From: Pseudolabrys sp.
GTDB taxonomy: Bacteria > Pseudomonadota > Alphaproteobacteria > Rhizobiales > Xanthobacteraceae
Direction: 5' to 3'
Length of the DNA: 64,000 nucleotides
NCBI GenBank assembly: GCA_030655215.1
Contig: JAURVZ010000086.1
Coordinates: 62,001-126,000 of the forward strand
Part shown: positions 1 through 64,000 of the stretch, piece by piece
Numbering within the stretch: position 1 is the stretch's first letter
How the letters are laid out: each line of letters begins with the position of its first letter
The notes under the pieces: generated by a model
What the model was told of the DNA's origin: nothing
Databases searched by the model: none
Seen by the model: only the letters and a program-made list of their open reading frames with translations
Made by a program: the position numbers and the translations under genes

Positions 1-867
1 GAGAGCCTCAACATTGCGCTTTCGGCAGCAAGCCGCCGCTTGAGTCTTCTGGAAAGCGAGCTTGGTACGCCTCTCATCATGCGGCGGCCGCACGGCATTG
101 AGCCGACGGCTGCCGGCGTCACCATGATGAACTATGCCCGCGACGTGCTTCGTCTCGGCGACCGGTTGAAGGTGAGCCTCGACGAGCACCGCTCCGGGAT
201 CAGGGGCTATGTCCGCGTCAGCGCGTCGAGTTCGGTGCTGGTGCAGCGGCTGGCCAAGGACTTGTCGCAATTCGTCCACGAAAATCCACAGATCAAGCTC
301 GACCTCGAAGAGCGGCCGAGTTCGGCGACAGTCTCCGCGCTTCTGAGCAAGCAGGCCGATATCGGCATCATCGTGCACGATAATCAGATCGAGGGACTGA
401 AGATCGTCCCCTATTCCGGCGACCGTCTGGCGATCGCCGTGCCGAACGATCACCGCTTCGCCAAACGCCGCGAGCTCAAATTCGCGGACATCCTTGACGA
501 GGATGTCGTCGCACTGGAAAGCGGCACGGCGACCAACAAGCTGCTCACCTCGCGGGCAATCGAACTCGGCCGGCCGATGAAGGTGCGCGTTCAGGTGCGT
601 AGCTTCGAAGTCATGTGCCTGATGATTAATCAGGGCCTCGGCATCGGCATCTTGCCGGAACGCGGCGCGCGGCCTTTATCAAAAGCGCTCGGCATCAAGC
701 TGGTGCGGCTGGCGGAGCCGTGGGCGCAACGGAACTACTCGATCTGCGTGCGTTCATTTGAAGACATCGAGGCGCCGAGCAGCCGCTTGATCGCGTTTTT
801 GACGTCGAGCGTCGAGAAGGACGCCGGCGCAGACGCTCCAGCCAAGCGAAAACCGCGCCGCCGCTGA
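1..867 (+). CDS. LysR-family transcriptional regulator, 5' end outside window
   Basis: The reading frame is open from base 1, so this is the last 288 residues of a regulator of about 300. The visible N-terminus is the second half of the winged helix-turn-helix, with SRRLSLLESELGTPL matching the LysR recognition helix region. The rest is the periplasmic-binding-like effector domain (about residues 85-270), with the usual GIGILPERGARPL motif near its end. LysR proteins bind DNA as tetramers and respond to a small-molecule inducer. The gene ends 72 bases before the amidase gene on the same strand, so it probably governs the catabolic cluster that follows. The C-terminus is basic (PAKRKPRRR). The true start cannot be seen. 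Confidence 0.93.
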   Translation, partial: ESLNIALSAASRRLSLLESELGTPLIMRRPHGIEPTAAGVTMMNYARDVLRLGDRLKVSLDEHRSGIRGYVRVSASSSVLVQRLAKDLSQFVHENPQIKLDLEERPSSATVSALLSKQADIGIIVHDNQIEGLKIVPYSGDRLAIAVPNDHRFAKRRELKFADILDEDVVALESGTATNKLLTSRAIELGRPMKVRVQVRSFEVMCLMINQGLGIGILPERGARPLSKALGIKLVRLAEPWAQRNYSICVRSFEDIEAPSSRLIAFLTSSVEKDAGADAPAKRKPRRR

Positions 868-939
868 TTTCGCATTTGGCGAAATCAGTATCCGGGGAAT
901 TGTAATACCGGGCGCGGCCAAAGCCTCCTACCGTGGACC

Positions 940-2259
940 ATGGCCGCCACACGTTTTCCAGATTGGTCGCAAGTGCCGGAGCGCGAGCGCGCGTCGGTGG
1001 CCGACCTCTGCCGCACGCGCGTGAGCGGGATCGGCCGTGAACTGCACGCCGTCGCCGCGGAGGTGCCGCTGCAGCGGCGTCATCCCGGCCCGCTCGCCGG
1101 CCTGCCATATGCGGCCAAGGACATGATCGCGACGGGCGTGACCGCGCCGAACTGGGGCTGCGCAACGCCTCTCGAAGAGATCGGCGCGCCGTCCAGCATC
1201 ATTGATCGTCTGTCCGCATCCGGCGCGCAACTTGTCGCCGCCGCTGAAATGACAACGTTCGCTTACGAACCGTCCGGCATCAATGCTGCGCGCGGCAATG
1301 TCATCAATCCCTGGAATGCCGATTTCGCGCCCGGCGGATCGTCGAGCGGCTCGGCGGCATTGGTCGCGTCCGGCTGTTGCTTTGTCGCGCTCGGGTCGGA
1401 CACTGGCGGCTCGGTGCGCATACCGGCGCATTGCTGCGGCATCACGGCGTTGAAGCCGAGTTGGGGCGGCATTGCTGTCGACGGCACGATGCCGTTGGCG
1501 CCGAGTCTCGACACGATTGGTATCATGGCGCGGTCAGCGTCGGATATTGCGCCGGTGTGGGATGCGCTGGCGAATGAAGCCGTCCCCGCAACAGAGGCAA
1601 GCAATGCCGTGGTGCTGGAAGGCGCTTTCGCCGAAAGCGAAACGGAGATTGCGGCTCTGTGCCGCAAGGCTATCGATGTTCTGGCGACGCAAGGCATCGC
1701 CATTGTCGCGCGCGCCGGATTTCCCGAGGACGCCGATCGCAACTCGCTCTTGGTGATGCAGGCTGAGGCCGCACGCGTGCACGCTGCGCGTCTCGACGAC
1801 GAACGCATCGATGCGACCTTGCGAAAGCGCCTTGGCAAAGGCCTGACCATCGCCGACGCCGAACTCGCCGCTTCGCTACACAGCCGTGAAACCTGGCGCG
1901 CCGAATTCATCTCGCATTATCTCGGCGACGCCGATGTCGCGCTGTTGCCGGTAATGCCGATCCGCACGCCGCGTATTACCGAAGTCAATCCGGCGTCGCC
2001 AGACTTCAAGGCGCGCACGTTGTATGCGCTGAGCCGCTTCACGCGCTTCGTCAATTATCTCGGCCTGCCGGCGCTGGCATTGCCGGTTGGCTTTGACGAC
2101 CGCGGCATGCCGGTCGGCCTGCAACTCATCGGCCGACCGAACAGCGAAGCGATGCTGCTGCGCATCGCGATGAAATTTCAGGCGGCAACCGATTGGCATG
2201 GCCGGATACCATGCGGCGTTTCGGCCGACATTGCTGCCGAGAAGGAAGTAATCGTATGA
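940..2259 (+). CDS. Amidase-signature family amidase
   Basis: A 439-residue amidase-signature enzyme that hydrolyses a carboxamide to acid plus ammonia, presumably in the cytoplasm. The Ser-cisSer-Lys triad can be placed: Lys60 in GLPYAAKDMI, the serine run GGSSSGSAA at about residues 132-139, and the nucleophile Ser158 in GSDTGGSVRIPA. The length fits the shorter amidases that lack extra domains. The stop codon overlaps the start of the next gene (ATGA), so the two are translationally coupled. The substrate is unknown. The neighbours (CoA-transferase, MaoC, FAD monooxygenase) suggest the amide belongs to an aromatic or dicarboxylic intermediate. AtzF-type and indoleacetamide hydrolases are related alternatives. 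Confidence 0.92.
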   Translation: MAATRFPDWSQVPERERASVADLCRTRVSGIGRELHAVAAEVPLQRRHPGPLAGLPYAAKDMIATGVTAPNWGCATPLEEIGAPSSIIDRLSASGAQLVAAAEMTTFAYEPSGINAARGNVINPWNADFAPGGSSSGSAALVASGCCFVALGSDTGGSVRIPAHCCGITALKPSWGGIAVDGTMPLAPSLDTIGIMARSASDIAPVWDALANEAVPATEASNAVVLEGAFAESETEIAALCRKAIDVLATQGIAIVARAGFPEDADRNSLLVMQAEAARVHAARLDDERIDATLRKRLGKGLTIADAELAASLHSRETWRAEFISHYLGDADVALLPVMPIRTPRITEVNPASPDFKARTLYALSRFTRFVNYLGLPALALPVGFDDRGMPVGLQLIGRPNSEAMLLRIAMKFQAATDWHGRIPCGVSADIAAEKEVIV

Positions 2260-3455
2260 GCGCGCAGCAACAAACGCCGGCGCTGAGCAATCTGCGCATT
2301 CTCGATCTGACGCGCGTGCGCTCGGGCCCGACCTGTTGCCGTATTTTCGCAGACTTCGGCGCCGATGTGATCAAGATCGAAGCGCCTCCGGGCGTCGATC
2401 CGAATGAAGGCATGAGCGGCGCCCGCGAAGGCTCCGACATGCAGAACCTGCATCGCAACAAGCGCTCGATCACGCTCAACCTGAAGACGCCCGCCGGCCT
2501 TGCCGTGTTCAAGAAGCTTGTGGCGAAAGCAGATGTGGTTGTCGAAAATTTCCGTCCCGACGTGAAGGACCGTCTCGGCATTGCCTATGAGGATCTCAAG
2601 GCGATCAACCCGCGCATCATTCTCGCCTCGATCTCCGGCTTCGGTCAGTCCGGGCCGTATCGTGGCCGCGCCGGCTTCGATCAGATCGCGCAAGGCATGG
2701 GCGGCTTGATGGGCGTCACCGGTTTGCCGGGGCAGGGCCCTGTGCGTGCCGGTATCGCCGTCGCCGACACCGCCGCCGGGCTTTACACCGCTATCGGCAT
2801 CTTCATCGCATTGTCGGAGCGCGAGCGTTCAGGCCAGGGTCAGTGGGTATCTGCCTCCTTGTTGCAGGCGCAAATCGCAATGATGGATTTCCAGGCGGCG
2901 AAATACCTCGTGGAAAAAGTCGTGCCGCAGCAGGCCGGCAATGATCATCCTTATTCGACGCCGATGGGTGTGGTGAAAACGTCCGATGGCTTCATCAACA
3001 TCGCGGTCGGCGGAGAAGGGCAGTGGAAGGTGTTCTGCGACGCCATTGCGCGGCCGGACCTGCGCGACGATCCGGATTACGCGACGCAGGATGTCCGCTT
3101 CAAGAATCGTCCAGCGTTGAATGCCGTGCTCGCCCGCATCTTCGCCGCGCGTCCGTCGGCCGAATGGCTCGCCGCACTCGAGACAGTCGGCGTGCCGGCC
3201 GGCCCCATTTACATGATGAACGAGGTCTTCGCCGATCCGCAGGTGCAGCACCTCGGCATGGCAGTCGATGTGCCGAAAGCCGAAGGCGAGGCCAACGGAC
3301 TGACGCTGGTCGGTCAGCCGGTCGACCTGTCGCGCACGCCTTCCGCTTTCACCAATTTGTTGCCCGACGCCGGTGCGGACAACAACAGCGTTCTGAAAGA
3401 CATCGGCTTTAGCGACGATGAACTCGATGCCCTGCGCCGGGATCGCGTGATCTAG
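2256..3455 (+). CDS. CaiB/BaiF (family III) CoA-transferase
   Basis: A 399-residue family III acyl-CoA transferase. It moves CoA between carboxylic acids through an aspartyl-CoA thioester. The N-terminal nucleotide-binding-like fold begins LRILDLTRVRSGP and continues with FADFGADVIKIEAPPG. The catalytic aspartate is probably Asp171 in VADTAAGLY. The ATG at 2256 is preferred over an upstream in-frame ATG because a GAAGGAAG ribosome-binding sequence lies just before it and because family members begin close to this point. It overlaps the amidase stop by 4 bases. The natural inference is that it activates the acid released by the amidase, for later hydration by the MaoC protein. Confidence 0.93.
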   Translation: MSAQQQTPALSNLRILDLTRVRSGPTCCRIFADFGADVIKIEAPPGVDPNEGMSGAREGSDMQNLHRNKRSITLNLKTPAGLAVFKKLVAKADVVVENFRPDVKDRLGIAYEDLKAINPRIILASISGFGQSGPYRGRAGFDQIAQGMGGLMGVTGLPGQGPVRAGIAVADTAAGLYTAIGIFIALSERERSGQGQWVSASLLQAQIAMMDFQAAKYLVEKVVPQQAGNDHPYSTPMGVVKTSDGFINIAVGGEGQWKVFCDAIARPDLRDDPDYATQDVRFKNRPALNAVLARIFAARPSAEWLAALETVGVPAGPIYMMNEVFADPQVQHLGMAVDVPKAEGEANGLTLVGQPVDLSRTPSAFTNLLPDAGADNNSVLKDIGFSDDELDALRRDRVI

Positions 3456-3502
3456 ATTCAACGAAATTGCCGGGACTGTTCCTCATCCAACGGAGATCGA
3501 AG

Positions 3503-4498
3503 ATGAAGATGCCAAACGTGCTGAAGAAACTAAGTCTCGCTGCCGCCGCTCTCGCTGTCCTGTCGCTGCCGGCAAAGGCAGTTGGTCCGGAACCGAAGCC
3601 GTTGCCGGCGCCGGTCGAATTGACCGTCGGTTACCAGAAGGTCGGCCATCTTGCGCCGATGATCCTGATCAATGACGAACTGAAGAAGCTCGGCGTCACG
3701 CTGAAGCTCGTTGAGTTCGTGCGTTACGCCGATGCGCGCACGGCGCTGCTCGCCGGTTCGCTCGATATCGCGTCTGTCGGCCCGGCCGATCTGGCGATTT
3801 CGCTGGCGCAAGGATCCACCAACATTGTCGGCCTGATGGGCGTCGGCTCTTCGCCAAAATATGTCATCGGCCGCACCGGCACCAAGTTCGATTCATGGGA
3901 AGACATCAAGGGCAAGAAGATCGCCATTGCGCCGGGCTCGGCGGTCTGGTTCCAGCTTGCTGCAACGCTAGTGGAAAAGAACATTCCGTATAACAGCTTC
4001 GAGGCCGTCAACATTCAGGGCGGCGGCGCCAACTTCGATCAGGCTCTCAAGAAGGGTGATGTCGATGGCATCGTGACCTGGGAGCCGTTTGAATCGATCC
4101 CGGTGATGGAAGGCTACGGCTTCTTCGCCAAGAACCTGGAATATGGTTCATCGAAAGCGGTCGGCGCCGAGCTCGGTCTTCTGGTTGCGACCAAGACAGC
4201 AACGACCAGCAAGAAGGACGCCGTCGAGCGTTTCGTCTGGGCCTATCTGAAGACGCAGGAAGAACTCGCCAAGTCGCCGTCGAAGTTCGCCGATGCCTAT
4301 GCGCAGCTCTCCGGCATGGAAGCGAAGATTGCCGCCGAAGCCGCGAAGGTGATCACGCTCGGTGAAGTCGTGTCGCCGGATCAGATCAAGCGCCAGGCCA
4401 AGGCTTTCGCCGATCTCGGCGTGATTCAGAAAGACGTCTCGGGCCAGATCGACGCGAGCTGGGATGGTTCGTTTGTCGCCAAGGCTCTCGGTAAGTAA
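3503..4498 (+). CDS. ABC transporter substrate-binding protein, NitT/TauT (SsuA) type
   Basis: A 331-residue periplasmic binding protein of the NMT1/SsuA/TauA group. A signal peptide covers about residues 1-27 (hydrophobic core SLAAAALAVLSLPAKA). The mature part begins with the family pattern VELTVGYQKVGHLAP and contains the GGGANFDQALKKGDVDGIVTWEPF region typical of sulfonate/nitrate binders. An in-frame start at 3467 would put charged residues before the signal peptide, so the ATG at 3503 with CGGAGATCGAAG upstream is chosen. The permease and ATPase genes follow, completing an importer. The ligand may be an aromatic or organosulfur acid, but the sequence alone does not decide this. Confidence 0.92.
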   Translation: MKMPNVLKKLSLAAAALAVLSLPAKAVGPEPKPLPAPVELTVGYQKVGHLAPMILINDELKKLGVTLKLVEFVRYADARTALLAGSLDIASVGPADLAISLAQGSTNIVGLMGVGSSPKYVIGRTGTKFDSWEDIKGKKIAIAPGSAVWFQLAATLVEKNIPYNSFEAVNIQGGGANFDQALKKGDVDGIVTWEPFESIPVMEGYGFFAKNLEYGSSKAVGAELGLLVATKTATTSKKDAVERFVWAYLKTQEELAKSPSKFADAYAQLSGMEAKIAAEAAKVITLGEVVSPDQIKRQAKAFADLGVIQKDVSGQIDASWDGSFVAKALGK

Positions 4499-4539
4499 GT
4501 TAGGCTAAGCCGCTCATCGAGCGGTAGAGGAGTACGAGT

Positions 4540-5430
4540 ATGTCGAGCCCGACTGAGCGCATCAGCTCAGACACCGGCGATAAGCGCAAAGCTGTCTCAT
4601 CGTGGACAGGGTTGTCGCTTGTCGCCGGCCGTGGCGCGCGCAGGATTGCGTTGGCGCTGATCCTGCCGCTGGCTGTCATTGTTATCTGGCAGTTCGCCGG
4701 GCAGGGCACCGGTAACCTGTTCGGCGGCGTATTGCCGACGCCGGACCGGGTCTGGAATGCCTGGCAGATCTGGGCCTTTGGTCCGACCGGCATGGGGCTC
4801 AATCCGTATAGCGGCACCTGGCTCGCCAATGTGTTGTTCTCCGCCGAGCGCGTCGGCAAAGGCTTTCTCTTTGCCATTCTGGTTGGCGTTCCGGTCGGCA
4901 TTGCGATCGGTTGGAACCGCATTGCGGCCGGCGCCCTCGACCCGACAATCCAGTTGCTGCGACCGATCCCGATTACGGCGTGGCTGCCGTTCTCGATTGC
5001 CGTATTCGGTATCAAGGATGTCGGCGCGATCTTCCTGATCTCGCTCGGCGCGTTCTTTCCCATCGTGCTCAACACCGCGCAGGGCGCACGCGACGTCGAA
5101 CGCAATCTCATCCGCGCGTCGCTGATGATGGGGGCCGGGCGCTGGACCGTGCTGCGCCGCGTTGTGCTGCCGGCCTCGCTGCCGTCGATCTTTACCGGCT
5201 TGCGTATTGGTCTCGGCATTGGCTGGACCGCGGTCATCGTGGCCGAAATGGTCGCGGTGAAATCCGGTCTCGGTTACGTGCTGTGGGATGCCTATTATGT
5301 CGGCCGCATGGATGTCGTCATCGCCGATATGGTGTCCATCGGTCTGCTCGGCCTGCTCAGCGACTTCGTCATTCTGCAGATCGAACGCTGGGTGCTGAAC
5401 TGGCGCCGCCTGCAATCATATCAGTCCTGA
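4540..5430 (+). CDS. ABC transporter permease, SsuC/TauC type
   Basis: A 296-residue inner-membrane permease with about six hydrophobic segments after a soluble N-terminal stretch of about 40 residues. The cytoplasmic coupling loop (the EAA-like region ARDVERNLIRASLMMGAG) that contacts the ATPase is present. It lies 41 bases after the binding-protein gene and 8 bases before the ATPase gene, preceded by a GAGGAG ribosome site. With these neighbours it makes an SsuABC-type importer that would deliver the substrate for the downstream catabolic enzymes. Confidence 0.93.
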   Translation: MSSPTERISSDTGDKRKAVSSWTGLSLVAGRGARRIALALILPLAVIVIWQFAGQGTGNLFGGVLPTPDRVWNAWQIWAFGPTGMGLNPYSGTWLANVLFSAERVGKGFLFAILVGVPVGIAIGWNRIAAGALDPTIQLLRPIPITAWLPFSIAVFGIKDVGAIFLISLGAFFPIVLNTAQGARDVERNLIRASLMMGAGRWTVLRRVVLPASLPSIFTGLRIGLGIGWTAVIVAEMVAVKSGLGYVLWDAYYVGRMDVVIADMVSIGLLGLLSDFVILQIERWVLNWRRLQSYQS

Positions 5431-5438
5431 GGCGCGTC

Positions 5439-6200
5439 ATGGGAACCATCACATTCAATGACGTCTCGAAAATCTACAGCGGGCAGCGCGAGGTCCGTGC
5501 GCTTGAAGATGTCAGCCTGACGATCAATGAAGGCGAGTTCGTCGCGCTGCTCGGCCCCTCGGGCTGCGGCAAGTCGACCTTGCTCAATGTGCTCGCCGGA
5601 TTCGAAAAAGTTTCGAGCGGCAAGTTGCTGTTCGATGGCACGCCGATCAGCAAGCCGGGTCCGGACCGCGGCGTCGTGTTTCAGGAAGCCGCCTTGTTTC
5701 CGTGGCTGACTGTTTGGCAAAACGTCATCTTCGGGCCGCAGGTGCAAGGAATAGCGCGCGCCGACTACGAATCGCGTGCGCGCCAGTTGCTGGACCTTGT
5801 CGGCCTGAGCAGCTTTGCCGATGCGCTGCCGGTGCAATTGTCCGGCGGCATGCGCCAGCGCGTCGGCATCGCCCGCGTTCTGGTCATGAACCCGCGCGCA
5901 CTACTGATGGACGAGCCGTTCGGCGCACTCGACGCACAGACGCGCCTGTCGATGCAGCAATTGCTGCTCGATGTCTGGCAGAAGCTGAACACGACGGTAC
6001 TGTTCGTCACACACGATATCGACGAGGCGATCCTGTTGTCCGACCGTATCTGCGTGATGTCGGCGCGGCCCGGCCGCATCATCAAGACAATCCCGATTGA
6101 ACTTGCGAGGCCGCGCTCGATTGCCAGCCTCACCAGCCCGGAATTCGTCGCCTACAAGGCGGAGATCATGTCTGACATCCGCATTACCGACCATCACTGA
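5439..6200 (+). CDS. ABC transporter ATP-binding protein, SsuB/TauB type
   Basis: A 253-residue ATPase with Walker A (GPSGCGKST), a Q-loop (VVFQEAALFPW), the ABC signature (LSGGMRQRVGIAR), Walker B (LLMDEPF) and the switch histidine (FVTHDIDEA). The frame is open far upstream across the permease gene. The ATG at 5439 is chosen because the family begins there (MGTITFNDVSKIY) and because it sits 8 bases after the permease stop. It energises import by the preceding permease and binding protein. Confidence 0.95.
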   Translation: MGTITFNDVSKIYSGQREVRALEDVSLTINEGEFVALLGPSGCGKSTLLNVLAGFEKVSSGKLLFDGTPISKPGPDRGVVFQEAALFPWLTVWQNVIFGPQVQGIARADYESRARQLLDLVGLSSFADALPVQLSGGMRQRVGIARVLVMNPRALLMDEPFGALDAQTRLSMQQLLLDVWQKLNTTVLFVTHDIDEAILLSDRICVMSARPGRIIKTIPIELARPRSIASLTSPEFVAYKAEIMSDIRITDHH

Positions 6201-6211
6201 AGGCAACTCGA

Positions 6212-7096
6212 ATGGCCAATCCGCGAATTCCGTATCAGCTGTCCTCGGCGCGCGCGCCGCTGCCGCCGCTCAACGGCAAACGCATTCTCGTTCATCTCGT
6301 CGTCAACGTCGAGAACTGGCAGTTCGATCAGCCGATGCCACGCACTATCATCACGCCGCCGCACGGCAAGGAGACGGTGCCGGATGTGCCGAATTTCTCC
6401 TGGGCCGATTATGGCATGCGGGCCGGCCTGCCGCGCATTCTCGAAGCCTTCGCATCGCGCAAACTGCCGGCCTCGACCAGCTTCAATGCCGGCGTCATCG
6501 ACGCTTATCCAGCGGCGGCGATTGCCATGCGTGATGCCGGTTGGGAGTTCATCGGCCACGGCATGCACCAGAAGGCGATGAACCACGTCGATGGCGGCGA
6601 AGAGGCTTTGATCAAAGCCTGCATGGATAAGATCGACGGCTTTACCGGCAGCAAGATGCGCGGCTGGCTGTCGCCGGGCCTTCGCGAAACGCTCGACACC
6701 CCGGACTTGTTGAAGAAACTCGGCATGGACTATGTCTGCGACTGGGTGGTCGATGATCGCCCGTCCTGGATGCGCACGACGGCGGGCCCGATGATCGCCA
6801 TGCCGTATAATATCGAGCTGAACGACTCGATCATCTACGCCATCGAACGGCACGCCACCGGCGAGATGTTCAAGCGCGTCGAGCACACGTTCAAGCGTTT
6901 CCAGCGCGAGTCCAAGGACAGCGCGATTGTGCTGGCGCTCGGCCTGCATCCGCACCTGATTTCGGTGCCGCACCGTATCCACGAGCTGGAAGGCATGCTC
7001 GACATGTTGACCGCGTCATCGGATGTCGGTTTCTTTACCGGCAGTGAGCTGGCCGATTGGTACACCGCGGCCATGCCGAAGCCGAAGGAGGTCTAA
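6212..7096 (+). CDS. Polysaccharide deacetylase / PuuE-like (NodB-fold) protein
   Basis: A 294-residue NodB-fold protein of the PuuE/allantoinase-like branch. These are metal-dependent C-N hydrolases, and several members act on small amides or cyclic ureides rather than on polysaccharides. The metal-binding histidine region is WEFIGHGMHQKAMNH, and a second conserved block is MRGWLSPGLRETLDTP. No signal peptide is visible, which fits a cytoplasmic small-molecule hydrolase. It begins 11 bases after the ATPase gene and is followed at once by an SDR gene. A second member of the same branch is encoded at 44899-45777. The substrate is unknown; a cyclic amide opened before the amidase step is one possibility. 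Confidence 0.85.
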   Translation: MANPRIPYQLSSARAPLPPLNGKRILVHLVVNVENWQFDQPMPRTIITPPHGKETVPDVPNFSWADYGMRAGLPRILEAFASRKLPASTSFNAGVIDAYPAAAIAMRDAGWEFIGHGMHQKAMNHVDGGEEALIKACMDKIDGFTGSKMRGWLSPGLRETLDTPDLLKKLGMDYVCDWVVDDRPSWMRTTAGPMIAMPYNIELNDSIIYAIERHATGEMFKRVEHTFKRFQRESKDSAIVLALGLHPHLISVPHRIHELEGMLDMLTASSDVGFFTGSELADWYTAAMPKPKEV

Positions 7097-7097
7097 C

Positions 7098-7862
7098 GTG
7101 GATCTGAAATTGAAGGGCAAGTCGGTCCTCATCACCGGCGCGTCGAAGGGCATTGGCCTGGCTTGCGCGGAGAGTTTTGCCGCCGAGGGCGCCAAGGTCA
7201 TCATTACCGGCCGCGACGAAGCGCGCCTGGCGGCGGCTGCGGAGACACTGAAAGGCGCCGATATCGTCACGTTTGCCGGCGATCTCAGCCTATCCGCCGA
7301 TCGCGAAAAGCTGTTTGCGGCGCATCCGGCGGTCGACATCCTCGTCAACAATGCCGGCGCCATTCCCGGCGGCAGCATTTTCGACATCGACCTCACGCGC
7401 TGGCTTGAAGTCTGGCAGCTCAAGGTTTTCGGCTACATTCATCTGACGCAGCTTTATCTCGAGGCGATGCGCGAGCGGAAGAGCGGCGTCATCGTCAATA
7501 TCATCGGCATGGCCGGGCAGGAGCCGCGCTGGGACTATGTCTGCGGCGGCATGGGCAATGCGGCGCTCATCGCGATGACGCGGGCAACCGGTGGCAAAAG
7601 CGTCGATTGGGGCGTGCGCATCTTCGGTATCAACCCGTCGCCGACGCGGACGGACCGCATCGAGACCTTGCTGCGCGCCAAGGCCAAGGCGAATTCCGGT
7701 GACTCCGAAAACTGGCAGGACGGCCTTGCCGCCTTGCCGTTCGGCCGTCTGGCCGAAGCGTCGGAAATTGCCGATCTCGCGGTGATGCTGGCGTCGCCGA
7801 AGGCGTCCTATATCAGCGGCACCGTCATCGACGCCGATGGCGGCCAGAGCTACACGGGTTGA
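7098..7862 (+). CDS. SDR-fold protein lacking the catalytic Ser-Tyr-Lys
   Basis: A 254-residue short-chain dehydrogenase/reductase fold. The nucleotide-binding motif TGASKGIG and the NNAG motif are intact. Where the family has the catalytic serine there is Gly137 (VNIIGMAG). Where it has YxxxK there are Gly150 and Asn154 (GGMGNAALIAM). The C-terminal GGQSYTG end is ordinary. The start is the GTG at 7098, preceded by AAGGAGG and 1 base after the deacetylase stop. It resembles the known BKR-like SDR-like subgroup that deviates from the tetrad, so it may be a non-redox binding protein or use other chemistry. The protein at 60550-61365 has the same substitutions. Confidence 0.88.
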   Translation: MDLKLKGKSVLITGASKGIGLACAESFAAEGAKVIITGRDEARLAAAAETLKGADIVTFAGDLSLSADREKLFAAHPAVDILVNNAGAIPGGSIFDIDLTRWLEVWQLKVFGYIHLTQLYLEAMRERKSGVIVNIIGMAGQEPRWDYVCGGMGNAALIAMTRATGGKSVDWGVRIFGINPSPTRTDRIETLLRAKAKANSGDSENWQDGLAALPFGRLAEASEIADLAVMLASPKASYISGTVIDADGGQSYTG

Positions 7863-7867
7863 TCATT

Positions 7868-8389
7868 GTGAGTGAAGACAAATCCAAGCCCGGCTGGAAC
7901 GGGCGCTTCTTCGAAGATTTCGTGGTCGGCGATGTCTACAAGCACGTGCTCGGCCGCACCATCACCGCGACAGACAATTCCTGGTTCACATTGCTGACGC
8001 AAAACACCGCGGCGCTGCATTTCGACAATCATTATGCGAGCCACACCGCGTTCAAGAAGCCGCTGGTGAATTCCTGTTTCACGCTGTCGCTGGTGACGGG
8101 ACAGTCGGTGTCGGACATTTCGCAGAACGTTTTTGCCAACCTGGGCTGGGATGATGTCCGCATGCCGCTGCCGGTCTTCGAAGGCGACACGATCTACAGC
8201 GAAAGCGAAGTGCTGGACAAGCGCGAGTCGAAATCGCGGCCCGATGTCGGCGTCGTGACGGTCAAGACCATCGGTTACAACCAGACCGGCGATGTCGTCA
8301 TCTCGTTCAATCGCACACTTCTGGTTTATCGCGCCGGGCAGGGACCATCCGGTCACCGCCCGCAGCCCAAAGTTCAGCCGGCCCGTTAA
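7868..8389 (+). CDS. MaoC-family hydratase/dehydratase
   Basis: A 173-residue hot-dog-fold protein of the MaoC group, which adds or removes water from enoyl-CoA-type substrates (mesaconyl-CoA hydratase and similar). The family start FFEDFVVGDVYKHVLGRTIT is followed by the hydratase motif DNSWFTLLTQNTAALHFD, with the Asp/His pair in the usual place. The GTG at 7868 is chosen. A TTG at 7859 overlapping the SDR stop is an alternative; neither has a strong ribosome site. Its place after the CoA-transferase supports a pathway in which an acid is activated and then hydrated or dehydrated. Confidence 0.9.
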   Translation: MSEDKSKPGWNGRFFEDFVVGDVYKHVLGRTITATDNSWFTLLTQNTAALHFDNHYASHTAFKKPLVNSCFTLSLVTGQSVSDISQNVFANLGWDDVRMPLPVFEGDTIYSESEVLDKRESKSRPDVGVVTVKTIGYNQTGDVVISFNRTLLVYRAGQGPSGHRPQPKVQPAR

Positions 8390-8400
8390 GAGGTTTGCCC

Positions 8401-9144
8401 ATGGATGCGCTCGCCTACCGCAAGAAGATCGGCATCGTCGTGCCGTCGACCAATACGATTGTCGGTCCTGAGTGCGAGGATCTGCGCCCGCGCGGCGTCA
8501 CCAATCATGTCGCGCGCCTGACGCTGAAGCCGCAGACTATCCAGGCCGACGACAAGGGTTATCTCGCCCACGTCCAGGCCATGCGCGACGGCATCGGTCC
8601 GGCGATCGATCAGGTCATGACCTGCAAGCCGGATCACGTGATCATGGGCGTCGCAATCGAGGCCTTCACCGGTGGTGTCGCCGGCGGCGATGCGTTGCAG
8701 AAGGAACTCGAGACGCGCGCTGGCGTCGGCGTTTCGATGGGCTCGACCGCAGGGGTCGCTGCGCTGCGCAAGTTTGGCGCCAAGCGCATCGCGGTTCTGA
8801 CGCCGCATCAACCGAAGGGCGACGAGACTGTCAGTACCTATTTGCTCGAGGCCGGCTTCGAGATCGTCCGGCTCATTGGCATGAAGTGCGCATCGCCCTT
8901 CGCTATTGCCGAGATCCAGCCCGATCAGTTGCGCAAGGTTCTCACCGAGATCAATGGCGACGATGTCGATGCGATCCTGCAGGTCGGCACGAATCTTGCG
9001 AATGCAGCGGTGGCGGCGGAGGCCGAGCGCTGGTTCAACAAACCCGTGCTGTCGATGAATGTCGTGACCTATTGGGATGCGCTGCGCCGTTGCGGCATTG
9101 AAGACCGGGTCTACGGCCACGGCCGTGTCCTGGAAGAGTTTTAG
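8401..9144 (+). CDS. Maleate isomerase / Asp-Glu racemase-fold protein without the active-site cysteines
   Basis: A 247-residue member of the aspartate/glutamate racemase superfamily, nearest to maleate cis-trans isomerase by pattern: the N-terminus RKKIGIVVPSTNTIV, then VLSMNVVTYWDALR near the end. Family enzymes use one or two cysteines. At the first position this protein reads MGVAIEAFTGG (about residues 83-93) and at the second ILQVGTNLA with Gly196, so both appear lost. It is thus unlikely to be an ordinary maleate isomerase. ATG 8401 follows AAGAGG; a TTG six bases earlier is less likely. It lies between the MaoC and FAD-monooxygenase genes. Confidence 0.82.
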   Translation: MDALAYRKKIGIVVPSTNTIVGPECEDLRPRGVTNHVARLTLKPQTIQADDKGYLAHVQAMRDGIGPAIDQVMTCKPDHVIMGVAIEAFTGGVAGGDALQKELETRAGVGVSMGSTAGVAALRKFGAKRIAVLTPHQPKGDETVSTYLLEAGFEIVRLIGMKCASPFAIAEIQPDQLRKVLTEINGDDVDAILQVGTNLANAAVAAEAERWFNKPVLSMNVVTYWDALRRCGIEDRVYGHGRVLEEF

Positions 9145-9152
9145 GAAGCAGA

Positions 9153-10346
9153 ATGTCAGACCGGCGCGTAATCATTTGTGGTGCCGGTCCTTCCGGACTG
9201 ACTGCGGCCTTGTTTCTGTCGCGGGCCGGCGTGCCGGTGACGGTGCTGGAGAGCCGCGAGGGGCTGTATGACGACCCGCGCGCGGCAACGTTTCATCCGC
9301 CGACGATGGAAATGTTCGCCGAGAGCGGCGTCACCAAGCGCCTGCACGAACTCGGCATCCTGTGTCCGCGCTGGCAATTCCGCGGCCGCGACGAGGGCAT
9401 CATCGCTGAATTCGATCTCGGCATTCTCGCCGACGTTACGCCGTATCCGTATCGCCTGCAATGCGAGCAGCACAAGCTGGTCGCTGTCCTCGCCGACATA
9501 TTGGCCGGGTTCAGCACCTGCGACATTCATTATGGCGCGACCGTCGAGACTGTGTCGCAGACCTCTGACGGCGTGACGGTCACGACTGCCGACGGCACAG
9601 AGTATCAGGGTGCATATGTCATTGGCGCCGATGGTGGCCGCAGTGTCGTGCGCAAGTCGCAGGACATCGATTTCGCCGGCTTCACCTATCAGGAGCGCTT
9701 TCTCGTCATCACGACGCCGACCGACTTCGAGCAGCAGGGCTTTGCTCTTAGTTGCTACGTGTCGGATCCGGCCGAATGGTGCGCGCTGTTCAAGGTGCCG
9801 GGCGCCGGCCCGCCGGGCATCTGGCGCGTTGTGTTTCCAACCAAGCCGGAACACACGGCGGAGGAATTGCTCGATTTCGCCTCCGCGCAGCAGCGCTTGC
9901 AGGGCTTCATCCCGCGCGAGCAGCCCTACAGCATCGTCCACACCAATCTTTACACCGTGCATCAGCGCGTTGCGTCGACTTATCGCAGCGGCCGCGTTCT
10001 GCTCGCCGGCGACGCCGCACATGTCAATAATCCTCTCGGCGGCATGGGCATGAATTTCGGCATCCACGACGCCGTCAGCGTCGCCACCAAGCTTGCCCGC
10101 GTGCTCAACGGCGAGAGCGATGAGTTGCTCAATCTCTATGATCGGCAGCGCCGCCATGTCGCCAATGCGTTCCTGCAGGCAATGACGATCCAGAACAAGC
10201 GTGTGCTGGAAGAGAAAGACCCGGTGCAGCGTGACATGCGCCTGAATGAAATGCGCGAAACAGCGAAGGACCCCGCCAAGGCGCGCACCTTCCTGCTGCG
10301 CACGGCGATGTTTGAAGGAATCTGGGCGGCTGAAAAGGTCGCTTGA
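9153..10346 (+). CDS. FAD-dependent aromatic-ring hydroxylase-type monooxygenase
   Basis: A 397-residue group A flavin monooxygenase of the p-hydroxybenzoate hydroxylase fold. The dinucleotide motif is CGAGPSGLTAALFLSRAG at the N-terminus, the DG-type motif is YVIGADGGRSVVR, and the FAD ribityl motif GDAAHVNNPLGGMGMNFG follows. These enzymes use NAD(P)H and O2 to hydroxylate aromatic or heteroaromatic acids. It starts 8 bases after the preceding gene with AGGAAG upstream. As the only ring-oxygenating enzyme in the cluster, it is the best clue that the substrate is aromatic or heterocyclic. Confidence 0.92.
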   Translation: MSDRRVIICGAGPSGLTAALFLSRAGVPVTVLESREGLYDDPRAATFHPPTMEMFAESGVTKRLHELGILCPRWQFRGRDEGIIAEFDLGILADVTPYPYRLQCEQHKLVAVLADILAGFSTCDIHYGATVETVSQTSDGVTVTTADGTEYQGAYVIGADGGRSVVRKSQDIDFAGFTYQERFLVITTPTDFEQQGFALSCYVSDPAEWCALFKVPGAGPPGIWRVVFPTKPEHTAEELLDFASAQQRLQGFIPREQPYSIVHTNLYTVHQRVASTYRSGRVLLAGDAAHVNNPLGGMGMNFGIHDAVSVATKLARVLNGESDELLNLYDRQRRHVANAFLQAMTIQNKRVLEEKDPVQRDMRLNEMRETAKDPAKARTFLLRTAMFEGIWAAEKVA

Positions 10347-10364
10347 TTGTCAATGGAGCGGCAC

Positions 10365-11336
10365 ATGACGACGCGACGCATCTTTTTGAAGAGCACATTG
10401 GCCGCCGGCATGGCTGCGGCGCTGCCTCTGCCCGCTTTCGCCGCTGATTGGCCGAAGCGCCCGGTCAAGCTCATCGTGCCCTTCGCCGCTGGCGGCAACA
10501 CGGATGGCATTGCGCGCCTGATTGGCCAGCATCTCAGCGCCAAGCTTGGCGAAACCTTCGTCGTTGAAAATCGCCTCGGCGCCGGCGGCATCATTGCCGC
10601 CAGCATGGTCGCGAAATCGGCAGCGGATGGTTATACGTTGTTGATGGCGGCGCTGCCGCAGATCGCCATCCTGCCGGTGATCGAGAAGGTCGACTACGAT
10701 GCCGTGAAGGACTTCACGCCGATCAGCAATGTCGCCAGCAATCCGTTCTGCCTGGTGGCGCATCCGGACTTCGAGCCGAAGACGCTGCAGGACTTCGTCG
10801 CCTATGTGAAGGCGCGTCCCGGCAAACTGTCATATGCCTCGGGTGGCAGTGGCAGCCTCAGCCACCTGACGATGGTTCTGTTCCTGCAACGCGCCGGACT
10901 GGATATGGTGCACGTGCCTTACAAGGGCGGCGCGCCGGCGATTGCCGATGTCATGGGCAACCACGTGCCGGTCTATTTCGGCAATCTGTCCGAGGCGCTG
11001 CCGCAAGCCGGCAAGGGCCTGCGCGCGCTCGCCGTCTCCGGCGAGAAGCGTGCGTCGAAATTGTCCGATGTGCCGACCATTGCCGAGAGCGGCTTTCCGG
11101 GTTTCCGCTCGGAAACATGGAACGGCATCATCGCGCCGGCCGGCACGCCTCAGGCCATTGTCGATGTCGTCGCCGCGGAAGTCAGGGTCGCGCTGAAGGA
11201 CCAGACGACGCTGCAACGCCTCGACACCTATGGCGTCGATCCGATCGGCTCGACCCCGGCCGAGTTCGCCCAGACCATTGCCGCCGACATCGCGCAGTGG
11301 AGCGCGGCGATCAAGGCCGCGAATATTAAACTGTAA
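10365..11336 (+). CDS. Tripartite tricarboxylate transporter (Bug/TctC) substrate-binding protein
   Basis: A 323-residue periplasmic binding protein of the Bug family. The N-terminus carries a twin-arginine-like signal (TTRRIFLKSTLAAG, ending near PLPAFAAD). The mature start WPKRPVKLIVPFAAGGNTDG is diagnostic of the family, as is YASGGSGSLSHL. The ATG at 10365, preceded by TGGAG, is preferred over two slightly earlier starts. No TctA/TctB membrane genes are in the window, which is common for Bug proteins. They may use a distant permease or act as sensors. It follows the monooxygenase with 18 bases between, so it is probably in the same operon. Confidence 0.92.
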   Translation: MTTRRIFLKSTLAAGMAAALPLPAFAADWPKRPVKLIVPFAAGGNTDGIARLIGQHLSAKLGETFVVENRLGAGGIIAASMVAKSAADGYTLLMAALPQIAILPVIEKVDYDAVKDFTPISNVASNPFCLVAHPDFEPKTLQDFVAYVKARPGKLSYASGGSGSLSHLTMVLFLQRAGLDMVHVPYKGGAPAIADVMGNHVPVYFGNLSEALPQAGKGLRALAVSGEKRASKLSDVPTIAESGFPGFRSETWNGIIAPAGTPQAIVDVVAAEVRVALKDQTTLQRLDTYGVDPIGSTPAEFAQTIAADIAQWSAAIKAANIKL

Positions 11337-11528
11337 GGCCCGGCAGCGCTCTACTCGGCCTGGCCTCGGCTGCATGAATGTGATTTCGCTGTGCGGAACG
11401 GCGTGGATTGGCTATGGCGAAACCCGGATGCCACTGCAATCATTCTGCGGCGGTCCCGGACCGCTCGGTGTTGAACGAGGCGGATTACCCGATGCCTGTT
11501 CGTAGAGAACCGAAGTAAGAGGTGCGCC
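11337..11528 (+). other. Intergenic gap within the catabolic cluster
   Basis: 192 bases without a convincing gene. A ribosome site (AAGTAAGAGG) just before 11529 serves the next gene. No strong hairpin or clear promoter was found, so the genes on both sides may still be co-transcribed. Confidence 0.4.
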
Positions 11529-12476
11529 ATGGCGGAAGCCCAAACCACATACCCCGATACAGTGCCGATGCCGCCTTTGACACGGCCGGATGAGGTGGCA
11601 GCGCTGCTTGTCGGCGCAGTTGACCTGCATTGCCACAGCGGCCCAGCGGCAATGCCGCGCATTCTCGACCATCATGAAGAGCTGCTGGATGCGGCGAAGG
11701 CCAAGTTCAGCGCCGTTCTGTACAAGGATCACTTCTACCCCGGCATGGCGCACGCGATCATTCTCGAGAAGCTGTTTCCTGAACTCGGCGTGAAACTGTT
11801 CTCCGGCGTGGCATTGAACAATGCATCGGGCGGCATCAACCCGCATGCCGTCGATCATGCCATCAAGCTGGGCGGCAAGATCGTCTGGATGCCGACCCTG
11901 TCGGCGAAGAATCATCTCGACGAAATCGCGAGCGGCAAGGCCAAGACCTTTCCCAAGACTTCGAAGAAAATGCTCGATGCCGAGCCGCTGACCGTGCTGG
12001 ACGCCAACGGCAATCTGACCGACGAGACCAAGAAGGTCATCGACCTGATTGCCGAGGGTGACATCATTCTCGCCGGCGGCCATTTGCATGTCAGCGAGCA
12101 GCACAAGATGTTTGACGAAGCGATCAAGCGCGGCGTCAAGAAAATGCTGGTCAATCACCCGACCTATATCGTCGGCTTCAAGGATGAGGACATCCGGCAG
12201 CTGGCCGGGAAGGGCGTCAAGATGGAGCATTCCATCTGCATGTTCATCGACGGCAAATCGAAGAAATTCAGCGCCGGCGATATGGCGCATCTCATCGAGG
12301 TTGCCGGCGTCGACAATACAATCTTGTGTTCCGACCTCGGCTTGCTGCATTCGCAGCGGCCGGTCGACGGCTACCGCAGCATCACGCAACTGCTGCTCGA
12401 CCTGCAAATGAGCCATTCGGACATCAAGAAGCTCATCAGCACGAACGCCGCCAAGATGCTCGACCTGCCCGAGTAG
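11529..12476 (+). CDS. DUF6282-type metal-dependent hydrolase (amidohydrolase superfamily)
   Basis: A 315-residue protein with metal-ligand patterns of TIM-barrel amidohydrolases: DLHCHSGPA near residue 36, GGHLHVSEQHK, MLVNHPTY and ILCSDLGLLHS, giving the successive His/His/His/Asp set. It has no signal peptide. The family (DUF6282) is conserved in organic-acid clusters but has no established substrate. Its position between the Bug-type binding protein and the Ldh-type dehydrogenase suggests hydrolysis or decarboxylation of a pathway intermediate. The assignment to the superfamily is firm; the family name is from recall of the pattern. Confidence 0.78.
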   Translation: MAEAQTTYPDTVPMPPLTRPDEVAALLVGAVDLHCHSGPAAMPRILDHHEELLDAAKAKFSAVLYKDHFYPGMAHAIILEKLFPELGVKLFSGVALNNASGGINPHAVDHAIKLGGKIVWMPTLSAKNHLDEIASGKAKTFPKTSKKMLDAEPLTVLDANGNLTDETKKVIDLIAEGDIILAGGHLHVSEQHKMFDEAIKRGVKKMLVNHPTYIVGFKDEDIRQLAGKGVKMEHSICMFIDGKSKKFSAGDMAHLIEVAGVDNTILCSDLGLLHSQRPVDGYRSITQLLLDLQMSHSDIKKLISTNAAKMLDLPE

Positions 12477-12535
12477 CGGGCCGCGACAAGGCAACGTGCG
12501 GCAACAATGCCGCCAGCCGGCGGGGAGGGAGCAGC

Positions 12536-13609
12536 TTGAGCATCGACGCGACTGAAAATACTGTTTCTGCGGCGGAAGCGGAAGCTTTTGTCACCGCTCT
12601 GCTGAGCAAAGCCGGCCTGCAGGATGCCGCAGCGGCCGGCGTCAGCCGCGCCATCGTCGATGCCGAACTTGCCGGGCTTTCGTCGCACGGCCTGTCTCAG
12701 CTGCCGATGTATGTCCGGCGGCTGCAGCTCGGCAGTGTGTCGACGGCGTCGCGCGCCGTTATTGTCGAAGATCGCGATGCGATTGCCGTGCTCGATGCGC
12801 AAGGCATGTTCGGACAATTGGCCGGCGATCAGGCGATGCAGATCGCCATTGAGAAGAGCCGGCGTTTCGGCGTTGGCGTTGTCGCCGTGCGCAACAGCTT
12901 TCACTTCGGTGCCGCCGGGCGCTTCGCCCAGCAGGCCAGCGACAGCGATTGCATCGGCATGGCCATGTGCAACACCAAGCCGATGATGCCGGCGCCGGGC
13001 GGCGCCGAGCGGCTGGTCGGCAACAATCCGCTTGCCGTCGGCATTCCGGCGAAAGACGGCGCGGATTTCCTGCTCGATATGGCATTAAGCGAAGCCGCCT
13101 TGGCCAAGGTGCGCATTGCCGACCGTGAGAACCGGCCGATCCCGGCGACATGGGCGGTCGACAAGGACGGCACGCCGACAACCGACGCCAAGGCGGCGAT
13201 TGCCGGCATGATGCTACCGGCCGGCGGCGCCAAGGGTTTCGGCCTCGCATTGGCCATCAATCTTCTGGCCAGCGGGCTAGCGCAGGGGCCCGGTGGCGAC
13301 GACGTGCCGTCAATGTATGACGATCTCGCCAAGCCTTTTGTTTGTTCGCTTCTGTTCATTGCTTTCGACATCGCGCACTTCCGCGGCGTCGATAGTCTGC
13401 GCGTCGATGTCGGCGCAGCGCTGAACCGGATGCGCCAGTCGCGGTCTCCGGGCGAGAGTATCCGCACACCGGGGCAGCGCAATGCGGAGAGCCGGCACCA
13501 GAAGGCCCAAGGCTTTGCTGTGCCGCGCTCTCTGGCCGACACACTGAATGCGCTCAGCCGCGATCTTGGCTTGAGCCTGCGCATGGCTGACGTGAAGGCG
13601 CCCAACTAA
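12536..13609 (+). CDS. Ldh-family (malate/L-sulfolactate type) NAD(P)-dependent dehydrogenase
   Basis: A 357-residue oxidoreductase of the Ldh/MdH2 family, which oxidises 2-hydroxy acids to 2-oxo acids and is unrelated to the Rossmann lactate dehydrogenases. The conserved histidine motif is NSFHFGAAGRFA. The pairs MSSHG-like GLSSHGLSQLP and GGAKGFGLALAINLL are also present. The start is a TTG at 12536 preceded by GGGGAGGGA. A much longer open frame begins at 12326 but runs through the preceding gene. The malate/sulfolactate branch often sits with SsuABC- or TTT-type uptake genes, as here. Confidence 0.9.
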   Translation: MSIDATENTVSAAEAEAFVTALLSKAGLQDAAAAGVSRAIVDAELAGLSSHGLSQLPMYVRRLQLGSVSTASRAVIVEDRDAIAVLDAQGMFGQLAGDQAMQIAIEKSRRFGVGVVAVRNSFHFGAAGRFAQQASDSDCIGMAMCNTKPMMPAPGGAERLVGNNPLAVGIPAKDGADFLLDMALSEAALAKVRIADRENRPIPATWAVDKDGTPTTDAKAAIAGMMLPAGGAKGFGLALAINLLASGLAQGPGGDDVPSMYDDLAKPFVCSLLFIAFDIAHFRGVDSLRVDVGAALNRMRQSRSPGESIRTPGQRNAESRHQKAQGFAVPRSLADTLNALSRDLGLSLRMADVKAPN

Positions 13610-13776
13610 CGCCGCTGGCGGCCGCGATAATTGTTGCGGTCCGCTTGCGTCTCAGCAATTTGGAATTGTTGTTGATTTACAATAACCTAGTGCGCCTGTA
13701 GGGTCCCGCTCTCTCCGCCAGCCTCCGCTCCTCCGGAGCCCCGGCCGGCGCCGCCTGCACGCCAAAGGTATTGCCC

Positions 13777-14778
13777 GTGAGTATTGGACTGATTGCGCTG
13801 CTCGACGATATTGCGGCGCTGGCCAAGGTGGCGGCCGCTTCGCTCGACGATGTCGCCAGCCAGGCAGTCAAAGCCGGCGCCAAGGCGGCCGGCGTCGTGA
13901 TCGACGATACGGCGGTGACGCCGGGTTATGTCATCGGGTTTTCCGCGAAGCGCGAATTGCCGATCGTCGGCAAGATCGCCGCCGGCTCGCTGCGCAACAA
14001 GCTGCTGATCCTGTTGCCGGCCGCTTTGGGCCTCAGCTATTTCCTGCCATGGCTGGTCACGCCGCTGCTCATGTTCGGCGGCGCCTATCTTTGTTATGAA
14101 GGCGCCGAGAAGGTCTATGAAGCGATCTGGCCGCACAGCGCGCATGCGCATGAGGCGAAGCTGGAAACAGTGGCGCTGAATACAACCTCGCTTGAAGACG
14201 AGAAAGTGGCCAGCGCGGTCAAGACCGATTTCATCCTGTCGGCCGAGATCATGGCGATTTCGCTGGCTGCGCTGCCGGTGTCCAATGTCTGGACGCAAGC
14301 GCTGGTGCTCGCTGTCGTCGGCATCGGCATCACTGTTGCGGTCTACGGCGTGGTGGCGCTGATCGTGAAGGCCGATGATGTCGGCCTTCATCTCGCCCAA
14401 AATACGTCGACCTCGGCGCTCGGCAGTATCAGCCGGGGCTTCGGCCGCGGCCTTGTGCTCGGCATGCCGTATTTTCTGAAAGTCCTCAGCGTTGTCGGCA
14501 CCGCCGCAATGATCTGGGTTGGCGGCGGTATCGTGCTGCATGGCATCGAGGCTTACGGCCCGCCGGCGATCCATCATGCGGTCGAAGGCGCCGCCAATGC
14601 CGTGGCGCAGGCGGTGCCGGCCATGGCCGGTGTCCTGCATTGGGCCGTTGTTGCCGCCATCTCCGGCGTGCTCGGTCTTATCATCGGCGCAGCACTGCTG
14701 CCGGTGGTCGAGCATGTCATCGCGCCGGCATGGCGCGCGTTGAAGGCCGCTTTGCCCTTTCGCAAGAAGAGCGTCTAG
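13777..14778 (+). CDS. DUF808 family inner-membrane protein (YedI-like)
   Basis: A 333-residue membrane protein. The N-terminus SIGLIALLDDIAALAKVAAA followed by SLDDVASQAVKAGAK is typical of DUF808/YedI. There are about seven hydrophobic segments and the conserved PLLMFGGAYLCYEGAEKVYE block. The function of the family is not established. GTG 13777, preceded by AAAGG, fits family starts better than the TTG six bases earlier. It appears to stand alone and converges on the methyltransferase gene. Confidence 0.9.
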   Translation: MSIGLIALLDDIAALAKVAAASLDDVASQAVKAGAKAAGVVIDDTAVTPGYVIGFSAKRELPIVGKIAAGSLRNKLLILLPAALGLSYFLPWLVTPLLMFGGAYLCYEGAEKVYEAIWPHSAHAHEAKLETVALNTTSLEDEKVASAVKTDFILSAEIMAISLAALPVSNVWTQALVLAVVGIGITVAVYGVVALIVKADDVGLHLAQNTSTSALGSISRGFGRGLVLGMPYFLKVLSVVGTAAMIWVGGGIVLHGIEAYGPPAIHHAVEGAANAVAQAVPAMAGVLHWAVVAAISGVLGLIIGAALLPVVEHVIAPAWRALKAALPFRKKSV

Positions 14779-14799
14779 GCGCGGCGGCCTTCACGCCGT

Positions 14800-15846
14800 T
14801 TACGGCCGCGCTTCCAGGATCATGTTGAACGGCGTTGCCGCCGCCTTGCGGAAGCGCGAGAAGCCGCCATCACGCACGACGTCGCCGATGCGTTTGGCGC
14901 CAGCCTGCGCACCGAGCGCCAGACCGACATCCTGGTTGAGAGCGGTCGGCACGCAGATGTGCGTCGAGCCGGCGTAGTAGACGCGGCCGACAGGATTGAG
15001 GTTGTCGGCAAGGCTATCGCCCGCCGCCGGCTCGACCAGCATCAGCGTGCCATCCTTCTTCAACGCCTTGCGAATATGCGCGACCGCACCGACCGGATCG
15101 CCCATGTCATGCAAGGCATCGAACATGGTCACCAGATCAAAATCGCCGCCAGCGAAGTCCTGTGCCTTGGCGACCTCGAAGCGGATGTTCTTTTCACCGT
15201 TCACCCGCTCGCTCGCATGAGCGATCGAACCCTCGTGATAGTCGATGCCGATGAATTCCGAGTTTGGGAAGGCCTTGGCCATCAGCTGCGTTGAGATGCC
15301 GTGGCCGCAGCCGACATCGGCCACCTTGGCGCCGCGTTGCAGCTTGGCAATCACGCCATCCAGCGCCGGCAACCATTCACCGATCAGGTTGGCGCGATAG
15401 CCGGGCTCAAAGAAACGGGCAATGCCGCAGGACAGGCAGTTGCAATGCTCGTCCCAGTGAATGCCTTTGCCGGTCTTGAACGCCTCGGCGAGCTTCGGTT
15501 CGTCACTGTAGACGGCTGACATCACATTGAAGCCGCCGAGCATGAAGACCGGGCTGTCCTCGATGGCGAACACCGCCGCCTGCTCGGGCGACATCGAAAA
15601 CTTGCCGGTTTCCCAGTCGTAATCGACGAAGCGCGATGCCGCCTGGGCACAAAGCCACTCGCGCACATAGCGCTCATGCGTGCCGGTTTTCGTCGCCAGT
15701 TCGTCCGGTGTCGCAGGGGCTTCGGCCAGCGCACGGAAAAGGCCGAGCTTGTCGCCGAGGATCACCAAAGCGCCGTTCGACGCAGCGCCGAGTTCGTTGA
15801 CCACGGTGCCGAGCAACAGCTCGAGCTTGCTCATATCCAGATTCAT
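14800..15846 (-). CDS. SAM-dependent methyltransferase, Rv2258c-like
   Basis: A 348-residue class I methyltransferase. An N-terminal winged-helix region (about residues 1-95, with ALVILGDKLGLFRALAEAP) precedes the Rossmann domain. The SAM motif VADVGCGHGISTQLMAKAFP and the acidic loop FIGIDYHEGS are present. This arrangement matches Mycobacterium Rv2258c and its relatives, whose substrate is unknown. ATG 15846 with GAGGTAGAGA upstream is preferred to an earlier start 30 bases upstream. A 7-bp GC inverted repeat (14779-14785 with 14805-14811) lies at its 3' end, where it converges with the DUF808 gene. Confidence 0.9.
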   Translation of the reverse strand: MNLDMSKLELLLGTVVNELGAASNGALVILGDKLGLFRALAEAPATPDELATKTGTHERYVREWLCAQAASRFVDYDWETGKFSMSPEQAAVFAIEDSPVFMLGGFNVMSAVYSDEPKLAEAFKTGKGIHWDEHCNCLSCGIARFFEPGYRANLIGEWLPALDGVIAKLQRGAKVADVGCGHGISTQLMAKAFPNSEFIGIDYHEGSIAHASERVNGEKNIRFEVAKAQDFAGGDFDLVTMFDALHDMGDPVGAVAHIRKALKKDGTLMLVEPAAGDSLADNLNPVGRVYYAGSTHICVPTALNQDVGLALGAQAGAKRIGDVVRDGGFSRFRKAAATPFNMILEARP

Positions 15847-15966
15847 CGTCTCTACCTCAATGGGGGATGGCGTCATGTCGCGCCGTTGCGGCAGGGCTTA
15901 GCGCTTGCCGCCGCGGCGGGGTGAGAGGCAGAATGGCCGCCTCCGTGCCATTTGAGCCAAAGCCGC

Positions 15967-17003
15967 ATGCGCCAGAAGCCCGTCAGCGTCAGCATTCCGG
16001 TGTTTGCCGAGTGCGACCCGTCGATCATCTACGGCGTGTTCGACACTTTGTGGGCCGCCGGCCGCGCGTGGGAGAACTTCCCGGGGGGCGGGCCGGATGC
16101 GCTGTTCGAGCCGCGGCTGGTCGGCGTTGACGACAAGCCGTTGCAGTTGATTACCGGTGTCAGCATCATTCCGCAGGACACGATCAAGGCGGTGAAGAAG
16201 ACCGATATCGTCTTTGTGCCGAATGTGCTGATCAGTGGTGCGCAGTCGCCGAGCTTGCTCGACCGCCGGCTGATTGCCTGGATCAAGCGCATGCACCAGC
16301 AGGGCGCCCAGCTTTATGCGGCATGCGGCGGCGCGATCGTTCTGGCCGAGACCGGCTTGTTGAACGGACAGGAGGCGACGACGCATTCGTCCTACGCGCC
16401 TTTGTTTCGCAAGCATTATCCGACTGTGACGTTGCGGGTCGAGCGCATCCTGGTGCAGAGCGGCGCCGCGCAAAGCCTGGTGTGCGGCGGCGGCGCGTCG
16501 TCATGGCAGGATCTGGCGCTGCTCTTGGTCGCCAAGCACGGCGGCACCGAAGAAGCGATCCGCATGTCCAAGCTGTTTCTCTATCAATGGCACCGCGACG
16601 GCCAATTGCCCTATGCGTCCATGATCCAGAATGTGATCACGGCGATGCCGTCATCCTGCATTGCCAGCAATGGATCGCGCAGCACTATGAGCGGCAGGAC
16701 ATCGTCGGCGAATGCGTGCGGCAATCGGGGCTGGCGAAGCGCAGCTTTGACCGGCGTTTTCGCGCCGCGACCGGCTATTCGCCTTTGTCCTACGTGCAGA
16801 CCTTGCGCGTCGAGGAGGCGAAGCAGTTGCTGGAAACGAGCGCAGCGGCGGTCGAGAAAATCGGCCGTGAGGTGGGATACGAGGATGTCGCGTCGTTCCG
16901 GCGCTTGTTCAAGAAGGTCACCGGCATCGCGCCGGGCGACTACCGGCGCAGCTTTCAGTTGCCGGCCGTTGTCGGCAAAGCTGCGGGACAAGCCCGCCGC
17001 TAG
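15967..17003 (+). pseudogene. GlxA-type AraC-family regulator disrupted by a frameshift
   Basis: The first part (about 225 residues from ATG 15967) is the DJ-1/PfpI-like sensor domain of GlxA-type regulators, with CGGAIVLAETGLLNG and VCGGGASSWQDLALLLV. The AraC-type DNA-binding domain (RQSGLAKRSFDRRFRAATGY and VGYEDVASFRRLFKKVTGI) continues in a different frame and ends at 17003. The switch lies near 16635-16645, consistent with loss of one base. Without the shift the protein would be about 345 residues, normal for the family. No slippery run is visible, so a real mutation or a sequencing indel is more likely than programmed frameshifting. It abuts the sugar transporter genes, which it may once have controlled. 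Confidence 0.85.
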
Positions 17004-17936
17004 CTATTCCTTCACCGCGCCGGTCATGGCCGAGACATAGTGCTCGACGAAGAAGGCGTAGAGGATAACCAGCGGCAGCGAGCCGATCATCGCGCCGGCC
17101 ATCAGTGAACCCCAGCGATAAATATCGCCGTCGACCAGCGCCGTGACGATGGCGACCGGCACGGTTTTATACTGCGTTGATGAGATGAACGTCAGCGCGT
17201 AGATGAATTCGTTCCAGCACAAAGTGAAGCAGAAGATGAAGGCCGAGATCAGGCCGGGAATGGCCAGCGGCAGCACGATCTTGACCAGGATCTGCCAGCG
17301 GCTGGCGCCGTCGATCAGCGCGCATTCCTCAAGCTCGAAGGGAATCGTCTTGAAGTAGCCCATCAGCAGCCAGGTCGAGAACGGAATGAGGATCGTCGGA
17401 TAGGTCAGGATCAGCGCGAACGGCGTATCGAACAGGCCGTACTGGAACACGACCGTCGACAGCGGGATGAACAGGATCGACGGCGGCACGAGATACGCGA
17501 GGAAGATCGCGCCGCCGACCCATTGCGCGCCTTTGTAGCGCAGCCGGACGATGGCGTAAGCGGCGAGCACGCTGGCGAAGATCGACAGTGCCGTGGCGCA
17601 GGTCGCGATCAGCATCGTGTTCCAGAGCCAGACTGGATACTCGGTCTCGAACAGCAGCTTGGCGATGTGCTTGAGCGTCGGGTTCCAGGTCCAGAACGGG
17701 CTGTAGGTTTCGAAGTCGAGTAACTGCTCGTCCGGTTTGATCGATGTCAGCGCCATCCAGTAGAACGGGAACAGCAGCACGACCATGATGATGCCGAGCG
17801 GCAGATAGAGCGTGACCAGCCGGCGCGGCAGGCTTTCGAGATAGCTCATGCCTTCCGAGGCGTCATCCGCCGCGGCCGATGAGCCGTGCAATGTCGTTTT
17901 CGGATCGGCGACCTTGTTGGCGAGGAGATCAGTCAT
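17004..17936 (-). CDS. Carbohydrate ABC transporter permease, MalG/UgpE type
   Basis: A 310-residue permease with about six membrane segments and the coupling-loop sequence ELEECALIDGASRWQILVKI (EAA motif). It pairs with the UgpA/MalF-like permease encoded just upstream; the two genes overlap by 8 bases. ATG 17936, with AAGGTGG upstream, is preferred to an in-frame GTG 9 bases earlier. Its stop directly abuts the disrupted GlxA-type gene on the other strand. Confidence 0.93.
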   Translation of the reverse strand: MTDLLANKVADPKTTLHGSSAAADDASEGMSYLESLPRRLVTLYLPLGIIMVVLLFPFYWMALTSIKPDEQLLDFETYSPFWTWNPTLKHIAKLLFETEYPVWLWNTMLIATCATALSIFASVLAAYAIVRLRYKGAQWVGGAIFLAYLVPPSILFIPLSTVVFQYGLFDTPFALILTYPTILIPFSTWLLMGYFKTIPFELEECALIDGASRWQILVKIVLPLAIPGLISAFIFCFTLCWNEFIYALTFISSTQYKTVPVAIVTALVDGDIYRWGSLMAGAMIGSLPLVILYAFFVEHYVSAMTGAVKE

Positions 17937-18888
17937 TGTCGCCACCTTGCTGCCACTTGCGCCGTTGCAGTCCGAACCACGACACCATGATCGCAGCCAG
18001 GAGGAACGGGATCATCGCCGTCGAGATCGCCGCGCCTTCGCCGAGTGAACCAGCGATGATGGCGCGCTGGTAGGAGAGCGTCGCCATCAGATGCGTGGCG
18101 TTGACCGGACCGCCGCGCGTCATCACCCAGATGAGCTGGAAGTCAGTGAAGGTGAACAGCACCGAGAAGGTCATCACCACGGCGATGATCGGCGTCAGCA
18201 GCGGATAGGTGATGTAGCGGAAGCGCTGCCATGTCGTCGCGCCGTCAATGGTGGCGGCTTCATAGAGCGACGGCGACACGGTCTGCAATCCCGCGAGCAG
18301 CGTGATCGCGACGAAAGGAACGCCGCGCCAGATATTGGCGAAAATCACCGACCAGCGCGCGTTCCAGATGTCGCCGAGGAAGTCGATATTGGTCGAGATC
18401 AAGCCCGCCTTCTTCAGCGACCATGAAATGATCGAGAACTGCGGATCGAATATCCACCAGAAGGCAATGGCCGACAGCACGGTCGGCACGATGAACGGGA
18501 TCAGCACGACGGCACGCAGGATCGCCTTGAACGGCAGCCGCTCGTTCAGCAGCAGCGCCAGATACAGGCCGACGGCGAATTTAATGACGCTGGCGACGGT
18601 GGTGTAGAGAATGGTGTTGAAGACCGACAACAGGAACGTCGAGTCGTCCATCAGCCATTCGTAATTCTCCAGGCCGACGAATTCGCCGGTGCGGCCGATC
18701 TTGGCGTCGGTGAAGGACAGCCAGACGCCGAGGCCGAGCGGGTAGGCGAGAAATAGAATGAGGAACGCCGCCGCCGGCACCATGAACCAGACGCCGAGCC
18801 AGTTGCGATTGACCTTGAGCCGGTCCCACGCCGTCGGCTCCTGGATCGGCCTCTTGTCCAATCGCGATTTGAGAACGGCGTCGGTCAT
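17929..18888 (-). CDS. Carbohydrate ABC transporter permease, MalF/UgpA type
   Basis: A 319-residue permease. A cytoplasmic N-terminus of about 35 residues is followed by a first membrane segment (FMVPAAAFLILFLAYPLGLG) and five more. The coupling loop is SLYEAATIDGATTWQRFRYI. It is the second half of the heterodimeric channel with the product of 17004-17936. It lies 69 bases after the binding-protein gene on the same strand. Confidence 0.93.
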   Translation of the reverse strand: MTDAVLKSRLDKRPIQEPTAWDRLKVNRNWLGVWFMVPAAAFLILFLAYPLGLGVWLSFTDAKIGRTGEFVGLENYEWLMDDSTFLLSVFNTILYTTVASVIKFAVGLYLALLLNERLPFKAILRAVVLIPFIVPTVLSAIAFWWIFDPQFSIISWSLKKAGLISTNIDFLGDIWNARWSVIFANIWRGVPFVAITLLAGLQTVSPSLYEAATIDGATTWQRFRYITYPLLTPIIAVVMTFSVLFTFTDFQLIWVMTRGGPVNATHLMATLSYQRAIIAGSLGEGAAISTAMIPFLLAAIMVSWFGLQRRKWQQGGDND

Positions 18889-18957
18889 CAGGATGAAGCC
18901 TTGTATGGCCGGAAAGAGATGTCCCGGGCCCGCGAGGCGGACCCGGGACGATTGTCG

Positions 18958-20277
18958 CTAGCGATAGATGCGCTTGAGTTGCCGTTCGGCGACCGCGATC
19001 GCGCCCTTGGTGTCTTCGCGTCCCAGGCAGTAGTTCGCGAACATGTCGAGCACGACGAAGTCGGCAATGGCGGTTGCCGCCTTCTCACCGACCGATCCGA
19101 GACCACCGGCCGTGAGCGAGCGCTTGGCCGCTTCACGGTAAGGCAGGCGCTTCGGATCCGCCGTCCACACCGGGTTGGCATCGTAGGTGTTGAGGCAGTG
19201 CGTCAAGTAACCCTGCGCCGACTCGATCCACGGGTTGAAGTTCTCCGCCTCGAGCATGAACGCCATCAGCGCCTTGGTCGCTTGCGGGAACTTGGTGTAG
19301 GTCATGCCGAGGACCGGATACATCAGATGCAGTTCGGTCGGCTTGCCGACAGGACCCACCGGCCAGAACGAGTGGTTCATGTCTTCGGCGATGTCTTTCT
19401 TGGTCGCATCGCGTCCGGCGGCGACGTAGATCGAAATGCCGTTATCGGTCCACGAGATTTCATTGCCGAGGAAGGCCTTGTTGTTCGACGCGTCGTTCCA
19501 CGAGCCGACGCCGGGGATCATCGCTGCGGTCAGCTCCTTGGCGTATTCCAGCGCCTTCACGGTTTCCGGCGAGTTGATAACGACCTTGTCGCTCTTGTCG
19601 ACGACATTGCCGCCATGTGACCACAGCGCCCAGTGCACCCAGCCATTGCCGTCGCCCGAAGCGTGGCCAAGCGGGAAGCCGCCGGGCGTGCCCTGCGCCT
19701 TCATCGCCTTGGCATATTCAAGGAAAGCCGCGGTGGTGTCCGGGAATTTCGAGAAGCCGGCCTTGGTCGAGGCGGCGACGCGGTAGTTCAGCATGTTGCC
19801 CGAATAGCAGATCGGGATGCAGATCCACTTGTTACCGGCCTTGCCATATTGCTGCGCGCTCTGGACCCAGCCGCCGTATTTCTTCCCGAGGTAGTCGGCG
19901 ACGTCGGTGACGTCCATGCACTTCTGCGGGAAGAGATGTGGCAGCGAATACAGGCCCCAGAACAGGTCCGGGCCGGTGCCGGTGTTCGCGGCGACCGAGG
20001 CCTTCGGCTGCACGTCTTCATACGACTCGCGCGAGATGTCGACATTGACGCCGGTGGCCTTGGTGAAGGCGGCGATCATCTTGACGAAGGCGTCGTCTTC
20101 CGCCTGGACGAAATATTTCCAGCGCAGCATCGACAGCTTGGCGCCTTTTTCCGGCTTCCACGGCGCGGCCTGCGCCCAGGCCTTGGCCCAATCGAGCAAA
20201 GCCGGCCCGGTCAGTGCGCTGGCTGCACCGAACGCGGTGCCGCCTTTCACGAGCGCGCGGCGAGTAAAATCCGTCAT
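18958..20277 (-). CDS. Sugar ABC transporter substrate-binding protein (Tat-type signal)
   Basis: A 439-residue family 1 solute-binding protein (UgpB/MalE-like). The N-terminus has a twin-arginine-type signal: FTRRALVKGGTAFGAASALT, with cleavage probably near AKAWAQA. The mature protein shows the family fold pattern (MIAAFTKATGVNVDIS, then GTGPDLFWGLYSLPHLFP). It delivers ligand to the two permeases that follow. With the IlvD/Edd dehydratase and SDR upstream, an aldonic acid or sugar is the likely cargo. Confidence 0.93.
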   Translation of the reverse strand: MTDFTRRALVKGGTAFGAASALTGPALLDWAKAWAQAAPWKPEKGAKLSMLRWKYFVQAEDDAFVKMIAAFTKATGVNVDISRESYEDVQPKASVAANTGTGPDLFWGLYSLPHLFPQKCMDVTDVADYLGKKYGGWVQSAQQYGKAGNKWICIPICYSGNMLNYRVAASTKAGFSKFPDTTAAFLEYAKAMKAQGTPGGFPLGHASGDGNGWVHWALWSHGGNVVDKSDKVVINSPETVKALEYAKELTAAMIPGVGSWNDASNNKAFLGNEISWTDNGISIYVAAGRDATKKDIAEDMNHSFWPVGPVGKPTELHLMYPVLGMTYTKFPQATKALMAFMLEAENFNPWIESAQGYLTHCLNTYDANPVWTADPKRLPYREAAKRSLTAGGLGSVGEKAATAIADFVVLDMFANYCLGREDTKGAIAVAERQLKRIYR

Positions 20278-20317
20278 CGTCGTCTCCTCCCTGGTGGTCT
20301 TCGTTTTGGTTTTGGTT

Positions 20318-21385
20318 TTAGGAATTCAGGCGATTGCCTGTCGCAGCGTCGAACAGATGAACGAGCTTCGGGTCGGGCTTGAGCTTGATCTTCTCGCCCG
20401 GCTGAAATTGATGGCGTTCGCGGAACACGGCGACGACTTCCTCACCGCCGAGCTTGGCGAAGACTTGCGTTTCCGAGCCTGTCGGCTCGATCACCACGAT
20501 CTCCGCCTCAGTGCCGTCATCGGCGAGGGTAAAGTGCTCAGGGCGAATACCATAGACCGCGGCCTGGCCATTGGCGCTGGCCGGCGCATTGCCGATCGGC
20601 AATTGCACGCCGTTCGGGCCTTCAAACACGGCGCTGCCATTGACGCGCACCGTGCCTTGCAGAAAGTTCATCGACGGTGAGCCGATGAAGCCGGCAACAA
20701 ACTGGTTGGCCGGCTTGTCGTAGAGTTCAAGCGGCGTGCCGATCTGCTCGACAATGCCGTCATGCATGACGACGATCTTGTCGGCCATTGTACTGGCTTC
20801 GATCTGGTCATGCGTGACGTAGACCGTGGTGGTCTTCAGCCGTTGATGCAACTCCTTGATCTCCGTGCGCATCTGCACGCGCAATTTGGCGTCGAGATTG
20901 GACAAAGGTTCGTCGAACAGGAACACCTGTGGATCGCGCACAATGGCGCGGCCCATCGCTACGCGCTGCCGCTGCCCACCGGAAAGCTGGCGCGGATAGC
21001 GCTCAAGATAAGGACCGAGGTCGAGAATATCGGCGGCGCGGCGCACGCGCGTGTCGATCTCTTCCTTCGGCGCGCCACGCAACTTCATCGAGAACGCCAT
21101 GTTGGCGTGCACGGTCATGTGCGGATAAAGCGCGTAGTTCTGGAACACCATAGCGATGTCGCGCTCTTTCGGCGGTAGGTTGTTCACCACCCGGTCGCCG
21201 ATTGAAATCTGCCCGCCGGTGATGTTTTCCAGCCCGGCGATCATGCGCAAAAGCGTCGACTTGCCGCAGCCCGACGGGCCGACCAGCACGACAAATTCGC
21301 CATCTGTTATAGAAATATCGACGCCGTGAATGACGGCGGTGGCGCCATAGGATTTGCGCACGTCGCGAATAGCGACAGAAGCCAT
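20318..21385 (-). CDS. Sugar ABC transporter ATPase, MalK/UgpC type
   Basis: A 355-residue ATPase with Walker A (GPSGCGKST), signature ([19 protein letters not shown]), Walker B ([16 protein letters not shown]) and a C-terminal OB-fold regulatory domain (about residues 235-355, with YGIRPEHF). That C-terminal extension is diagnostic of the MalK/UgpC branch. It is first in the transporter gene order (ATPase, binding protein, two permeases). An upstream gap of 262 bases carries a palindromic element. Confidence 0.95.
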
Positions 21386-21647
21386 ACATCATCCTCCCCA
21401 TCACGCCCTTTTGGAGCGCCGCCACGCGGGGGATTTTTCCCTCTCGCGCGTCTCATCGTCATTCGCTGTAACAAACTCAGAAAACAGCCGAATTCCAAAT
21501 CATTCGATCATACGAAACCGGATCAAGCAAGTGTGTGTGCAAACGACTTGTCGGCGGGCGCCCCACGCGCCCACTCCGTCACCTGAGGCGCGAAGCCATA
21601 GCGCCGTGACGCGCTATGGCGAGCCTCGAAGGGCGACGGCCCACCGC
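21386..21647. other. Gap with GC palindrome upstream of the sugar transporter genes
   Basis: 262 bases without a gene. Bases 21595-21604 and 21611-21620 form a perfect 10-bp inverted repeat (GCCATAGCGC / GCGCTATGGC, 6-base loop). The stretch at about 21617-21641 is nearly the same as part of the long palindrome at 61401-61530, so this is a partial copy of that repeat family. The A/T-rich section at 21470-21545 is the likely promoter region for the minus-strand transporter genes. Confidence 0.55.
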
Positions 21648-22403
21648 TTAAGTCGTCATGCCGCCGTCGATCTGCAGCGTCTGGCCGGTGAAGTAGCTGG
21701 AGTCGTCAGAAGCCAGCCACACCGCGCCGGCGGCGATTTCTTCCGGCGTGCCGAGACGGCCAATCGGCTGACGGTCGATGAAGTCCTTGCGGACTTCCTT
21801 TTCCGACTTCGAGAACTTCTTGGCGTTGGCTTCGATGCGCTCATTGAGCGACGGCGACTGGATGGTGCCGGGGCAGATCGCATTGACGCGGATGCCCTTG
21901 CGGACGAAGTCTGCCGCCATCGCCTTGGTCAGGCCGATCACTGCCGCCTTGGTCGTGCCATAGACATAACGGTTCGGCAGGCCGCGCACCGACGATGCGA
22001 CCGAGGCGATGTTGATGATCGAGCCGCCCTTCTTCAGCATGGATGGCACAAAGGCGCGCAAGGTGCGGTGCATCGACTTGACGTTGAGGTCAAAGGAGAA
22101 ATCCCAATCCTCTTCCGAGCACTCCAGCACGCTGCCCTGATGCACATAGCCGGCGCAATTGGCGATGATGTCCGGTGCACCGAATTTCTTGATGACGTCC
22201 TTGGCCAGCGCTTCGACCTTGGCGGTGTCGCGCACATCGAGCGCGAAAGTGGTGGCCTTCTTCAGGCCCTTCAGTTTCTTGCCGTCGAGATCGGTGGCGA
22301 TAACGGTGGCGCCTTCCTCGATGAATGCTTCGGCAATGGCGCGGCCGATGCCTTGACCCGCCGCGGTGACGAACGCGACTTTGCCCTTTAAACGCTTGCT
22401 CAC
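21648..22403 (-). CDS. SDR-family oxidoreductase, classical (sugar-acid or 3-hydroxybutyrate dehydrogenase-like)
   Basis: A 251-residue classical SDR with an intact site: TAAGQGIG cofactor motif, the NCAG variant of NNAG, catalytic serine in INIASVASS and YGTTK as YxxxK. The overall pattern resembles DHRS6/type-2 3-hydroxybutyrate dehydrogenases and 2-keto-3-deoxy-L-fuconate dehydrogenase. It lies 37 bases downstream of the IlvD/Edd dehydratase gene on the same strand, so oxidation or reduction of a sugar acid is the likely role. It contrasts with the two SDRs in this window that lack catalytic residues. Confidence 0.9.
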   Translation of the reverse strand: MSKRLKGKVAFVTAAGQGIGRAIAEAFIEEGATVIATDLDGKKLKGLKKATTFALDVRDTAKVEALAKDVIKKFGAPDIIANCAGYVHQGSVLECSEEDWDFSFDLNVKSMHRTLRAFVPSMLKKGGSIINIASVASSVRGLPNRYVYGTTKAAVIGLTKAMAADFVRKGIRVNAICPGTIQSPSLNERIEANAKKFSKSEKEVRKDFIDRQPIGRLGTPEEIAAGAVWLASDDSSYFTGQTLQIDGGMTT

Positions 22404-22440
22404 AATAGAACCTCTTCAGTGATGTGTTGTTGAGTGCAAT

Positions 22441-24252
22441 CTAGTGATTATCGCGCGGTATCGATTTCTGCGCGACGCGCTGATATTTGACCGCCGGCTT
22501 GAGCACCATGCCGTCGGACAGCTGATCGACCATGCCGCGCTGGATTTCCTGCCATGGCGTCTGGCTCGCCGGCATCGGGAAGCCGCCTTGCTTCTCTAGC
22601 GTGGCTTTGCGCGTGGCGAACTCGGCTTTGGAGATCAGGATGTCGGCCGTGCCCTTCTTCAAGTCGATGCGGACGCGGTCGCCGCTCTTGAGAATGGCGA
22701 GCCCGCCGCCGGCCGCCGCTTCAGGCGAGGCATTGAGGATCGATGGCGAAGCGGACGTGCCGGACTGACGGCCATCGCCGATGCACGGCAGCGACAGAAT
22801 GCCTTTGCGGATCAGGTAATCCGGCGGCTGCATGTTCACCACTTCAGCGGCGCCGGGATAACCGATCGGGCCGGTGCCGCGGATGAACAGCATCGTGTTC
22901 TCGTCGATCTTCAGCTTCGGATCGTCGATGCGGTGGTGATAATCCTCCGGTCCCTCGAAAACAACAGCCTTGCCCTCGAAGGCATCCGGGTCTTTCGGGT
23001 TCGACAAATAGCGGTTGCGGAATTCGTCGGAGATGACCGAGAGCTTCATGATCGCCGAGTCGAACAGATTGCCTTGCAGCACTTTGAAACCGGCATTCTG
23101 CATCATCGGCTTCTTGTACGGCTTGATGACGTCTTCGTTCGTAACCTTGGCGCGCTTGACGTTTTCGCCCATCGTCTTGCCGTTGATCGTCATCGCGTCG
23201 GCATGGATGCGCTTGGCCTTCAGCAACTCATTCATCACCGCGGGCAGGCCGCCGGCGCGGTAGTATTCCTCGCCGAGATAGAAGCCGGCCGGTTGCATGT
23301 TGACGAGCAGCGGCACGTCGAGGCCGTGCTTTTCCCAGTCATTGATGTCGAGCTTGACGCCGATGTGCCGGGCAATGGCATTGATGTGGATCGGCGCATT
23401 GGTCGAACCGCCGATCGCCGAGTTGGCGACGATGGTGTTCTCGAACGCCTTGCGGGTGAGAATGTCCGACGGCTTGAGGTCTTCATGCACGATCTCGACC
23501 GCACGCACGCCGGTCTCGTAAGCAATCTGGCCGCGCTCGCGGTACGGCGCGGGGATCGCTGCGCAGCCCGGCAACGACATGCCGAGCGCTTCGGCCAAGG
23601 CGTTCATGGTGGAGGCCGTGCCCATCGTGTTGCAATGGCCGATCGATGGCGCCGAGTCGGCAACGCGGTCAATGAATTCCTTGTAGGTGATCTTGCCGGC
23701 GGCGTGCTCCTCGCGCGCCTCCCACACCACCATACCGGAGCCGACGCGCTTGTCGCCGCGCCAGCCATTGAGCATCGGCCCGCCGGACAGGACGATGGCC
23801 GGAATGTTCACGGTTGCTGCCGCCATGATGCAGGCAGGCGTTGTCTTGTCGCAGCCGGTCATCAGCACGACGCCGTCGAGCGGATAACCGAACAGCAATT
23901 CGACCAGACCGAGATAAGCGAGGTTGCGGTCGAGCGCGGCGCCCGGGCGCTTGCCGGTTTCCTGGATCGGATGGACCGGGAATTCGAAGGCAATGCCGCC
24001 GGCGGCGCGGATACCGGCGCGGACGCGGTCAGCCAGTTCGATGTGGTGGCGGTTGCAGGGCGACAGGTCGCTGCCGGTTTGCGCGATGCCGATGATCGGG
24101 CGGCCGGCGGTCAATTCGGCGCGGGTCAGGCCCCAATTTAGATAGCGCTCGAGATAGAGCGCGGTCATGCCGGGATTTTCGGGATTGTCGAACCAGAGCT
24201 GCGAGCGGAGTTGTCGGCCCTTCGGGTGCTTCTCGGATCCCGGCTTCTTCAT
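22441..24252 (-). CDS. IlvD/Edd-family dehydratase (aldonate dehydratase, L-arabonate-like)
   Basis: A 603-residue Fe-S dehydratase. The cluster-ligand cysteines are in [21 protein letters not shown] and [13 protein letters not shown]. The N-terminus [20 protein letters not shown] is characteristic of the sugar-acid branch (L-arabonate, D-xylonate and similar) rather than of the branched-chain amino acid enzyme. It converts an aldonate to a 2-keto-3-deoxy acid. ATG 24252 with GGGAGAG upstream is preferred to an earlier in-frame start. The SDR and sugar transporter genes follow on the same strand, which supports a catabolic role. Confidence 0.92.
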
Positions 24253-24342
24253 CACGGTCTCTCCCTGCGCTTTTCTTATCAACGGCCTTGTTGAGACCTT
24301 TTACAAGTTGACCGCAATTCTCGGTTGGCGGCAACGGGAACA

Positions 24343-24361
24343 TTTGTGTGCATGCAGCAAA
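24343..24361. promoter_or_regulatory. Possible operator upstream of atzF
   Basis: An imperfect dyad with TTTG and CAAA ends around a perfect 8-bp palindrome TGCATGCA (24349-24356), 42 bases before the atzF start. It lies in a gap shared with the divergent IlvD/Edd gene. The TTTGTG end resembles the palindrome at 61670-61681. No regulator is assigned. Confidence 0.3.
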
Positions 24362-24402
24362 AGCCCTAGGATGCTGCAGTGCGGCGTGACCGCTAACTCA
24401 TT

Positions 24403-26217
24403 GTGTCAGCAGGCGTCGTGACTGAAACTGTCCTCGAAATTGTCGCTGCCCACCGGTCTGGAACGGCGACGCCCGCCGAGACCATGGCGCGGACCTATGC
24501 CCGCATCCGCGCCCATAATGACCCGGCCATTTTCATCTCGCTGCGTGACGAGGCGGATGCCGTGGCCGAGGCGAGGGCGCTGGAAGCCAAGGGCGACACC
24601 AATCTTCCACTTTATGGCGTGCCGGTCGCGGTCAAGGACAACATCGACGTCGCCGGCCTGCCGACCACGGCGGCGTGCCCGGCTTTCAGCTTCATGCCGC
24701 TTCATGACGCGACGGCAGTTTCCCGGCTGCGCGCCGCCGGTGCGATTATTATTGGCAAGACCAATCTCGACCAGTTCGCCACCGGCCTTGTCGGCGTGCG
24801 TTCGCCCTATGGCGTGCCGCGCAACACGTTCGACGCCGAGCTGATCCCCGGTGGCTCCAGTTCCGGTTCGTCGGTCGCTGTTGCTGCCGGCCTGGTGCCT
24901 TTGGCGCTCGGCACCGACACTGCCGGCTCCGGCCGCGTGCCGGCCGGTTTCAACAATATCGTTGGGCTCAAACCCAGCCTGGGCCTGATTTCGACGCATG
25001 GCCTGCTGCCGGCCTGCCGCACGCTCGATTGCATCTCGATCTTTGCGCTGACCGTCGATGATGCCTGGGCCGCGCTTGCCGCCGTCGCCGGGCCCGACGC
25101 CGCCGACAGTTACTCGCGCAACCGGCCGACGGGCACGCCCGGCGCCATGCCGCAGCGCGTCAGGCTCGGCACGCCGCTGCCCGGGCAGGCTCTGTTCTTC
25201 GGCGATAAGGACTATGAGGCCGGTTACCAGGCGGCACTGGCAAAGCTGGCCAAGCTCGGCTGCGAGATCGTCGAGATCGACATCGAGCCGTTCTATGAAA
25301 CCGCCCGTCTTCTCTACGAAGGTCCGTGGGTGGCCGAGCGCGCCATTGTTGCGCAAAATCTGCTCGCGTCCGATCCCGACGCCATTTTCCCGGTGACACG
25401 CGAAATCACCATTGGAGGCCTGCGCCCGACGGCGATGGATGCCTTCTCGGCCTTCTACAAGCTGGAACGGCTACGCCGCGTGTCCGATGGTGTTTTCGCC
25501 CATCAAGTCGATGCGCTGGTGCTGCCAACCGCGCCGACTACCTACACGGTCAAGCAATTGCAGGCCGATCCGATCCAGCTCAACAGCCGGCTCGGCACCT
25601 ATACCAACTTCGTCAACCTGCTCGATCTGTGCGGCTTGGCCGTGCCGGCCTCGCTAACCAGCAAAGGCCTGCCGTTCGGCATTACTCTATTGGCGCCCGG
25701 CGGACAGGATGCGCGGCTCGCCGAGATCGGCCGCATCTTTCATGCTGACACGCAATTGCCGATGGGCGCATTAAATGTGCCGCAGCCGGCGCTTGCTACC
25801 GTGCCGAATGCAGCGGGCGTTGATGAGATTTCCATTGCGGTGGTCGGTGCACATCTGTCCGGCCTGCCGCTCAATGGCGATTTGCGTTCGCTCGGTGGGC
25901 GCTTGCTCGAAGCGACGAAGACCGCGCCGGACTACACATTCTACGCGCTCAACGGCACGGTGCCGCCGAAGCCCGGCCTGCTGCGTGTCGAAAGCGGCAA
26001 GGGAAGTGCCATCGACGTTGAAGTCTGGGCCTTGCCGAAGACCGCGTTCGGCGCCTTTATCGATACGGTTGGTGCGCCGTTATCAATCGGCACTGTCATT
26101 CTCGCCGATGGCCGTGGCGTCAAAGGCTTCCTGATGGAAGCGGCGGCAGCGTCAGATGCGAAAGACATTTCCAGCCTCGGCGGCTGGCGTGCCTATCTGG
26201 CGCAAGCAAAAGCCTAA
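24403..26217 (+). CDS. atzF: Allophanate hydrolase
   Basis: A 604-residue enzyme that hydrolyses allophanate to ammonia and CO2. The N-terminal amidase domain (about residues 1-460) has VAVKDNIDVAGLP (catalytic Lys), GGSSSGSSVAVAAG and GTDTAGSGRVPAGFNN (nucleophile Ser). The C-terminal domain (about 475-600) has LSGLPLNGDLRSLGGRLL and GFLMEA, typical of AtzF/DUR1 and absent from plain amidases. GTG 24403 is listed; GTG 24418 with AGCAGG upstream is an equal alternative. No biuret hydrolase or urea carboxylase gene is in the window. The last four bases overlap the end of the convergent GntR gene. Confidence 0.93.
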   Translation: MSAGVVTETVLEIVAAHRSGTATPAETMARTYARIRAHNDPAIFISLRDEADAVAEARALEAKGDTNLPLYGVPVAVKDNIDVAGLPTTAACPAFSFMPLHDATAVSRLRAAGAIIIGKTNLDQFATGLVGVRSPYGVPRNTFDAELIPGGSSSGSSVAVAAGLVPLALGTDTAGSGRVPAGFNNIVGLKPSLGLISTHGLLPACRTLDCISIFALTVDDAWAALAAVAGPDAADSYSRNRPTGTPGAMPQRVRLGTPLPGQALFFGDKDYEAGYQAALAKLAKLGCEIVEIDIEPFYETARLLYEGPWVAERAIVAQNLLASDPDAIFPVTREITIGGLRPTAMDAFSAFYKLERLRRVSDGVFAHQVDALVLPTAPTTYTVKQLQADPIQLNSRLGTYTNFVNLLDLCGLAVPASLTSKGLPFGITLLAPGGQDARLAEIGRIFHADTQLPMGALNVPQPALATVPNAAGVDEISIAVVGAHLSGLPLNGDLRSLGGRLLEATKTAPDYTFYALNGTVPPKPGLLRVESGKGSAIDVEVWALPKTAFGAFIDTVGAPLSIGTVILADGRGVKGFLMEAAAASDAKDISSLGGWRAYLAQAKA

Positions 26218-26894
26218 ATCGTCTCCGTATAATGCTCGTACTCTTCGCGCACGGTCGCGATATGCGCGACCATTGCCGCGGCAGCCACACTGCGTTCGCC
26301 GCGCAAGATCGACTGAACAACCCGATCATGCTCGACATGCGATTTCGCCAGACGGCCGAGATTGCGAAACTGCGCACGTCGGAACGGCTGCACGCGCGAG
26401 CGTGTCGCCAATGTTAAATCGGCGAGATAGGCATTATGCGCGCCGTCATAAATGGCGTTGTGAAACGCCTCATTGACCTCATGATATTCCTGCGGATCGC
26501 CGCTCTGGATCAGCACACGCAATTTCTCATGAATGTCTTCCAGCGCCTGCCGCTCAATCAAGGTCATGCGTTCGGCGGCAAAGCCGGCGCATAAAGCCTC
26601 AAGCTCGGCCATCGCCTCGAACATGCCGGCGAGCTGGCTGGCATCGGGCCGCGCCACAACAGCGGCGCGATGCGGTCGCACTTCGACCAATCCGCTCGCT
26701 GCCAGCGAACGGATCGCCTCGCGCACCGGCGTACGCGACACGCTGAAGCGGTTGGCGATGCTCGTCTCATCGAGCGGCGCGCCTGGCGCATAAACACCGC
26801 GCACGATCTCGTCGGCGAGTTGCAGCCGCAATTCTTCCGACCGCGTTTTGCGCGGCCACGACACTTCTTGCGCATCCGCGCCCGTCAAAGTCAT
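26214..26894 (-). CDS. GntR-family regulator with FCD domain
   Basis: A 226-residue regulator. The winged helix lies at about residues 18-82 (SVSRTPVREAIRSLAASGLV is the recognition region). The FCD effector domain follows, with metal/ligand residues in YHEVNEAFHNAIYDGAHNAY. Regulators of this type usually repress uptake or catabolic genes and are released by a carboxylate ligand. It is the last gene of the minus-strand peptide-transporter operon, 18 bases after the ATPase gene. A GTATAC-centred site at 32443-32456, ahead of the operon, is a candidate target. Confidence 0.93.
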   Translation of the reverse strand: MTLTGADAQEVSWPRKTRSEELRLQLADEIVRGVYAPGAPLDETSIANRFSVSRTPVREAIRSLAASGLVEVRPHRAAVVARPDASQLAGMFEAMAELEALCAGFAAERMTLIERQALEDIHEKLRVLIQSGDPQEYHEVNEAFHNAIYDGAHNAYLADLTLATRSRVQPFRRAQFRNLGRLAKSHVEHDRVVQSILRGERSVAAAAMVAHIATVREEYEHYTETI

Positions 26895-26912
26895 CCGGCG
26901 TCTTCTCGTCTC

Positions 26913-28643
26913 TTAAACCGGCGGGTGCGGAATCGCCGCCAGCAAATCACGCGTATAGGCCGCTTCCGGTGCTTCCATAACGCGCTGGGTCGGGCCTTGT
27001 TCAACAATCCGCCCCGTGTTCATGACGATGACACGGTCGCACAGCAAGCGGACGACATTGAGATCGTGCGAGACGAAAAGATAGCTCATCCCCAGCTCAT
27101 CCTTGAGATCCTGCAGCAGGTTGAGAACGACCGCCTGCACCGAAACGTCGAGCGCCGCGGTCGGCTCGTCAAGAATGATCAGGTCCGGCTTCAGCGCAAT
27201 GGCGCGGGCAATGCCGACGCGCGCCTTCTGTCCGCCGGACAATTGATGCGGAAAGCGGTCGAGGAACTGCAGAGGCAATCCGACTTGCGTCGCCAGTTCC
27301 TCGCATTTGGCGCGCAACGCGCCGCGGGAAATGTCGCTGAGCCGCAAGAGCGGATCGGCAATGGCGCGCGCCGCGGTGAATCGCGGATTAAGGCTGTCAG
27401 TCGGATCCTGAAACACCATCTGGATCTTCTTGCGCTGCGGCAGCGTGGCGAAGTTGCGCGCCGGAATGGCGCCGATGTCCTCGCCGCCGAAAGCGATGGT
27501 CCCGGAGGTCTTGTCGATCAGCCGCATGAGCATCATCGACGTCGTCGACTTGCCGCAACCGGATTCGCCAACCAGGCCGACGCTCTCGCCGCGCCCGATG
27601 GTGAAGCTGATGCCGTCGACGGCGCGGAATACTTCGTTCTCCGGCACCGGCGTCGTGCCGAACATTTTCTTAATCGATGTGCTGACGCCCTTGCGCGGGT
27701 ATTCCTTCACCAGATTCTCGACAACCAGCAGTGGCGCCTCATCGGCCAACACCGGCTTGTTCGCCAAAGGCCGCGCACGTGCCGCTTCATCTTCCGGCAG
27801 CAGGTCACGCAAGGTAATGCCGGGCCGCGGCGTCGCGCGCATCAGCTTGCGCGTATAGGCATGCGCCGGCGCCTTGAAGATCGTTTCCGATGGCGAGGTC
27901 TCGACGACGAGACCTTTCTCCATCACCACGACCTTGTCGCAATAGGCTGCGGCGAGGCCGAGATCATGGGTGATGAGGATGGTCGACATGCCGCGCTCGC
28001 GCGTCAGTTCGACGACGAGGTCCATCACCGCCTTCTGCGTCGTGACGTCGAGGCCGGTGGTCGGCTCGTCGGCGATGAGCAGCTGCGGCCGGCAGGCCAG
28101 TGCCAGCGCAATAACGACGCGCTGGCACATGCCACCCGACAGTTCGAACGGATAGGCGTGGTAGCGCTCCTTCGGCCGGGCGATGCGTACCTGCTCGAGC
28201 ACTTCGATCGCTTTGTCGGCAACAGATTCATTGCCGACCTGGGCGTGCTGCAGCAGCACGTCCTCGATCTGATGGCCGATCTTGCGGATCGGATTAAGCG
28301 CCAGCCGCGGCGACTGGAAGATCATCGACATTTCGCGGCCGCGCAAATCGCGCATCTCGCTTTCCGGCGCGGCGCGGAGGTCAAGCCCGGAGAACAGCAC
28401 CGAGCCTTCGGCAATCGAGCCGGCACGGTCGAGAATGCGCATCACCGCGTAGGAGGTGACCGACTTGCCCGAGCCGGACTCGCCGACAATGCCGAGCGTC
28501 TCGCCTTTGGCGAGCGTAATGTTGACCTTTTTCACGGCCTGCACGGTGCCGCGCCGCGTGGCGAATTCGACGGTCAGGTTGCGGATGTCGAGCAGCGGCA
28601 GCGCCGTGCCGACATCGACTTCGGGAGTTGGTGCTTTCAGCAT
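26913..28643 (-). CDS. Dipeptide/oligopeptide-type ABC ATPase, two-domain (DppD-DppF fusion)
   Basis: A 576-residue protein holding two complete ATPase domains of the oligopeptide family. Domain 1 has GESGSGKSV, LSGGMCQRVVIALAL and LLIADEPTTGLD. Domain 2 has [24 protein letters not shown] and LIILDEPTAALD. Each carries the family C-terminal segment (for example HAYTRKLMRATP). The two-in-one arrangement is like GsiA/YejF. ATG 28643 with GGAGG upstream is chosen, 1 base after the permease stop. It powers import through the permeases encoded upstream. Confidence 0.94.
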   Translation of the reverse strand: MLKAPTPEVDVGTALPLLDIRNLTVEFATRRGTVQAVKKVNITLAKGETLGIVGESGSGKSVTSYAVMRILDRAGSIAEGSVLFSGLDLRAAPESEMRDLRGREMSMIFQSPRLALNPIRKIGHQIEDVLLQHAQVGNESVADKAIEVLEQVRIARPKERYHAYPFELSGGMCQRVVIALALACRPQLLIADEPTTGLDVTTQKAVMDLVVELTRERGMSTILITHDLGLAAAYCDKVVVMEKGLVVETSPSETIFKAPAHAYTRKLMRATPRPGITLRDLLPEDEAARARPLANKPVLADEAPLLVVENLVKEYPRKGVSTSIKKMFGTTPVPENEVFRAVDGISFTIGRGESVGLVGESGCGKSTTSMMLMRLIDKTSGTIAFGGEDIGAIPARNFATLPQRKKIQMVFQDPTDSLNPRFTAARAIADPLLRLSDISRGALRAKCEELATQVGLPLQFLDRFPHQLSGGQKARVGIARAIALKPDLIILDEPTAALDVSVQAVVLNLLQDLKDELGMSYLFVSHDLNVVRLLCDRVIVMNTGRIVEQGPTQRVMEAPEAAYTRDLLAAIPHPPV

Positions 28644-28644
28644 G

Positions 28645-29538
28645 TTACGTCCTCCGCTGCGGGTCGACGAGGTCACGCAAACCATCGCCGAGCAGGTTGA
28701 AGGTGAACACCGCGATCATCAGCGCGGCGCCGGGGAACAGCGCGATCCACCATTCGCCGGAAATGATGTTGGCGGCGCCTTCGGCGACCATGATGCCCCA
28801 TTCCGGCGTCGGCGGTTTGACGCCGAGGCCGATGAAGGAGAGGCCCGCCGCATTGAGGATGGCGTAGCCCATGGTCAGCGAGATCTGCACCATCATGATC
28901 GGCATGATGTTCGGCAGGATATGCGCCAGCAGGATGCGGTAGTCGCCATTGCCCGAGAGCCTCGCCGCCTGCACGAAGCCGGCTTCGCGCCGGACGTTTG
29001 CTTCGGCGCGGGCGACGCGGACATAAAGCGGGAAGTTCACGATCGCGGTGGCGATGACGATGTTGGTCACCGTGTTGCCGAGCGCGGCGACAATGCCCAT
29101 AGCCAGCACGAACAGCGGGAAGGCCATGATCGTGTCCGCGATGCGGCTGACAATGCGGTCGGTCCAGCCGCCGAAGAAGCCGGCGGCAATGCCGGCAAAG
29201 CCGCCCATGATGAACACCAAAATCACCGAGGCGATGGCGATGATGAAGTCGAGCCGTGTGGCGACAATGACGCGGCTGAAAATGTCGCGACCAAGCTGGT
29301 CAGTGCCGAACCAATGCGCCATGGACGGCGCTTTCAACGCCTGCGCGGTGTTGCTGGCCAGCGGGTCGTAGGGGACGATGTAGGGCCCGAACAAAGCCAG
29401 CAGCGCGATCAGCGCGAACAGGCCGAAGGCTAATCCGGTCACCGGATTGTCCTTCATGATGTAGAGTGCGTGGCTCAGGACAGAGTTGGAGCTGTGCTTC
29501 GGCGCGGCGACGGGGGCGATGGTCACTGTTTCGGTCAT
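28645..29538 (-). CDS. Dipeptide-type ABC transporter permease, DppC type
   Basis: A 297-residue permease. The short N-terminal segment LSHALYIMKDNPVTGLAFGL precedes the first membrane helix. The family motif DQLGRDIFSRVI and the coupling loop VQAARLSGNGDYRILLAHIL mark the DppC/OppC branch. Its start overlaps the stop of the DppB-type gene by 4 bases (ATGA). Confidence 0.94.
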   Translation of the reverse strand: MTETVTIAPVAAPKHSSNSVLSHALYIMKDNPVTGLAFGLFALIALLALFGPYIVPYDPLASNTAQALKAPSMAHWFGTDQLGRDIFSRVIVATRLDFIIAIASVILVFIMGGFAGIAAGFFGGWTDRIVSRIADTIMAFPLFVLAMGIVAALGNTVTNIVIATAIVNFPLYVRVARAEANVRREAGFVQAARLSGNGDYRILLAHILPNIMPIMMVQISLTMGYAILNAAGLSFIGLGVKPPTPEWGIMVAEGAANIISGEWWIALFPGAALMIAVFTFNLLGDGLRDLVDPQRRT

Positions 29539-30548
29539 CCTTCAAGCCTCACGCGTGGGTCGATGACGCCATAGAGAATGTCGATGAGCAGGTTGAGCAG
29601 CACGTAGAGCACCGCCATGGTCAGGACGAAGCCTTGCACCGGCGCGAAGTCGGATTGCAGCAGTGCCTCGACCGCGTACGAGCCGATGCCCGGCCAGGCG
29701 AATACTTTTTCGACCAGCACGTTGGCGCCGAGCAGGAACGAGAACACCATGCCGAGCGTGGTGACGACCGGCAGCATCGCGTTGCGGAAGGCGTAAGTGA
29801 TGATGACGGTGCGACCGTCGAGGCCGGAGGCGCGCGCGGTGCGTACGAATTCCGAAGCCAGCACCGCCAGCATCGAGGCGCGCGTCATGCGTGCGATCGG
29901 CGCCAGCGAGAAGATGCAGAGCGTCGCCGCCGGCAGGATCAACTGACTCAACGTGGCGCGGAAGGTTTCCCAGTTACCGGTGACGAGGCTATCGATAAGA
30001 TAGAAGCCGGTATAATTCGGCGGCGCGCTGGTGAAGGCATCGAGCCGGCCGATAGGCGCCGGCGACCAGCCGAGAATGTAATAGAAGACATAGACCAGCA
30101 GCAGGCCGGTGAAGAACACCGGCAGCGACACGCCGGCAGTGGCGACAACGCGGCAGGTGTGGTCGATCCACGAGCCTTGTTTGACCGCGGCGAGAATGCC
30201 GAGTGGAACGGCAATCATCATCGAAAGGATCAGGCCGAGCAATGTCAGTTCGGCGGAAGCGGGCAGGCGGCTGACGATTTCGGTGGTGACCGGGCGGCCG
30301 GTCGACAATGAATTGCCGAGATTGCCCTGCGTCAGATCCTTGACGTAACGGATGAACTGCTCCGGTAGCGGCTTGTCGAGGCCGAGCGAGACGCGGATCT
30401 GTTCGACCGCTTCCTTGCTCGCGGCGGGCCCGGCGAAATAAGCCGCCGGATCGCCGGGCAATGCGCGCGTCAGCAGGAAGGTGACGATGATGACGCCGAT
30501 CAGAGTCGGGAGAACGGTGAGAAGTCTCTTGCCGATGGTGGTCAGCAT
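29535..30548 (-). CDS. Dipeptide-type ABC transporter permease, DppB type
   Basis: A 337-residue permease with the DppB/OppB N-terminus (TIGKRLLTVLPTLIGVIIVT followed by FLLTRALPGDPA), about six membrane helices, and the coupling loop FVRTARASGLDGRTVIITYA. ATG 30548 is preferred over an in-frame start 36 bases upstream because the latter adds a charged, non-family extension. It forms the channel with the DppC-type protein. Confidence 0.94.
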   Translation of the reverse strand: MLTTIGKRLLTVLPTLIGVIIVTFLLTRALPGDPAAYFAGPAASKEAVEQIRVSLGLDKPLPEQFIRYVKDLTQGNLGNSLSTGRPVTTEIVSRLPASAELTLLGLILSMMIAVPLGILAAVKQGSWIDHTCRVVATAGVSLPVFFTGLLLVYVFYYILGWSPAPIGRLDAFTSAPPNYTGFYLIDSLVTGNWETFRATLSQLILPAATLCIFSLAPIARMTRASMLAVLASEFVRTARASGLDGRTVIITYAFRNAMLPVVTTLGMVFSFLLGANVLVEKVFAWPGIGSYAVEALLQSDFAPVQGFVLTMAVLYVLLNLLIDILYGVIDPRVRLEG

Positions 30549-30632
30549 GTTGGTTCTCTGCTTGTCCCGGGCGCAGCGCAGCACTCTTTGATGCGCTGCT
30601 GACCCGGGATCGTTACGACAACGGAGAGTGGA

Positions 30633-32249
30633 TCAACCCTTGACGAAGGTGCGGTAATCAAGCCGCCGGTGGAACCAGTACTGGTAGCCGGTGACGTTCT
30701 TCTGCATCGCGACGTTCACGTAAGGCTGGTACAGCGGAATGCGTGGCATGTCGGCAAAAGCCGTATCGACCATGCCCTTCACGTCCGCTTCGTACTTCGC
30801 CTTGTCGCCGTTCGCCGCCGCGGTAACAGCGCCGTCGATGAAGGCATCGCACGTTGCCGACTGATAGCTCATCGTGTTGAAGATCGAATTCTTGCCGTGA
30901 TAGCACCAGATGAAGAAGTACTCCGGGTAATCGAGCCAGCCGGAGAAGACATTGGTGTAAAGCGGCATCGTCTTCTTGTTCAGTTCGGTGCGCCAGTTGG
31001 CGCCGGGGATCTTGTTGATCGAGACCTTGATGCCGACCTGCGCCAGACTTTCCTGCACCAGCACGCAGAGCGGCTCGTTGACGCCGGCAAAGCCCAAGTC
31101 GAACGAGATCGTTGTCTCGAAGCCGTTCGGGAAGCCAGCCTCGGCGAGTAGCGCCTTGGCCTTGGCAATGTCGGTGTTGTACTTGGTCGCCTGCGGCCAA
31201 GCGACTTGCGTCGGCGCATCCGGCGCCGCGCCGAAGCTCGGCTTGGCGAGGCCGAACAGCACCGCATCCATGATCTTCTGGTACGGAATGGCGTAAGCCA
31301 CCGCCTGCCGCACCTTCGGATTGTTGAACGGTGGCTGCGTCACGTTCATGCCGATGTATTGGACGCCGTTCGAATAAGGCGTGGAGACGATCGACAGTTT
31401 GCCGGCGCTCTTGAGTTCGACGAAGTCCTTGTTCGGCAGATCGTAGGAGATGTCGGCATCGCCACGCTCGAGCAGCGCGCGGCGGTTGCCGGCGGACGGG
31501 ACGATTCGCCAGATGATTTTCTTGGTCTCCGGCAGCTTGCCGCCGACCCAGGCGTCATTGCGCTCCATGATGACTTCGGTGCCGGGCACCCAGCTCGTCA
31601 CCTTGTAGGCGCCGGAGCCCGCGGTGTTCTGCTTGGTGTATTCGAGGCCCCACGGATCCTTCTCGGTGGCGTTTTTCTTCACCAGTTCGGAGTTGATGAT
31701 GCAGGGCACGATGGTCGCCACGTCGGGAATCGTCAGGCGATCCTTGCGGGCGAAGTCGATGCGGAACGTGTTGTCGTCAACGACGACGAACTGTTCCGGC
31801 TTGGTCAGCGAACCGGCCGACATCTGGAAGGTCGGGAAGCCGCCGACGCTGACGGAGCGGTCGAGCGACCACTTGACGTCCTTGGCGGTGACCGGCGTGC
31901 CGTCCTGGAATTTCGCGTTCTTCTTCAGTTTGAAGGTGGCGGACATGTCGCCGACATTCATGTCCTCGGCCAATTCCATCTTGAACTTGTCGCGGTCGTA
32001 ATAGGGCGTGCCGTTGACGTCTTTCATCTCGTGGCTTATCAGCCGGTCGTAGCAATTCCACGACACCTCATAGCCGGGCACGTTGGTGCCGACGCCGTGG
32101 ATATCGATGTTGTTGGGGCCACTTTCGGAGACGATGAGCAGCGTCTCCTTGCGTGACTGCGCTTTGGCCGAATTGATAACGGATGGCCCCGGGACCGCGG
32201 CTGTTGCCGCCAGTGCAGTAGCCTTTTTGAGAAATTCACGACGCTTCAT
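30633..32249 (-). CDS. Dipeptide-type ABC transporter substrate-binding protein (Tat-type signal)
   Basis: A 538-residue family 5 solute-binding protein. A twin-arginine-type signal (MKRREFLKKATALAATAAVP) ends near NSAKAQS. The mature protein has the family motifs KLKKNAKFQDGTPVTAKDVK and QAVAYAIPYQKIMDAVLFG. It begins the minus-strand operon: binding protein, two permeases, double ATPase, GntR regulator. Ligands of this family range from peptides to glutathione, sugars and nickel. No specific ligand can be read here. Confidence 0.94.
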   Translation of the reverse strand: MKRREFLKKATALAATAAVPGPSVINSAKAQSRKETLLIVSESGPNNIDIHGVGTNVPGYEVSWNCYDRLISHEMKDVNGTPYYDRDKFKMELAEDMNVGDMSATFKLKKNAKFQDGTPVTAKDVKWSLDRSVSVGGFPTFQMSAGSLTKPEQFVVVDDNTFRIDFARKDRLTIPDVATIVPCIINSELVKKNATEKDPWGLEYTKQNTAGSGAYKVTSWVPGTEVIMERNDAWVGGKLPETKKIIWRIVPSAGNRRALLERGDADISYDLPNKDFVELKSAGKLSIVSTPYSNGVQYIGMNVTQPPFNNPKVRQAVAYAIPYQKIMDAVLFGLAKPSFGAAPDAPTQVAWPQATKYNTDIAKAKALLAEAGFPNGFETTISFDLGFAGVNEPLCVLVQESLAQVGIKVSINKIPGANWRTELNKKTMPLYTNVFSGWLDYPEYFFIWCYHGKNSIFNTMSYQSATCDAFIDGAVTAAANGDKAKYEADVKGMVDTAFADMPRIPLYQPYVNVAMQKNVTGYQYWFHRRLDYRTFVKG

Positions 32250-32556
32250 GACAAAACCCTCCCGATGGAACTATCGGGATAAGCGCAAAGGTCGTGCCAA
32301 GTGCGGAGCGATCATATTGGCCGCTTATCTCGTTGATCTAGAATAAGAAACTTCAAATGGCGCGGCTTTAATCAGCCGACAAAAGGATAGGCTATTGCAT
32401 ACAGTAGCGATGCAAATGCCGTTTTAATTGGCATAATTTCCGAACTGTATACCGTTAAGGCGGGACACTCCGTGCTTGCCGACGGCAACGTGTCCATCGT
32501 AGATTACGCAACCTAAAAGGGCATAATGGCACTGAGGCAACTCAGGGGGGGCGACC
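32250..32556. promoter_or_regulatory. Divergent promoter region between the peptide transporter operon and the patatin gene
   Basis: 307 bases, A/T-rich compared with the flanks and without a gene. Possible elements: a GTATAC-centred imperfect dyad at 32443-32456 (two mismatches), of the kind bound by GntR/FCD proteins; a perfect TTGCC-GAC-GGCAA dyad at 32476-32488; and a plausible plus-strand promoter TTGCCG (32476-32481), 18-base spacer, TAGATT (32500-32505) ahead of the patatin gene. All are by eye. Confidence 0.4.
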
Positions 32557-35532
32557 GTGGGGCCGTTGTCGATCGAGCAAGTCCTGGCCGCGGAAGCCAG
32601 AGCCATCCATGACCTGCGCAATCCCGAGATCAAGGCGGTCGTTGATAGGCTCGATCAACTCGCGGCGGCCGCGGCAAAACCTGACAGCAAGCGCGCGCAG
32701 AAGGATTCGGATGAACGCAGCGGCGTTGAGGAAGAACGGCAGGTGGTGCGCGATCGCAGGGAATTCTATCGCGAACTCGGCAAACTCAGGAGCGCGGCAC
32801 TTTGCCTGTCCGGTGGCGGAATTCGAAGCGCCACGTTTGGCCTCGGCATCATCCAGGCGCTGGCGCAATACAGGCTGGATGGCGAACCGGCGGAGAAGCG
32901 CATCACCCGCGATGCGTACGAGGCGAATGCCAACGAATGCCTGCTGAGCCGATTTCACTATCTGTCGACGGTGTCGGGCGGCGGTTATATCGGTTCGTGG
33001 CTGTCGGCATGGCGGCAGCGCAACGACTTCCCGACGGTGTGGCGAAATTTGTCGAGCCGGCCAGACGGGCCGGATGTCGAGGCGCCTGAGATTTCGTGGC
33101 TTCGCGCCTACAGCAATTACCTGACGCCCAAAGTTGGCCTGTTCTCCGCAGATACATGGACCGGCATTGCCATCTACATCCGAAATTTATTGCTGAACTG
33201 GCTGGTGATCATTCCGGCGGTAGCCGTTGTGCTCGCCGTTCTCAAGATGATCGTCACCGGTTCGGTCTGGCTTGCCGGCATTGATCAGGTCTGGTGGCCG
33301 CATGCGCTTAGTTTGCTGGCTGGCATCGCCTGCCTGATCTTGGCGCAGAGATTTGCCACGCACTATCGCCCGACGCGGCGGCCGCCACCGCCACCTCTCC
33401 CGAAGCCACCCGCCGAGCGCGTCGATCCGAACAACATCGACCAGACGCGCTATCTGTTGAATGGCCTGATCTGGAGCCTGCTCTCGGCATTGCTGGTGAC
33501 AAGCACGCTGACTTCCGCGGTTGGCGTAAGGCTCGCTGGCGACGCTTCTAGCGGGGGGGCGCTTATATTGGGCGCTGTCGCCGGAATGATCATTTACGCC
33601 TTAGGCTGGATTGCCGGCTTGCCGGAGAACAACCGGCTGAAGGACTTTCTGCGCTGGTCGGCGTCCGGGTCGGTCTATGGCGGGCTTGTCGGTCTCGGCG
33701 CCTATCTCTTCACGCTGATGATGCCCTATGCCGACATTTGCCCGCGGTCGATCTGGAACCTGCTCATTCCCATTGTCTTCGGCGTGCCGTGGGTGCTGTT
33801 CTCGCAGTTGGCCGCCGACATGATCTTCGTCGGGCTGGTCAGCTATGAGGCCAATTCGGACTCCGACCGGGAATGGCTTGGCCGCGCTGCCGGGTGGCAG
33901 GCCGCCACGGCGGTGATCTGGATTCTGGCGACCTTCATCACCTTCGCCGGCGGCTATTTCCTTCTCGACGACGTCTACGGCAAACACATCGCTCCCTATC
34001 TCGTTTCCGCCGGCGGCATCTCCGGTGCGCTGACCGCATGGCTCGGCAAGAAAGGCTCCGGCGACGCCAAACCGAAGCTGGAGAAACAACCGGCCTCGGC
34101 CATCGCCAAGAAATTCGGCATGGCGCTGGCAGGTCCGGTCTTCGCCGCGCTGCTTGTGGTCGGCATATCCGTTGTGCTCGACAAGCTGTTGCTCGGCCGC
34201 TCCCTGCTTCTCGGGCTGACCGAGAAAACCTGGACGACCAGCTATATTCTCATCTGGCTTTCGATCGGCCTTGCGGTCGCCTTTGTCATTGCCTGGATTG
34301 CATCGCGCAACGTCAACATCAACCGCTTCTCGATCCATGCGCTGTATCGCAACCGGCTGGTGCGCGGCTATCTCGGTGCATCGCGCCCGGATCGTTATCC
34401 GGACCGCTTCACCGGTTTCGACGAAGACGACAACCCGGACATTCACGAACTCTGGCCGCCCAAGGCGATCGAGCCGAGCAAGAAGAACACCTATTGCCTG
34501 TTCCACGTTGTCAACATCACGCTCAACATCGTCGAGGCGACACGCCTTGCCTGGCAGCAGCGCAAGGCTGAATCCTTCACCGTCACGCCGTTGCACTCCG
34601 GCACGTTCCACAAGGGCTACCGGCCGAGCATTGAATACGCCAGCCCGCGCGGCGGGATCTCGCTCGGCACCGCCATGGCAATTTCCGGCGCGGCGGCAAG
34701 CCCGAACATGGGCTACAACTCGTCCACATCGGTAACGCTGCTGCTTGCGCTTTTCAATGTGCGACTCGGCTGGTGGCTCGGCAATCCCGGCAAGGAAGGC
34801 GAGAGCACCTATCAGGAAGAAGGCCCGTCGACGGCCATCCGACCCCTGGTCGAAGAGACGTTCGGTCTGACCACAGATACCAAGCCCTGGGTTTATCTGT
34901 CCGACGGCGGTCACTTCGAAAATCTCGGCATCTACGAAATGGTACGGCGGCGCAACCGCTTTATCCTTGTCGTCGATGGCGGCTGCGATCCGGATTACAA
35001 ATTCGAGGATCTCGGCAACGCCATTCGCAAGATCTACATCGATCTTGGCGTTCGCATTTTCATCAAGGACCTCGACCAGCTGCGAAACCGGCCGACCGCT
35101 GACGTGCTGGCCGTGGCGATAAAAGCGCTGGGCGAGGCGGAGGAGAAAGACAAACCGCCGATCCCGTACTTTGCGGTCGGCACGATTGGCTACCGGGAAG
35201 CCGATGGCGATGAATGCGAGGACGGCGTGCTGCTTTACGTCAAGCCGGCCTATCACGGCGTCAGCAGCGTCGAGGATGCCGGCGTGCGCAGCTATGCCAA
35301 TGAAAGCCAGAGCTTCCCGCACGAGCCAACCGGCGACCAGTGGTTCACCGAGTCGCAATTCGAAAGCTATCGCTCGCTGGCTTTCGATATCGCCCGCACC
35401 TTCATGAAGGGCCAGAAGATCATTCCGCCTTCTGAGAGAGAAGTGGCAACCGCGAAAGAGCAGGGGTCAAAGGCCCCTGGCAGCAGGAGCCTCGGTAGCC
35501 TCCTTGGCTCGCTGGCGCCGACTGTTCGCTAG
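32557..35532 (+). CDS. Membrane-embedded patatin-like phospholipase
   Basis: A 991-residue protein. The patatin oxyanion-hole motif GGGIRS is at residues 86-91 and the nucleophile elbow STVSGGGYIG has Ser140. The partner aspartate is Asp783 in SDGGHFENLG. Between Ser140 and Asp783 lie roughly eight or more hydrophobic segments (about residues 205-600), so the lipase domain is interrupted by a membrane domain. Patatins cleave acyl chains from glycerolipids. The start is a GTG at 32557 preceded by GGGGGGGCGA-type sequence. The cytochrome and GMC-fusion genes follow on the same strand with a 158-base gap. The C-terminus is Ser/Gly-rich. Patatin identity is firm; substrate and side of action are not. 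Confidence 0.88.
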   Translation: MGPLSIEQVLAAEARAIHDLRNPEIKAVVDRLDQLAAAAAKPDSKRAQKDSDERSGVEEERQVVRDRREFYRELGKLRSAALCLSGGGIRSATFGLGIIQALAQYRLDGEPAEKRITRDAYEANANECLLSRFHYLSTVSGGGYIGSWLSAWRQRNDFPTVWRNLSSRPDGPDVEAPEISWLRAYSNYLTPKVGLFSADTWTGIAIYIRNLLLNWLVIIPAVAVVLAVLKMIVTGSVWLAGIDQVWWPHALSLLAGIACLILAQRFATHYRPTRRPPPPPLPKPPAERVDPNNIDQTRYLLNGLIWSLLSALLVTSTLTSAVGVRLAGDASSGGALILGAVAGMIIYALGWIAGLPENNRLKDFLRWSASGSVYGGLVGLGAYLFTLMMPYADICPRSIWNLLIPIVFGVPWVLFSQLAADMIFVGLVSYEANSDSDREWLGRAAGWQAATAVIWILATFITFAGGYFLLDDVYGKHIAPYLVSAGGISGALTAWLGKKGSGDAKPKLEKQPASAIAKKFGMALAGPVFAALLVVGISVVLDKLLLGRSLLLGLTEKTWTTSYILIWLSIGLAVAFVIAWIASRNVNINRFSIHALYRNRLVRGYLGASRPDRYPDRFTGFDEDDNPDIHELWPPKAIEPSKKNTYCLFHVVNITLNIVEATRLAWQQRKAESFTVTPLHSGTFHKGYRPSIEYASPRGGISLGTAMAISGAAASPNMGYNSSTSVTLLLALFNVRLGWWLGNPGKEGESTYQEEGPSTAIRPLVEETFGLTTDTKPWVYLSDGGHFENLGIYEMVRRRNRFILVVDGGCDPDYKFEDLGNAIRKIYIDLGVRIFIKDLDQLRNRPTADVLAVAIKALGEAEEKDKPPIPYFAVGTIGYREADGDECEDGVLLYVKPAYHGVSSVEDAGVRSYANESQSFPHEPTGDQWFTESQFESYRSLAFDIARTFMKGQKIIPPSEREVATAKEQGSKAPGSRSLGSLLGSLAPTVR

Positions 35533-35690
35533 CCCGCGCCGCGCGAAAGTCACTGGCTGTGAAATCACCGGTTGCACGGAATGCGGGTTTGTATCAGGAT
35601 GCGCCATCTTAGGTTGCATCGGGCTACTTACGAAACTTACGCGTTTTCAAAGGGCTAAGCGGCAAAGCGCGCCGGAAAATGGGGGATGCG

Positions 35691-38267
35691 ATGATGATGG
35701 TTCGCCGTCCTGTTCTCGCTGTCGCCGCCTTCGCCGCGCTGCTCGCACTGTCCGGCTGCGGCAACGAGCCGGCGCCGGGGACGGTTCAGGACGAAGCCGC
35801 CGCCAATGGCCGCGATGCGGCCAGTTTTCCTGCTGCCAATGAAGATTATTTCGCCGATATGGATGGCGGCTACAAGCGCGCCAGCGATCCTAGCGTCGTG
35901 CTCAACGAACATGAAGTGAAAGGCCGCAATAACTGGAATGTCTGGACCGGCGGCAATGACCGCTTCTGGGACTACATGGCCAACAACACGTTTGGTGCCT
36001 TCGACCTGCTCAAGATCATCTCGTCGTCGCCGCGCATTGGCTTCTGCAAGGGTCCGGACGGCAAGGACAATGCCTATTCGGACTACGCCTCGCTGAGCGA
36101 GCAGCAATGCAAGGACCAGAAATTTACCTGGTTCACGCCGAACCGCAGCAACCGCTTCAGCTGGTACGGCCTGATCAACGAGCCGTGCTTCACGCAAGCC
36201 ACCAAGCCGGACAAATACGGCCTCTGGCTCGATATCCGCAATGGCACCGGCGAGGGTTGCGACAAGCCCGATCCCTTTGCCGACGAGAAGAAATATCCGG
36301 GCGTCAAATTCGGCGCGCGCGGCAAGAACATGCCGGTCGGTTCGTTCTATGGCGAGCCGACCGGCGTCGTCGGCCTGCGCCTGTTTCCCAACCCTGCGTT
36401 CGATGAGGCGGCGGAAAAGAAGTGGCTCGACGCCATCGCCAAGAACCAGGACGCCTATTACAGCGATCCGAAATTCTACAACAACAAGGACGTCATCCGG
36501 CCCTATCGCGTCGGCATGTCCTGCGGCTTCTGCCATGTCGGACCAGCGCCGACCAATGCGCCGAAGGATCCGGAAAATCCGCAATGGGCCAACCTGAATT
36601 CAAATCCCGGCGCGCAGTATTTCTGGGTTGACCGCATCTTCATCTGGAATCCGGTCGATGTGAAATCGAACTTCATCTTCCAGCTCTTCCACACGTCGCA
36701 GCCGGGCGCGCTCGATACGTCCTTCGTGTCGACCGACAACATCAACAATCCGCGCACCATGAATGCGGTGTACAGCCTCGGCGCGCGCCTGAAGGCGGGT
36801 GAGGCGTGGAAAGAGAAGCTCGCCGGTGGCGGGCTGAACAACAAGCAGTTCCAGGATTACCCGCAGACCAAGGTGGCGACGCAGCCATTCCATCCACCCG
36901 GCCTGTTCACGCCGAAGGACACGGTCTACACACCGCGCGTTCTCAAGGACGGCTCGGATTCGGTCGGCGCGCTCGGTGCGCTCAACCGCGTCTATCTGAA
37001 CATCGGCCTGTTCAGCGAAGAGTGGTTGCTGCACTTCAATCCGCTGGTCGGCGGCAAGCGCATCACGCCGATCCCGATCGCCACCAACGAGAAGAATTCA
37101 TCGTACTGGAAAGCGACCGAGAACCAGACCGCGGACCTGGCGCTGTTCTTCCTCAAGACCGGCAGGCCCGACAAACTCTCGGATACGCCAGAGGGCAAAG
37201 CCAGCCCGCCCGATGCGGCCAAGCTCGACCGCGGCAAGACTGTGTTCGCGGAAAATTGCGCGCGCTGCCATTCATCGAAGCAGCCGGCCAATGTCTGCCT
37301 CGCCGGTCAGCCCTGCACCAGCGGCCACATCGTCGAGAACACCGGCGAGTATTTCGAGTGGATGCGCAATGAGGTGAAGAAACCGGACTTCCTCGACAAC
37401 AACTTCCTGTCGACCGACCGCCGCGTTTCGATCCAGGAAATCGGCATCAATGCCTGCTCGCCTTTGGCGACCAATGCCATTCGCGACAACATCTGGGACA
37501 ACTTCTCGTCCGAGACCTACAAGACGCTGCCGGCGACCGGCAAGGTGACGTTCTACAATCCAATCGACGGCACGCCGTTCGATTACGACATGCCGGGTGG
37601 TGGCCGTGGCTATGTGCGGCCGGCGTCGCTGACCAGCATCTGGACCTCGGCGCCATTCCTGCAAAACAATTCGGTCGGCGATTTCAATGGCGATCCATCT
37701 GTCGATGGCCGGCTGAAAGCGTTCAACCAGGCCATCGAGCAGATGCTGTGGCCGGAGAAGCGCGCCAAGGATCCGTTCATCGGCGGGCAGGTGTCGGGCC
37801 CAAGTCATATCCTGCGCACCACGGGGACGAGCTATCTGAAAGTCCCGGCCGGTTATCTGCCCGGCGATCTTTCAACCATCGCCGGCAATTGGGGCGCCTG
37901 GCTGCATTATCTGGCGCCGTGGCTGTTCACCGACATTGGTGACATCGAGATCGGTCCAATTCCGAAAGGAACGCCGGTCAATTTGCTCGCCAACCTCAAC
38001 CCGCTGTCGGAAAGCACCGACCTGAAAGCCCGCGCCGCGCACACCAAGCAGCTTGTCGATCTGGTGTTCAAGCTGAAGAAAGACCTGAAGTCGTTGCCGC
38101 CGAACGCGACCGACGCGCAGGCGACAAAAGTCTTCGTCAAGCGCGTGCCGGAATTGCTGGCGCTCAACAAGTGTCCCGACTTCATCGTCAACAAGGGACA
38201 CTACTTCGGCAGCAACCTGGCAGACGAAGACAAGCGCTCGCTGATCGAGTTCCTGAAAACCATGTAA
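35691..38267 (+). CDS. Di-heme c-type cytochrome lipoprotein
   Basis: An 858-residue exported protein. A lipoprotein signal ends at Cys23 in LLALSGCGN. Two heme c sites are present: CGFCH (Cys278-His282) and CARCH (Cys523-His527), about 245 residues apart. The rest has many aromatic and asparagine residues, and the family is not recognised with certainty. Two hemes at this spacing in a large exported protein recall RoxA/RoxB rubber oxygenases and MauG/peroxidase relatives. ATG 35691 follows GGGGGATGCG; an ATG at 35679 is possible. The stop is 15 bases before the GMC-fusion gene, so the two are surely co-transcribed. A role as periplasmic electron acceptor or oxygenase is inferred. Confidence 0.85.
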   Translation: MMMVRRPVLAVAAFAALLALSGCGNEPAPGTVQDEAAANGRDAASFPAANEDYFADMDGGYKRASDPSVVLNEHEVKGRNNWNVWTGGNDRFWDYMANNTFGAFDLLKIISSSPRIGFCKGPDGKDNAYSDYASLSEQQCKDQKFTWFTPNRSNRFSWYGLINEPCFTQATKPDKYGLWLDIRNGTGEGCDKPDPFADEKKYPGVKFGARGKNMPVGSFYGEPTGVVGLRLFPNPAFDEAAEKKWLDAIAKNQDAYYSDPKFYNNKDVIRPYRVGMSCGFCHVGPAPTNAPKDPENPQWANLNSNPGAQYFWVDRIFIWNPVDVKSNFIFQLFHTSQPGALDTSFVSTDNINNPRTMNAVYSLGARLKAGEAWKEKLAGGGLNNKQFQDYPQTKVATQPFHPPGLFTPKDTVYTPRVLKDGSDSVGALGALNRVYLNIGLFSEEWLLHFNPLVGGKRITPIPIATNEKNSSYWKATENQTADLALFFLKTGRPDKLSDTPEGKASPPDAAKLDRGKTVFAENCARCHSSKQPANVCLAGQPCTSGHIVENTGEYFEWMRNEVKKPDFLDNNFLSTDRRVSIQEIGINACSPLATNAIRDNIWDNFSSETYKTLPATGKVTFYNPIDGTPFDYDMPGGGRGYVRPASLTSIWTSAPFLQNNSVGDFNGDPSVDGRLKAFNQAIEQMLWPEKRAKDPFIGGQVSGPSHILRTTGTSYLKVPAGYLPGDLSTIAGNWGAWLHYLAPWLFTDIGDIEIGPIPKGTPVNLLANLNPLSESTDLKARAAHTKQLVDLVFKLKKDLKSLPPNATDAQATKVFVKRVPELLALNKCPDFIVNKGHYFGSNLADEDKRSLIEFLKTM

Positions 38268-38282
38268 CTCAAGGAGAGGTCG

Positions 38283-41200
38283 GTGAGCGCGCAATCGCCT
38301 GGTTACGACTATATCGTTGTCGGCTCCGGCGCGGGCGGTGGCGTCGTCGCCGCGCGTCTGGCCGAGGCCGGGCACACTGTGCTGCTGCTGGAAGCCGGCG
38401 GCGATCCGAAAATGCTGCAAGGCGACGGGCCGGTGAGCAAGGACCGCTTGCCCGCCGATTACGAGGTGCCGTCGTTCCAGGCGATGGCGGCGGAAAACGA
38501 AGCGATGAAGTGGGACTTCTTCGTCCGCCATTACGCCGACGACGCGCAGCAGGAGCGCGACGATAAATTCGTCAAGGCGGAGAACGGCGTGCTTTATCCA
38601 CGCGCCGGCACGCTCGGCGGCTGCACTGCGCATAACGCCATGATCATGGTGTATCCGAATAATGAGGACTGGAACCATGTCGCGCAGCTGATGGACGATG
38701 ACTCGTGGTCGGCAAGCGCCATGCGTCGCTATTTCCAGCGGCTGGAAGACTGCAACCATCGTTTCTTCCTGCGCTGGCTCTACAAGCTGACGCGCATCAA
38801 TCCGAGCCGGCATGGTTTCTCCGGCTGGCTTTCGACCGAGAAGGCAATTCCGAAATCGGCGCTGAAGGATCACGAACTGGTCAACATCATCGAGAAGTCG
38901 GTGTGGACCACGTTCTGGAATCTGTCCGGGATTTGGGATCGCATTACCTGGTTCTTCAAGGGGAAGGGCGATCCGAATGACTGGCGGCTGGTGAAGAAGA
39001 ACGCCTTCGGCGTGCACTATCCGCCGCTGTGCACGCGCAACCACGCGCGCAACGGCACGCGCGAATTCCTCCTCGATGTGGCGCGCCGTTATCCCGAACG
39101 GCTGAAGATCGAACTCAACGCGCTGGCGACCGAAGTGCTGTTCGACGAGCGCAACTGCGCCATTGGCGTTGCCTATCTGAAAGGCGCCAAGCTTTATCGT
39201 GCGGCCTGGCAACCTTCGACGGCGCCCGGCACGCCGGCCAAGGCTTATTGCGGGCACGAGGTTATTCTCGCCGGCGGCGCCTTCAACACGCCGCAACTGC
39301 TGATGCTGTCCGGCATTGGGCCGAAGGCGGATCTCGAAGCGCTCGGCATCAAGACCCGCGTCAATCTGCAAGGCGTCGGCAAGAACCTGCAGGACCGCTA
39401 CGAGGTCGGCGTCGTCAACCGGCTGAAGAAGCCATGGTCGGTGCTGAAGGACGCCACTTTCACAACCAGCGATCCGCAATACGGCCACTGGAATAAATGG
39501 TGGCGCAAGGGCGTCTACACCACCAATGGCGCCGCCATCGCCATCATCAACCGCTCGCAAGCGTCGCGGCCGGTGCCGGACCTGTTTCTGTTCGCGCTGC
39601 TCGGCAAGTTCAAAGGCTATTTCCCCGGTTTCTCGAAAGTGGTCGCCGACAATCTCAATGTGCTGACCTGGTGCATTCTGAAGGCGCACACCGAGAACCA
39701 CGGCGGCACCGTCAAGCTGCGATCAACAGACCCGCTCGATCCGCCGGCGATCAACTTTCATTATTTCCAGGAGGGCACCGACAAGGACGGCGAGGACCTC
39801 GACTCGGTGGTCGATGGCATCCAGTTCATCCGCACGCTGACCAAGCCGATTGCCGATTTCATCGAAGAGGAGGAACTGCCGGGCAAGGCGCTGCAAACGC
39901 GCGAGCAGCTCGGCCAGTTCGTCAAGGACAATGCCTGGGGCCATCACGCTTCGTGCACCTGCGCCATCGGTCCACGCAGCGATCCGCAGGCGGTGCTCGA
40001 TTCGAACTTCCGCGTTTATGGCACCAGCAATCTGCGCGTGGTCGATGCGTCGGCGTTTCCGAAGATACCGGGCATGTTCATTGTCTCGGCTGTCTACATG
40101 ATTGCCGAGAAGGCGGCCGACGCGATCCTCACCGCCGCCGGCCACGGCACGCTGAACAAATGCATCTATGGCGAGGGCTTCTGGTGCAAGCTGCGCCGCG
40201 CCTTGTGCCGCGCCGCCGATGGCATCGCCGCCGTGTGGGCGTTCCTGGCGCCGGCGATCACGGCGTTGCTCGGTGTTGTTGGCGCGGTGGCGGCGGTGCT
40301 GGCGGTGATCGTGCTGGCCAGCTGGTTCTGGTTTGAAGTACCGCCAACAGTGCCCAATGCCAATAAGGAGCAGCGGGCGATCGGCAATCTGGTGACGCTC
40401 GCGGTTGCCGAGCAGCAGGCGCTTGACAAGGCGCGCGGCGTGGCGGCGCCGGCGGCCAATGCCTGCGTCAAGGCGAATGTCACGGTGAACCAGTATCTGC
40501 CGCCGCGGCTCAATGTCGGGTTTCTGGCCAGCGTGCCGAACGGCGAGCGCACCTACAAAGCCTGGGTGCGTTTCGCCAATGCGCGCGATACGCCCAGCGA
40601 TGACCGGAGGCGGGACTTTCGCAGCATGGCGGTCAAGCTGATCGGTGTCAGCGGCGAACGCAACCCGGTGGCGAATGACGAGGGCAATACGCAGGACCTG
40701 CTGTTCAACGGTCACGCCGCTTACTTCGCCGGCGATCCGCAGCAGCTTTACGGTTTCTATTCAGCCTGCGACAAAGGGGGCGGCTGCAGCTTTTTCAGGA
40801 ATGTGCACTTCGCCTGGCATGTCATCACCCATCCGCGCGGCGCCTATAATTTCTGGAAAGGCAGCAAGGCCTATCCGACATTGCAAAGCGTGGCGTGGTC
40901 GAGCGTCACACCGTTCGCGCTTGGCGACGCGCAGGTGAAATATGCGGCGACGCCGTGCGACCAGCAGGCGCAATATGGCAGGCGCGGCGATACGCCCTAT
41001 TATTTGCAGCAGCGATTGCAGGCGCGGCTCGATCCGGCCAACAACAATCATGTCTGCCTCGACCTGCGGGTGCAGGTGCGCAACGATCCGCCAAGCCAGC
41101 CGATCGACAATACGCTGGTGCCATGGGATGGCGATGTGACCGGATGGCAGCAGGTGGCGCGCATCGACATTTATCCGCAGGCGTTTACTTCGATGGCGCA

Positions 41201-41384
41201 GCAGCAGTTCTGCGAGCGGCTGGCCTACAATCCGTATCAGGGCCTCAAGGCGCATGCGCCGCTCGGCGGCATCAACCGCGCCCGCGGCGCCGTGTTGCCG
41301 GCCGTGCATGATGTGCGGCTGCAGGCGAATGGCTGGAAGCCGTTCGGCCCGAGTGAGGTGACGGGGAGCGAGGTGTTTAACTAA
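38283..41384 (+). CDS. GMC oxidoreductase fused through a membrane segment to a catalase-like domain
   Basis: A 1033-residue fusion. Residues 1 to about 620 are a GMC flavoenzyme: FAD motif [33 protein letters not shown], the GMC signature [17 protein letters not shown], and the active-site histidine region [12 protein letters not shown]. About residues 647-684 are uncharged and hydrophobic (one long or two short membrane helices). The remainder resembles catalase-like y4iL-type heme proteins ([29 protein letters not shown]), but Asn726 stands where the family has its distal histidine. It has several cysteines, which would suit the periplasm. GTG 38283 follows AAGGAGAGG. The GMC part would oxidise an alcohol; electrons could go to the cytochrome encoded just upstream. 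Confidence 0.88.
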
Positions 41385-42804
41385 ACTTCGCCCGCACCTT
41401 CAGCGCCTCGAATGCCGCATTCGACTCCGCCGCCACCTTCTCGAAATCCAGCCCGGTGAATTCGCGCTTGCGTAGCAGTACGCGGCCATCGGCGATGACC
41501 GTGTCGACATCGGCCGGCTGCGCCTGATGCACCAGCGCGTCATACGGATCGCCGATCTGCCGCATGTTCGGCGTGCCGGTCTTGACCAGGATAATATCGG
41601 CGCGCTTGCCCGGCGTCAGCGACCCGGTGTTGTCGGCAAGGCCGAGATCGACCGCGCCATCGATCGTCGCCATTTGCACCAGCCGCTTGGTGGTGAGGCT
41701 GTATTTGCCGGCATTGCGATGCCGGTTCAGCGTCTGCATCAGATGCATGCAGCCGAAGCAGTTGCAGCTGTCGGCGGTGACATTGTCGATCGACAGGCTG
41801 ACCTTGACGCCGGCTTGCAGGAGTTCTGACAATTGCGTCTCGCCGGTACGGCCGGCTTCGCCCACCGGTGAGATGCTATAGCGCACGTCCGCTTTCGCCA
41901 GCACCTCGAAATCGCCCGGCGCCAGATTGAGCGGGTGCACCAGCTGCACATCCTTGCCGAGCAGGTTGTTTGCGGCGAGCAACTGGATATTGGCGCTGCC
42001 ATTGGTATGCAGCGTGATGCCCATGCCGAGTTCGCGCGCCGCGCCCCATTCCTTCTTCGCCATGTCGGCATTGATGGCGCCGCGCGAGGCATTGGCCGCG
42101 TCGACATTGCGCGAGCAGATGCCGAGGCCGATCATCGGGTCGTTGCCGAGATCGCGCTTCATGCGTGCCCAGTCGGCGAGGTCCATCGGCTGGTCGTTCG
42201 GCATGCCCTGCGCCGGGCCGTAGGCGAAACGGCCGCGCAGGCCGCTGTCACGCATCGCCTTCACTTCGGCATCGGCATGTGCCGGGCTGCGCACATTGTG
42301 CGCCCAGTTATGCGTCGTGGTGACGCCGGCGGCGAGCGCTTCGGCCAGGCTGAGCCGCACGCTGTGATAGCTGTCGTCCGGCGTATAATGCGTGCCGACC
42401 GCGGCGGTGACCGGGAAATACGTCTTCTTCGGATCGTCGGCGCGCATCGCCGGCCGCAGAAACGTCGTCCAGTGATGCCAATGCGTGTCGATGAAGCCGG
42501 GCATGCAAATCATGCCCTTGCCGTCGATCACTTGCGCGCCCTGTGCCGCGACATTCGCCGCAACAGCAACAATTGCGCCCTCGCGCACATGCACATCGCC
42601 AACCGGGAAATCGCCGACAGCGGCGTCCATCGACAGCACATAGGCGCCGCGAATGACGAACTCGCCGCGCGCCGGCAATGATGCGGGCGCTGCAGCGCTT
42701 TGCGCATGCGTGCGGCTTGGCAAAATGGTTGCAGCGGCGAGGGCGGTGGTGCCGGCGAGTACGGTGCGGCGATCAATCGCCAGCGATTGCTTGTCCTTGG
42801 CCAT
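41377..42804 (-). CDS. Amidohydrolase / chlorohydrolase-type deaminase with Tat-like signal
   Basis: A 475-residue metal-dependent hydrolase of the TrzA/AtzA/cytosine-deaminase group. The metal motif GFIDTHWHHW, the middle histidine in GITLHTNGSA and the aspartate in SLSIDNVTAD are visible. The N-terminus (AIDRRTVLAGTTALAAATIL, ending near RTHAQSA) looks like a twin-arginine signal, unusual for this mostly cytoplasmic group. ATG 42804 follows GGGGGAAG; a start 63 bases upstream is unlikely. The stop overlaps the convergent GMC-fusion gene by 8 bases. The substrate is unknown. Confidence 0.9.
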   Translation of the reverse strand: MAKDKQSLAIDRRTVLAGTTALAAATILPSRTHAQSAAAPASLPARGEFVIRGAYVLSMDAAVGDFPVGDVHVREGAIVAVAANVAAQGAQVIDGKGMICMPGFIDTHWHHWTTFLRPAMRADDPKKTYFPVTAAVGTHYTPDDSYHSVRLSLAEALAAGVTTTHNWAHNVRSPAHADAEVKAMRDSGLRGRFAYGPAQGMPNDQPMDLADWARMKRDLGNDPMIGLGICSRNVDAANASRGAINADMAKKEWGAARELGMGITLHTNGSANIQLLAANNLLGKDVQLVHPLNLAPGDFEVLAKADVRYSISPVGEAGRTGETQLSELLQAGVKVSLSIDNVTADSCNCFGCMHLMQTLNRHRNAGKYSLTTKRLVQMATIDGAVDLGLADNTGSLTPGKRADIILVKTGTPNMRQIGDPYDALVHQAQPADVDTVIADGRVLLRKREFTGLDFEKVAAESNAAFEALKVRAKFS

Positions 42805-42864
42805 GTATCTTCCCCCGATGATTTGTATCGCCGGTTTTCCGGCTTGATGCGGCGACGCTAACGC

Positions 42865-42896
42865 CAAACGAATTCGCCGCGCAATTCATTTGCGCG
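42865..42896. promoter_or_regulatory. Possible operator pair upstream of the amidohydrolase gene
   Basis: A perfect inverted repeat CGCGCAA-TTCAT-TTGCGCG (42878-42896) sits 74 bases before the amidohydrolase start. Beside it, on the minus strand, is AATTCGTTTG (42865-42874). The same 10-mer occurs inside the dyad at 59621-59638. This suggests two sites for one regulator. Confidence 0.4.
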
Positions 42897-42948
42897 TGTT
42901 CGTTGCCCACTCTTGGCCCACAGTTTCAGAAGGAGAAAGCGGCGCGCC

Positions 42949-43437
42949 TTACTTCAGCATCACCGTATCGAATTCCGCCGGCAGCACGATCTCGAGCAAC
43001 TCGCAGTCGTCGGAATAGCCGAGCACGGTGTGCTTGATCTTCGGCGGTTGCAGCCAGCAGGCACCGGCATGGAAGGTGTGCTCGCCTTCGCCGTCGAATT
43101 CAGTCTTGTACCAGCCCTTGAGCACGTAGATCATCTGCAGCTCGACATCGTGGAAATGCGGCGTCGAGACATCTTTCGGCGTGAACGGCGGAATGAAGCG
43201 GATGACATGCGCCTGCACCATGCCGCCGGTCGCGGCCGCCAGGCCAAGGTCGCGGTACTTGGCATAAGTGCGCAGGCCCTGATCGAAGTCCGCCTCATTA
43301 TTTTGGCTGACGTGGAATTTCTGCTTGTGCAGCTTTTTGGCCCGCGTCTTGGATTTGACCGCGCCGCGCACGTTGCTTTTGCGCGCCGCCTTGCGCGGCT
43401 GGGCTTTCTTGCTTGCCTTCTTGCGTGCCTTGGCCAT
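42949..43437 (-). CDS. Cupin-domain protein with Lys/Arg-rich N-terminal tail
   Basis: A 162-residue protein. Residues 1 to about 45 are highly basic and alanine-rich (AKARKKASKKAQPRKAARKS). The rest is a single cupin barrel with metal-ligand pattern STPHFHDVELQMIYVLKGW and a second motif GACWLQPPKIKHTV. The tail resembles H1-like or nucleic-acid-binding tails; it is not a signal peptide. ATG 43437 after GGGGACA is chosen over an earlier start inside the neighbouring promoter. The function is unknown; small cupins often bind or isomerise metabolites. Confidence 0.85.
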   Translation of the reverse strand: MAKARKKASKKAQPRKAARKSNVRGAVKSKTRAKKLHKQKFHVSQNNEADFDQGLRTYAKYRDLGLAAATGGMVQAHVIRFIPPFTPKDVSTPHFHDVELQMIYVLKGWYKTEFDGEGEHTFHAGACWLQPPKIKHTVLGYSDDCELLEIVLPAEFDTVMLK

Positions 43438-43483
43438 TGATGTCCCCTGAATTTTCATCAATTTGACCACGACGGCCCTACGC

Positions 43484-43969
43484 ATGGAAGACGAAACCAA
43501 GCCCGCCATACGTATTTTTGTCGATGCCGACGCTTGTCCAGTCAAGAACGAGGTCTACCGGGTGGCCGAGCGCTACGGCCTGAAGGTGTTCGTCGTCGCC
43601 AATTCGTTCATGAATGTGCCGCGCTCAGACATGATCGAGCGGGTGATCGTGACGCAAGGCCCCGATGTCGCCGATGACTGGATTGTCGAGCGCGTCGGTG
43701 AGACCGACATCGTCATCACGTCCGACATTCCGCTGGCCGGACGAAGCGTGAAGAAGGGCGCCAGCGTTATGTCGCCGACCGGCAAGATGTTCGACAATGA
43801 CTCGATCGGCATGGCACTGGCGACACGCGACCTGATGACCGACTTGCGATCGGCCGGCGCCGTCACGCGCGGCCCGCCGCCTCTGAACCGGCAGGACATA
43901 TCGCGGTTCTTGTCGGCGCTGGATCTGGCGGTGGTAAGGGTGAAAAGGAAAATGGCGGGGCAGGCGTAG
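43484..43969 (+). CDS. YaiI/YqxD family protein (DUF188)
   Basis: A 161-residue protein of the UPF0178/DUF188 family. The N-terminal nuclease-like motif [18 protein letters not shown] and [20 protein letters not shown] are diagnostic, as are the conserved acidic residues [14 protein letters not shown]. The fold is related to PIN/NYN nucleases, but activity is not established for the family. ATG 43484 is 46 bases from the divergent cupin start. A long hairpin follows the stop. Confidence 0.93.
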
Positions 43970-43983
43970 AGCGCCGCCTCACA

Positions 43984-44063
43984 CTCCGTTCGTTGCCGCG
44001 AAAGCGGGAACCTAGTTCTTTGGCTGAAGGACTGGGTCCCCGCTTTCGCGGGGACGAACGGAG
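43984..44063. repeat. Intergenic palindrome between convergent genes (family 1)
   Basis: An imperfect inverted repeat with arms of about 30 bases. The right arm core is CCCCGCTTTCGCGGGG and the left is CCGCGAAAGCGGG. It lies between the convergent DUF188 and pyrE genes, where it could end transcription in both directions. A related copy is at 49207-49298. Confidence 0.7.
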
Positions 44064-44086
44064 AGGGGTGACGCGTTCGCGAAATC

Positions 44087-44785
44087 TTACTCAGCCCCAC
44101 CCGTGGCGCCGCCATGCGCCTTCGACCAGCCGGCCGGATCGTCGATGAACTTCTCAACCTCGGACAGCATCTTCGGCTCGAACTTGTCCATCTTCTTGGC
44201 CACCGCCAGCACATCGCGCCAGGTGGTCAGCGCATGCAATGTGACGCCGAGATCCGAGAGGATCTTTTCGCCTTCCTTGTAAATATTATAGAAGAACACG
44301 ACGAAGCAGTGATCGCAGTGTCCGTCGGCGTCGCGGATCGCCTTGACGAAGTTGACCTTACTGCGGCCATCGGTGGCGAGATCTTCAACCAGCAGCACGC
44401 GCTGGCCCGGCAGAAGTTGGCCTTCGATCTGCGCGCCGCGGCCGAAGCCCTTCGGCTTCTTGCGCACATATTGCATTGGCAGGTGCATGCGGTCGGCGAC
44501 CCAGGCGGCGAAGGGAATGCCGGCTGTTTCGCCGCCGGCCACCGCGTCGATATTGGCGCGGCCAATGTCGCGGTCGATGGCGTTCATCGCGTAGCCCATG
44601 ATGGCAGAGCGCACATCCGGAAACGAGATCAGCCAGCGCGAGTCGTTATAGACCGGGCTCGCCCAGCCGCTGGTGAAGATGAAGGGCTTGTCGGTCATGA
44701 ACCGCACCGCGCCGGTGTCGAGATACATGCGCGCGGTCAGCTCGGCGATGGTCTTTTTGTCGAGGAAATGGGCTTCTGAACTCAT
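44087..44785 (-). CDS. pyrE: Orotate phosphoribosyltransferase
   Basis: A 232-residue cytoplasmic enzyme that joins orotate to PRPP in pyrimidine synthesis. The PRPP-binding loop is VLLVEDLATDGRSK. The N-terminal orotate region KPFIFTSGWASPVYNDSRW and the flexible-loop region YVRKKPKGFGRGAQIEG are also typical. ATG 44785 is chosen; the frame continues upstream into a palindromic repeat, which is not coding. It is the only plain housekeeping gene here. The hairpin upstream probably separates it from the deacetylase gene. Confidence 0.95.
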   Translation of the reverse strand: MSSEAHFLDKKTIAELTARMYLDTGAVRFMTDKPFIFTSGWASPVYNDSRWLISFPDVRSAIMGYAMNAIDRDIGRANIDAVAGGETAGIPFAAWVADRMHLPMQYVRKKPKGFGRGAQIEGQLLPGQRVLLVEDLATDGRSKVNFVKAIRDADGHCDHCFVVFFYNIYKEGEKILSDLGVTLHALTTWRDVLAVAKKMDKFEPKMLSEVEKFIDDPAGWSKAHGGATGGAE

Positions 44786-44804
44786 GACTGGGAAAGCCTC
44801 TCCA

Positions 44805-44890
44805 CCGTCATGCCCGGACTTGTTCCGGGCATCCACGTCTTTCGTCGATAAACAAGACGTGGATGGCCGGGTCAAGCCCGGCCATGACGG
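44805..44890. repeat. Intergenic palindrome upstream of pyrE (family 2)
   Basis: Two 37-base arms (44805-44841 and 44854-44890) pair almost fully. Each arm also has its own small stem (GCCCGGACTTGTTCCGGGC and GGCCGGGTCAAGCCCGGCC), so a cruciform is possible. This type of CCGTCATGCCCGG element is common between genes in Bradyrhizobium-like genomes. It separates pyrE from the deacetylase gene. Confidence 0.75.
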
Positions 44891-44898
44891 CGTGTGGA

Positions 44899-45777
44899 TT
44901 ACCGCTTTTCGCCCTGATACCAGTCCAAAATCTGCTCGCCGTTCCAGTGCACCACGCCCTCGTGGCTGTTCACATAGTCGTAGATCGCCTCGAGATATTT
45001 GATCCGGTGCGGCTGGCCGCTGATGTAGGGGTGGATGGCGAGCGCCACGAATTTGGCGCGGTGCTCGCTCTCGGCATAAAGCCGGTCGAACTGGTCCTTC
45101 ACCAGTTGCAGCAGGTAGTCGCTGTTGTGGTGCTGGATCAGCATCAACGGAATGTCGTTGAGCTCGATCGTGTAGGGCAGGGTCACCAGCGGGCCATTCG
45201 CGGTGCGGATTGTGGTCGGCTCGTCGGCAGAGACCCAGTCGCCGATATATTTGACGCCGGCTTCGGTCAGCAGGTCGGGCGTCTCCAGTGTCTGCGTCAG
45301 GCCGGGTCCGAGCCAGCCGACCGGCCGCTTGCCGCAGAATTTCTCCATGATGTCCATCGAGCGATGGATCATCGCCTTCTGGTCGGCTTCCTTGTGGATC
45401 GGGCCCTGCTCATAGGCATGGCCCATGAACTCCCAGCCAGCGTCGCGTGCTTCCGCCGCGACGCGCGGATAGTCCTCGCAGATGCGCGCATTGGCCGAGA
45501 GCGTCGGCTTGATGCCGAGACGCTTGAACAGTTCGAAGAAGCGCCAGCAGCCGACGCGCATGCCGTACTCATGGAACGCCCAGTGCACCACATCCGGCAT
45601 CAGCGGTACGCCGGTCGGCGCCGGCAGTTGCTGCCGCGCCATTGGCTTATGGATGTCCCAGACCTCGTAATTGACGATCGACCAGAACACGATGCGCGCC
45701 TTGCCGGGCAGCTTCAGCGGTGGCCGGTCGACAATGGCGGAATAGTCGGAACGTTCGCGCGGGATCATGGGGGACAT
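44899..45777 (-). CDS. Polysaccharide deacetylase / PuuE-like (NodB-fold) protein
   Basis: A 292-residue NodB-fold hydrolase of the same branch as the product of 6212-7096. The shared blocks are RDAGWEFMGHAYEQG, VGWLGPGLTQTLETPDLL and LPYTIELNDIP. It has no signal peptide, so the substrate is probably a small amide or ureide in the cytoplasm. It lies 63 bases after the LivF-type gene on the same strand and is probably the last gene of that transporter unit. This suggests the transported compound is hydrolysed by it. GC-rich hairpins downstream could end transcription. Confidence 0.87.
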   Translation of the reverse strand: MSPMIPRERSDYSAIVDRPPLKLPGKARIVFWSIVNYEVWDIHKPMARQQLPAPTGVPLMPDVVHWAFHEYGMRVGCWRFFELFKRLGIKPTLSANARICEDYPRVAAEARDAGWEFMGHAYEQGPIHKEADQKAMIHRSMDIMEKFCGKRPVGWLGPGLTQTLETPDLLTEAGVKYIGDWVSADEPTTIRTANGPLVTLPYTIELNDIPLMLIQHHNSDYLLQLVKDQFDRLYAESEHRAKFVALAIHPYISGQPHRIKYLEAIYDYVNSHEGVVHWNGEQILDWYQGEKR

Positions 45778-45840
45778 AGGGCGTGCTCCTGCATTGCAGG
45801 CGCAACCATCTCACGCGCAGGCGTGGTCGCACAATGCCGC

Positions 45841-46560
45841 TTAAGGCGTGGCCGCCACGCGCAAACCGACCAGCCGCTCAAGCGTCGCGGTGTCGTCCTG
45901 CAATGCCGGGGAGGCAGCGCGGTGCACGATGGCGCCGCGCTCCAGCACGACAGCGTCCGCCGTCAACTCCAGCGCGACTTCGGTGTGCTGCTCGACCAGC
46001 ACGATAGCGATCTTCTGCCCGGACAGCATCAGCTTTACGGCCGCGGTCAGTTCATCAACGATCACCGGCGCCAGACCTTCGAATGGCTCGTCGAGCAACA
46101 GCAGCGACGGATTGGTCATCAGCGCGCGCGCAATCGCCAGCATCTGCTGTTCGCCGCCGGACAATTGATTGCCCATGTTGCGCTTGCGCTCATTGAGGCG
46201 CGGAAACAGTTTGTAGATCGCTTCCAGGTTCCATTCGCCTGCGCGCGCGGCGACGGTGAGGTTTTCCTCAACGGAGAGCGACGGGAAAATTTCGCGCTCC
46301 TGCGCCACCCAGGCAATGCCATTGCTGGCGCGCCAGTGCGGCGGCTGCTTGGAGATGTCCTTGCCGCGCCAGTAGATATGGCCGGCGCGCATTTGCGTGA
46401 AGCCCATGATGGTGAGCAGCAGCGTCGACTTGCCGACACCGTTACGGCCGAGGACGGCGAGCGAGCCATGCGCCGGCAGTTCCAGCGACACGTCGTGCAG
46501 CACAACGGCGTCGCCGTAACCGGCGGTGACCTGCTGCAGTTTGAGCAGTGCATCACCCAT
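45841..46560 (-). CDS. Branched-chain-amino-acid-type ABC ATPase, LivF type
   Basis: A 239-residue ATPase with GRNGVGKST (Walker A), LSGGEQQMLAIARALM (signature) and LLLLDEPFEGLAP (Walker B). The EGLAP end is characteristic of LivF. The start at 46560 overlaps the LivG-type stop by 8 bases. It works with the LivG-, LivH- and LivM-type proteins encoded upstream on the same strand. HAAT-family systems import amino acids but also amides, urea and aromatic acids. Confidence 0.94.
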   Translation of the reverse strand: MGDALLKLQQVTAGYGDAVVLHDVSLELPAHGSLAVLGRNGVGKSTLLLTIMGFTQMRAGHIYWRGKDISKQPPHWRASNGIAWVAQEREIFPSLSVEENLTVAARAGEWNLEAIYKLFPRLNERKRNMGNQLSGGEQQMLAIARALMTNPSLLLLDEPFEGLAPVIVDELTAAVKLMLSGQKIAIVLVEQHTEVALELTADAVVLERGAIVHRAASPALQDDTATLERLVGLRVAATP

Positions 46561-47332
46561 GATGGCGCTTCCCGAGATAGACTTCGCGCACGCCCGGATC
46601 GGCGGCGATCTCCGCCGGCGAGCCTTCGGTGAACACCGCGCCGCCAACCAGCACGATGATATGCGTGGCGAAGCGGAACACGACATGCATGTCATGTTCG
46701 ATGAACAGCAGCGTCAGGTCATTCGACAGGCTGGCGACAACTTCGAAGATATCGCCGGATTCTTCCTGCGGCACGCCGGCGGCCGGTTCGTCGAGCAGCA
46801 GGACTTTCGGCTTGGTCGCCAAAGCCAGCGCGATTTCAAGGAGGCGTTGACGTCCGTAAGGTAGTTCGCGCGTCGTTTGATAGGCAACGTCGCCGAGCTT
46901 GAGCCTGGTGAGGATGTCGTAGGCTTCCTCGATCGCTTCCTTGTTGACGGCGATGTTCTGCCAGAACTTCGGTGAGATGCCTCGCCGCTCGCACACGGCC
47001 AGCGTCACCGCTTCGAGCGGATTGAGATGCGCAAACAGCGAATTGATCTGAAAGGTGCGGGCGAGACCACGCTTGACGCGCGCCTGCGGCGTCAATGCGG
47101 TGATGTCCTCGCCGCCAAGCAATATCTGGCCGTGGTTTGGCGGCAACATGCCGGTCATCAGATTGATCAGCGTTGTCTTGCCGGCGCCGTTCGGGCCTAT
47201 CAGCGCGTAGCGCGCGCCGACCGGCAGATTGAGATTGATGTCGCGCGCCACGACCAGCTGACCGAACGAGCGCGACAGACCGCGCGTACTCAGCGCAAAA
47301 CCGGATGACGCGTTGGTGTCGGCGACGCTCAT
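46553..47332 (-). CDS. Branched-chain-amino-acid-type ABC ATPase, LivG type
   Basis: A 259-residue ATPase: GPNGAGKTT (Walker A), ELPYGRQRLLEIALALAT (LivG-type signature variant), VLLLDEPAAGVP (Walker B) and FIEHDMHVVF (switch). A longer open frame reaches into the permease gene, but ATG 47332 overlaps the permease stop by 4 bases and fits the family start. The signature is LPYGRQR rather than LSGGQ, which is normal for LivG. Confidence 0.94.
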   Translation of the reverse strand: MSVADTNASSGFALSTRGLSRSFGQLVVARDINLNLPVGARYALIGPNGAGKTTLINLMTGMLPPNHGQILLGGEDITALTPQARVKRGLARTFQINSLFAHLNPLEAVTLAVCERRGISPKFWQNIAVNKEAIEEAYDILTRLKLGDVAYQTTRELPYGRQRLLEIALALATKPKVLLLDEPAAGVPQEESGDIFEVVASLSNDLTLLFIEHDMHVVFRFATHIIVLVGGAVFTEGSPAEIAADPGVREVYLGKRHHG

Positions 47333-48312
47333 TTGCGCCTCCACTTGGCGAGCAATGCAGACAGACCGCCGAGGATGCCATTCGGCAGCAGCATCACCAC
47401 CATCACCAGCAGGACGCCGATCCAGAAGTACCAGTATTGCGGCGCGATGCCGGAGAACTGGTCGCGCGCGATCAGGAAGATGCTGGCACCGACGATGCCG
47501 CCATACAGCCGGCCGGCGCCGCCAAGCACCAGCATGACAACGACGTCGGCGGAACGCTCGAAGCTCAGCGCATCGAGCGACACGGTCTGCGTCGTCTGCG
47601 CAATCAACGCTCCGGCAATGCCGGCCATGGCCGCCGAGATCGTATAGACCTTGCGGATATGGGCGCGGCTGTCGGCACCGATTGCCGGCATGCGCACCCA
47701 GTTCTCGCGAATGCCGCGCAGTGACAGGCCGAAGGGCGAATTGATCAGCCGCCGCGCGCACAGGAAGACGATGAACAGCACGCCGAGCGAATAGGCGTAG
47801 GCGGTTTGGCCATAGAGGTCGAAGCGGAACAGGCCGGCGACCTTCCACATGCTGATGCCCTGGAAGCCATCCGAGCCGCCGGTGATGAAGTGAGCGCTGT
47901 TTGCCGCCGAATGCAGCAGCAGGCCGAGGCCGAGCGTGATCATGATCAGCGTGAGATGGCGGAAGCGCGCGACGATGAAGCTCGATACGTAGCCGAACAA
48001 AGCCGCCATCAGCGCCGCGGCGATCAGGCCGGTGAAGACTTCGCCCCAGACGAATTTCGAGAACAGTCCGGCGGTGTAGGCGCCGACGCCGAAGAACGCG
48101 GCATGGCCAAGCGAGACGATGCCGGCGTAACCAAGGATCAGGTCGAGCGACAGTGCGAACAGAGCCGCGACCGCGATCTGGTTGGCGAGGCCGAGATAAT
48201 TCGGGAATAGCCAGAACGGCAGCAGCGTCGCCAGCCAGAAGGCGATCTCGAGCGGCCGCCAGCGCGACAGCGATTGAAGGTAGGCCTGCGGATTGGCGGG
48301 AGGAGGGGCCAT
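47329..48312 (-). CDS. Branched-chain-amino-acid-type ABC permease, LivM type
   Basis: A 327-residue permease with about eight to ten hydrophobic segments. Typical LivM motifs are LGYAGIVSLGHAAFFGVGAY and SPFGLSLRGIRENWVRMPAI. Its start lies 1 base after the LivH-type stop and its end overlaps the LivG-type start. It forms the channel with LivH. Confidence 0.94.
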   Translation of the reverse strand: MAPPPANPQAYLQSLSRWRPLEIAFWLATLLPFWLFPNYLGLANQIAVAALFALSLDLILGYAGIVSLGHAAFFGVGAYTAGLFSKFVWGEVFTGLIAAALMAALFGYVSSFIVARFRHLTLIMITLGLGLLLHSAANSAHFITGGSDGFQGISMWKVAGLFRFDLYGQTAYAYSLGVLFIVFLCARRLINSPFGLSLRGIRENWVRMPAIGADSRAHIRKVYTISAAMAGIAGALIAQTTQTVSLDALSFERSADVVVMLVLGGAGRLYGGIVGASIFLIARDQFSGIAPQYWYFWIGVLLVMVVMLLPNGILGGLSALLAKWRRK

Positions 48313-48313
48313 G

Positions 48314-49177
48314 TCAGCGCTTCCCGAACAGGCCGGCCGGGCGCCACATCAAGACGGCAACCATGACCAGATAGATGAGGAATGCGCCCAGCTCCGGCAC
48401 GTAATATTTGCCGGCAATGTCGCTGATGCCGATCAGGCAGGCTGCGGCAAACGAGCCGAGGATCGAGCCGAGGCCGCCGACCGAGACGATGATCAGCACA
48501 TAGACGAGATAGTGCAGCGCGAATTGCGGATCGAGACCGACGATCTCGATGGCCAGCGCGCCGCCAAGCCCGGCAAGGCCGGAGCCGAGTGCGAAGGTGA
48601 TGGCGAAGGTGCGATCGACGTTGATGCCAAGGCCGCGCGCCATGCGCTGGTTATCGACCGCCGCGCGCACCTGGGCGCCGAAACGTGTGTGCTCGACGGT
48701 CACGATCAGCAGGATGGTCACGGCAATGCCGACCACGACCAGGAACAGGCGATACAGGCCGATATTGAGACCGAAGAAATCAATGGAGCCGCGCAGATAG
48801 CCCGGCATGGTGATCGGCTGCTGCTGCGTGGTGAAGAACCAGGCGGCGACGGCAACGGAGATGAAGGCGAGGCCGATGGTCAGCAGCACCTGGTCGAGAT
48901 CGGTGGCGCGATAGAGGCGGCGATACAATGTGCGCTCGACGATGATGCTGACAACGGCCGAGGCGAAGAACGCCGCCGGCAGCGTCGCGAAGAACGGCCA
49001 GTTGAAGTCGCGCATCAGCACGACGGTGACGTAGCCGCCGAGCATGGCGAAGGCGCAGTGCGCCAGATTGACGAAATTCATCAAGCCGAGCGTTACCGAC
49101 AGCCCGACCGACAGAACGAACAGCAGCATCCCGTAGGCAACACCGTCGAACAAGACACCGAAAATGGGAGGAAGCAT
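48314..49177 (-). CDS. Branched-chain-amino-acid-type ABC permease, LivH type
   Basis: A 287-residue permease with the LivH markers GLMNFVNLAHCAFAMLGGYV, then DNQRMARGLGINVDRTFAIT and the late VSVGGLGSILGSFAAACLIG segment. It is followed at once by LivM and preceded by a 197-base gap that holds a palindrome and separates it from the binding-protein gene. Confidence 0.94.
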   Translation of the reverse strand: MLPPIFGVLFDGVAYGMLLFVLSVGLSVTLGLMNFVNLAHCAFAMLGGYVTVVLMRDFNWPFFATLPAAFFASAVVSIIVERTLYRRLYRATDLDQVLLTIGLAFISVAVAAWFFTTQQQPITMPGYLRGSIDFFGLNIGLYRLFLVVVGIAVTILLIVTVEHTRFGAQVRAAVDNQRMARGLGINVDRTFAITFALGSGLAGLGGALAIEIVGLDPQFALHYLVYVLIIVSVGGLGSILGSFAAACLIGISDIAGKYYVPELGAFLIYLVMVAVLMWRPAGLFGKR

Positions 49178-49206
49178 AGTCTATCCGGTTCGTTGGCAGC
49201 TTTAAT

Positions 49207-49298
49207 CCGCTCGTCCCCGCGTAAGCGGGGACCCAGTTCTTCTCTATAGCCGAAAATAAACTGTCATTCTGGATCCCCGCTTACGCGGGAATGAGCGG
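49207..49298. repeat. Intergenic palindrome between LivK- and LivH-type genes (family 1)
   Basis: Arms 49207-49231 and 49274-49298 (25 bases each) pair with two or three mismatches; the core is CCCCGCTTACGCGGG. It is related to the element at 43984-44063. In transcripts from the binding-protein gene it would form a stable stem, which may lower expression of the membrane genes relative to the binding protein or protect the upstream RNA. Confidence 0.7.
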
Positions 49299-49374
49299 AG
49301 TGGGAAGCCTGCAATATGCGGATGGGGCGATCCGCTCGACCGCCCCATCCGGCAATCTGCTAGCTTAGCTGTGC

Positions 49375-50550
49375 CTACTTCCTGCCGTGCGTCGGGTCCT
49401 TGACGTTCTCGACCTTGTCGAACTCGACATTGACGATTGCGCTGCCCGCCTTCTCCACCTTGCGGATATAGACGTTCTGCACGATGTCGCGGGTTTCCGC
49501 ATCGATCGACACCGGGCCGCGCGGGCTTTCCCACTTCATGGCCTTGGCCGCGGCGACCAGCGACTCGCCATCGGCCTTGCCGCTGGTCTTCTTCAGCGAT
49601 TCGTAGATGACGTGCATGCCGTCATAGCCGCCAACCGCGAAGAAGTCCGGGTTGCGCTTGAACTCGGCATTGAACGCCTTGACGAACTCATCGTTCATCT
49701 TCGACTTTTGGTTATAGTCGTAGTGCCAGGCCGAGAGCCGGCCGAGCGCAACATCGCCCATGGCCTTGACCGCGGTCTCGTCGACTGCTTCGCCGGTCGA
49801 GATGATCTTGATCTTGGTCGGGTCCATGCCGCGATCGGCGAAGGCCTTGCCGATGGCCGCCGGCTGCGCACCGCCGGGCACGAAGACGAACACGGCTTCC
49901 GGGTTCTGGTCCTTGGCGCGCTGCACGAAGGCCGAGAAATCCGGGTTGGCGACCGGCATGCGCACCGAGCCGACGACTTCGCCGCCCGCCGCCTTGAAGG
50001 CGCGCTGGAAGCCGGTCTCGGCGTCGATGCCGGGGCCGAAGTCACTGACCATCGTATAGACCTTCTTGGCGCCGCCCTTGGTGGCGAGCCAGGTGCCGGC
50101 CGTTTCCGAAATCTGCGGCAGCGTCACCGAGGTGCGCACCATGTAGGGCGACTTGGTGACGACAATGGCGGTCGCCGCGTTCATGTTGACCATGAACTTC
50201 TTGGCTTCTTCCGAAACCTGGGCGGCGCCGAGCGCCTCCGGCGTCAGCGTGAAACCCGCGAGAATGTCGACGCCGTCGCGCACCACCAGTTCCTGCGCCA
50301 GGCGCTTGGCCACATCGGAGTTCGGGCCGCCTGTATCCTTGCGGATAATTTCGATCTTCTTGCCGGCGACCGTGTCGCCATGCTGCTTCATGTACAGTTT
50401 GATGCCGTTGTCGATCTGCGCCGCGGTATCGGCGAACTGGCCGGAATAGGCGCTGATGACGCCGATCTTGACGGTGTTCTGCGCACTGGCGGTGCCCGGC
50501 AAAGTGGCCGCTGCGAGCAATGCCGCGCCGGCGATAAAGTGACGATTCAT
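49375..50550 (-). CDS. Branched-chain-amino-acid-type ABC substrate-binding protein, LivK type
   Basis: A 391-residue periplasmic binding protein of the HAAT family. The signal peptide spans about residues 1-23 (FIAGAALLAAATLPGTASAQ). The mature start NTVKIGVISAYSGQFADTAA and the later VVGSVRMPVANPDFSAFVQR are family patterns. ATG 50550 follows GGGGAGG. The permease and ATPase genes follow on the same strand. The ligand is not evident; the adjacent amidohydrolase and Rieske genes suggest an aromatic or amide compound. Confidence 0.94.
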   Translation of the reverse strand: MNRHFIAGAALLAAATLPGTASAQNTVKIGVISAYSGQFADTAAQIDNGIKLYMKQHGDTVAGKKIEIIRKDTGGPNSDVAKRLAQELVVRDGVDILAGFTLTPEALGAAQVSEEAKKFMVNMNAATAIVVTKSPYMVRTSVTLPQISETAGTWLATKGGAKKVYTMVSDFGPGIDAETGFQRAFKAAGGEVVGSVRMPVANPDFSAFVQRAKDQNPEAVFVFVPGGAQPAAIGKAFADRGMDPTKIKIISTGEAVDETAVKAMGDVALGRLSAWHYDYNQKSKMNDEFVKAFNAEFKRNPDFFAVGGYDGMHVIYESLKKTSGKADGESLVAAAKAMKWESPRGPVSIDAETRDIVQNVYIRKVEKAGSAIVNVEFDKVENVKDPTHGRK

Positions 50551-50700
50551 GGTTGTCCTCCCCTGCGATACCCTCATGCGTATCGTTGGCGGGTAGAATG
50601 CCCGAGCTTGGCGTTAAAGAAAAGCGCGGCGGCGGGCAGAAGATGCCCAAAAGCCGCGGCATTTTGGAGTGCGCCCAACAAAGGTGGGCGGGGAAGCAGC

Positions 50701-51918
50701 CTACTCCGCCGCCGCCATCTTGTGAGCCGGCATATCCAGGTTGAACAGCCGCATCGCATTGCCGCCGAGGATGTTGCGCTTGGCGGTCTCGTCGAGGAAC
50801 GGCAGGTCGTAGATCGTCGACGGCAGGTCGAAATCCCAGTGCGGATAGTCCGACGAATAGAGCAACTGCGTATCCGCCTTCAGCATGCGGAAGGTCTGCT
50901 CCAGCATGCCCATGTCGGTGATTTCCATCGGCTGGGTCGAGAAGAACATGTCGCGCATGTAGTCGCTCGGCAGCTTCTTCAGCGCCGGCGCTTCCGAGGT
51001 GCGCATCATGTATTCGTTGTCGAAGCGCTGCATCATGAACGGCACCCAGGCGAGCCCGCTCTCGACCCACAGCACTTTCAGTTTCGGGAAGCGCTCCGGC
51101 AGGCCGTTGGTAATCCAGTTGGCCAGATGCACCATGTTGTAGAACACGAAGCCGAGCGCGTGCACCGAGATGAACTTGTTCATCATGCCGACGGTCTGGT
51201 CGTTCCAGTTATAGCCGGCATGAAACGCGAGCGGCAGGTTCATCTCTTCAAGCAGCGCATAGGTCTTCATGTATGAGTTATGATGCACCGGCCGGTAGCG
51301 CGCCGACGTCACCATGAAGCCGACGACGCCTTTGGTGCCGCCGAATTCCTGCACCATCTTGTACGACGCTTCGGCGTCGTTGAACGGCAGGTACAACATC
51401 GAGCGTATGCGCGGCTCATGTGCCAGCACGCGCTCGCACAGCCACCGATTATAGGCGCGCGCCAAAGCCACTTCGACCTCGACCTGCGGGTGCAGGCCGA
51501 GCTGCAGCATCGGCGTCGGAAACATGATGGCGATGTCGATTCCGATCGCGTCCATCCAGCGCATCGCCAGATGAATGTCGCGGTGGCGGTCCTTCGGCGT
51601 CTTCTCCATGCCGCGTACCGAATAGCGCATGACGCGCCCGCCCATGTCCTGATAGCCGACGCCGCCGACCGACAGTGCTCCGTTGCCTTTTGCGGTGGCC
51701 TGACGCGCGCTGCGCGCCAGTTGCTGGATAACCGGGTCATCCATGTATTCGAGGATCTCGTCGATCGCCTCGGTCTCATAGTGATGCGAGTCGACATCGA
51801 CGATCGGGAAGCGGTGATAGCCGCGCTGCTTCGCCTGCTTGGCGGCATTCGCCAGCAGCTTGCTGGTGTCGAACTCCGCGACTTCCATTTTTCGGAAATC
51901 GGAAAGAGGGAGATCCAT
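50701..51918 (-). CDS. Amidohydrolase family 2 (ACMSD-like) protein
   Basis: A 405-residue TIM-barrel metal-dependent hydrolase or decarboxylase of the amidohydrolase-related family. Patterns are VDVDSHHYETEAIDEIL (N-terminal metal region, HH in place of the usual HxH), LAFHAGYNW and YSSDYPHWDFDLPS near the C-terminus. This group includes aromatic-acid decarboxylases and ring hydrolases. ATG 51918 is 1 base after the stop of the 78-residue gene. It sits between the Rieske/78-residue genes and the LivK-type gene, so it likely acts on the imported compound. Confidence 0.92.
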   Translation of the reverse strand: MDLPLSDFRKMEVAEFDTSKLLANAAKQAKQRGYHRFPIVDVDSHHYETEAIDEILEYMDDPVIQQLARSARQATAKGNGALSVGGVGYQDMGGRVMRYSVRGMEKTPKDRHRDIHLAMRWMDAIGIDIAIMFPTPMLQLGLHPQVEVEVALARAYNRWLCERVLAHEPRIRSMLYLPFNDAEASYKMVQEFGGTKGVVGFMVTSARYRPVHHNSYMKTYALLEEMNLPLAFHAGYNWNDQTVGMMNKFISVHALGFVFYNMVHLANWITNGLPERFPKLKVLWVESGLAWVPFMMQRFDNEYMMRTSEAPALKKLPSDYMRDMFFSTQPMEITDMGMLEQTFRMLKADTQLLYSSDYPHWDFDLPSTIYDLPFLDETAKRNILGGNAMRLFNLDMPAHKMAAAE

Positions 51919-51919
51919 A

Positions 51920-52156
51920 TTACCTGTTCCCCGCCCAGCTCTGCCACATGCCGAGCTCAAACACCTGCAGGTTCACCGCCTTGAGCATGGCGGTGACCGT
52001 GATCATCACTTCGGTCGCGGTCACCGGCGCTTCGACCGGAAAGGCAGCGATGGCGCCATTCTCTTCAACGCGCTCGGCATAGAGCCGTACCGCTTCGGCG
52101 AGCCGCGCCTGGATGTCGGCGTCGCTCAATCGCACGGCGTCAATCTGCGACGACAT
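51920..52156 (-). CDS. Small protein of unknown function (78 residues)
   Basis: A 78-residue, mostly helical and acidic protein. It has a helix-prone N-terminal half (SDADIQARLAEAVRLYAER) and a second helix (TATEVMITVTAMLKAVNLQV) ending in a Trp-containing tail (FELGMWQSWAGNR). There is no signal peptide and no metal motif. I do not recognise it. Its start overlaps the Rieske gene end by 17 bases and its stop is 1 base before the amidohydrolase start, so translation of the three is coupled. A subunit or assembly partner of one of these enzymes is the natural inference. Confidence 0.75.
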   Translation of the reverse strand: MSSQIDAVRLSDADIQARLAEAVRLYAERVEENGAIAAFPVEAPVTATEVMITVTAMLKAVNLQVFELGMWQSWAGNR

Positions 52157-52508
52157 AGATGTCCTCCCCACGCCGGACGACTTCGAAACTTCGCAGCTTC
52201 AGCTTGCGGTCGCCGGCGCATTCGCCGGTCTTCACATCATATTCGTAGCCATGCCATGGGCAGACGAAATGCATCTCGTCCTTGGAAAAGCGCTGCCCCT
52301 GAAAGGTGCGGTCGGGCGCCAGCACATCCTCGACCTTGTGCATCATCACGCCTTCGCAAGCCGGGCCGCCTTGATGCAGGCAGAGGTTTTCATAGGCGTA
52401 GAACTGGCCGCCCCAATGAAAGACGCCGATCTCAGTCTCGCCGCTTGAGACGATACGGCGGTCGCCGTCAGGAAATTGCGCGATTTTGGCTACGTGGATT
52501 TCCGGCAT
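52140..52508 (-). CDS. Rieske [2Fe-2S] ferredoxin-like protein
   Basis: A 122-residue soluble Rieske protein with both cluster motifs: CLHQGGPAC and CPWHGYEYDVKTG (CxH...CxxH). Its length fits ferredoxin components of ring-hydroxylating or related oxygenases, or NirD-like proteins. It lacks a catalytic oxygenase domain. An upstream in-frame extension is implausible, so ATG 52508 is used. It is the first gene of the minus-strand unit and is divergent from the MarR gene. No matching oxygenase alpha subunit is in the window. Confidence 0.92.
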   Translation of the reverse strand: MPEIHVAKIAQFPDGDRRIVSSGETEIGVFHWGGQFYAYENLCLHQGGPACEGVMMHKVEDVLAPDRTFQGQRFSKDEMHFVCPWHGYEYDVKTGECAGDRKLKLRSFEVVRRGEDIYVVAD

Positions 52509-52587
52509 GGCCTTGTGATGTTTCCGCCCAATTCCGTTGATGGACCCTAGAAAAGAATGCCGTGCTTGTTTCGCCGGTCTGGTAAAA

Positions 52588-52616
52588 ATGGTATGGTGCC
52601 TTACGAATAATGTCAA
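52588..52616 (-). promoter_or_regulatory. Probable sigma70-type promoter for the Rieske unit
   Basis: On the minus strand: TTGACA (52616-52611), a 17-base spacer, then TACCAT (52593-52588). Transcription would start near 52580, giving a leader of about 70 bases before the Rieske start. It lies in the gap shared with the divergent MarR gene, so the MarR protein could repress it. Confidence 0.5.
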
Positions 52617-52632
52617 TTGGATCCATTCCAGA

Positions 52633-53085
52633 ATGCCGATGCAGGGCAAGGCCGCGAGCCGAGGCGAAACCACGCAAAGCCTCGGCTATTTGTCTCGCTA
52701 TGCGCACCGCGCTTTCGTCAAGGCGCTGGCGCGCGAGCTGGAGCCGCACGGCATCCTGACCTCGCAATGGTCGGTGCTGCGCATTCTCTGGGGCGCAAGC
52801 GGGCTGACACAGGTCGAGCTTGCCGACCGCATGCAGGTCGAGAAGGCATCGTTGACCGGCGTGCTCGATGGCATGGAGAAGAAGGGTTTGATCGTGCGCA
52901 CGCGCAACGCCAAGGACCGGCGCAAAATCAACATCACGCTGACGCAAGCTGCGAAGAAACTGAAAGACAAGATCCTGCCCTGCAGCGCGCGGATCAACGG
53001 CCGCGCGTCGCGCGGCATGAGCACGGCCGAAGTTACCGCCTTGCGCGGCTCACTGGCCAAGCTGATCGTGAACCTCGAGCGATAG
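52633..53085 (+). CDS. MarR-family transcriptional regulator
   Basis: A 150-residue winged-helix regulator. The MarR DNA-binding core is at about residues 50-100 (LTQVELADRMQVEKASLTGV), and the wing motif GLIVRTRNAKDRRKINITLT is typical. ATG 52633 is chosen; the frame extends upstream through the promoter region. MarR proteins often repress a divergent catabolic unit and respond to its aromatic substrate. The divergent minus-strand Rieske/amidohydrolase/Liv unit is the obvious target. Confidence 0.93.
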   Translation: MPMQGKAASRGETTQSLGYLSRYAHRAFVKALARELEPHGILTSQWSVLRILWGASGLTQVELADRMQVEKASLTGVLDGMEKKGLIVRTRNAKDRRKINITLTQAAKKLKDKILPCSARINGRASRGMSTAEVTALRGSLAKLIVNLER

Positions 53086-53103
53086 TCGCCGCGCGCGTTC
53101 GCA

Positions 53104-53973
53104 TTACCCCAAAGTCAGCGTTGCCTTCTCATATTGTCCGGCGCCCATTGTGCCCTCGGGGAAAATGCCGTGCGCGGCGATCCACTCGAAGGATTCCTCG
53201 TAAGTTTCTTTTGTATAGGGCTCGAACACTAGCCGTTCGCCGGGGCCCCAGCGCCGCGTATCCATCCTGGCGTGAAAGCGGTCGGGAAACTCGTTCTTGT
53301 AATAGTGCGTGTAGAGCTCCGGGCGCAGGTCGATATCACGTTGCGCCTTGCGCAGCGCGCGGAAGAATTTGCGCAGATCTTCCGGATCAGGATCGCCGTG
53401 GATCATGGTGCCGATCATGAAGGTCGTGTCGATTATCTTGCGATAGCCGAGTTGCTCGGCGAAATAATAAGGTCCGTTGAACAGGTGCACCGCCGGCGCA
53501 TTGCCGTCGAAAAGATGCTCCATGCGCTTGAACAGCATGCCGGTCTCATAGTTGAGATTGATCTCGTCCGGTTTGAGATAGGTCTCAAGCGCCTGCACCG
53601 TGGCGTAGTGGCTGCCGGACTGGAAGCCGACCGATACCGGCACGCCGGCGAGATCGGCCGGCGTCATGATCTTTGAATCGGGCGGCACGAATACGCCGGC
53701 CGGCGCCACTGAGTAGACGTCGGTCATCATCTTGCCGTGGCCGTTGGAAGCGGCGACGTTGACCGTCCAGTGGCAGGCGCAACTGACATTGGCCTTGCGG
53801 CCCGCCTCGAAAGACTGGAACGCGCCTTTCGATCCGGTGTCGTGCTGCTTGCCGTCGGTTGCGCGCATCAGCTCGCGGAATTCATAGTCGAGCCCTTCCT
53901 TGTTGAAATAGTCCTTCTCCTGCGCCACCCATTCCTGCAGGCGGAAATGCGGTTCGATGATGAACTTGGCCAT
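53104..53973 (-). CDS. NMT1/THI5-like protein without signal peptide
   Basis: A 289-residue protein of the periplasmic-binding-like NMT1/THI5 superfamily (family patterns VPVSVGFQSGSHYATVQALE and FAEQLGYRKIIDTT). The N-terminus MAKFIIEPHFRLQEWVAQEK has no signal, and a longer in-frame start adds only low-complexity basic residues. A Cys-rich stretch, ANVSCACHWTVNVAAS, is notable because THI5-type pyrimidine synthases are cytoplasmic and carry a conserved cysteine motif. It may therefore be an enzyme or sensor rather than a transporter subunit. It converges with the MarR gene and diverges from the TSUP gene. Confidence 0.82.
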   Translation of the reverse strand: MAKFIIEPHFRLQEWVAQEKDYFNKEGLDYEFRELMRATDGKQHDTGSKGAFQSFEAGRKANVSCACHWTVNVAASNGHGKMMTDVYSVAPAGVFVPPDSKIMTPADLAGVPVSVGFQSGSHYATVQALETYLKPDEINLNYETGMLFKRMEHLFDGNAPAVHLFNGPYYFAEQLGYRKIIDTTFMIGTMIHGDPDPEDLRKFFRALRKAQRDIDLRPELYTHYYKNEFPDRFHARMDTRRWGPGERLVFEPYTKETYEESFEWIAAHGIFPEGTMGAGQYEKATLTLG

Positions 53974-54336
53974 GGCGTTCTTCCCGGAATGTTGTTGTCG
54001 TTGAGGCGCAACAGGTGGGCATTGTGCTGCGGCGCTTCGATGGCGGCAACAATTTATCCCTCCCCTGAAAGGGGAGGGTCCGACGCGTATGCGCCGGGGG
54101 TGGGGTCCTGTCTCTATGTTTCGCCAAACCCCTCCCGGCCGCTCGCAAGTGCTCGCGTCCATCCTCCCCTTGCAAGGGAGGGAAAGAAGAGCCTGCGCAC
54201 TTTCTTTTGTCGTCCTCGCGAAGGACGACAGCGACTGAGCCTTCGCAATTCATAGACTCAGCCTTGCGCACAGCCGCATTGTGCGGCGGCGTGGTGTCAC
54301 GCATGGTCCGCAACGTTCTTTGGAAAGGTTGCCGGC
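53974..54336. repeat. Divergent gap with palindromic repeat (family 3)
   Basis: 363 bases without a gene. From 54058 to 54183 it holds a compound repeat. The first stem is CCCTCCCCT-GAA-AGGGGAGGG (54058-54078). The end stem CTCCCCTTGCAAGGGAG lies near 54164-54180. C-rich and G-rich arms lie between. It resembles the element at 63001-63200 in style. Promoters for the flanking divergent genes must lie outside it; none is obvious. Confidence 0.6.
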
Positions 54337-55080
54337 GTGGACTCCACTTCAATGCTGCTCGCCATTGCCGGCGCCTATTTGCTGGCCGGCTTCGTCAAGG
54401 GCGTCATCGGGCTCGGCCTGCCGACGGTGGCGGTCGGTCTGCTCGGCCTGGTGATGTCGCCGGCGCAGGCGGCGGCAATCCTGATCATTCCCTCGTTGGT
54501 CACCAATGTCTGGCAGACGCTTGCCGGCGGCGACCTGCTCGCGCTGGTCAAGCGACTATGGCCGATGCTGCTCGGCACTTGCATCGGTACATGGATCGGC
54601 GCGGTGCTGTTACCGCACAGCAGCGGCGGGCAGGCGACGATGTGGCTCGGCGTCGCGCTCGTCGTCTACGCCGGGCTCGGTCTCTGCAAGGTCAATTTCT
54701 CAGTGCCGCCGCGCGCGGAGGTTTGGCTCGGCCTGCTGATCGGCCTTGTCACCGGCGCGGTCACGGTGGCCACCGGCGTGTTCGCACTGCCGGGCACGCC
54801 TTACATCCAGGCGCTGAACATGGAGCGCGACCGCATGGTGCAGGCGCTCGGCCTGTCCTTCACGGTGTCGACCGTAGCGCTGGCGATTGCCCTGTCGCAT
54901 GCCGGCGAGATGAACACGTCGCTGTTGCTGCCGTCGCTGATCGGCCTCGCGGTTGCCGCAGCCGGTATGGGGTTAGGACAAGTGGTGCGCGGCCTGATCA
55001 AGCCGCAGACCTTCCGGCTGTGCTTCTTCCTCGGCCTGTTGGTGCTCGGCAGTCATCTCGCTTTGCGCGGCCTGCTGTAA
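54337..55080 (+). CDS. TSUP (TauE/SafE) family membrane transporter
   Basis: A 247-residue inner-membrane protein with about seven to eight hydrophobic segments. It has the two family repeats: GAYLLAGFVKGVIGLGLPTV at the start and the second-half block around VTGAVTVATGVFALPGTPYI. TauE/SafE proteins move sulfite, sulfoacetate, sulfolactate or related organosulfur anions. GTG 54337 is the start (MDSTSMLLAIAG). It stands alone on its strand; sulfite export after sulfonate breakdown is possible but not shown. Confidence 0.9.
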   Translation: MDSTSMLLAIAGAYLLAGFVKGVIGLGLPTVAVGLLGLVMSPAQAAAILIIPSLVTNVWQTLAGGDLLALVKRLWPMLLGTCIGTWIGAVLLPHSSGGQATMWLGVALVVYAGLGLCKVNFSVPPRAEVWLGLLIGLVTGAVTVATGVFALPGTPYIQALNMERDRMVQALGLSFTVSTVALAIALSHAGEMNTSLLLPSLIGLAVAAAGMGLGQVVRGLIKPQTFRLCFFLGLLVLGSHLALRGLL

Positions 55081-55468
55081 ACGGTTGCCGATTGATTCGG
55101 AGTGAAGTGCGATGTGCTCTCGTTGTTGCCGACCAAACGGTGGCGCGCAAAAGTTTTCCACCGAAAACTAGCTCCGGTATTTAGATGCGTGACGCCAATT
55201 CGCGTGCCAGACATCATCTAAAAAATTTGAATCTCATCAAACGGTTGTAAACAAGTTCCCTGTCGCTCAACCGCCGGTTAAATCCGGCGCGAGCATGTAG
55301 ATACCTATTTCATTGAACGTCTGGCGGTTCCGTAAAGTTAGGAGTTGCAACAAATTCTCCCATGCTCGGTATTAGTGCGGAGAGAAGTTTTCGTTAGGCA
55401 AGTCCGTGTTGCGTTTGAGTTTTTCGAGTCTCGCGTTTCGGAAATCCTATCAAATTCAAAGGCGGACC
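55081..55468 (+). promoter_or_regulatory. A/T-rich leader region before the outer-membrane protein gene
   Basis: 388 bases without a credible gene, clearly richer in A/T than the flanks. A perfect 6-bp hairpin CGCCGG-TTAAAT-CCGGCG lies at 55272-55289. No confident -35/-10 pair was found. A long 5' leader is likely for the following gene. Confidence 0.4.
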
Positions 55469-56773
55469 ATGGTGCGACAAATCTTATCGCTTATCGCAGC
55501 GTCACTGCTGTGTTCCGCAACCGCATTGGCGCAAGCGCCCGGACAGCGCGCCGCGCCGCCGCAAGCGGTCGAAGGCTGGACACCCACGACAGCGCAACCT
55601 TCAGAGACGGCCGCCGACCGGCAACCCGTCGATCCCTGGCAGCAATTCGCACCGGTGACGCCCGGCATCAGGGCCGGCGCCTTTATGGTCTATCCCTCGG
55701 TGACGGCCGCAGCCTTTTACGATGACAACGTCTTCGCCACGAGCACAAACCGCCAGGGTTCATGGGGCGGTCTGGTTCGCCCCGAACTTGGCCTGACCAC
55801 GGCCGGTTCGAATTACACGCTCGAGGCTCGCGGCTTCGTCGAGCGCAAATGGTATTCACGCTTCTCAAACGAAGACCAGACCAATGGTGCGATCGGCGTT
55901 GCCGGCACTGTGATGCTGGATCCCAACACGCAGCTCGTCGGCAAGGCGCGTTACGCGCGCGCCAACGAAGAGCGTGGCGGCGGCGAGTCATTGATCAACA
56001 GCTTCGACGGCCCGCTCGGTTACAACACGTGGGAAGCGTCGGGCGCGATCAACAAGCGCTTCGGCCGCGTCTGGACATCGGTCGGTCTTGCCGGCTCGTG
56101 GTTCAATTATGACACGCCGAGCATTGGCGGCATCCCGGTGCCGCAGACCTATCGTGACGGCAATGTCGGCGTGCTGTCCGGCCGTCTCGGTTACGTCGTC
56201 GCCCCGCTGACCAGCGTGTTTGTCGAAGTCGCCGGTAATCGCCGTAACTTTGAGGTCGACATTTTTGACTCGCGTGGTTATCGCGTGGTCGGCGGCTTGT
56301 TGCTCGAGCCGGGTGAGGGCGCCCGCGTGAAGGGCGAAGTCTTCGCCGGCTACATGCATCAGAACTATGAGGGTGCATCGTTCGAGACGATTTCGAGCTT
56401 CACCTATGGTGGACAACTCGCTTGGCTCATCACGCCGCGCTGGACCGCAGTGGCGGAAGGCCGCCGCAATGCGTTGGAGTCAAACCTGAACGGCGGCGTC
56501 AGCCTGATCGAGTCACTTGTTGCCGCTCGTCTCGATTATGCCGTGGCGCGTAACTTCATTGTCGGCGTCGGCGCCAGCTATCTGGTTGACGAATTCAAGG
56601 GCGCGAACCGCACCGATCATTCGCTGAGCCCGCTGGTTTCGGTGAAGTATCTGGTCAATCCGTTCGTGACCCTGGGCTTTGACTATCGCAACGTCTCATT
56701 CGACTCTGCCGGCACCGGCGTGCCGACCTATCATCGCAACGTCTATCTGTTCTCACTGAACGCCCGTATTTAG
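55469..56773 (+). CDS. Outer-membrane beta-barrel protein
   Basis: A 434-residue exported protein. The signal peptide covers about residues 1-21 (QILSLIAASLLCSATALAQ). A Pro/Gln-rich linker follows, then from about residue 70 many alternating amphipathic strands with aromatic girdles (GYVVAPLTSVFVEVAGNRRN). It ends YLFSLNARI, an outer-membrane-type terminal strand. It looks like the BBP2-type barrels of Rhizobiales, associated with surface or exopolysaccharide functions; no substrate is known. The GG-rich ACCATGG context with AAAGGCGG marks the start. A strong terminator follows. Confidence 0.88.
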   Translation: MVRQILSLIAASLLCSATALAQAPGQRAAPPQAVEGWTPTTAQPSETAADRQPVDPWQQFAPVTPGIRAGAFMVYPSVTAAAFYDDNVFATSTNRQGSWGGLVRPELGLTTAGSNYTLEARGFVERKWYSRFSNEDQTNGAIGVAGTVMLDPNTQLVGKARYARANEERGGGESLINSFDGPLGYNTWEASGAINKRFGRVWTSVGLAGSWFNYDTPSIGGIPVPQTYRDGNVGVLSGRLGYVVAPLTSVFVEVAGNRRNFEVDIFDSRGYRVVGGLLLEPGEGARVKGEVFAGYMHQNYEGASFETISSFTYGGQLAWLITPRWTAVAEGRRNALESNLNGGVSLIESLVAARLDYAVARNFIVGVGASYLVDEFKGANRTDHSLSPLVSVKYLVNPFVTLGFDYRNVSFDSAGTGVPTYHRNVYLFSLNARI

Positions 56774-56793
56774 GCGCCAGCGAAGCGGCAATA

Positions 56794-56821
56794 AAAACAC
56801 CGGCCGCGAGGCCGGTGTTTT
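56794..56821. terminator. Intrinsic terminator, probably bidirectional
   Basis: A perfect 12-bp stem with a 4-base loop: AAAACACCGGCC (56794-56805), GCGA, GGCCGGTGTTTT (56810-56821). With A's on one side and T's on the other it can act in both directions. It sits between the convergent outer-membrane protein gene and the repeat-protein gene. Confidence 0.9.
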
Positions 56822-56842
56822 CATTTGTCGGAGGGCGAGGCG

Positions 56843-59338
56843 TTACATTCGCTCGTTTGACGCTGCCTTGCCCTTCATCTCGCGCTTCACATATTCGCGG
56901 CAGATATTGACGATGCGCTTGGCGTACTTCTTCGGATCCTTGAAGACCGCGGCGCAACGATCGCGCCAGTTTTCTTCCGTATAGGTGCCGCTGAAGCCGC
57001 CGATCTCGACACCGCCGCCGCCACCGCCACTGGCTTCCGAGCCGCTTCCGATGTTGTTGCCGCCGGAGCCGTCAGTGGTGCCGGAGTTGTTGGTGATGTT
57101 GTTGATCGTGTCGCCGAGGTTGACGGTATCGCCGAGGTTTTCAGTGACGTTGGTTACGGTGTCGCCGAGGTTCTCAGTGACGTTATTGACGGTGTCGCCG
57201 ACCGTGTCGAGCAGGCCGCCGAGGTCGACATTGGCGTTGACGGTCGTGTTATTACCGGTTTGGTCGACAACGGCCGAGACTGGCTGATCGCTCGGCTGCG
57301 TGGTCACGCTGACATTGATGTTGCCGGGATCGGGCACGCCGGGGACGGTCGGCGTGCCGGTGCCGTCACCCATCGGGTTCAGCACAGACGTGTTGCCGCC
57401 GATGATGTCACCGCCGCCGCCACCGCTATTGTCGGTGCCGGGCGAGACAGTGTTCAGAATGCCCGTGTTGACCGAGGCCAGCGACGGGCCGCTCGGCGTG
57501 CCGTCACTGGTCGAGCCGGTCACAGTGCTGCCGCCATTGAGAATGCCGGCATTGGTGGCGGTGGTGGAGTTGCCGCTGCCGCCGGTGCTGTCGCCGGTAA
57601 TCGCGTTCGGGCCATTCAAGGCCGCGATGTTGCTGGTCGCCGCCGGAATGACGCCGCCCGCCGGGTTTCTGGTTTGCCCGGTCGTGTTACCGGCCTGATT
57701 GAGCGCGGCGACGTTGCTGGACGCCAGACCCGCCGGACCGGCATTGCCGCTATCGCCTGTCGATGAGCCGCCGAGATTGAGGATACCGGCGTTGGTGGAG
57801 GCAGCGCCGCCGTTGCCGGAGTTGCCGACGTCGCCAGTGTTGCCGCCGGAGAAATTGGCGATACCAAGATTGGCGGCATTCAGCGGCAAGGTGCCGGTGT
57901 TGTTGCTGTCACCAGTCTTGGTGTCAGCACCATTCAAAATGCCGCCATTGGTGGCCGCAAGGCCGCCGGAGCCGGTATTGCCGCTCTGGCCCGTGCTGCC
58001 GCCAGTGAAATTGGCAATGCCGGCATTGGCCGAGTTAAGCGGGCTCTGTCCGCTATTGCCCGTATCACCCGTGCCGACGCCGGCCCGGTTGAGAATGCCG
58101 GCGTTGGTTGACGCTAGGCCCGGCCGGGCGGTGTTGTTGCTGCGGCCGGTCTGGCCATTGGCGAAGTTGAGAACGCCGGCATTGGTCGCCGCCACGCCAG
58201 GCGACGAGGCATTGCCGGTGTCGCCTGTGGTGTTGTTCGGCCCATTGAGGATGCCGGCATTGGTCGTTGCCGCACCGGCATTGCCCGCATTGCCGCTCTG
58301 GCCGGTCTTGTTGCCGGAGAAGTTCAGGACGCCCGCATTGGTGGCGGCAAGCCCGGCATTGCCGGTGTTGCCGGTATCACCGGTAGTGTTATTCGGCCCG
58401 TTCAGAACACCGAGATTGGTGCCCGCGGTCGGGTTATCGCTATTGCCCGAGCTGCCGGTGGTGCCGCCGGCGCGATTGAGAATGCCGACATTGGTATCGG
58501 CGAGCGGACCGGCGCCGGTATTGGTGCTGCCGGTCTTGGTGTTCGGCCCGTTCAGCAGACCGACATTGGTCGAGGCGATACCGGCATTGCCGGTCGAGCC
58601 CGTGGTGCTGGTCGGGTGGTTCAGGCCCTGCACCGTGGCGGTTACGGGAGTCTTGGTGCCGGTGTCGTCGACCTTCAGGTCGACAGTGGCGCCGCGCGTC
58701 TTGCCGTCACCCAGTTTCACCTGGACTTCCGGATCGTTGACCACCTTGACGTTGACGCCCTTCTTGCCGCCGACGCTGACAGTTTCCTGCGCCGGGCTGG
58801 TGGTGACCTTGACCACGCCTTCGCGGCCGATTGACCGCGTCGGGATCGCCTTGGCGGCGCGCGTCGTCGTTCGCTTCACCGCACTGCGCACCGGAGCAAC
58901 CGCGCCGGATGACCCGATGGTGCGTGACGTCGTGCGCTCGCCGAAGTTGGCGGCGCCGGAGAAGAAGTTCGGGCTGGCAGCGCCTCCGCCGGCCGGTGCG
59001 CCGCGGCCATTGACGGTGTTGCTGACGCCGTTAGTGACACCACCCAGTCCGCTGGACAGTCCACTGCCAACTCCGCCGACGGCGCCGCCGAGGCCGCTAC
59101 CGACACCGCCGAGCGCGCCGCCGAGGCCGCTGCCGACACCGCCGAGCGCGCCGCCGACCGAGCCGCCAAGTCCGCCGAGGGCACCGCCGCCTGTGCCGCC
59201 GGTGCTGATGATCGTCTTTCCGCCGAGTCCGACATTGATGCCGCCTGCATAAGCAGGTGAGGCCATTACGAGCAGGACGGCGGTCGCCACGCTGGCGTGC
59301 AGTCGCGCGATACGTCTGGAATTGTTTCGACCGTTCAT
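56843..59338 (-). CDS. Exported Asn/Gly-rich repeat protein
   Basis: An 831-residue protein. A signal peptide lies at about residues 1-33 (ASVATAVLLVMASPAYA). Next come Gly/Leu-rich 11-residue repeats (GGALGGVGSGL). A basic/Thr region spans about 135-250. About 15 copies of a 26-residue unit run from about 257 to 650, with consensus TNAGILNxxxxTTGDTGN. A second short repeat follows (NVTENLGDTV). The C-terminal domain (about 780-831) has NWRDRCAAVFKDPKKYAKRI and two cysteines. It looks surface-exposed or secreted. No adhesin or enzyme domain is recognised. The NxGxxN pattern recalls mycobacterial PPE-MPTR repeats by convergence only. Confidence 0.85.
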   Translation of the reverse strand: MNGRNNSRRIARLHASVATAVLLVMASPAYAGGINVGLGGKTIISTGGTGGGALGGLGGSVGGALGGVGSGLGGALGGVGSGLGGAVGGVGSGLSSGLGGVTNGVSNTVNGRGAPAGGGAASPNFFSGAANFGERTTSRTIGSSGAVAPVRSAVKRTTTRAAKAIPTRSIGREGVVKVTTSPAQETVSVGGKKGVNVKVVNDPEVQVKLGDGKTRGATVDLKVDDTGTKTPVTATVQGLNHPTSTTGSTGNAGIASTNVGLLNGPNTKTGSTNTGAGPLADTNVGILNRAGGTTGSSGNSDNPTAGTNLGVLNGPNNTTGDTGNTGNAGLAATNAGVLNFSGNKTGQSGNAGNAGAATTNAGILNGPNNTTGDTGNASSPGVAATNAGVLNFANGQTGRSNNTARPGLASTNAGILNRAGVGTGDTGNSGQSPLNSANAGIANFTGGSTGQSGNTGSGGLAATNGGILNGADTKTGDSNNTGTLPLNAANLGIANFSGGNTGDVGNSGNGGAASTNAGILNLGGSSTGDSGNAGPAGLASSNVAALNQAGNTTGQTRNPAGGVIPAATSNIAALNGPNAITGDSTGGSGNSTTATNAGILNGGSTVTGSTSDGTPSGPSLASVNTGILNTVSPGTDNSGGGGGDIIGGNTSVLNPMGDGTGTPTVPGVPDPGNINVSVTTQPSDQPVSAVVDQTGNNTTVNANVDLGGLLDTVGDTVNNVTENLGDTVTNVTENLGDTVNLGDTINNITNNSGTTDGSGGNNIGSGSEASGGGGGGVEIGGFSGTYTEENWRDRCAAVFKDPKKYAKRIVNICREYVKREMKGKAASNERM
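57400..58570 (-). repeat. Tandem 78-bp coding repeat array
   Basis: About 15 in-frame units of 25-28 codons inside the repeat-protein gene. Most are exactly 26 codons. Units begin TNxGxLN or xNxGIAN. Alternating subtypes carry NGPNNTTGDTGN and NFSGGNTGQSGN. Copies have diverged in the DNA, so the array is old or selected rather than a recent expansion. Confidence 0.85.
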
Positions 59339-59670
59339 GTGACTGCTCCTAAAAAGCGAACTCACCCACCGTCTCTATTGTCCAACGGACATTTCGACGT
59401 GCAGTTCGTAGGAGCACTCGCTGTCATCATCACAACGCCGTGAAAAAAGTGGCTAAGGTCATGATAATTACAGATAAATCCGCTGTGATCTGAACTATCA
59501 CGCGGTGATTCCAGCAGAAATTACAGCGCTCTATATCGAATGATACAGTTCCAGCTGCCTCACGCGTGAAGAAGAAACTTTTCTTGCTGCGACGGGCAAT
59601 CCGCAAATTTTACCGTCTTTACGCAAATTCGTTTGCGTGCATATAATTCAGTACCGGCGAGTGGGGTACG
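59339..59670 (+). promoter_or_regulatory. Divergent regulatory region with promoter and operator for the alpha/beta hydrolase
   Basis: 332 A/T-rich bases without a gene. Promoter: TTTACG (59618-59623), 18-base spacer, TATAAT (59642-59647), with a start near 59654. The spacer is occupied by a perfect 18-base dyad ACGCAAA-TTCG-TTTGCGT (59621-59638). A half-site CGCAAATT at 59602 repeats 20 bases upstream of the same sequence in the dyad. This is a classic repressor layout. The same 10-mer AATTCGTTTG appears upstream of the amidohydrolase gene near 42870. Confidence 0.6.
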
Positions 59671-60528
59671 ATGCCGCTTATCACCGCGCGAGATGGCACG
59701 AAGCTGTATGTCGAAGAGGCGGGGCAGGGCTCGCCTGTTATCTTTGTGCATGAATATGCCGGCGACTTCCGCACATGGGAGCCGCAGATGCGGTTCTTTT
59801 CGCGCTCGCACCGCTGCATCACTTTCAGCCAGCGCGGTTATCCGCCCTCCGACATTCCCGATGACGGCGCCAGATACAGCCAGGACATTGCGCGCGACGA
59901 CATCATTGCCGTGCTCGATGCGCTCAACGTCGACAAGGCGCATGTCGTCGGCCACTCAATGGGCGCGGCGACCGCATTGCATGCCGGTATTCATTATCCC
60001 GACCGCTGTCTGTCGGTGACCGCAGCCGGTTGCGGTTATGGCTCGAGCCCTGATGTAAAAGTCGTCGAGGAAGGCCGTGCCGCATCGCGCGCCACCGGCG
60101 AAGCCTTTGCCAAGGAAGGTATGGCGGTGATGGCGCCGCGCTATGCCGACGGCGCGACGCGGCAGACGCACAAATATAAAGACCCGCGCGGCTATGCCGA
60201 ATTCGTGCAGATGCTTGGCGAGCACTCGGCCACCGGCCATGCGCTGACCATGTTGCATGTGCAGGCCAAGCGGCCAACGCTTTGGGACATGGAAGCGGGC
60301 TTGAAAGCGTTCAAGCCGCCTTTGCTGGTGCTGGTCGGCGACGAAGACGACTGGTGTCTCGAAAGCAGCGTGTTTCTCAAGCGCACCGTGCCGACGGCGG
60401 GCCTCGTCGTCATTCCGCGCTCCGGCCACACCATTACCAGCGAAGAGCCGGCGGCCTTCAATGCCGCGCTCGCTGACCTGATCACCAATGTCGAAACCGG
60501 AAGTTGGATGAATCACCGCGCCCCGTAA
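59671..60528 (+). CDS. Alpha/beta-fold hydrolase
   Basis: A 285-residue hydrolase. Oxyanion region VIFVHEYAGDFRTWEP, nucleophile elbow GHSMG (serine about residue 94), acid in LVGDEDDWC and catalytic histidine in RSGHTI. It is cytoplasmic, with no signal. It resembles esterases and C-C or ring-opening hydrolases of aromatic catabolism. ATG 59671 follows GAGTGGGG. The SDR gene follows after 21 bases, so the two form an operon. The strong promoter/operator upstream indicates inducible expression. Confidence 0.92.
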   Translation: MPLITARDGTKLYVEEAGQGSPVIFVHEYAGDFRTWEPQMRFFSRSHRCITFSQRGYPPSDIPDDGARYSQDIARDDIIAVLDALNVDKAHVVGHSMGAATALHAGIHYPDRCLSVTAAGCGYGSSPDVKVVEEGRAASRATGEAFAKEGMAVMAPRYADGATRQTHKYKDPRGYAEFVQMLGEHSATGHALTMLHVQAKRPTLWDMEAGLKAFKPPLLVLVGDEDDWCLESSVFLKRTVPTAGLVVIPRSGHTITSEEPAAFNAALADLITNVETGSWMNHRAP

Positions 60529-60549
60529 TTCTGCAATGGAGTACGCACG

Positions 60550-61365
60550 ATGGATCTGAAGCTCACAGGCAAGACGGCACTTGTTACCGGCGGTTCTGAA
60601 GGCATCGGCAAGGGCATCGCGCTCGCACTGGCCAGGGAAGGCGTTGACGTCGCGATTTGCGCGCGGCGCAAGGAGCCGCTGGAAGCGGCAGCGGCTGAGA
60701 TCGCGAAAGCGACCGGCCGCAAGATCGTCGCCATTACCGCTGACCTGCGCAAAGACGCGGACGCCAAAAATTTCATTGAGCAAGCGCACAAGGCCCTCGG
60801 CCGCGTCGACATCATGATCAACAATGCTGGCTCGGCGGCCGGCGGCGTTATCGAGCATCTGACCGAGGATGACTGGGAAAAGGGCATGCAGCTCAAATTC
60901 ATGGGCTATGTGCGCTGCCTGCGTTATGCGCTGCCGATCATGGTCAAGCAAGGCGGCGGCCGCGTCGTCAATTTGATCGGCAATGACGGCGTCAAACCGT
61001 CCTACTGGGAGATCTGCCCCGGCGCCGCCAATGCCGCCGGACAGAACCTGACCATCTCGCTCGCCGGGCAATATGGCCGCGACAACATCTCCTTCGTCGC
61101 TGTCAATCCGGGGCCGGTGCGGACCGAGCGCTGGGCCGGACTTGTCGACGCCATGGCGCGCGACATGAAGATGCCGCGCGAGCAGGCCGACAAGCTGGCG
61201 CCGGCTTCGATCCCGATGGGGCGCATCGCCGAAGTGGAGGAGGTGGCCAACCTGGTTGTCATGCTGGCGTCGCCGATGATGGAAATGGTCAACGGCACGA
61301 TGATCGAGATCGATGGCGGGCAGGACAAGGCGCTGATGGACCGGTTTCGGGATCGGCCGAAGTAG
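60550..61365 (+). CDS. SDR-fold protein lacking the catalytic Ser-Tyr-Lys
   Basis: A 271-residue SDR-fold protein. The cofactor motif TGGSEGIG and the NNAG motif are intact. The catalytic serine position is Gly144 (VVNLIGNDGV). The YxxxK positions are Pro157 and Asn161 (CPGAANAAGQNL). These are the same classes of change as in the protein at 7098-7862, and both start MDLKL. So they belong to one divergent subfamily. It follows the alpha/beta hydrolase gene and precedes, after a 405-base gap, the Liv-type transporter genes. Confidence 0.88.
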   Translation: MDLKLTGKTALVTGGSEGIGKGIALALAREGVDVAICARRKEPLEAAAAEIAKATGRKIVAITADLRKDADAKNFIEQAHKALGRVDIMINNAGSAAGGVIEHLTEDDWEKGMQLKFMGYVRCLRYALPIMVKQGGGRVVNLIGNDGVKPSYWEICPGAANAAGQNLTISLAGQYGRDNISFVAVNPGPVRTERWAGLVDAMARDMKMPREQADKLAPASIPMGRIAEVEEVANLVVMLASPMMEMVNGTMIEIDGGQDKALMDRFRDRPK

Positions 61366-61770
61366 AAGTCGCTCTATGGACGACGCGCGCCACCATCAAA
61401 CCCGTCATCCTGAGGTGCGAGCCATTGCGCGTTTACGCGCTATGGCGAGCCTCGAAGGAGACGGCCGCGCTGTCACGGGCCGTCGCCCTTCGAGGCTCGG
61501 CGAAGACGCCTCGCACCTCAGGGTGACGGGCTCTCATCCGAACGCACACAAACATGGAATTGAATTTTTCGAACAAGGCTCATGCAAACAAAATGCGCTG
61601 TCGTGCCGCATTATGTGTCATAGGCCTTTGCTGAGCTTGCTTGACAATATGCGCCAGAGAGTCGGACTATTTGTGCACAAACACTCGACCGCAACGAACG
61701 TCTGCAAGACACGACATTTGGGACACGCGGCGCCGCATCATGCGGCTGCCGCTTCGCAGGGAGGTTTGCA
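61366..61770 (+). promoter_or_regulatory. Gap with long palindrome and transporter promoter
   Basis: 405 bases without a gene. First part: a nested palindrome at 61401-61530 (separate entry). Second part, 61550-61770: A/T-rich promoter region. A candidate promoter is TTGACA (61641-61646), 18-base spacer, GACTAT (61665-61670). It runs directly into a perfect 12-bp palindrome TTTGTGCACAAA (61670-61681), a likely operator. The ribosome site GGGAGG precedes 61771. Confidence 0.45.
61401..61530. repeat. Nested intergenic palindrome (family 4)
   Basis: Outer arms 61401-61421 and 61510-61530 pair with one mismatch. Inner arms 61446-61458 and 61487-61499 (CGAGCCTCGAAGG / CCTTCGAGGCTCG) are perfect, and a third stem ACGGCC/GGCCGT is at 61461-61466 and 61478-61483. 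A partial copy is at about 21595-21641. It lies just after the SDR gene and may end that transcript. Confidence 0.75.
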
Positions 61771-62976
61771 ATGAAACCGACACGTCACGTGCTTGCTCTC
61801 ACCGCGCTGCTGGCGAGCGCCTTTGCCGCGCCGGCCTTTGCGCAGGACACGATCAAGATCGGCGAGCTGAACAGCTACAAGTCGCAGCCGGCTTTCCTTG
61901 AGCCTTACAAGCGCGGCATGGACCTTGCGCTTGAAGAGATCAACGCCAAGGGCGGCGTGCTCGGCAAGAAGCTGGAGCTGATCGTGCGCGACGACGGCGC
62001 CAATCCGGGCGAAGCCGTGCGCGTCGCGGAAGAGCTGGTGACGCGCGAAGGCGTCGCGATGCTGGCCGGCACCTTCCTGTCCAATATCGGCCTGGCGGTG
62101 ACCAACTTCGCCGGGCAGAAGAAAGTGTTCTTCCTCGCCTCCGAGCCGCTGACCGACAAGATTACCTGGGCGGATGGCAATAGATACACCTACCGCTTGC
62201 GCGCTTCGACGTACATGCAGACGGCGATGCTGATGCCGGCGGCGATTGCCGCCAACGCCAAGAAGTGGGCGATCGTTTATCCGAACTATGAATATGGCCA
62301 GTCAGCCGCAGCCACCTTCAAGGAGATGTTGAAGAAGGCGCAGCCGGGTGTTGAATTCGTCACCGAGCAGGCGCCGCCGCTCGGCAAGGTCGATGCCGGC
62401 GCGGTGGCGCAGGCGATCGACGACGCCAAGCCGGACGCGATCTTCAATGTGCTGTTCGGCGCCGACCTCACCAAATTCGTCCGCGAAGGCAATACGCGCG
62501 GCGTGTTCAAGAACCGCACTGTCGTCAGCCTGCTGTCCGGCGAGCCGGAATATCTCGATCCGCTTGGCGAGGAAACGCCGGTCGGCTGGATCGCCACCGG
62601 CTATCCGTGGGACAAGATCAAGACGCCGGAATATGTCGCCTTCCTCACCGCCTATCAGAAGAAGTTCAATGACTATCCGCGGCTCGGCTCGATCGTCGGC
62701 TATGCCACGATCAAGTCTGCGGCGGCGGGCATCGCCAAGGCCGGCTCGACCGACACCGAGAAACTGGTCGCAGCGTTCAAGGGCTTGAAAGTCGATGGAC
62801 CGTTCGGTGCGTTTGAATACCGCGCCAGCGATCATCAGGCGACGATGGGCGCTTATGTCGGCAAGCTGGCGCTGGAAAAGGGCAAGGGCACGATGGTCGA
62901 CTTTACCTATGTCGACGGCGCGACCGTGCTGCCGAACGATGCGGAGACGAAGAAGCTAAGACCAGCGGCGGAGTGA
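61771..62976 (+). CDS. Branched-chain-amino-acid-type ABC substrate-binding protein, LivK type
   Basis: A 401-residue periplasmic binding protein of the HAAT family. The signal peptide is about residues 1-25 (VLALTALLASAFAAPAFAQ). The mature start DTIKIGELNSYKSQPAFLEP and the following GMDLALEEINAKGG are family patterns, and KWAIVYPNYEYGQSAAATFK is the second-lobe start. GGGAGG lies 8 bases upstream of ATG 61771. The permease gene follows after a palindrome-filled gap. The preceding alpha/beta hydrolase and SDR genes may process its ligand. Confidence 0.94.
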   Translation: MKPTRHVLALTALLASAFAAPAFAQDTIKIGELNSYKSQPAFLEPYKRGMDLALEEINAKGGVLGKKLELIVRDDGANPGEAVRVAEELVTREGVAMLAGTFLSNIGLAVTNFAGQKKVFFLASEPLTDKITWADGNRYTYRLRASTYMQTAMLMPAAIAANAKKWAIVYPNYEYGQSAAATFKEMLKKAQPGVEFVTEQAPPLGKVDAGAVAQAIDDAKPDAIFNVLFGADLTKFVREGNTRGVFKNRTVVSLLSGEPEYLDPLGEETPVGWIATGYPWDKIKTPEYVAFLTAYQKKFNDYPRLGSIVGYATIKSAAAGIAKAGSTDTEKLVAAFKGLKVDGPFGAFEYRASDHQATMGAYVGKLALEKGKGTMVDFTYVDGATVLPNDAETKKLRPAAE

Positions 62977-63000
62977 TTGAACATATCGCGCTCGGCGCTT

Positions 63001-63200
63001 TCTTCCCTCTCCCCACCGGGTCGCGCCGCTGGCGCGGCCGGCCCGGTGGCAGGCTCTTGAGGGAGAGGGTGCCGAGTGAGCGAAGCGAACGAGGCGGGTG
63101 AGGGGTCAGTGCCAGACATCATGCTCCGACCCCTCACCCGGCTCGCGCTTCGCTGGCGCTCAGCGCGAGCCACCCTCTCCCTCAAGGGGAGAGGGGAAGA
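63001..63200. repeat. Long compound palindrome between binding-protein and permease genes (family 5)
   Basis: Several perfect nested arms: TCTTCCCTCTCCCC (63001-63014) with the 3' end near 63186-63200; CTTGAGGGAGAGGGTG (63056-63071) with 63171-63186; and CGGGTGAGGGGTC (63095-63107) with 63128-63140. It fills nearly the whole 233-base gap between the two genes. The end arm (GGGGAGAGGGGAAG) also supplies purine-rich sequence just before the permease start. Confidence 0.75.
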
Positions 63201-63209
63201 AAAGAACAG

Positions 63210-64000
63210 ATGACCCTCAACGCCTTCCTGTTCCAGATCCTCAACGGCCTCTCTTCCGCATCGGGCCTGTTCCTGATCGCGGCGGGGCTGTCGCTGATCT
63301 TCGGCGTCACGCGCATCGTCAATCTGGCGCACGGGTCCCTTTACATGTTGGGGACCTATATTGCTTATACGTTTGCGACCAAGATCGGCGGCGTCACCGG
63401 CTTCTGGGGCGGCATCATTGCCACCGCGTTGATTGTTGGTTTGCTTGGCGCGCTAATCGAGATCGTGCTGCTGCGGCGCATCTATCGCGCGCCGGAACTG
63501 TTTCAACTGCTCGCCACCTTCGCACTGGTGCTGGTCATCAATGACGCGGCCTTGTGGCTGTGGGGGCCGGCGGATTTGCTCGGGCCCCGCGCGCCGGGCT
63601 TTCGCGGCGCTGTTGAAATTCTCGGCCGGCGATTGCCGACATATGATCTGTTCCTGATCGTCATCGGGCCTTTGGTGTTGCTGGCGCTGCACCTGACATT
63701 GACGCGCACGCGCTTCGGCCGGCTCATTCGCGCGGCGACACAAGACCGCGAAATGGTCGGCGCGCTCGGCGTCAATCAGGCTGTCCTCTTCACATCTGTG
63801 TTTGCGCTTGGCGCGGCTTTGGCCGGACTGGGCGGCGCGCTACAGATCGCGCGTGAGCCGGCCAATCTCGCCACCGATTTGATCGCGCTCGGTGACGCCT
63901 TTGTCGTGGTCGTCGTCGGCGGCATGGGCTCGATCCCCGGCGCTTATCTGGCGGCGGTAATCATTGCCGAAGTGAGGGCGCTGTGCGTCGGCATCGGCAC
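63210..64000 (+). CDS. Branched-chain-amino-acid-type ABC permease, LivH type, 3' end outside window
   Basis: The frame is open from ATG 63210 to the window end, so 263 residues are visible of about 290. LivH markers: LIFGVTRIVNLAHGSLYMLG near the start, then RFGRLIRAATQDREMVGALG, and the late VVVVVGGMGSIPGAYLAAVI. About seven hydrophobic segments are visible. The purine-rich GAGGGGAAGAAAAG precedes the start. It pairs with the binding protein at 61771-62976; LivM, LivG and LivF genes presumably follow beyond the window. Confidence 0.93.
   Translation, partial: MTLNAFLFQILNGLSSASGLFLIAAGLSLIFGVTRIVNLAHGSLYMLGTYIAYTFATKIGGVTGFWGGIIATALIVGLLGALIEIVLLRRIYRAPELFQLLATFALVLVINDAALWLWGPADLLGPRAPGFRGAVEILGRRLPTYDLFLIVIGPLVLLALHLTLTRTRFGRLIRAATQDREMVGALGVNQAVLFTSVFALGAALAGLGGALQIAREPANLATDLIALGDAFVVVVVGGMGSIPGAYLAAVIIAEVRALCVGIG

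Follow-up and report, generated by a model that had tools for sequence, protein, structure and literature searches.

Three genes, encoding a patatin-like acyl hydrolase, a di-haem lipoprotein and a GMC flavoenzyme fused to a catalase-like domain, all lie on the + strand of a 64 000-nucleotide stretch of Pseudolabrys sp. DNA (contig JAURVZ010000086.1; hereafter "the window") (Table 1). The initial annotation had described three large same-strand genes with the last two 15 bases apart, a layout that the open reading frames bear out. Its sizes of 991 and 1033 aa for the outer genes stand, whereas the di-haem frame is 862 aa long and shrinks to the proposed 858 aa only if translation begins at ATG 35691. 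Depending on that start codon, the spacer between the patatin and di-haem genes measures 146 or 158 nt, and no terminator-like site was found on its + strand. Promoter-like sites numbered 2 against 2.7 expected, and terminator-like sites 14 against 9.5. Comparison with two or three same-genus relatives gave dN/dS values of 0.12–0.23, indicating purifying selection on all four parts. Membrane attachment was seen repeatedly and takes three forms, namely a lipobox, an N-terminal helix and inserted helices.

Table 1. Genes, domains and residues of the three-gene block (positions in the window).
Feature	Position	Strand	Basis
Patatin-like acyl hydrolase, 991 aa, GTG start	32557..35532	+	PF01734, motifs, hydropathy
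Patatin, predicted nucleophile Ser140 (STVSGGG)	32974..32976	+	motif scan
Patatin, predicted catalytic Asp783 (SDGGHFENLG)	34903..34905	+	motif scan
Di-haem c-type lipoprotein, RoxA/CcP-like clade, 862 aa (858 from ATG 35691)	35679..38267	+	domain, motif, profile evidence
Di-haem protein, lipobox cysteine C27 (LSGC)	35757..35759	+	sequence
Di-haem protein, haem 1 site CGFCH (282-286)	36522..36536	+	CxxCH in 15/15
Di-haem protein, haem 2 site CARCH (527-531)	37257..37271	+	CxxCH in 15/15
Di-haem protein, Gln662, at His position of MauG/RoxA motif PYLHNGSV	37662..37664	+	alignment
Di-haem protein, C-terminal His841 (GHYFG)	38199..38201	+	15/15 window-type proteins
GMC-catalase-like fusion, 1033 aa, GTG start	38283..41384	+	ORF, Pfam
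GMC flavoenzyme domain, residues 1-620	38283..40142	+	PF05199, PF00732
Hydrophobic linker between GMC and catalase-like domains, residues 644-688	40212..40346	+	hydropathy
Catalase-like domain (catalase-related / allene-oxide-synthase family), without haem-ligand Tyr	40350..41381	+	homology, profile, alignment

Motifs and domains of the three proteins

The patatin matches PF01734 (E 3.4e-6) at 27.8 bits, barely above the curated cut-off of 27.7, and carries the oxyanion GGG, Ser and Asp motifs that define patatin-like phospholipases. We take the Ser140 motif to hold the nucleophile and the Asp783 motif the catalytic Asp; the stretch that separates them contains an internal block of several membrane helices (residues ~204-588), as judged by hydropathy. 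DGG is present in all 11 patatins scanned and the [STG]xSGG pattern in 10, the copy it misses being that of Mesorhizobium, which reads PVSGG. A defence role as an anti-phage patatin effector was considered and rejected, as none of four patatin-bearing proteins matched a PADLOC model at E ≤ 0.01 by its patatin and the GMC gave one weak match (E 0.005).

The di-haem protein has an L-S-G-C lipobox, with C27 as the predicted lipid-anchored cysteine. Both CxxCH sites are kept in all 15 window-type di-haem proteins, the window's included, while the MauG-motif His survives in three and is Gln, Leu or Ser in the other 12. By analogy with the motif and with published descriptions (PMC4496055, PMC10837239, each drawn on in part), His841 is likely the equivalent of RoxA H641, the distal ligand of haem 2. 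A family profile built from 11 window-type and four distant members aligned with RoxA-like proteins over 116 columns around haem 2 (hhalign 98.8%, E 1.2e-16). None of the NCBIfam cut-offs was reached (CytoC_perox, NF040606, 38 of 150 bits; RoxC, 17.9 of 900 bits), and the RoxA and RoxB models were not reported at E ≤ 0.01. A structure predicted from four sequences had a pLDDT of 30, a model on which equivalents of RoxA W302 and F317 are not placeable.

The GMC domain contains the FAD motif and both the N- and C-terminal domains (PF00732, E 1.2e-16; PF05199, E 4.3e-28), and among its relatives of known structure are choline oxidase/dehydrogenase and fatty acid photodecarboxylase. GMC oxidoreductases have a second catalytic His/Asn near the C-terminus; that stretch of the window's GMC domain reads PKIPGMFIV, with PG.F common to all 18 aligned copies.

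The catalase-like part was harder to place. It has no Pfam catalase match at E ≤ 1 and, searched alone, no related match in the PDB; a PDB search with fused copies and one paralogue gave a weak match only (1u5u, E 0.062). Proteins annotated as "catalase family protein" are nonetheless homologous to it (e.g. in Paracoccus yeei, tblastn E 2e-22), and a profile of three fused and five other members matches haemoproteins related to catalase, among them 3e4w (E 2e-11), the allene oxide synthase 1u5u (E 4e-10) and catalases (from 1e-8). The aligned Tyr of this family, presumably the proximal haem ligand, is present in 12 of 12 other members and replaced by Leu or Met in all five GMC-fused copies, which speaks against the peroxide removal originally suggested for this domain. 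The fused domain is probably a haem-less descendant of a hydroperoxide-processing haemoprotein, retained for a part in folding, in docking or in the binding of substrate. Structure prediction from three sequences reached a pLDDT of 32, too low for the model to be of use.

Neighbourhood conservation and related systems

Lack of conservation in related genomes had been named at the outset as evidence that would count against a functional set; the neighbourhood analysis found the block conserved. Within the genus, 5 of 36 genomes carry the di-haem gene, and these five are also the ones with a close orthologue of the patatin; among the 24 other genomes compared (35 others in all), the same four have the GMC-catalase fusion. 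In every other locus that could be read (14 of 14), a window-type di-haem gene has GMC as its immediate neighbour; locus L028, which ends within the gene, is outside this count. On plasmids GMC lies beside the di-haem gene in 21 of 21 records (20 by coordinates, Mesorhizobium separately), many of which are closely related and hence not independent. A patatin belongs to the block in 20 of these (the exception is CP091033): 17 are of another patatin family and three are fused to GMC. The patatin part of GMC-patatin fusions is homologous to the window's patatin (E 9e-29 and 1e-20). Together, the repeated blocks and the fusions sustain the proposal of one recurrent gene unit.

Scanning genome contigs with one query sequence recovered three loci; the scan of viral contigs found nothing. 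Patatin queries had no match in loci L029, L035, L036 and L044. The N-terminal part of a Rhizobium patatin (L016) was examined as the missing catalase and rejected, being hydrophobic and without a BLAST match to the window GMC-catalase. Distances in the di-haem and GMC families correlate (r 0.94; none of 5000 permutations as high), but common descent by itself can produce such a correlation, and we draw no conclusion on interaction from it.

Alpha-dioxygenases accompany related genes elsewhere. On Calothrix pCAL6303.01 an alpha-dioxygenase (E 9.5e-121 to 4kvj) is followed by two hypotheticals, a transposase and, 2.5 kb on, a GMC of the window's family (50% identical), with a patatin directly after and overlapping it; BLAST found no similarity between this patatin and that of the window. 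The 303-aa Calothrix hypothetical was tried as a degenerate catalase and discarded (hhalign probability 0.1%, no PDB match). In Phyllobacterium and Rhizobium jaguaris a window-type patatin (34–35%) occurs with a TPP enzyme and a catalase-like/alpha-dioxygenase fusion. In R. phaseoli an alpha-dioxygenase gene has a RoxA-like gene as its direct neighbour, and in Qingshengfaniella the two are found two genes apart. Arrangements of the Phyllobacterium and R. jaguaris type sit on rhizobial plasmids. By annotation, catalase-family loci of Nostoc, Paraburkholderia and Roseomonas have no lipid-oxygenase neighbour.

An open-access literature search found no description of the patatin, di-haem and GMC combination, in agreement with the initial annotation. 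The oleate diol synthase system of Pseudomonas aeruginosa (PA2077/PA2078), a RoxA-group pair acting on unsaturated fatty acids, likewise consists of signal-peptide, two-haem c-type proteins related to RoxA, with two CxxCH motifs and a C-terminal His ligand (PMC4496055). These proteins differ in being ~630 aa long, in keeping the MauG His and in forming two di-haem paralogues, whereas the window protein has ~860 aa and has lost that His; the portion of the source used here names no patatin or GMC partner. In the RoxA/RoxB/RoxC rubber-oxygenase family, RoxC members are lipoproteins with two haems (three in some) whose function is described as unknown, and a role in oxidising unsaturated fatty acids of the cell wall has been suggested for them (PMC10837239, in the part consulted); the window protein is set apart from this family by its low RoxC score and the replaced MauG His. 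Fatty acid alpha-dioxygenases such as CalDOX of Calothrix parietina (PMC8720084) have an animal-peroxidase fold, in contrast to the di-haem c protein here; the alpha-dioxygenase gene of Calothrix sp. PCC 6303, with a patatin and a GMC of the window's family close by, is likened to CalDOX, not equated with it. The coral allene oxide synthase-lipoxygenase fusion and catalase-related haemoproteins (1u5u, 3dy5, 3e4w) belong to the same catalase-like family and, as may hold in the window, are fused to or lie beside a lipid-oxidising enzyme, but in the window the domain is joined to GMC and its haem-ligand Tyr is missing.

A candidate lipid-oxidation module and its alternatives

We consider it somewhat probable that the block is an accessory lipid-oxidation (oxylipin-type) module in which patatin, di-haem protein and GMC act in sequence on acyl chains. 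The gene linkage is strong; the chemistry that we infer would begin with the membrane patatin, judged by fold and catalytic motifs, cutting acyl chains off a membrane lipid. The lipid-anchored di-haem protein may then add O2 to the chain to form a hydroperoxide or the corresponding alcohol, a step suggested by the RoxA-like two-haem architecture and by the pairing of these GMC and patatin families with alpha-dioxygenases elsewhere. The membrane-tethered GMC would oxidise that product, a hydroxy or hydroperoxy lipid, to give a carbonyl, and in rhizobial versions an Old-Yellow-Enzyme-like reductase could next reduce the enone. Release followed by oxidation at the membrane, as first proposed, remains the best reading, shorn of peroxide detoxification by the catalase domain and of "polymer" hydrolysis, as nothing was found for a polymer substrate. 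The Calothrix transposase and the partnerless patatin of an Azospirillum plasmid, which is the full-length plasmid patatin nearest to the window's (37.8%) and by annotation has no haem, GMC or catalase neighbour, lower our confidence in the module.

GMC dehydrogenases with a cytochrome acceptor include fructose, gluconate and FAD-glucose dehydrogenases. A similar arrangement, with an alcohol oxidised and the di-haem protein merely carrying electrons to the respiratory chain, would fit the adjacency of GMC and di-haem genes in every readable window-type locus, the resemblance of GMC to choline dehydrogenase and MftG models (scores below their cut-offs) and the weak match of the haem-2 region to cytochrome c models. 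We regard it as unlikely: the RoxA/CcP-like cytochrome has two haem sites and not three, and the patatin fusion and alpha-dioxygenase partners are left unexplained. Direct passage of electrons from GMC to a periplasmic haem c would also be awkward because visual inspection reveals no export signal in 15 of the 16 GMC N-termini, a mismatch of compartments that tells against the lipid-oxidation module as well. Membrane lipid repair, with the patatin removing peroxidised chains, a di-haem peroxidase reducing hydroperoxides and GMC clearing aldehydes or alcohols, draws on the peroxidases of the CcP/MauG superfamily (PMC4496055, in part) and on DyP and catalase-like genes found together near di-haem genes in loci L034 and L035. 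It appears distinctly unlikely, given that oxygen-inserting alpha-dioxygenases partner the same GMC and patatin families elsewhere and that the haem ligand of the catalase domain is gone.

Kinship with RoxA-like proteins would also suit oxidative cleavage of an isoprenoid or hydrocarbon, the lipase and GMC processing the fragments; with the RoxC score so far under its cut-off, RoxA and RoxB unreported, and acyl chains indicated by the patatin and alpha-dioxygenase partners, we hold this very improbable. That the genes are chance neighbours with separate roles is scarcely credible and already contradicted by the block conservation, since blocks and fusions recur in several families, even though patatin homologues occur without haem neighbours (three related genomes have one with no CxxCH gene nearby) and a second GMC copy in one genome (G007) lies near aminotransferase and SUF genes.

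Extending the lipid-oxidation reading, we tentatively suggest, as a possibility short of probable, that bacterial oxylipin operons form a mosaic family, assembled by shuffling and fusing a lipase (patatin), a swappable haem dioxygenase, a catalase-related haemoprotein and a flavin oxidase (GMC or other). The haem dioxygenase would be either a new membrane-anchored di-haem clade or an alpha-dioxygenase, and the catalase-related part would be free, fused to alpha-dioxygenase, or degenerate and GMC-fused. Such operons, often on plasmids of root-associated bacteria, might parallel the route that in plants leads from lipase through lipoxygenase and allene oxide synthase to a reductase.

Most likely, the block frees and oxidises lipid fatty acids in soil and root bacteria, as a counterpart of lipid-signal making in plants and animals. 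To our knowledge, few bacterial oxylipin systems are known. If our reading is true, they would extend to scattered Alphaproteobacteria and beyond, root-nodule bacteria included, and a function would be suggested for RoxC-related di-haem lipoproteins, whose role is given as unknown in the part of PMC10837239 drawn on here. Thanks to the fusions, a direct test of the hypothesis would need few genes. In root-nodule bacteria the genes are plasmid-borne, and signalling to plants through lipids is plausible there.

Conservation of the patatin, di-haem and GMC genes

The linkage of the patatin, di-haem and GMC genes is strong. A GMC gene of the window's clade adjoins a di-haem gene of the window's clade (window-type) at all 14 other loci in which the next gene is readable (L015–L023, L029, L035–L037 and L044, four same-genus loci counted); in L028 the stretch ends inside the di-haem gene. 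Among 21 plasmid records with the di-haem gene, 20 recur among the GMC matches at adjoining coordinates, and in the remaining one, from Mesorhizobium, the GMC gene also adjoins it; many of the Rhizobium records are closely related to one another. A patatin lies within the block in 20/21 records: 17 have one of another family directly after the GMC gene, and three have a homologue of the window's fused to GMC (1562 aa in Mesorhizobium, 1537 aa in CCGE531 and CCGE532). The block of Sinorhizobium sp. B11 has none.

Within the genus, the di-haem gene, whose nearest named match is in a Pseudolabrys MAG (88% identity), was present in 5/36 genomes including the window's own, and close patatin orthologues were found in the same five, with distant homologues in two more. 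The GMC-catalase fusion was found in the same four genomes (24 others searched, of 35). The order patatin, di-haem, GMC, catalase-like is conserved in L020, L021, L022 and L023, a contig end cutting off the patatin in L022. With the three-gene block recurring in same-genus genomes and plasmids, the lipid/polymer hydrolysis-oxidation system proposed in the initial annotation does not fall for want of a conserved neighbourhood. Outside the genus the di-haem family is sparse: at E ≤ 1e-20 it occurred in 6/397 genomes of the order, 7/385 of the class and 5/398 of the phylum sample, each count taking in distant members as well as the genome of the window itself, and in 2/194 and 1/4 genomes around two other finds.

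Partners vary further afield. The rhizobial-type operons (L015, L016, L018, L029 and L044) carry an extra Old Yellow Enzyme (OYE)-like protein, two RoxA-like cytochromes and a small membrane protein. Patatin queries gave no BLAST match within the stretches read of L029, L035, L036 and L044; an alpha/beta hydrolase is present in L036 and L037. Distant di-haem relatives (L030–L034, L038 and L045–L049, several cut by contig ends) had no window-type GMC within the stretches read and have other partners, namely RoxA-like pairs (L031, L032, L045–L048), a patatin (L031), or catalase-like and DyP proteins (L034). A second, distant di-haem clade has a recurrent operon (L031, L032, L045, L047, L048 and, in part, L046) encoding a ∼320-aa protein, a variable-length protein and two RoxA-like cytochromes, joined in L031 by the patatin.

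Patatin and GMC homologues also occur in other settings, which counts against the link. No CxxCH gene lies near the patatin homologues of three other genomes (G008, G017 and G045), and an Azospirillum patatin, the nearest full-length plasmid relative of the window's, has no haem, GMC or catalase neighbour annotated. In the same genus, G007 contains another GMC of the window clade, at ∼50% to the window's and lacking the catalase domain; neither it nor one Microvirga GMC had a di-haem gene by BLAST within the stretch read.

Coordinates of the module genes and of features at related loci
Locus	Coordinates	Source	Feature
Window	32557-35532 (+)	Pseudolabrys sp.	Patatin
Window	35679-38267 (+)	Pseudolabrys sp.	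Di-haem protein
Window	38283-41384 (+)	Pseudolabrys sp.	GMC-catalase-like fusion
Window	41377-41384	Pseudolabrys sp.	8 bases shared by 3' ends of GMC gene and convergent amidohydrolase gene directly after module
L015	12466-15355	Sinorhizobium fredii CCBAU 45436	Patatin split between two overlapping frames, which suggests a broken gene or a frameshift
L020	14278-17220	Same genus	PAS histidine kinase, LuxR-type response regulator and CRP/FNR-type regulator right after module; presumably FixL-FixJ-FixK-like
L029	14576-17299		Caspase-domain protein close to GMC
L055	11807-14599		Caspase-domain protein close to GMC
L034	5152-7960		DyP-type peroxidase adjoining catalase-like gene, near di-haem gene
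L035	14818-17529		DyP-type peroxidase adjoining catalase-like gene, near di-haem gene
L057	9045-10922	G007	Second GMC; aminotransferase and SUF genes close by
L062; L067	3284-10773; 2918-10773	Phyllobacterium and Rhizobium jaguaris plasmids	Window-type patatin, TPP enzyme, catalase-like/alpha-dioxygenase fusion
L064	8764-13701	Rhizobium ruizarguesonis plasmid	Window-type patatin, then short GMC fragment and short c-type cytochromes
L066	1766-9737	Streptomyces plasmid	Benzoylformate-decarboxylase-like enzyme, FAD-linked oxidase, P450, alpha/beta hydrolase, alpha-dioxygenase

Domains of the three proteins

The three reading frames, their lengths and the 15-nt gap, checked on the sequence, agree with the initial annotation; the draft genome holding them has 3.64 Mb in 93 contigs and is 80% complete. 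Judged by dN/dS, all three are under purifying selection (0.12–0.17 for the cytochrome and GMC and 0.18–0.22 for the catalase-like part, against three relatives; 0.20–0.23 for the patatin, against two).

In the window patatin a block of hydrophobic segments separates the Ser motif from the Asp motif, and an oxyanion motif is also present. The di-haem protein carries a lipobox, a pair of CxxCH motifs and a C-terminal GHYFG, and scored far under every cut-off of the four NCBIfam models it touched. A profile of 11 window-type and four distant members matched RoxA-like proteins by hhalign (98.8%, E 1.2e-16, 116 columns); the RoxA structure 4b2n was reached at E 1.8e-5 from one RoxA-like protein, the sole member of that set searched, and at only E 0.086 from the di-haem profile itself. 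An alignment of 15 window-type members, the window's own among them, shows the two haem sites and the C-terminal His in every sequence; the MauG-motif His is present in 3/15. Membrane attachment is by the lipobox in the window, an N-terminal helix in Rhizobium, and inserted helices in Mesorhizobium and CCGE531. By Pfam the GMC domain is unremarkable, and its best solved relatives in a profile search include choline oxidase/dehydrogenase, a chloramphenicol-inactivating oxidoreductase and fatty acid photodecarboxylase.

The C-terminal third of the GMC fusion belongs by homology to the catalase-related family, a relationship weak or absent from the GMC-fused copies alone. The tyrosine that serves as haem ligand in this family is kept in 9/9 free homologues (aligned with a one-residue gap in Nostoc) and in 3/3 alpha-dioxygenase-fused copies; its position holds Leu or Met in 5/5 GMC-fused copies. 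Both histidines of the distal H-x-K-x-H-G motif are absent from four GMC-fused copies and one is left in L021; the catalase-like genes of L034 and L035 encode Asn in place of the first. By these residues the domain is probably not a catalase, and with the ligand gone from all five GMC-fused copies aligned, the peroxide removal entertained by the initial annotation is not supported for it. Its dN/dS indicates that the domain is maintained despite the loss. Also against the link, the annotated neighbours of catalase-family genes in Nostoc, Paraburkholderia and Roseomonas are of other kinds, no lipid-oxygenase among them.

Links to fatty-acid oxygenation

The best plasmid match to the window GMC (50% identity) is in the cyanobacterium Calothrix sp. 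PCC 6303, in the order animal-peroxidase-family gene, hypothetical, transposase, hypothetical, GMC, patatin; the last two genes overlap, and the peroxidase-family gene lies 2.5 kb from GMC. The peroxidase-family gene encodes, by homology, an alpha-dioxygenase (E 9.5e-121 to 4kvj, a fatty acid alpha-oxidase; 2e-113 to 4hhr, an alpha-dioxygenase). The Calothrix patatin had no BLAST match to the window's. An alpha-dioxygenase of Calothrix parietina, a species whose strain list does not include PCC 6303, is reported to act on C10–C14 fatty acids (PMC8720084).

At least five plasmid records, four from Rhizobium and one from Phyllobacterium, have matches to alpha-dioxygenase and window-type patatin 3.3–3.5 kb apart, among the best 40 of 41 and 15 of 19 records. 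In the two read, from Phyllobacterium and Rhizobium jaguaris, patatin and a TPP enzyme precede an alpha-dioxygenase with an N-terminal catalase-like part of the same family as the window's domain; the arrangement resembles a fatty-acid alpha-oxidation cluster. In R. phaseoli the gene next to alpha-dioxygenase encodes a RoxA-like protein, and in Qingshengfaniella such a protein is encoded two genes off. Catalase-like genes of Paracoccus yeei and Methylobacterium currus lie next to other animal-type peroxidases. Two Methylobacterium plasmids (L043, L053) have a window-type patatin and a di-haem cytochrome c peroxidase gene in divergent orientation, with a cytochrome P450 close by. Among relatives of the di-haem protein, PA2077 is reported to convert oleate to 10-H(P)OME, with both haem-site histidines required (PMC4496055), and RoxC lipoproteins have been proposed to oxidise unsaturated cell-wall fatty acids (PMC10837239).

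A putative release-then-oxidise scheme

In the proposed scheme, patatin would free an acyl chain, the di-haem protein would oxygenate it, GMC would oxidise the alcohol or hydroperoxide that results and, in operons that encode one, an OYE-like enzyme would reduce the enone. The scheme is weak in its topology: attachment of haem c takes place in the periplasm, whereas 15/16 GMC N-termini show by eye no export signal ahead of the FAD motif (L037, with a hydrophobic stretch, is the exception). The lipid would have to travel within the bilayer or cross it. Open-access literature, by title and abstract start, gave no description of this combination among the matches listed for patatin/GMC/di-haem, y4iL/catalase-like, catalase-related/allene oxide synthase, RoxA-like, RoxC, oxylipin/diol synthase and alpha-dioxygenase. 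A role for the module in fatty-acid oxidation, a reading that rests on association, ranks first among the options.
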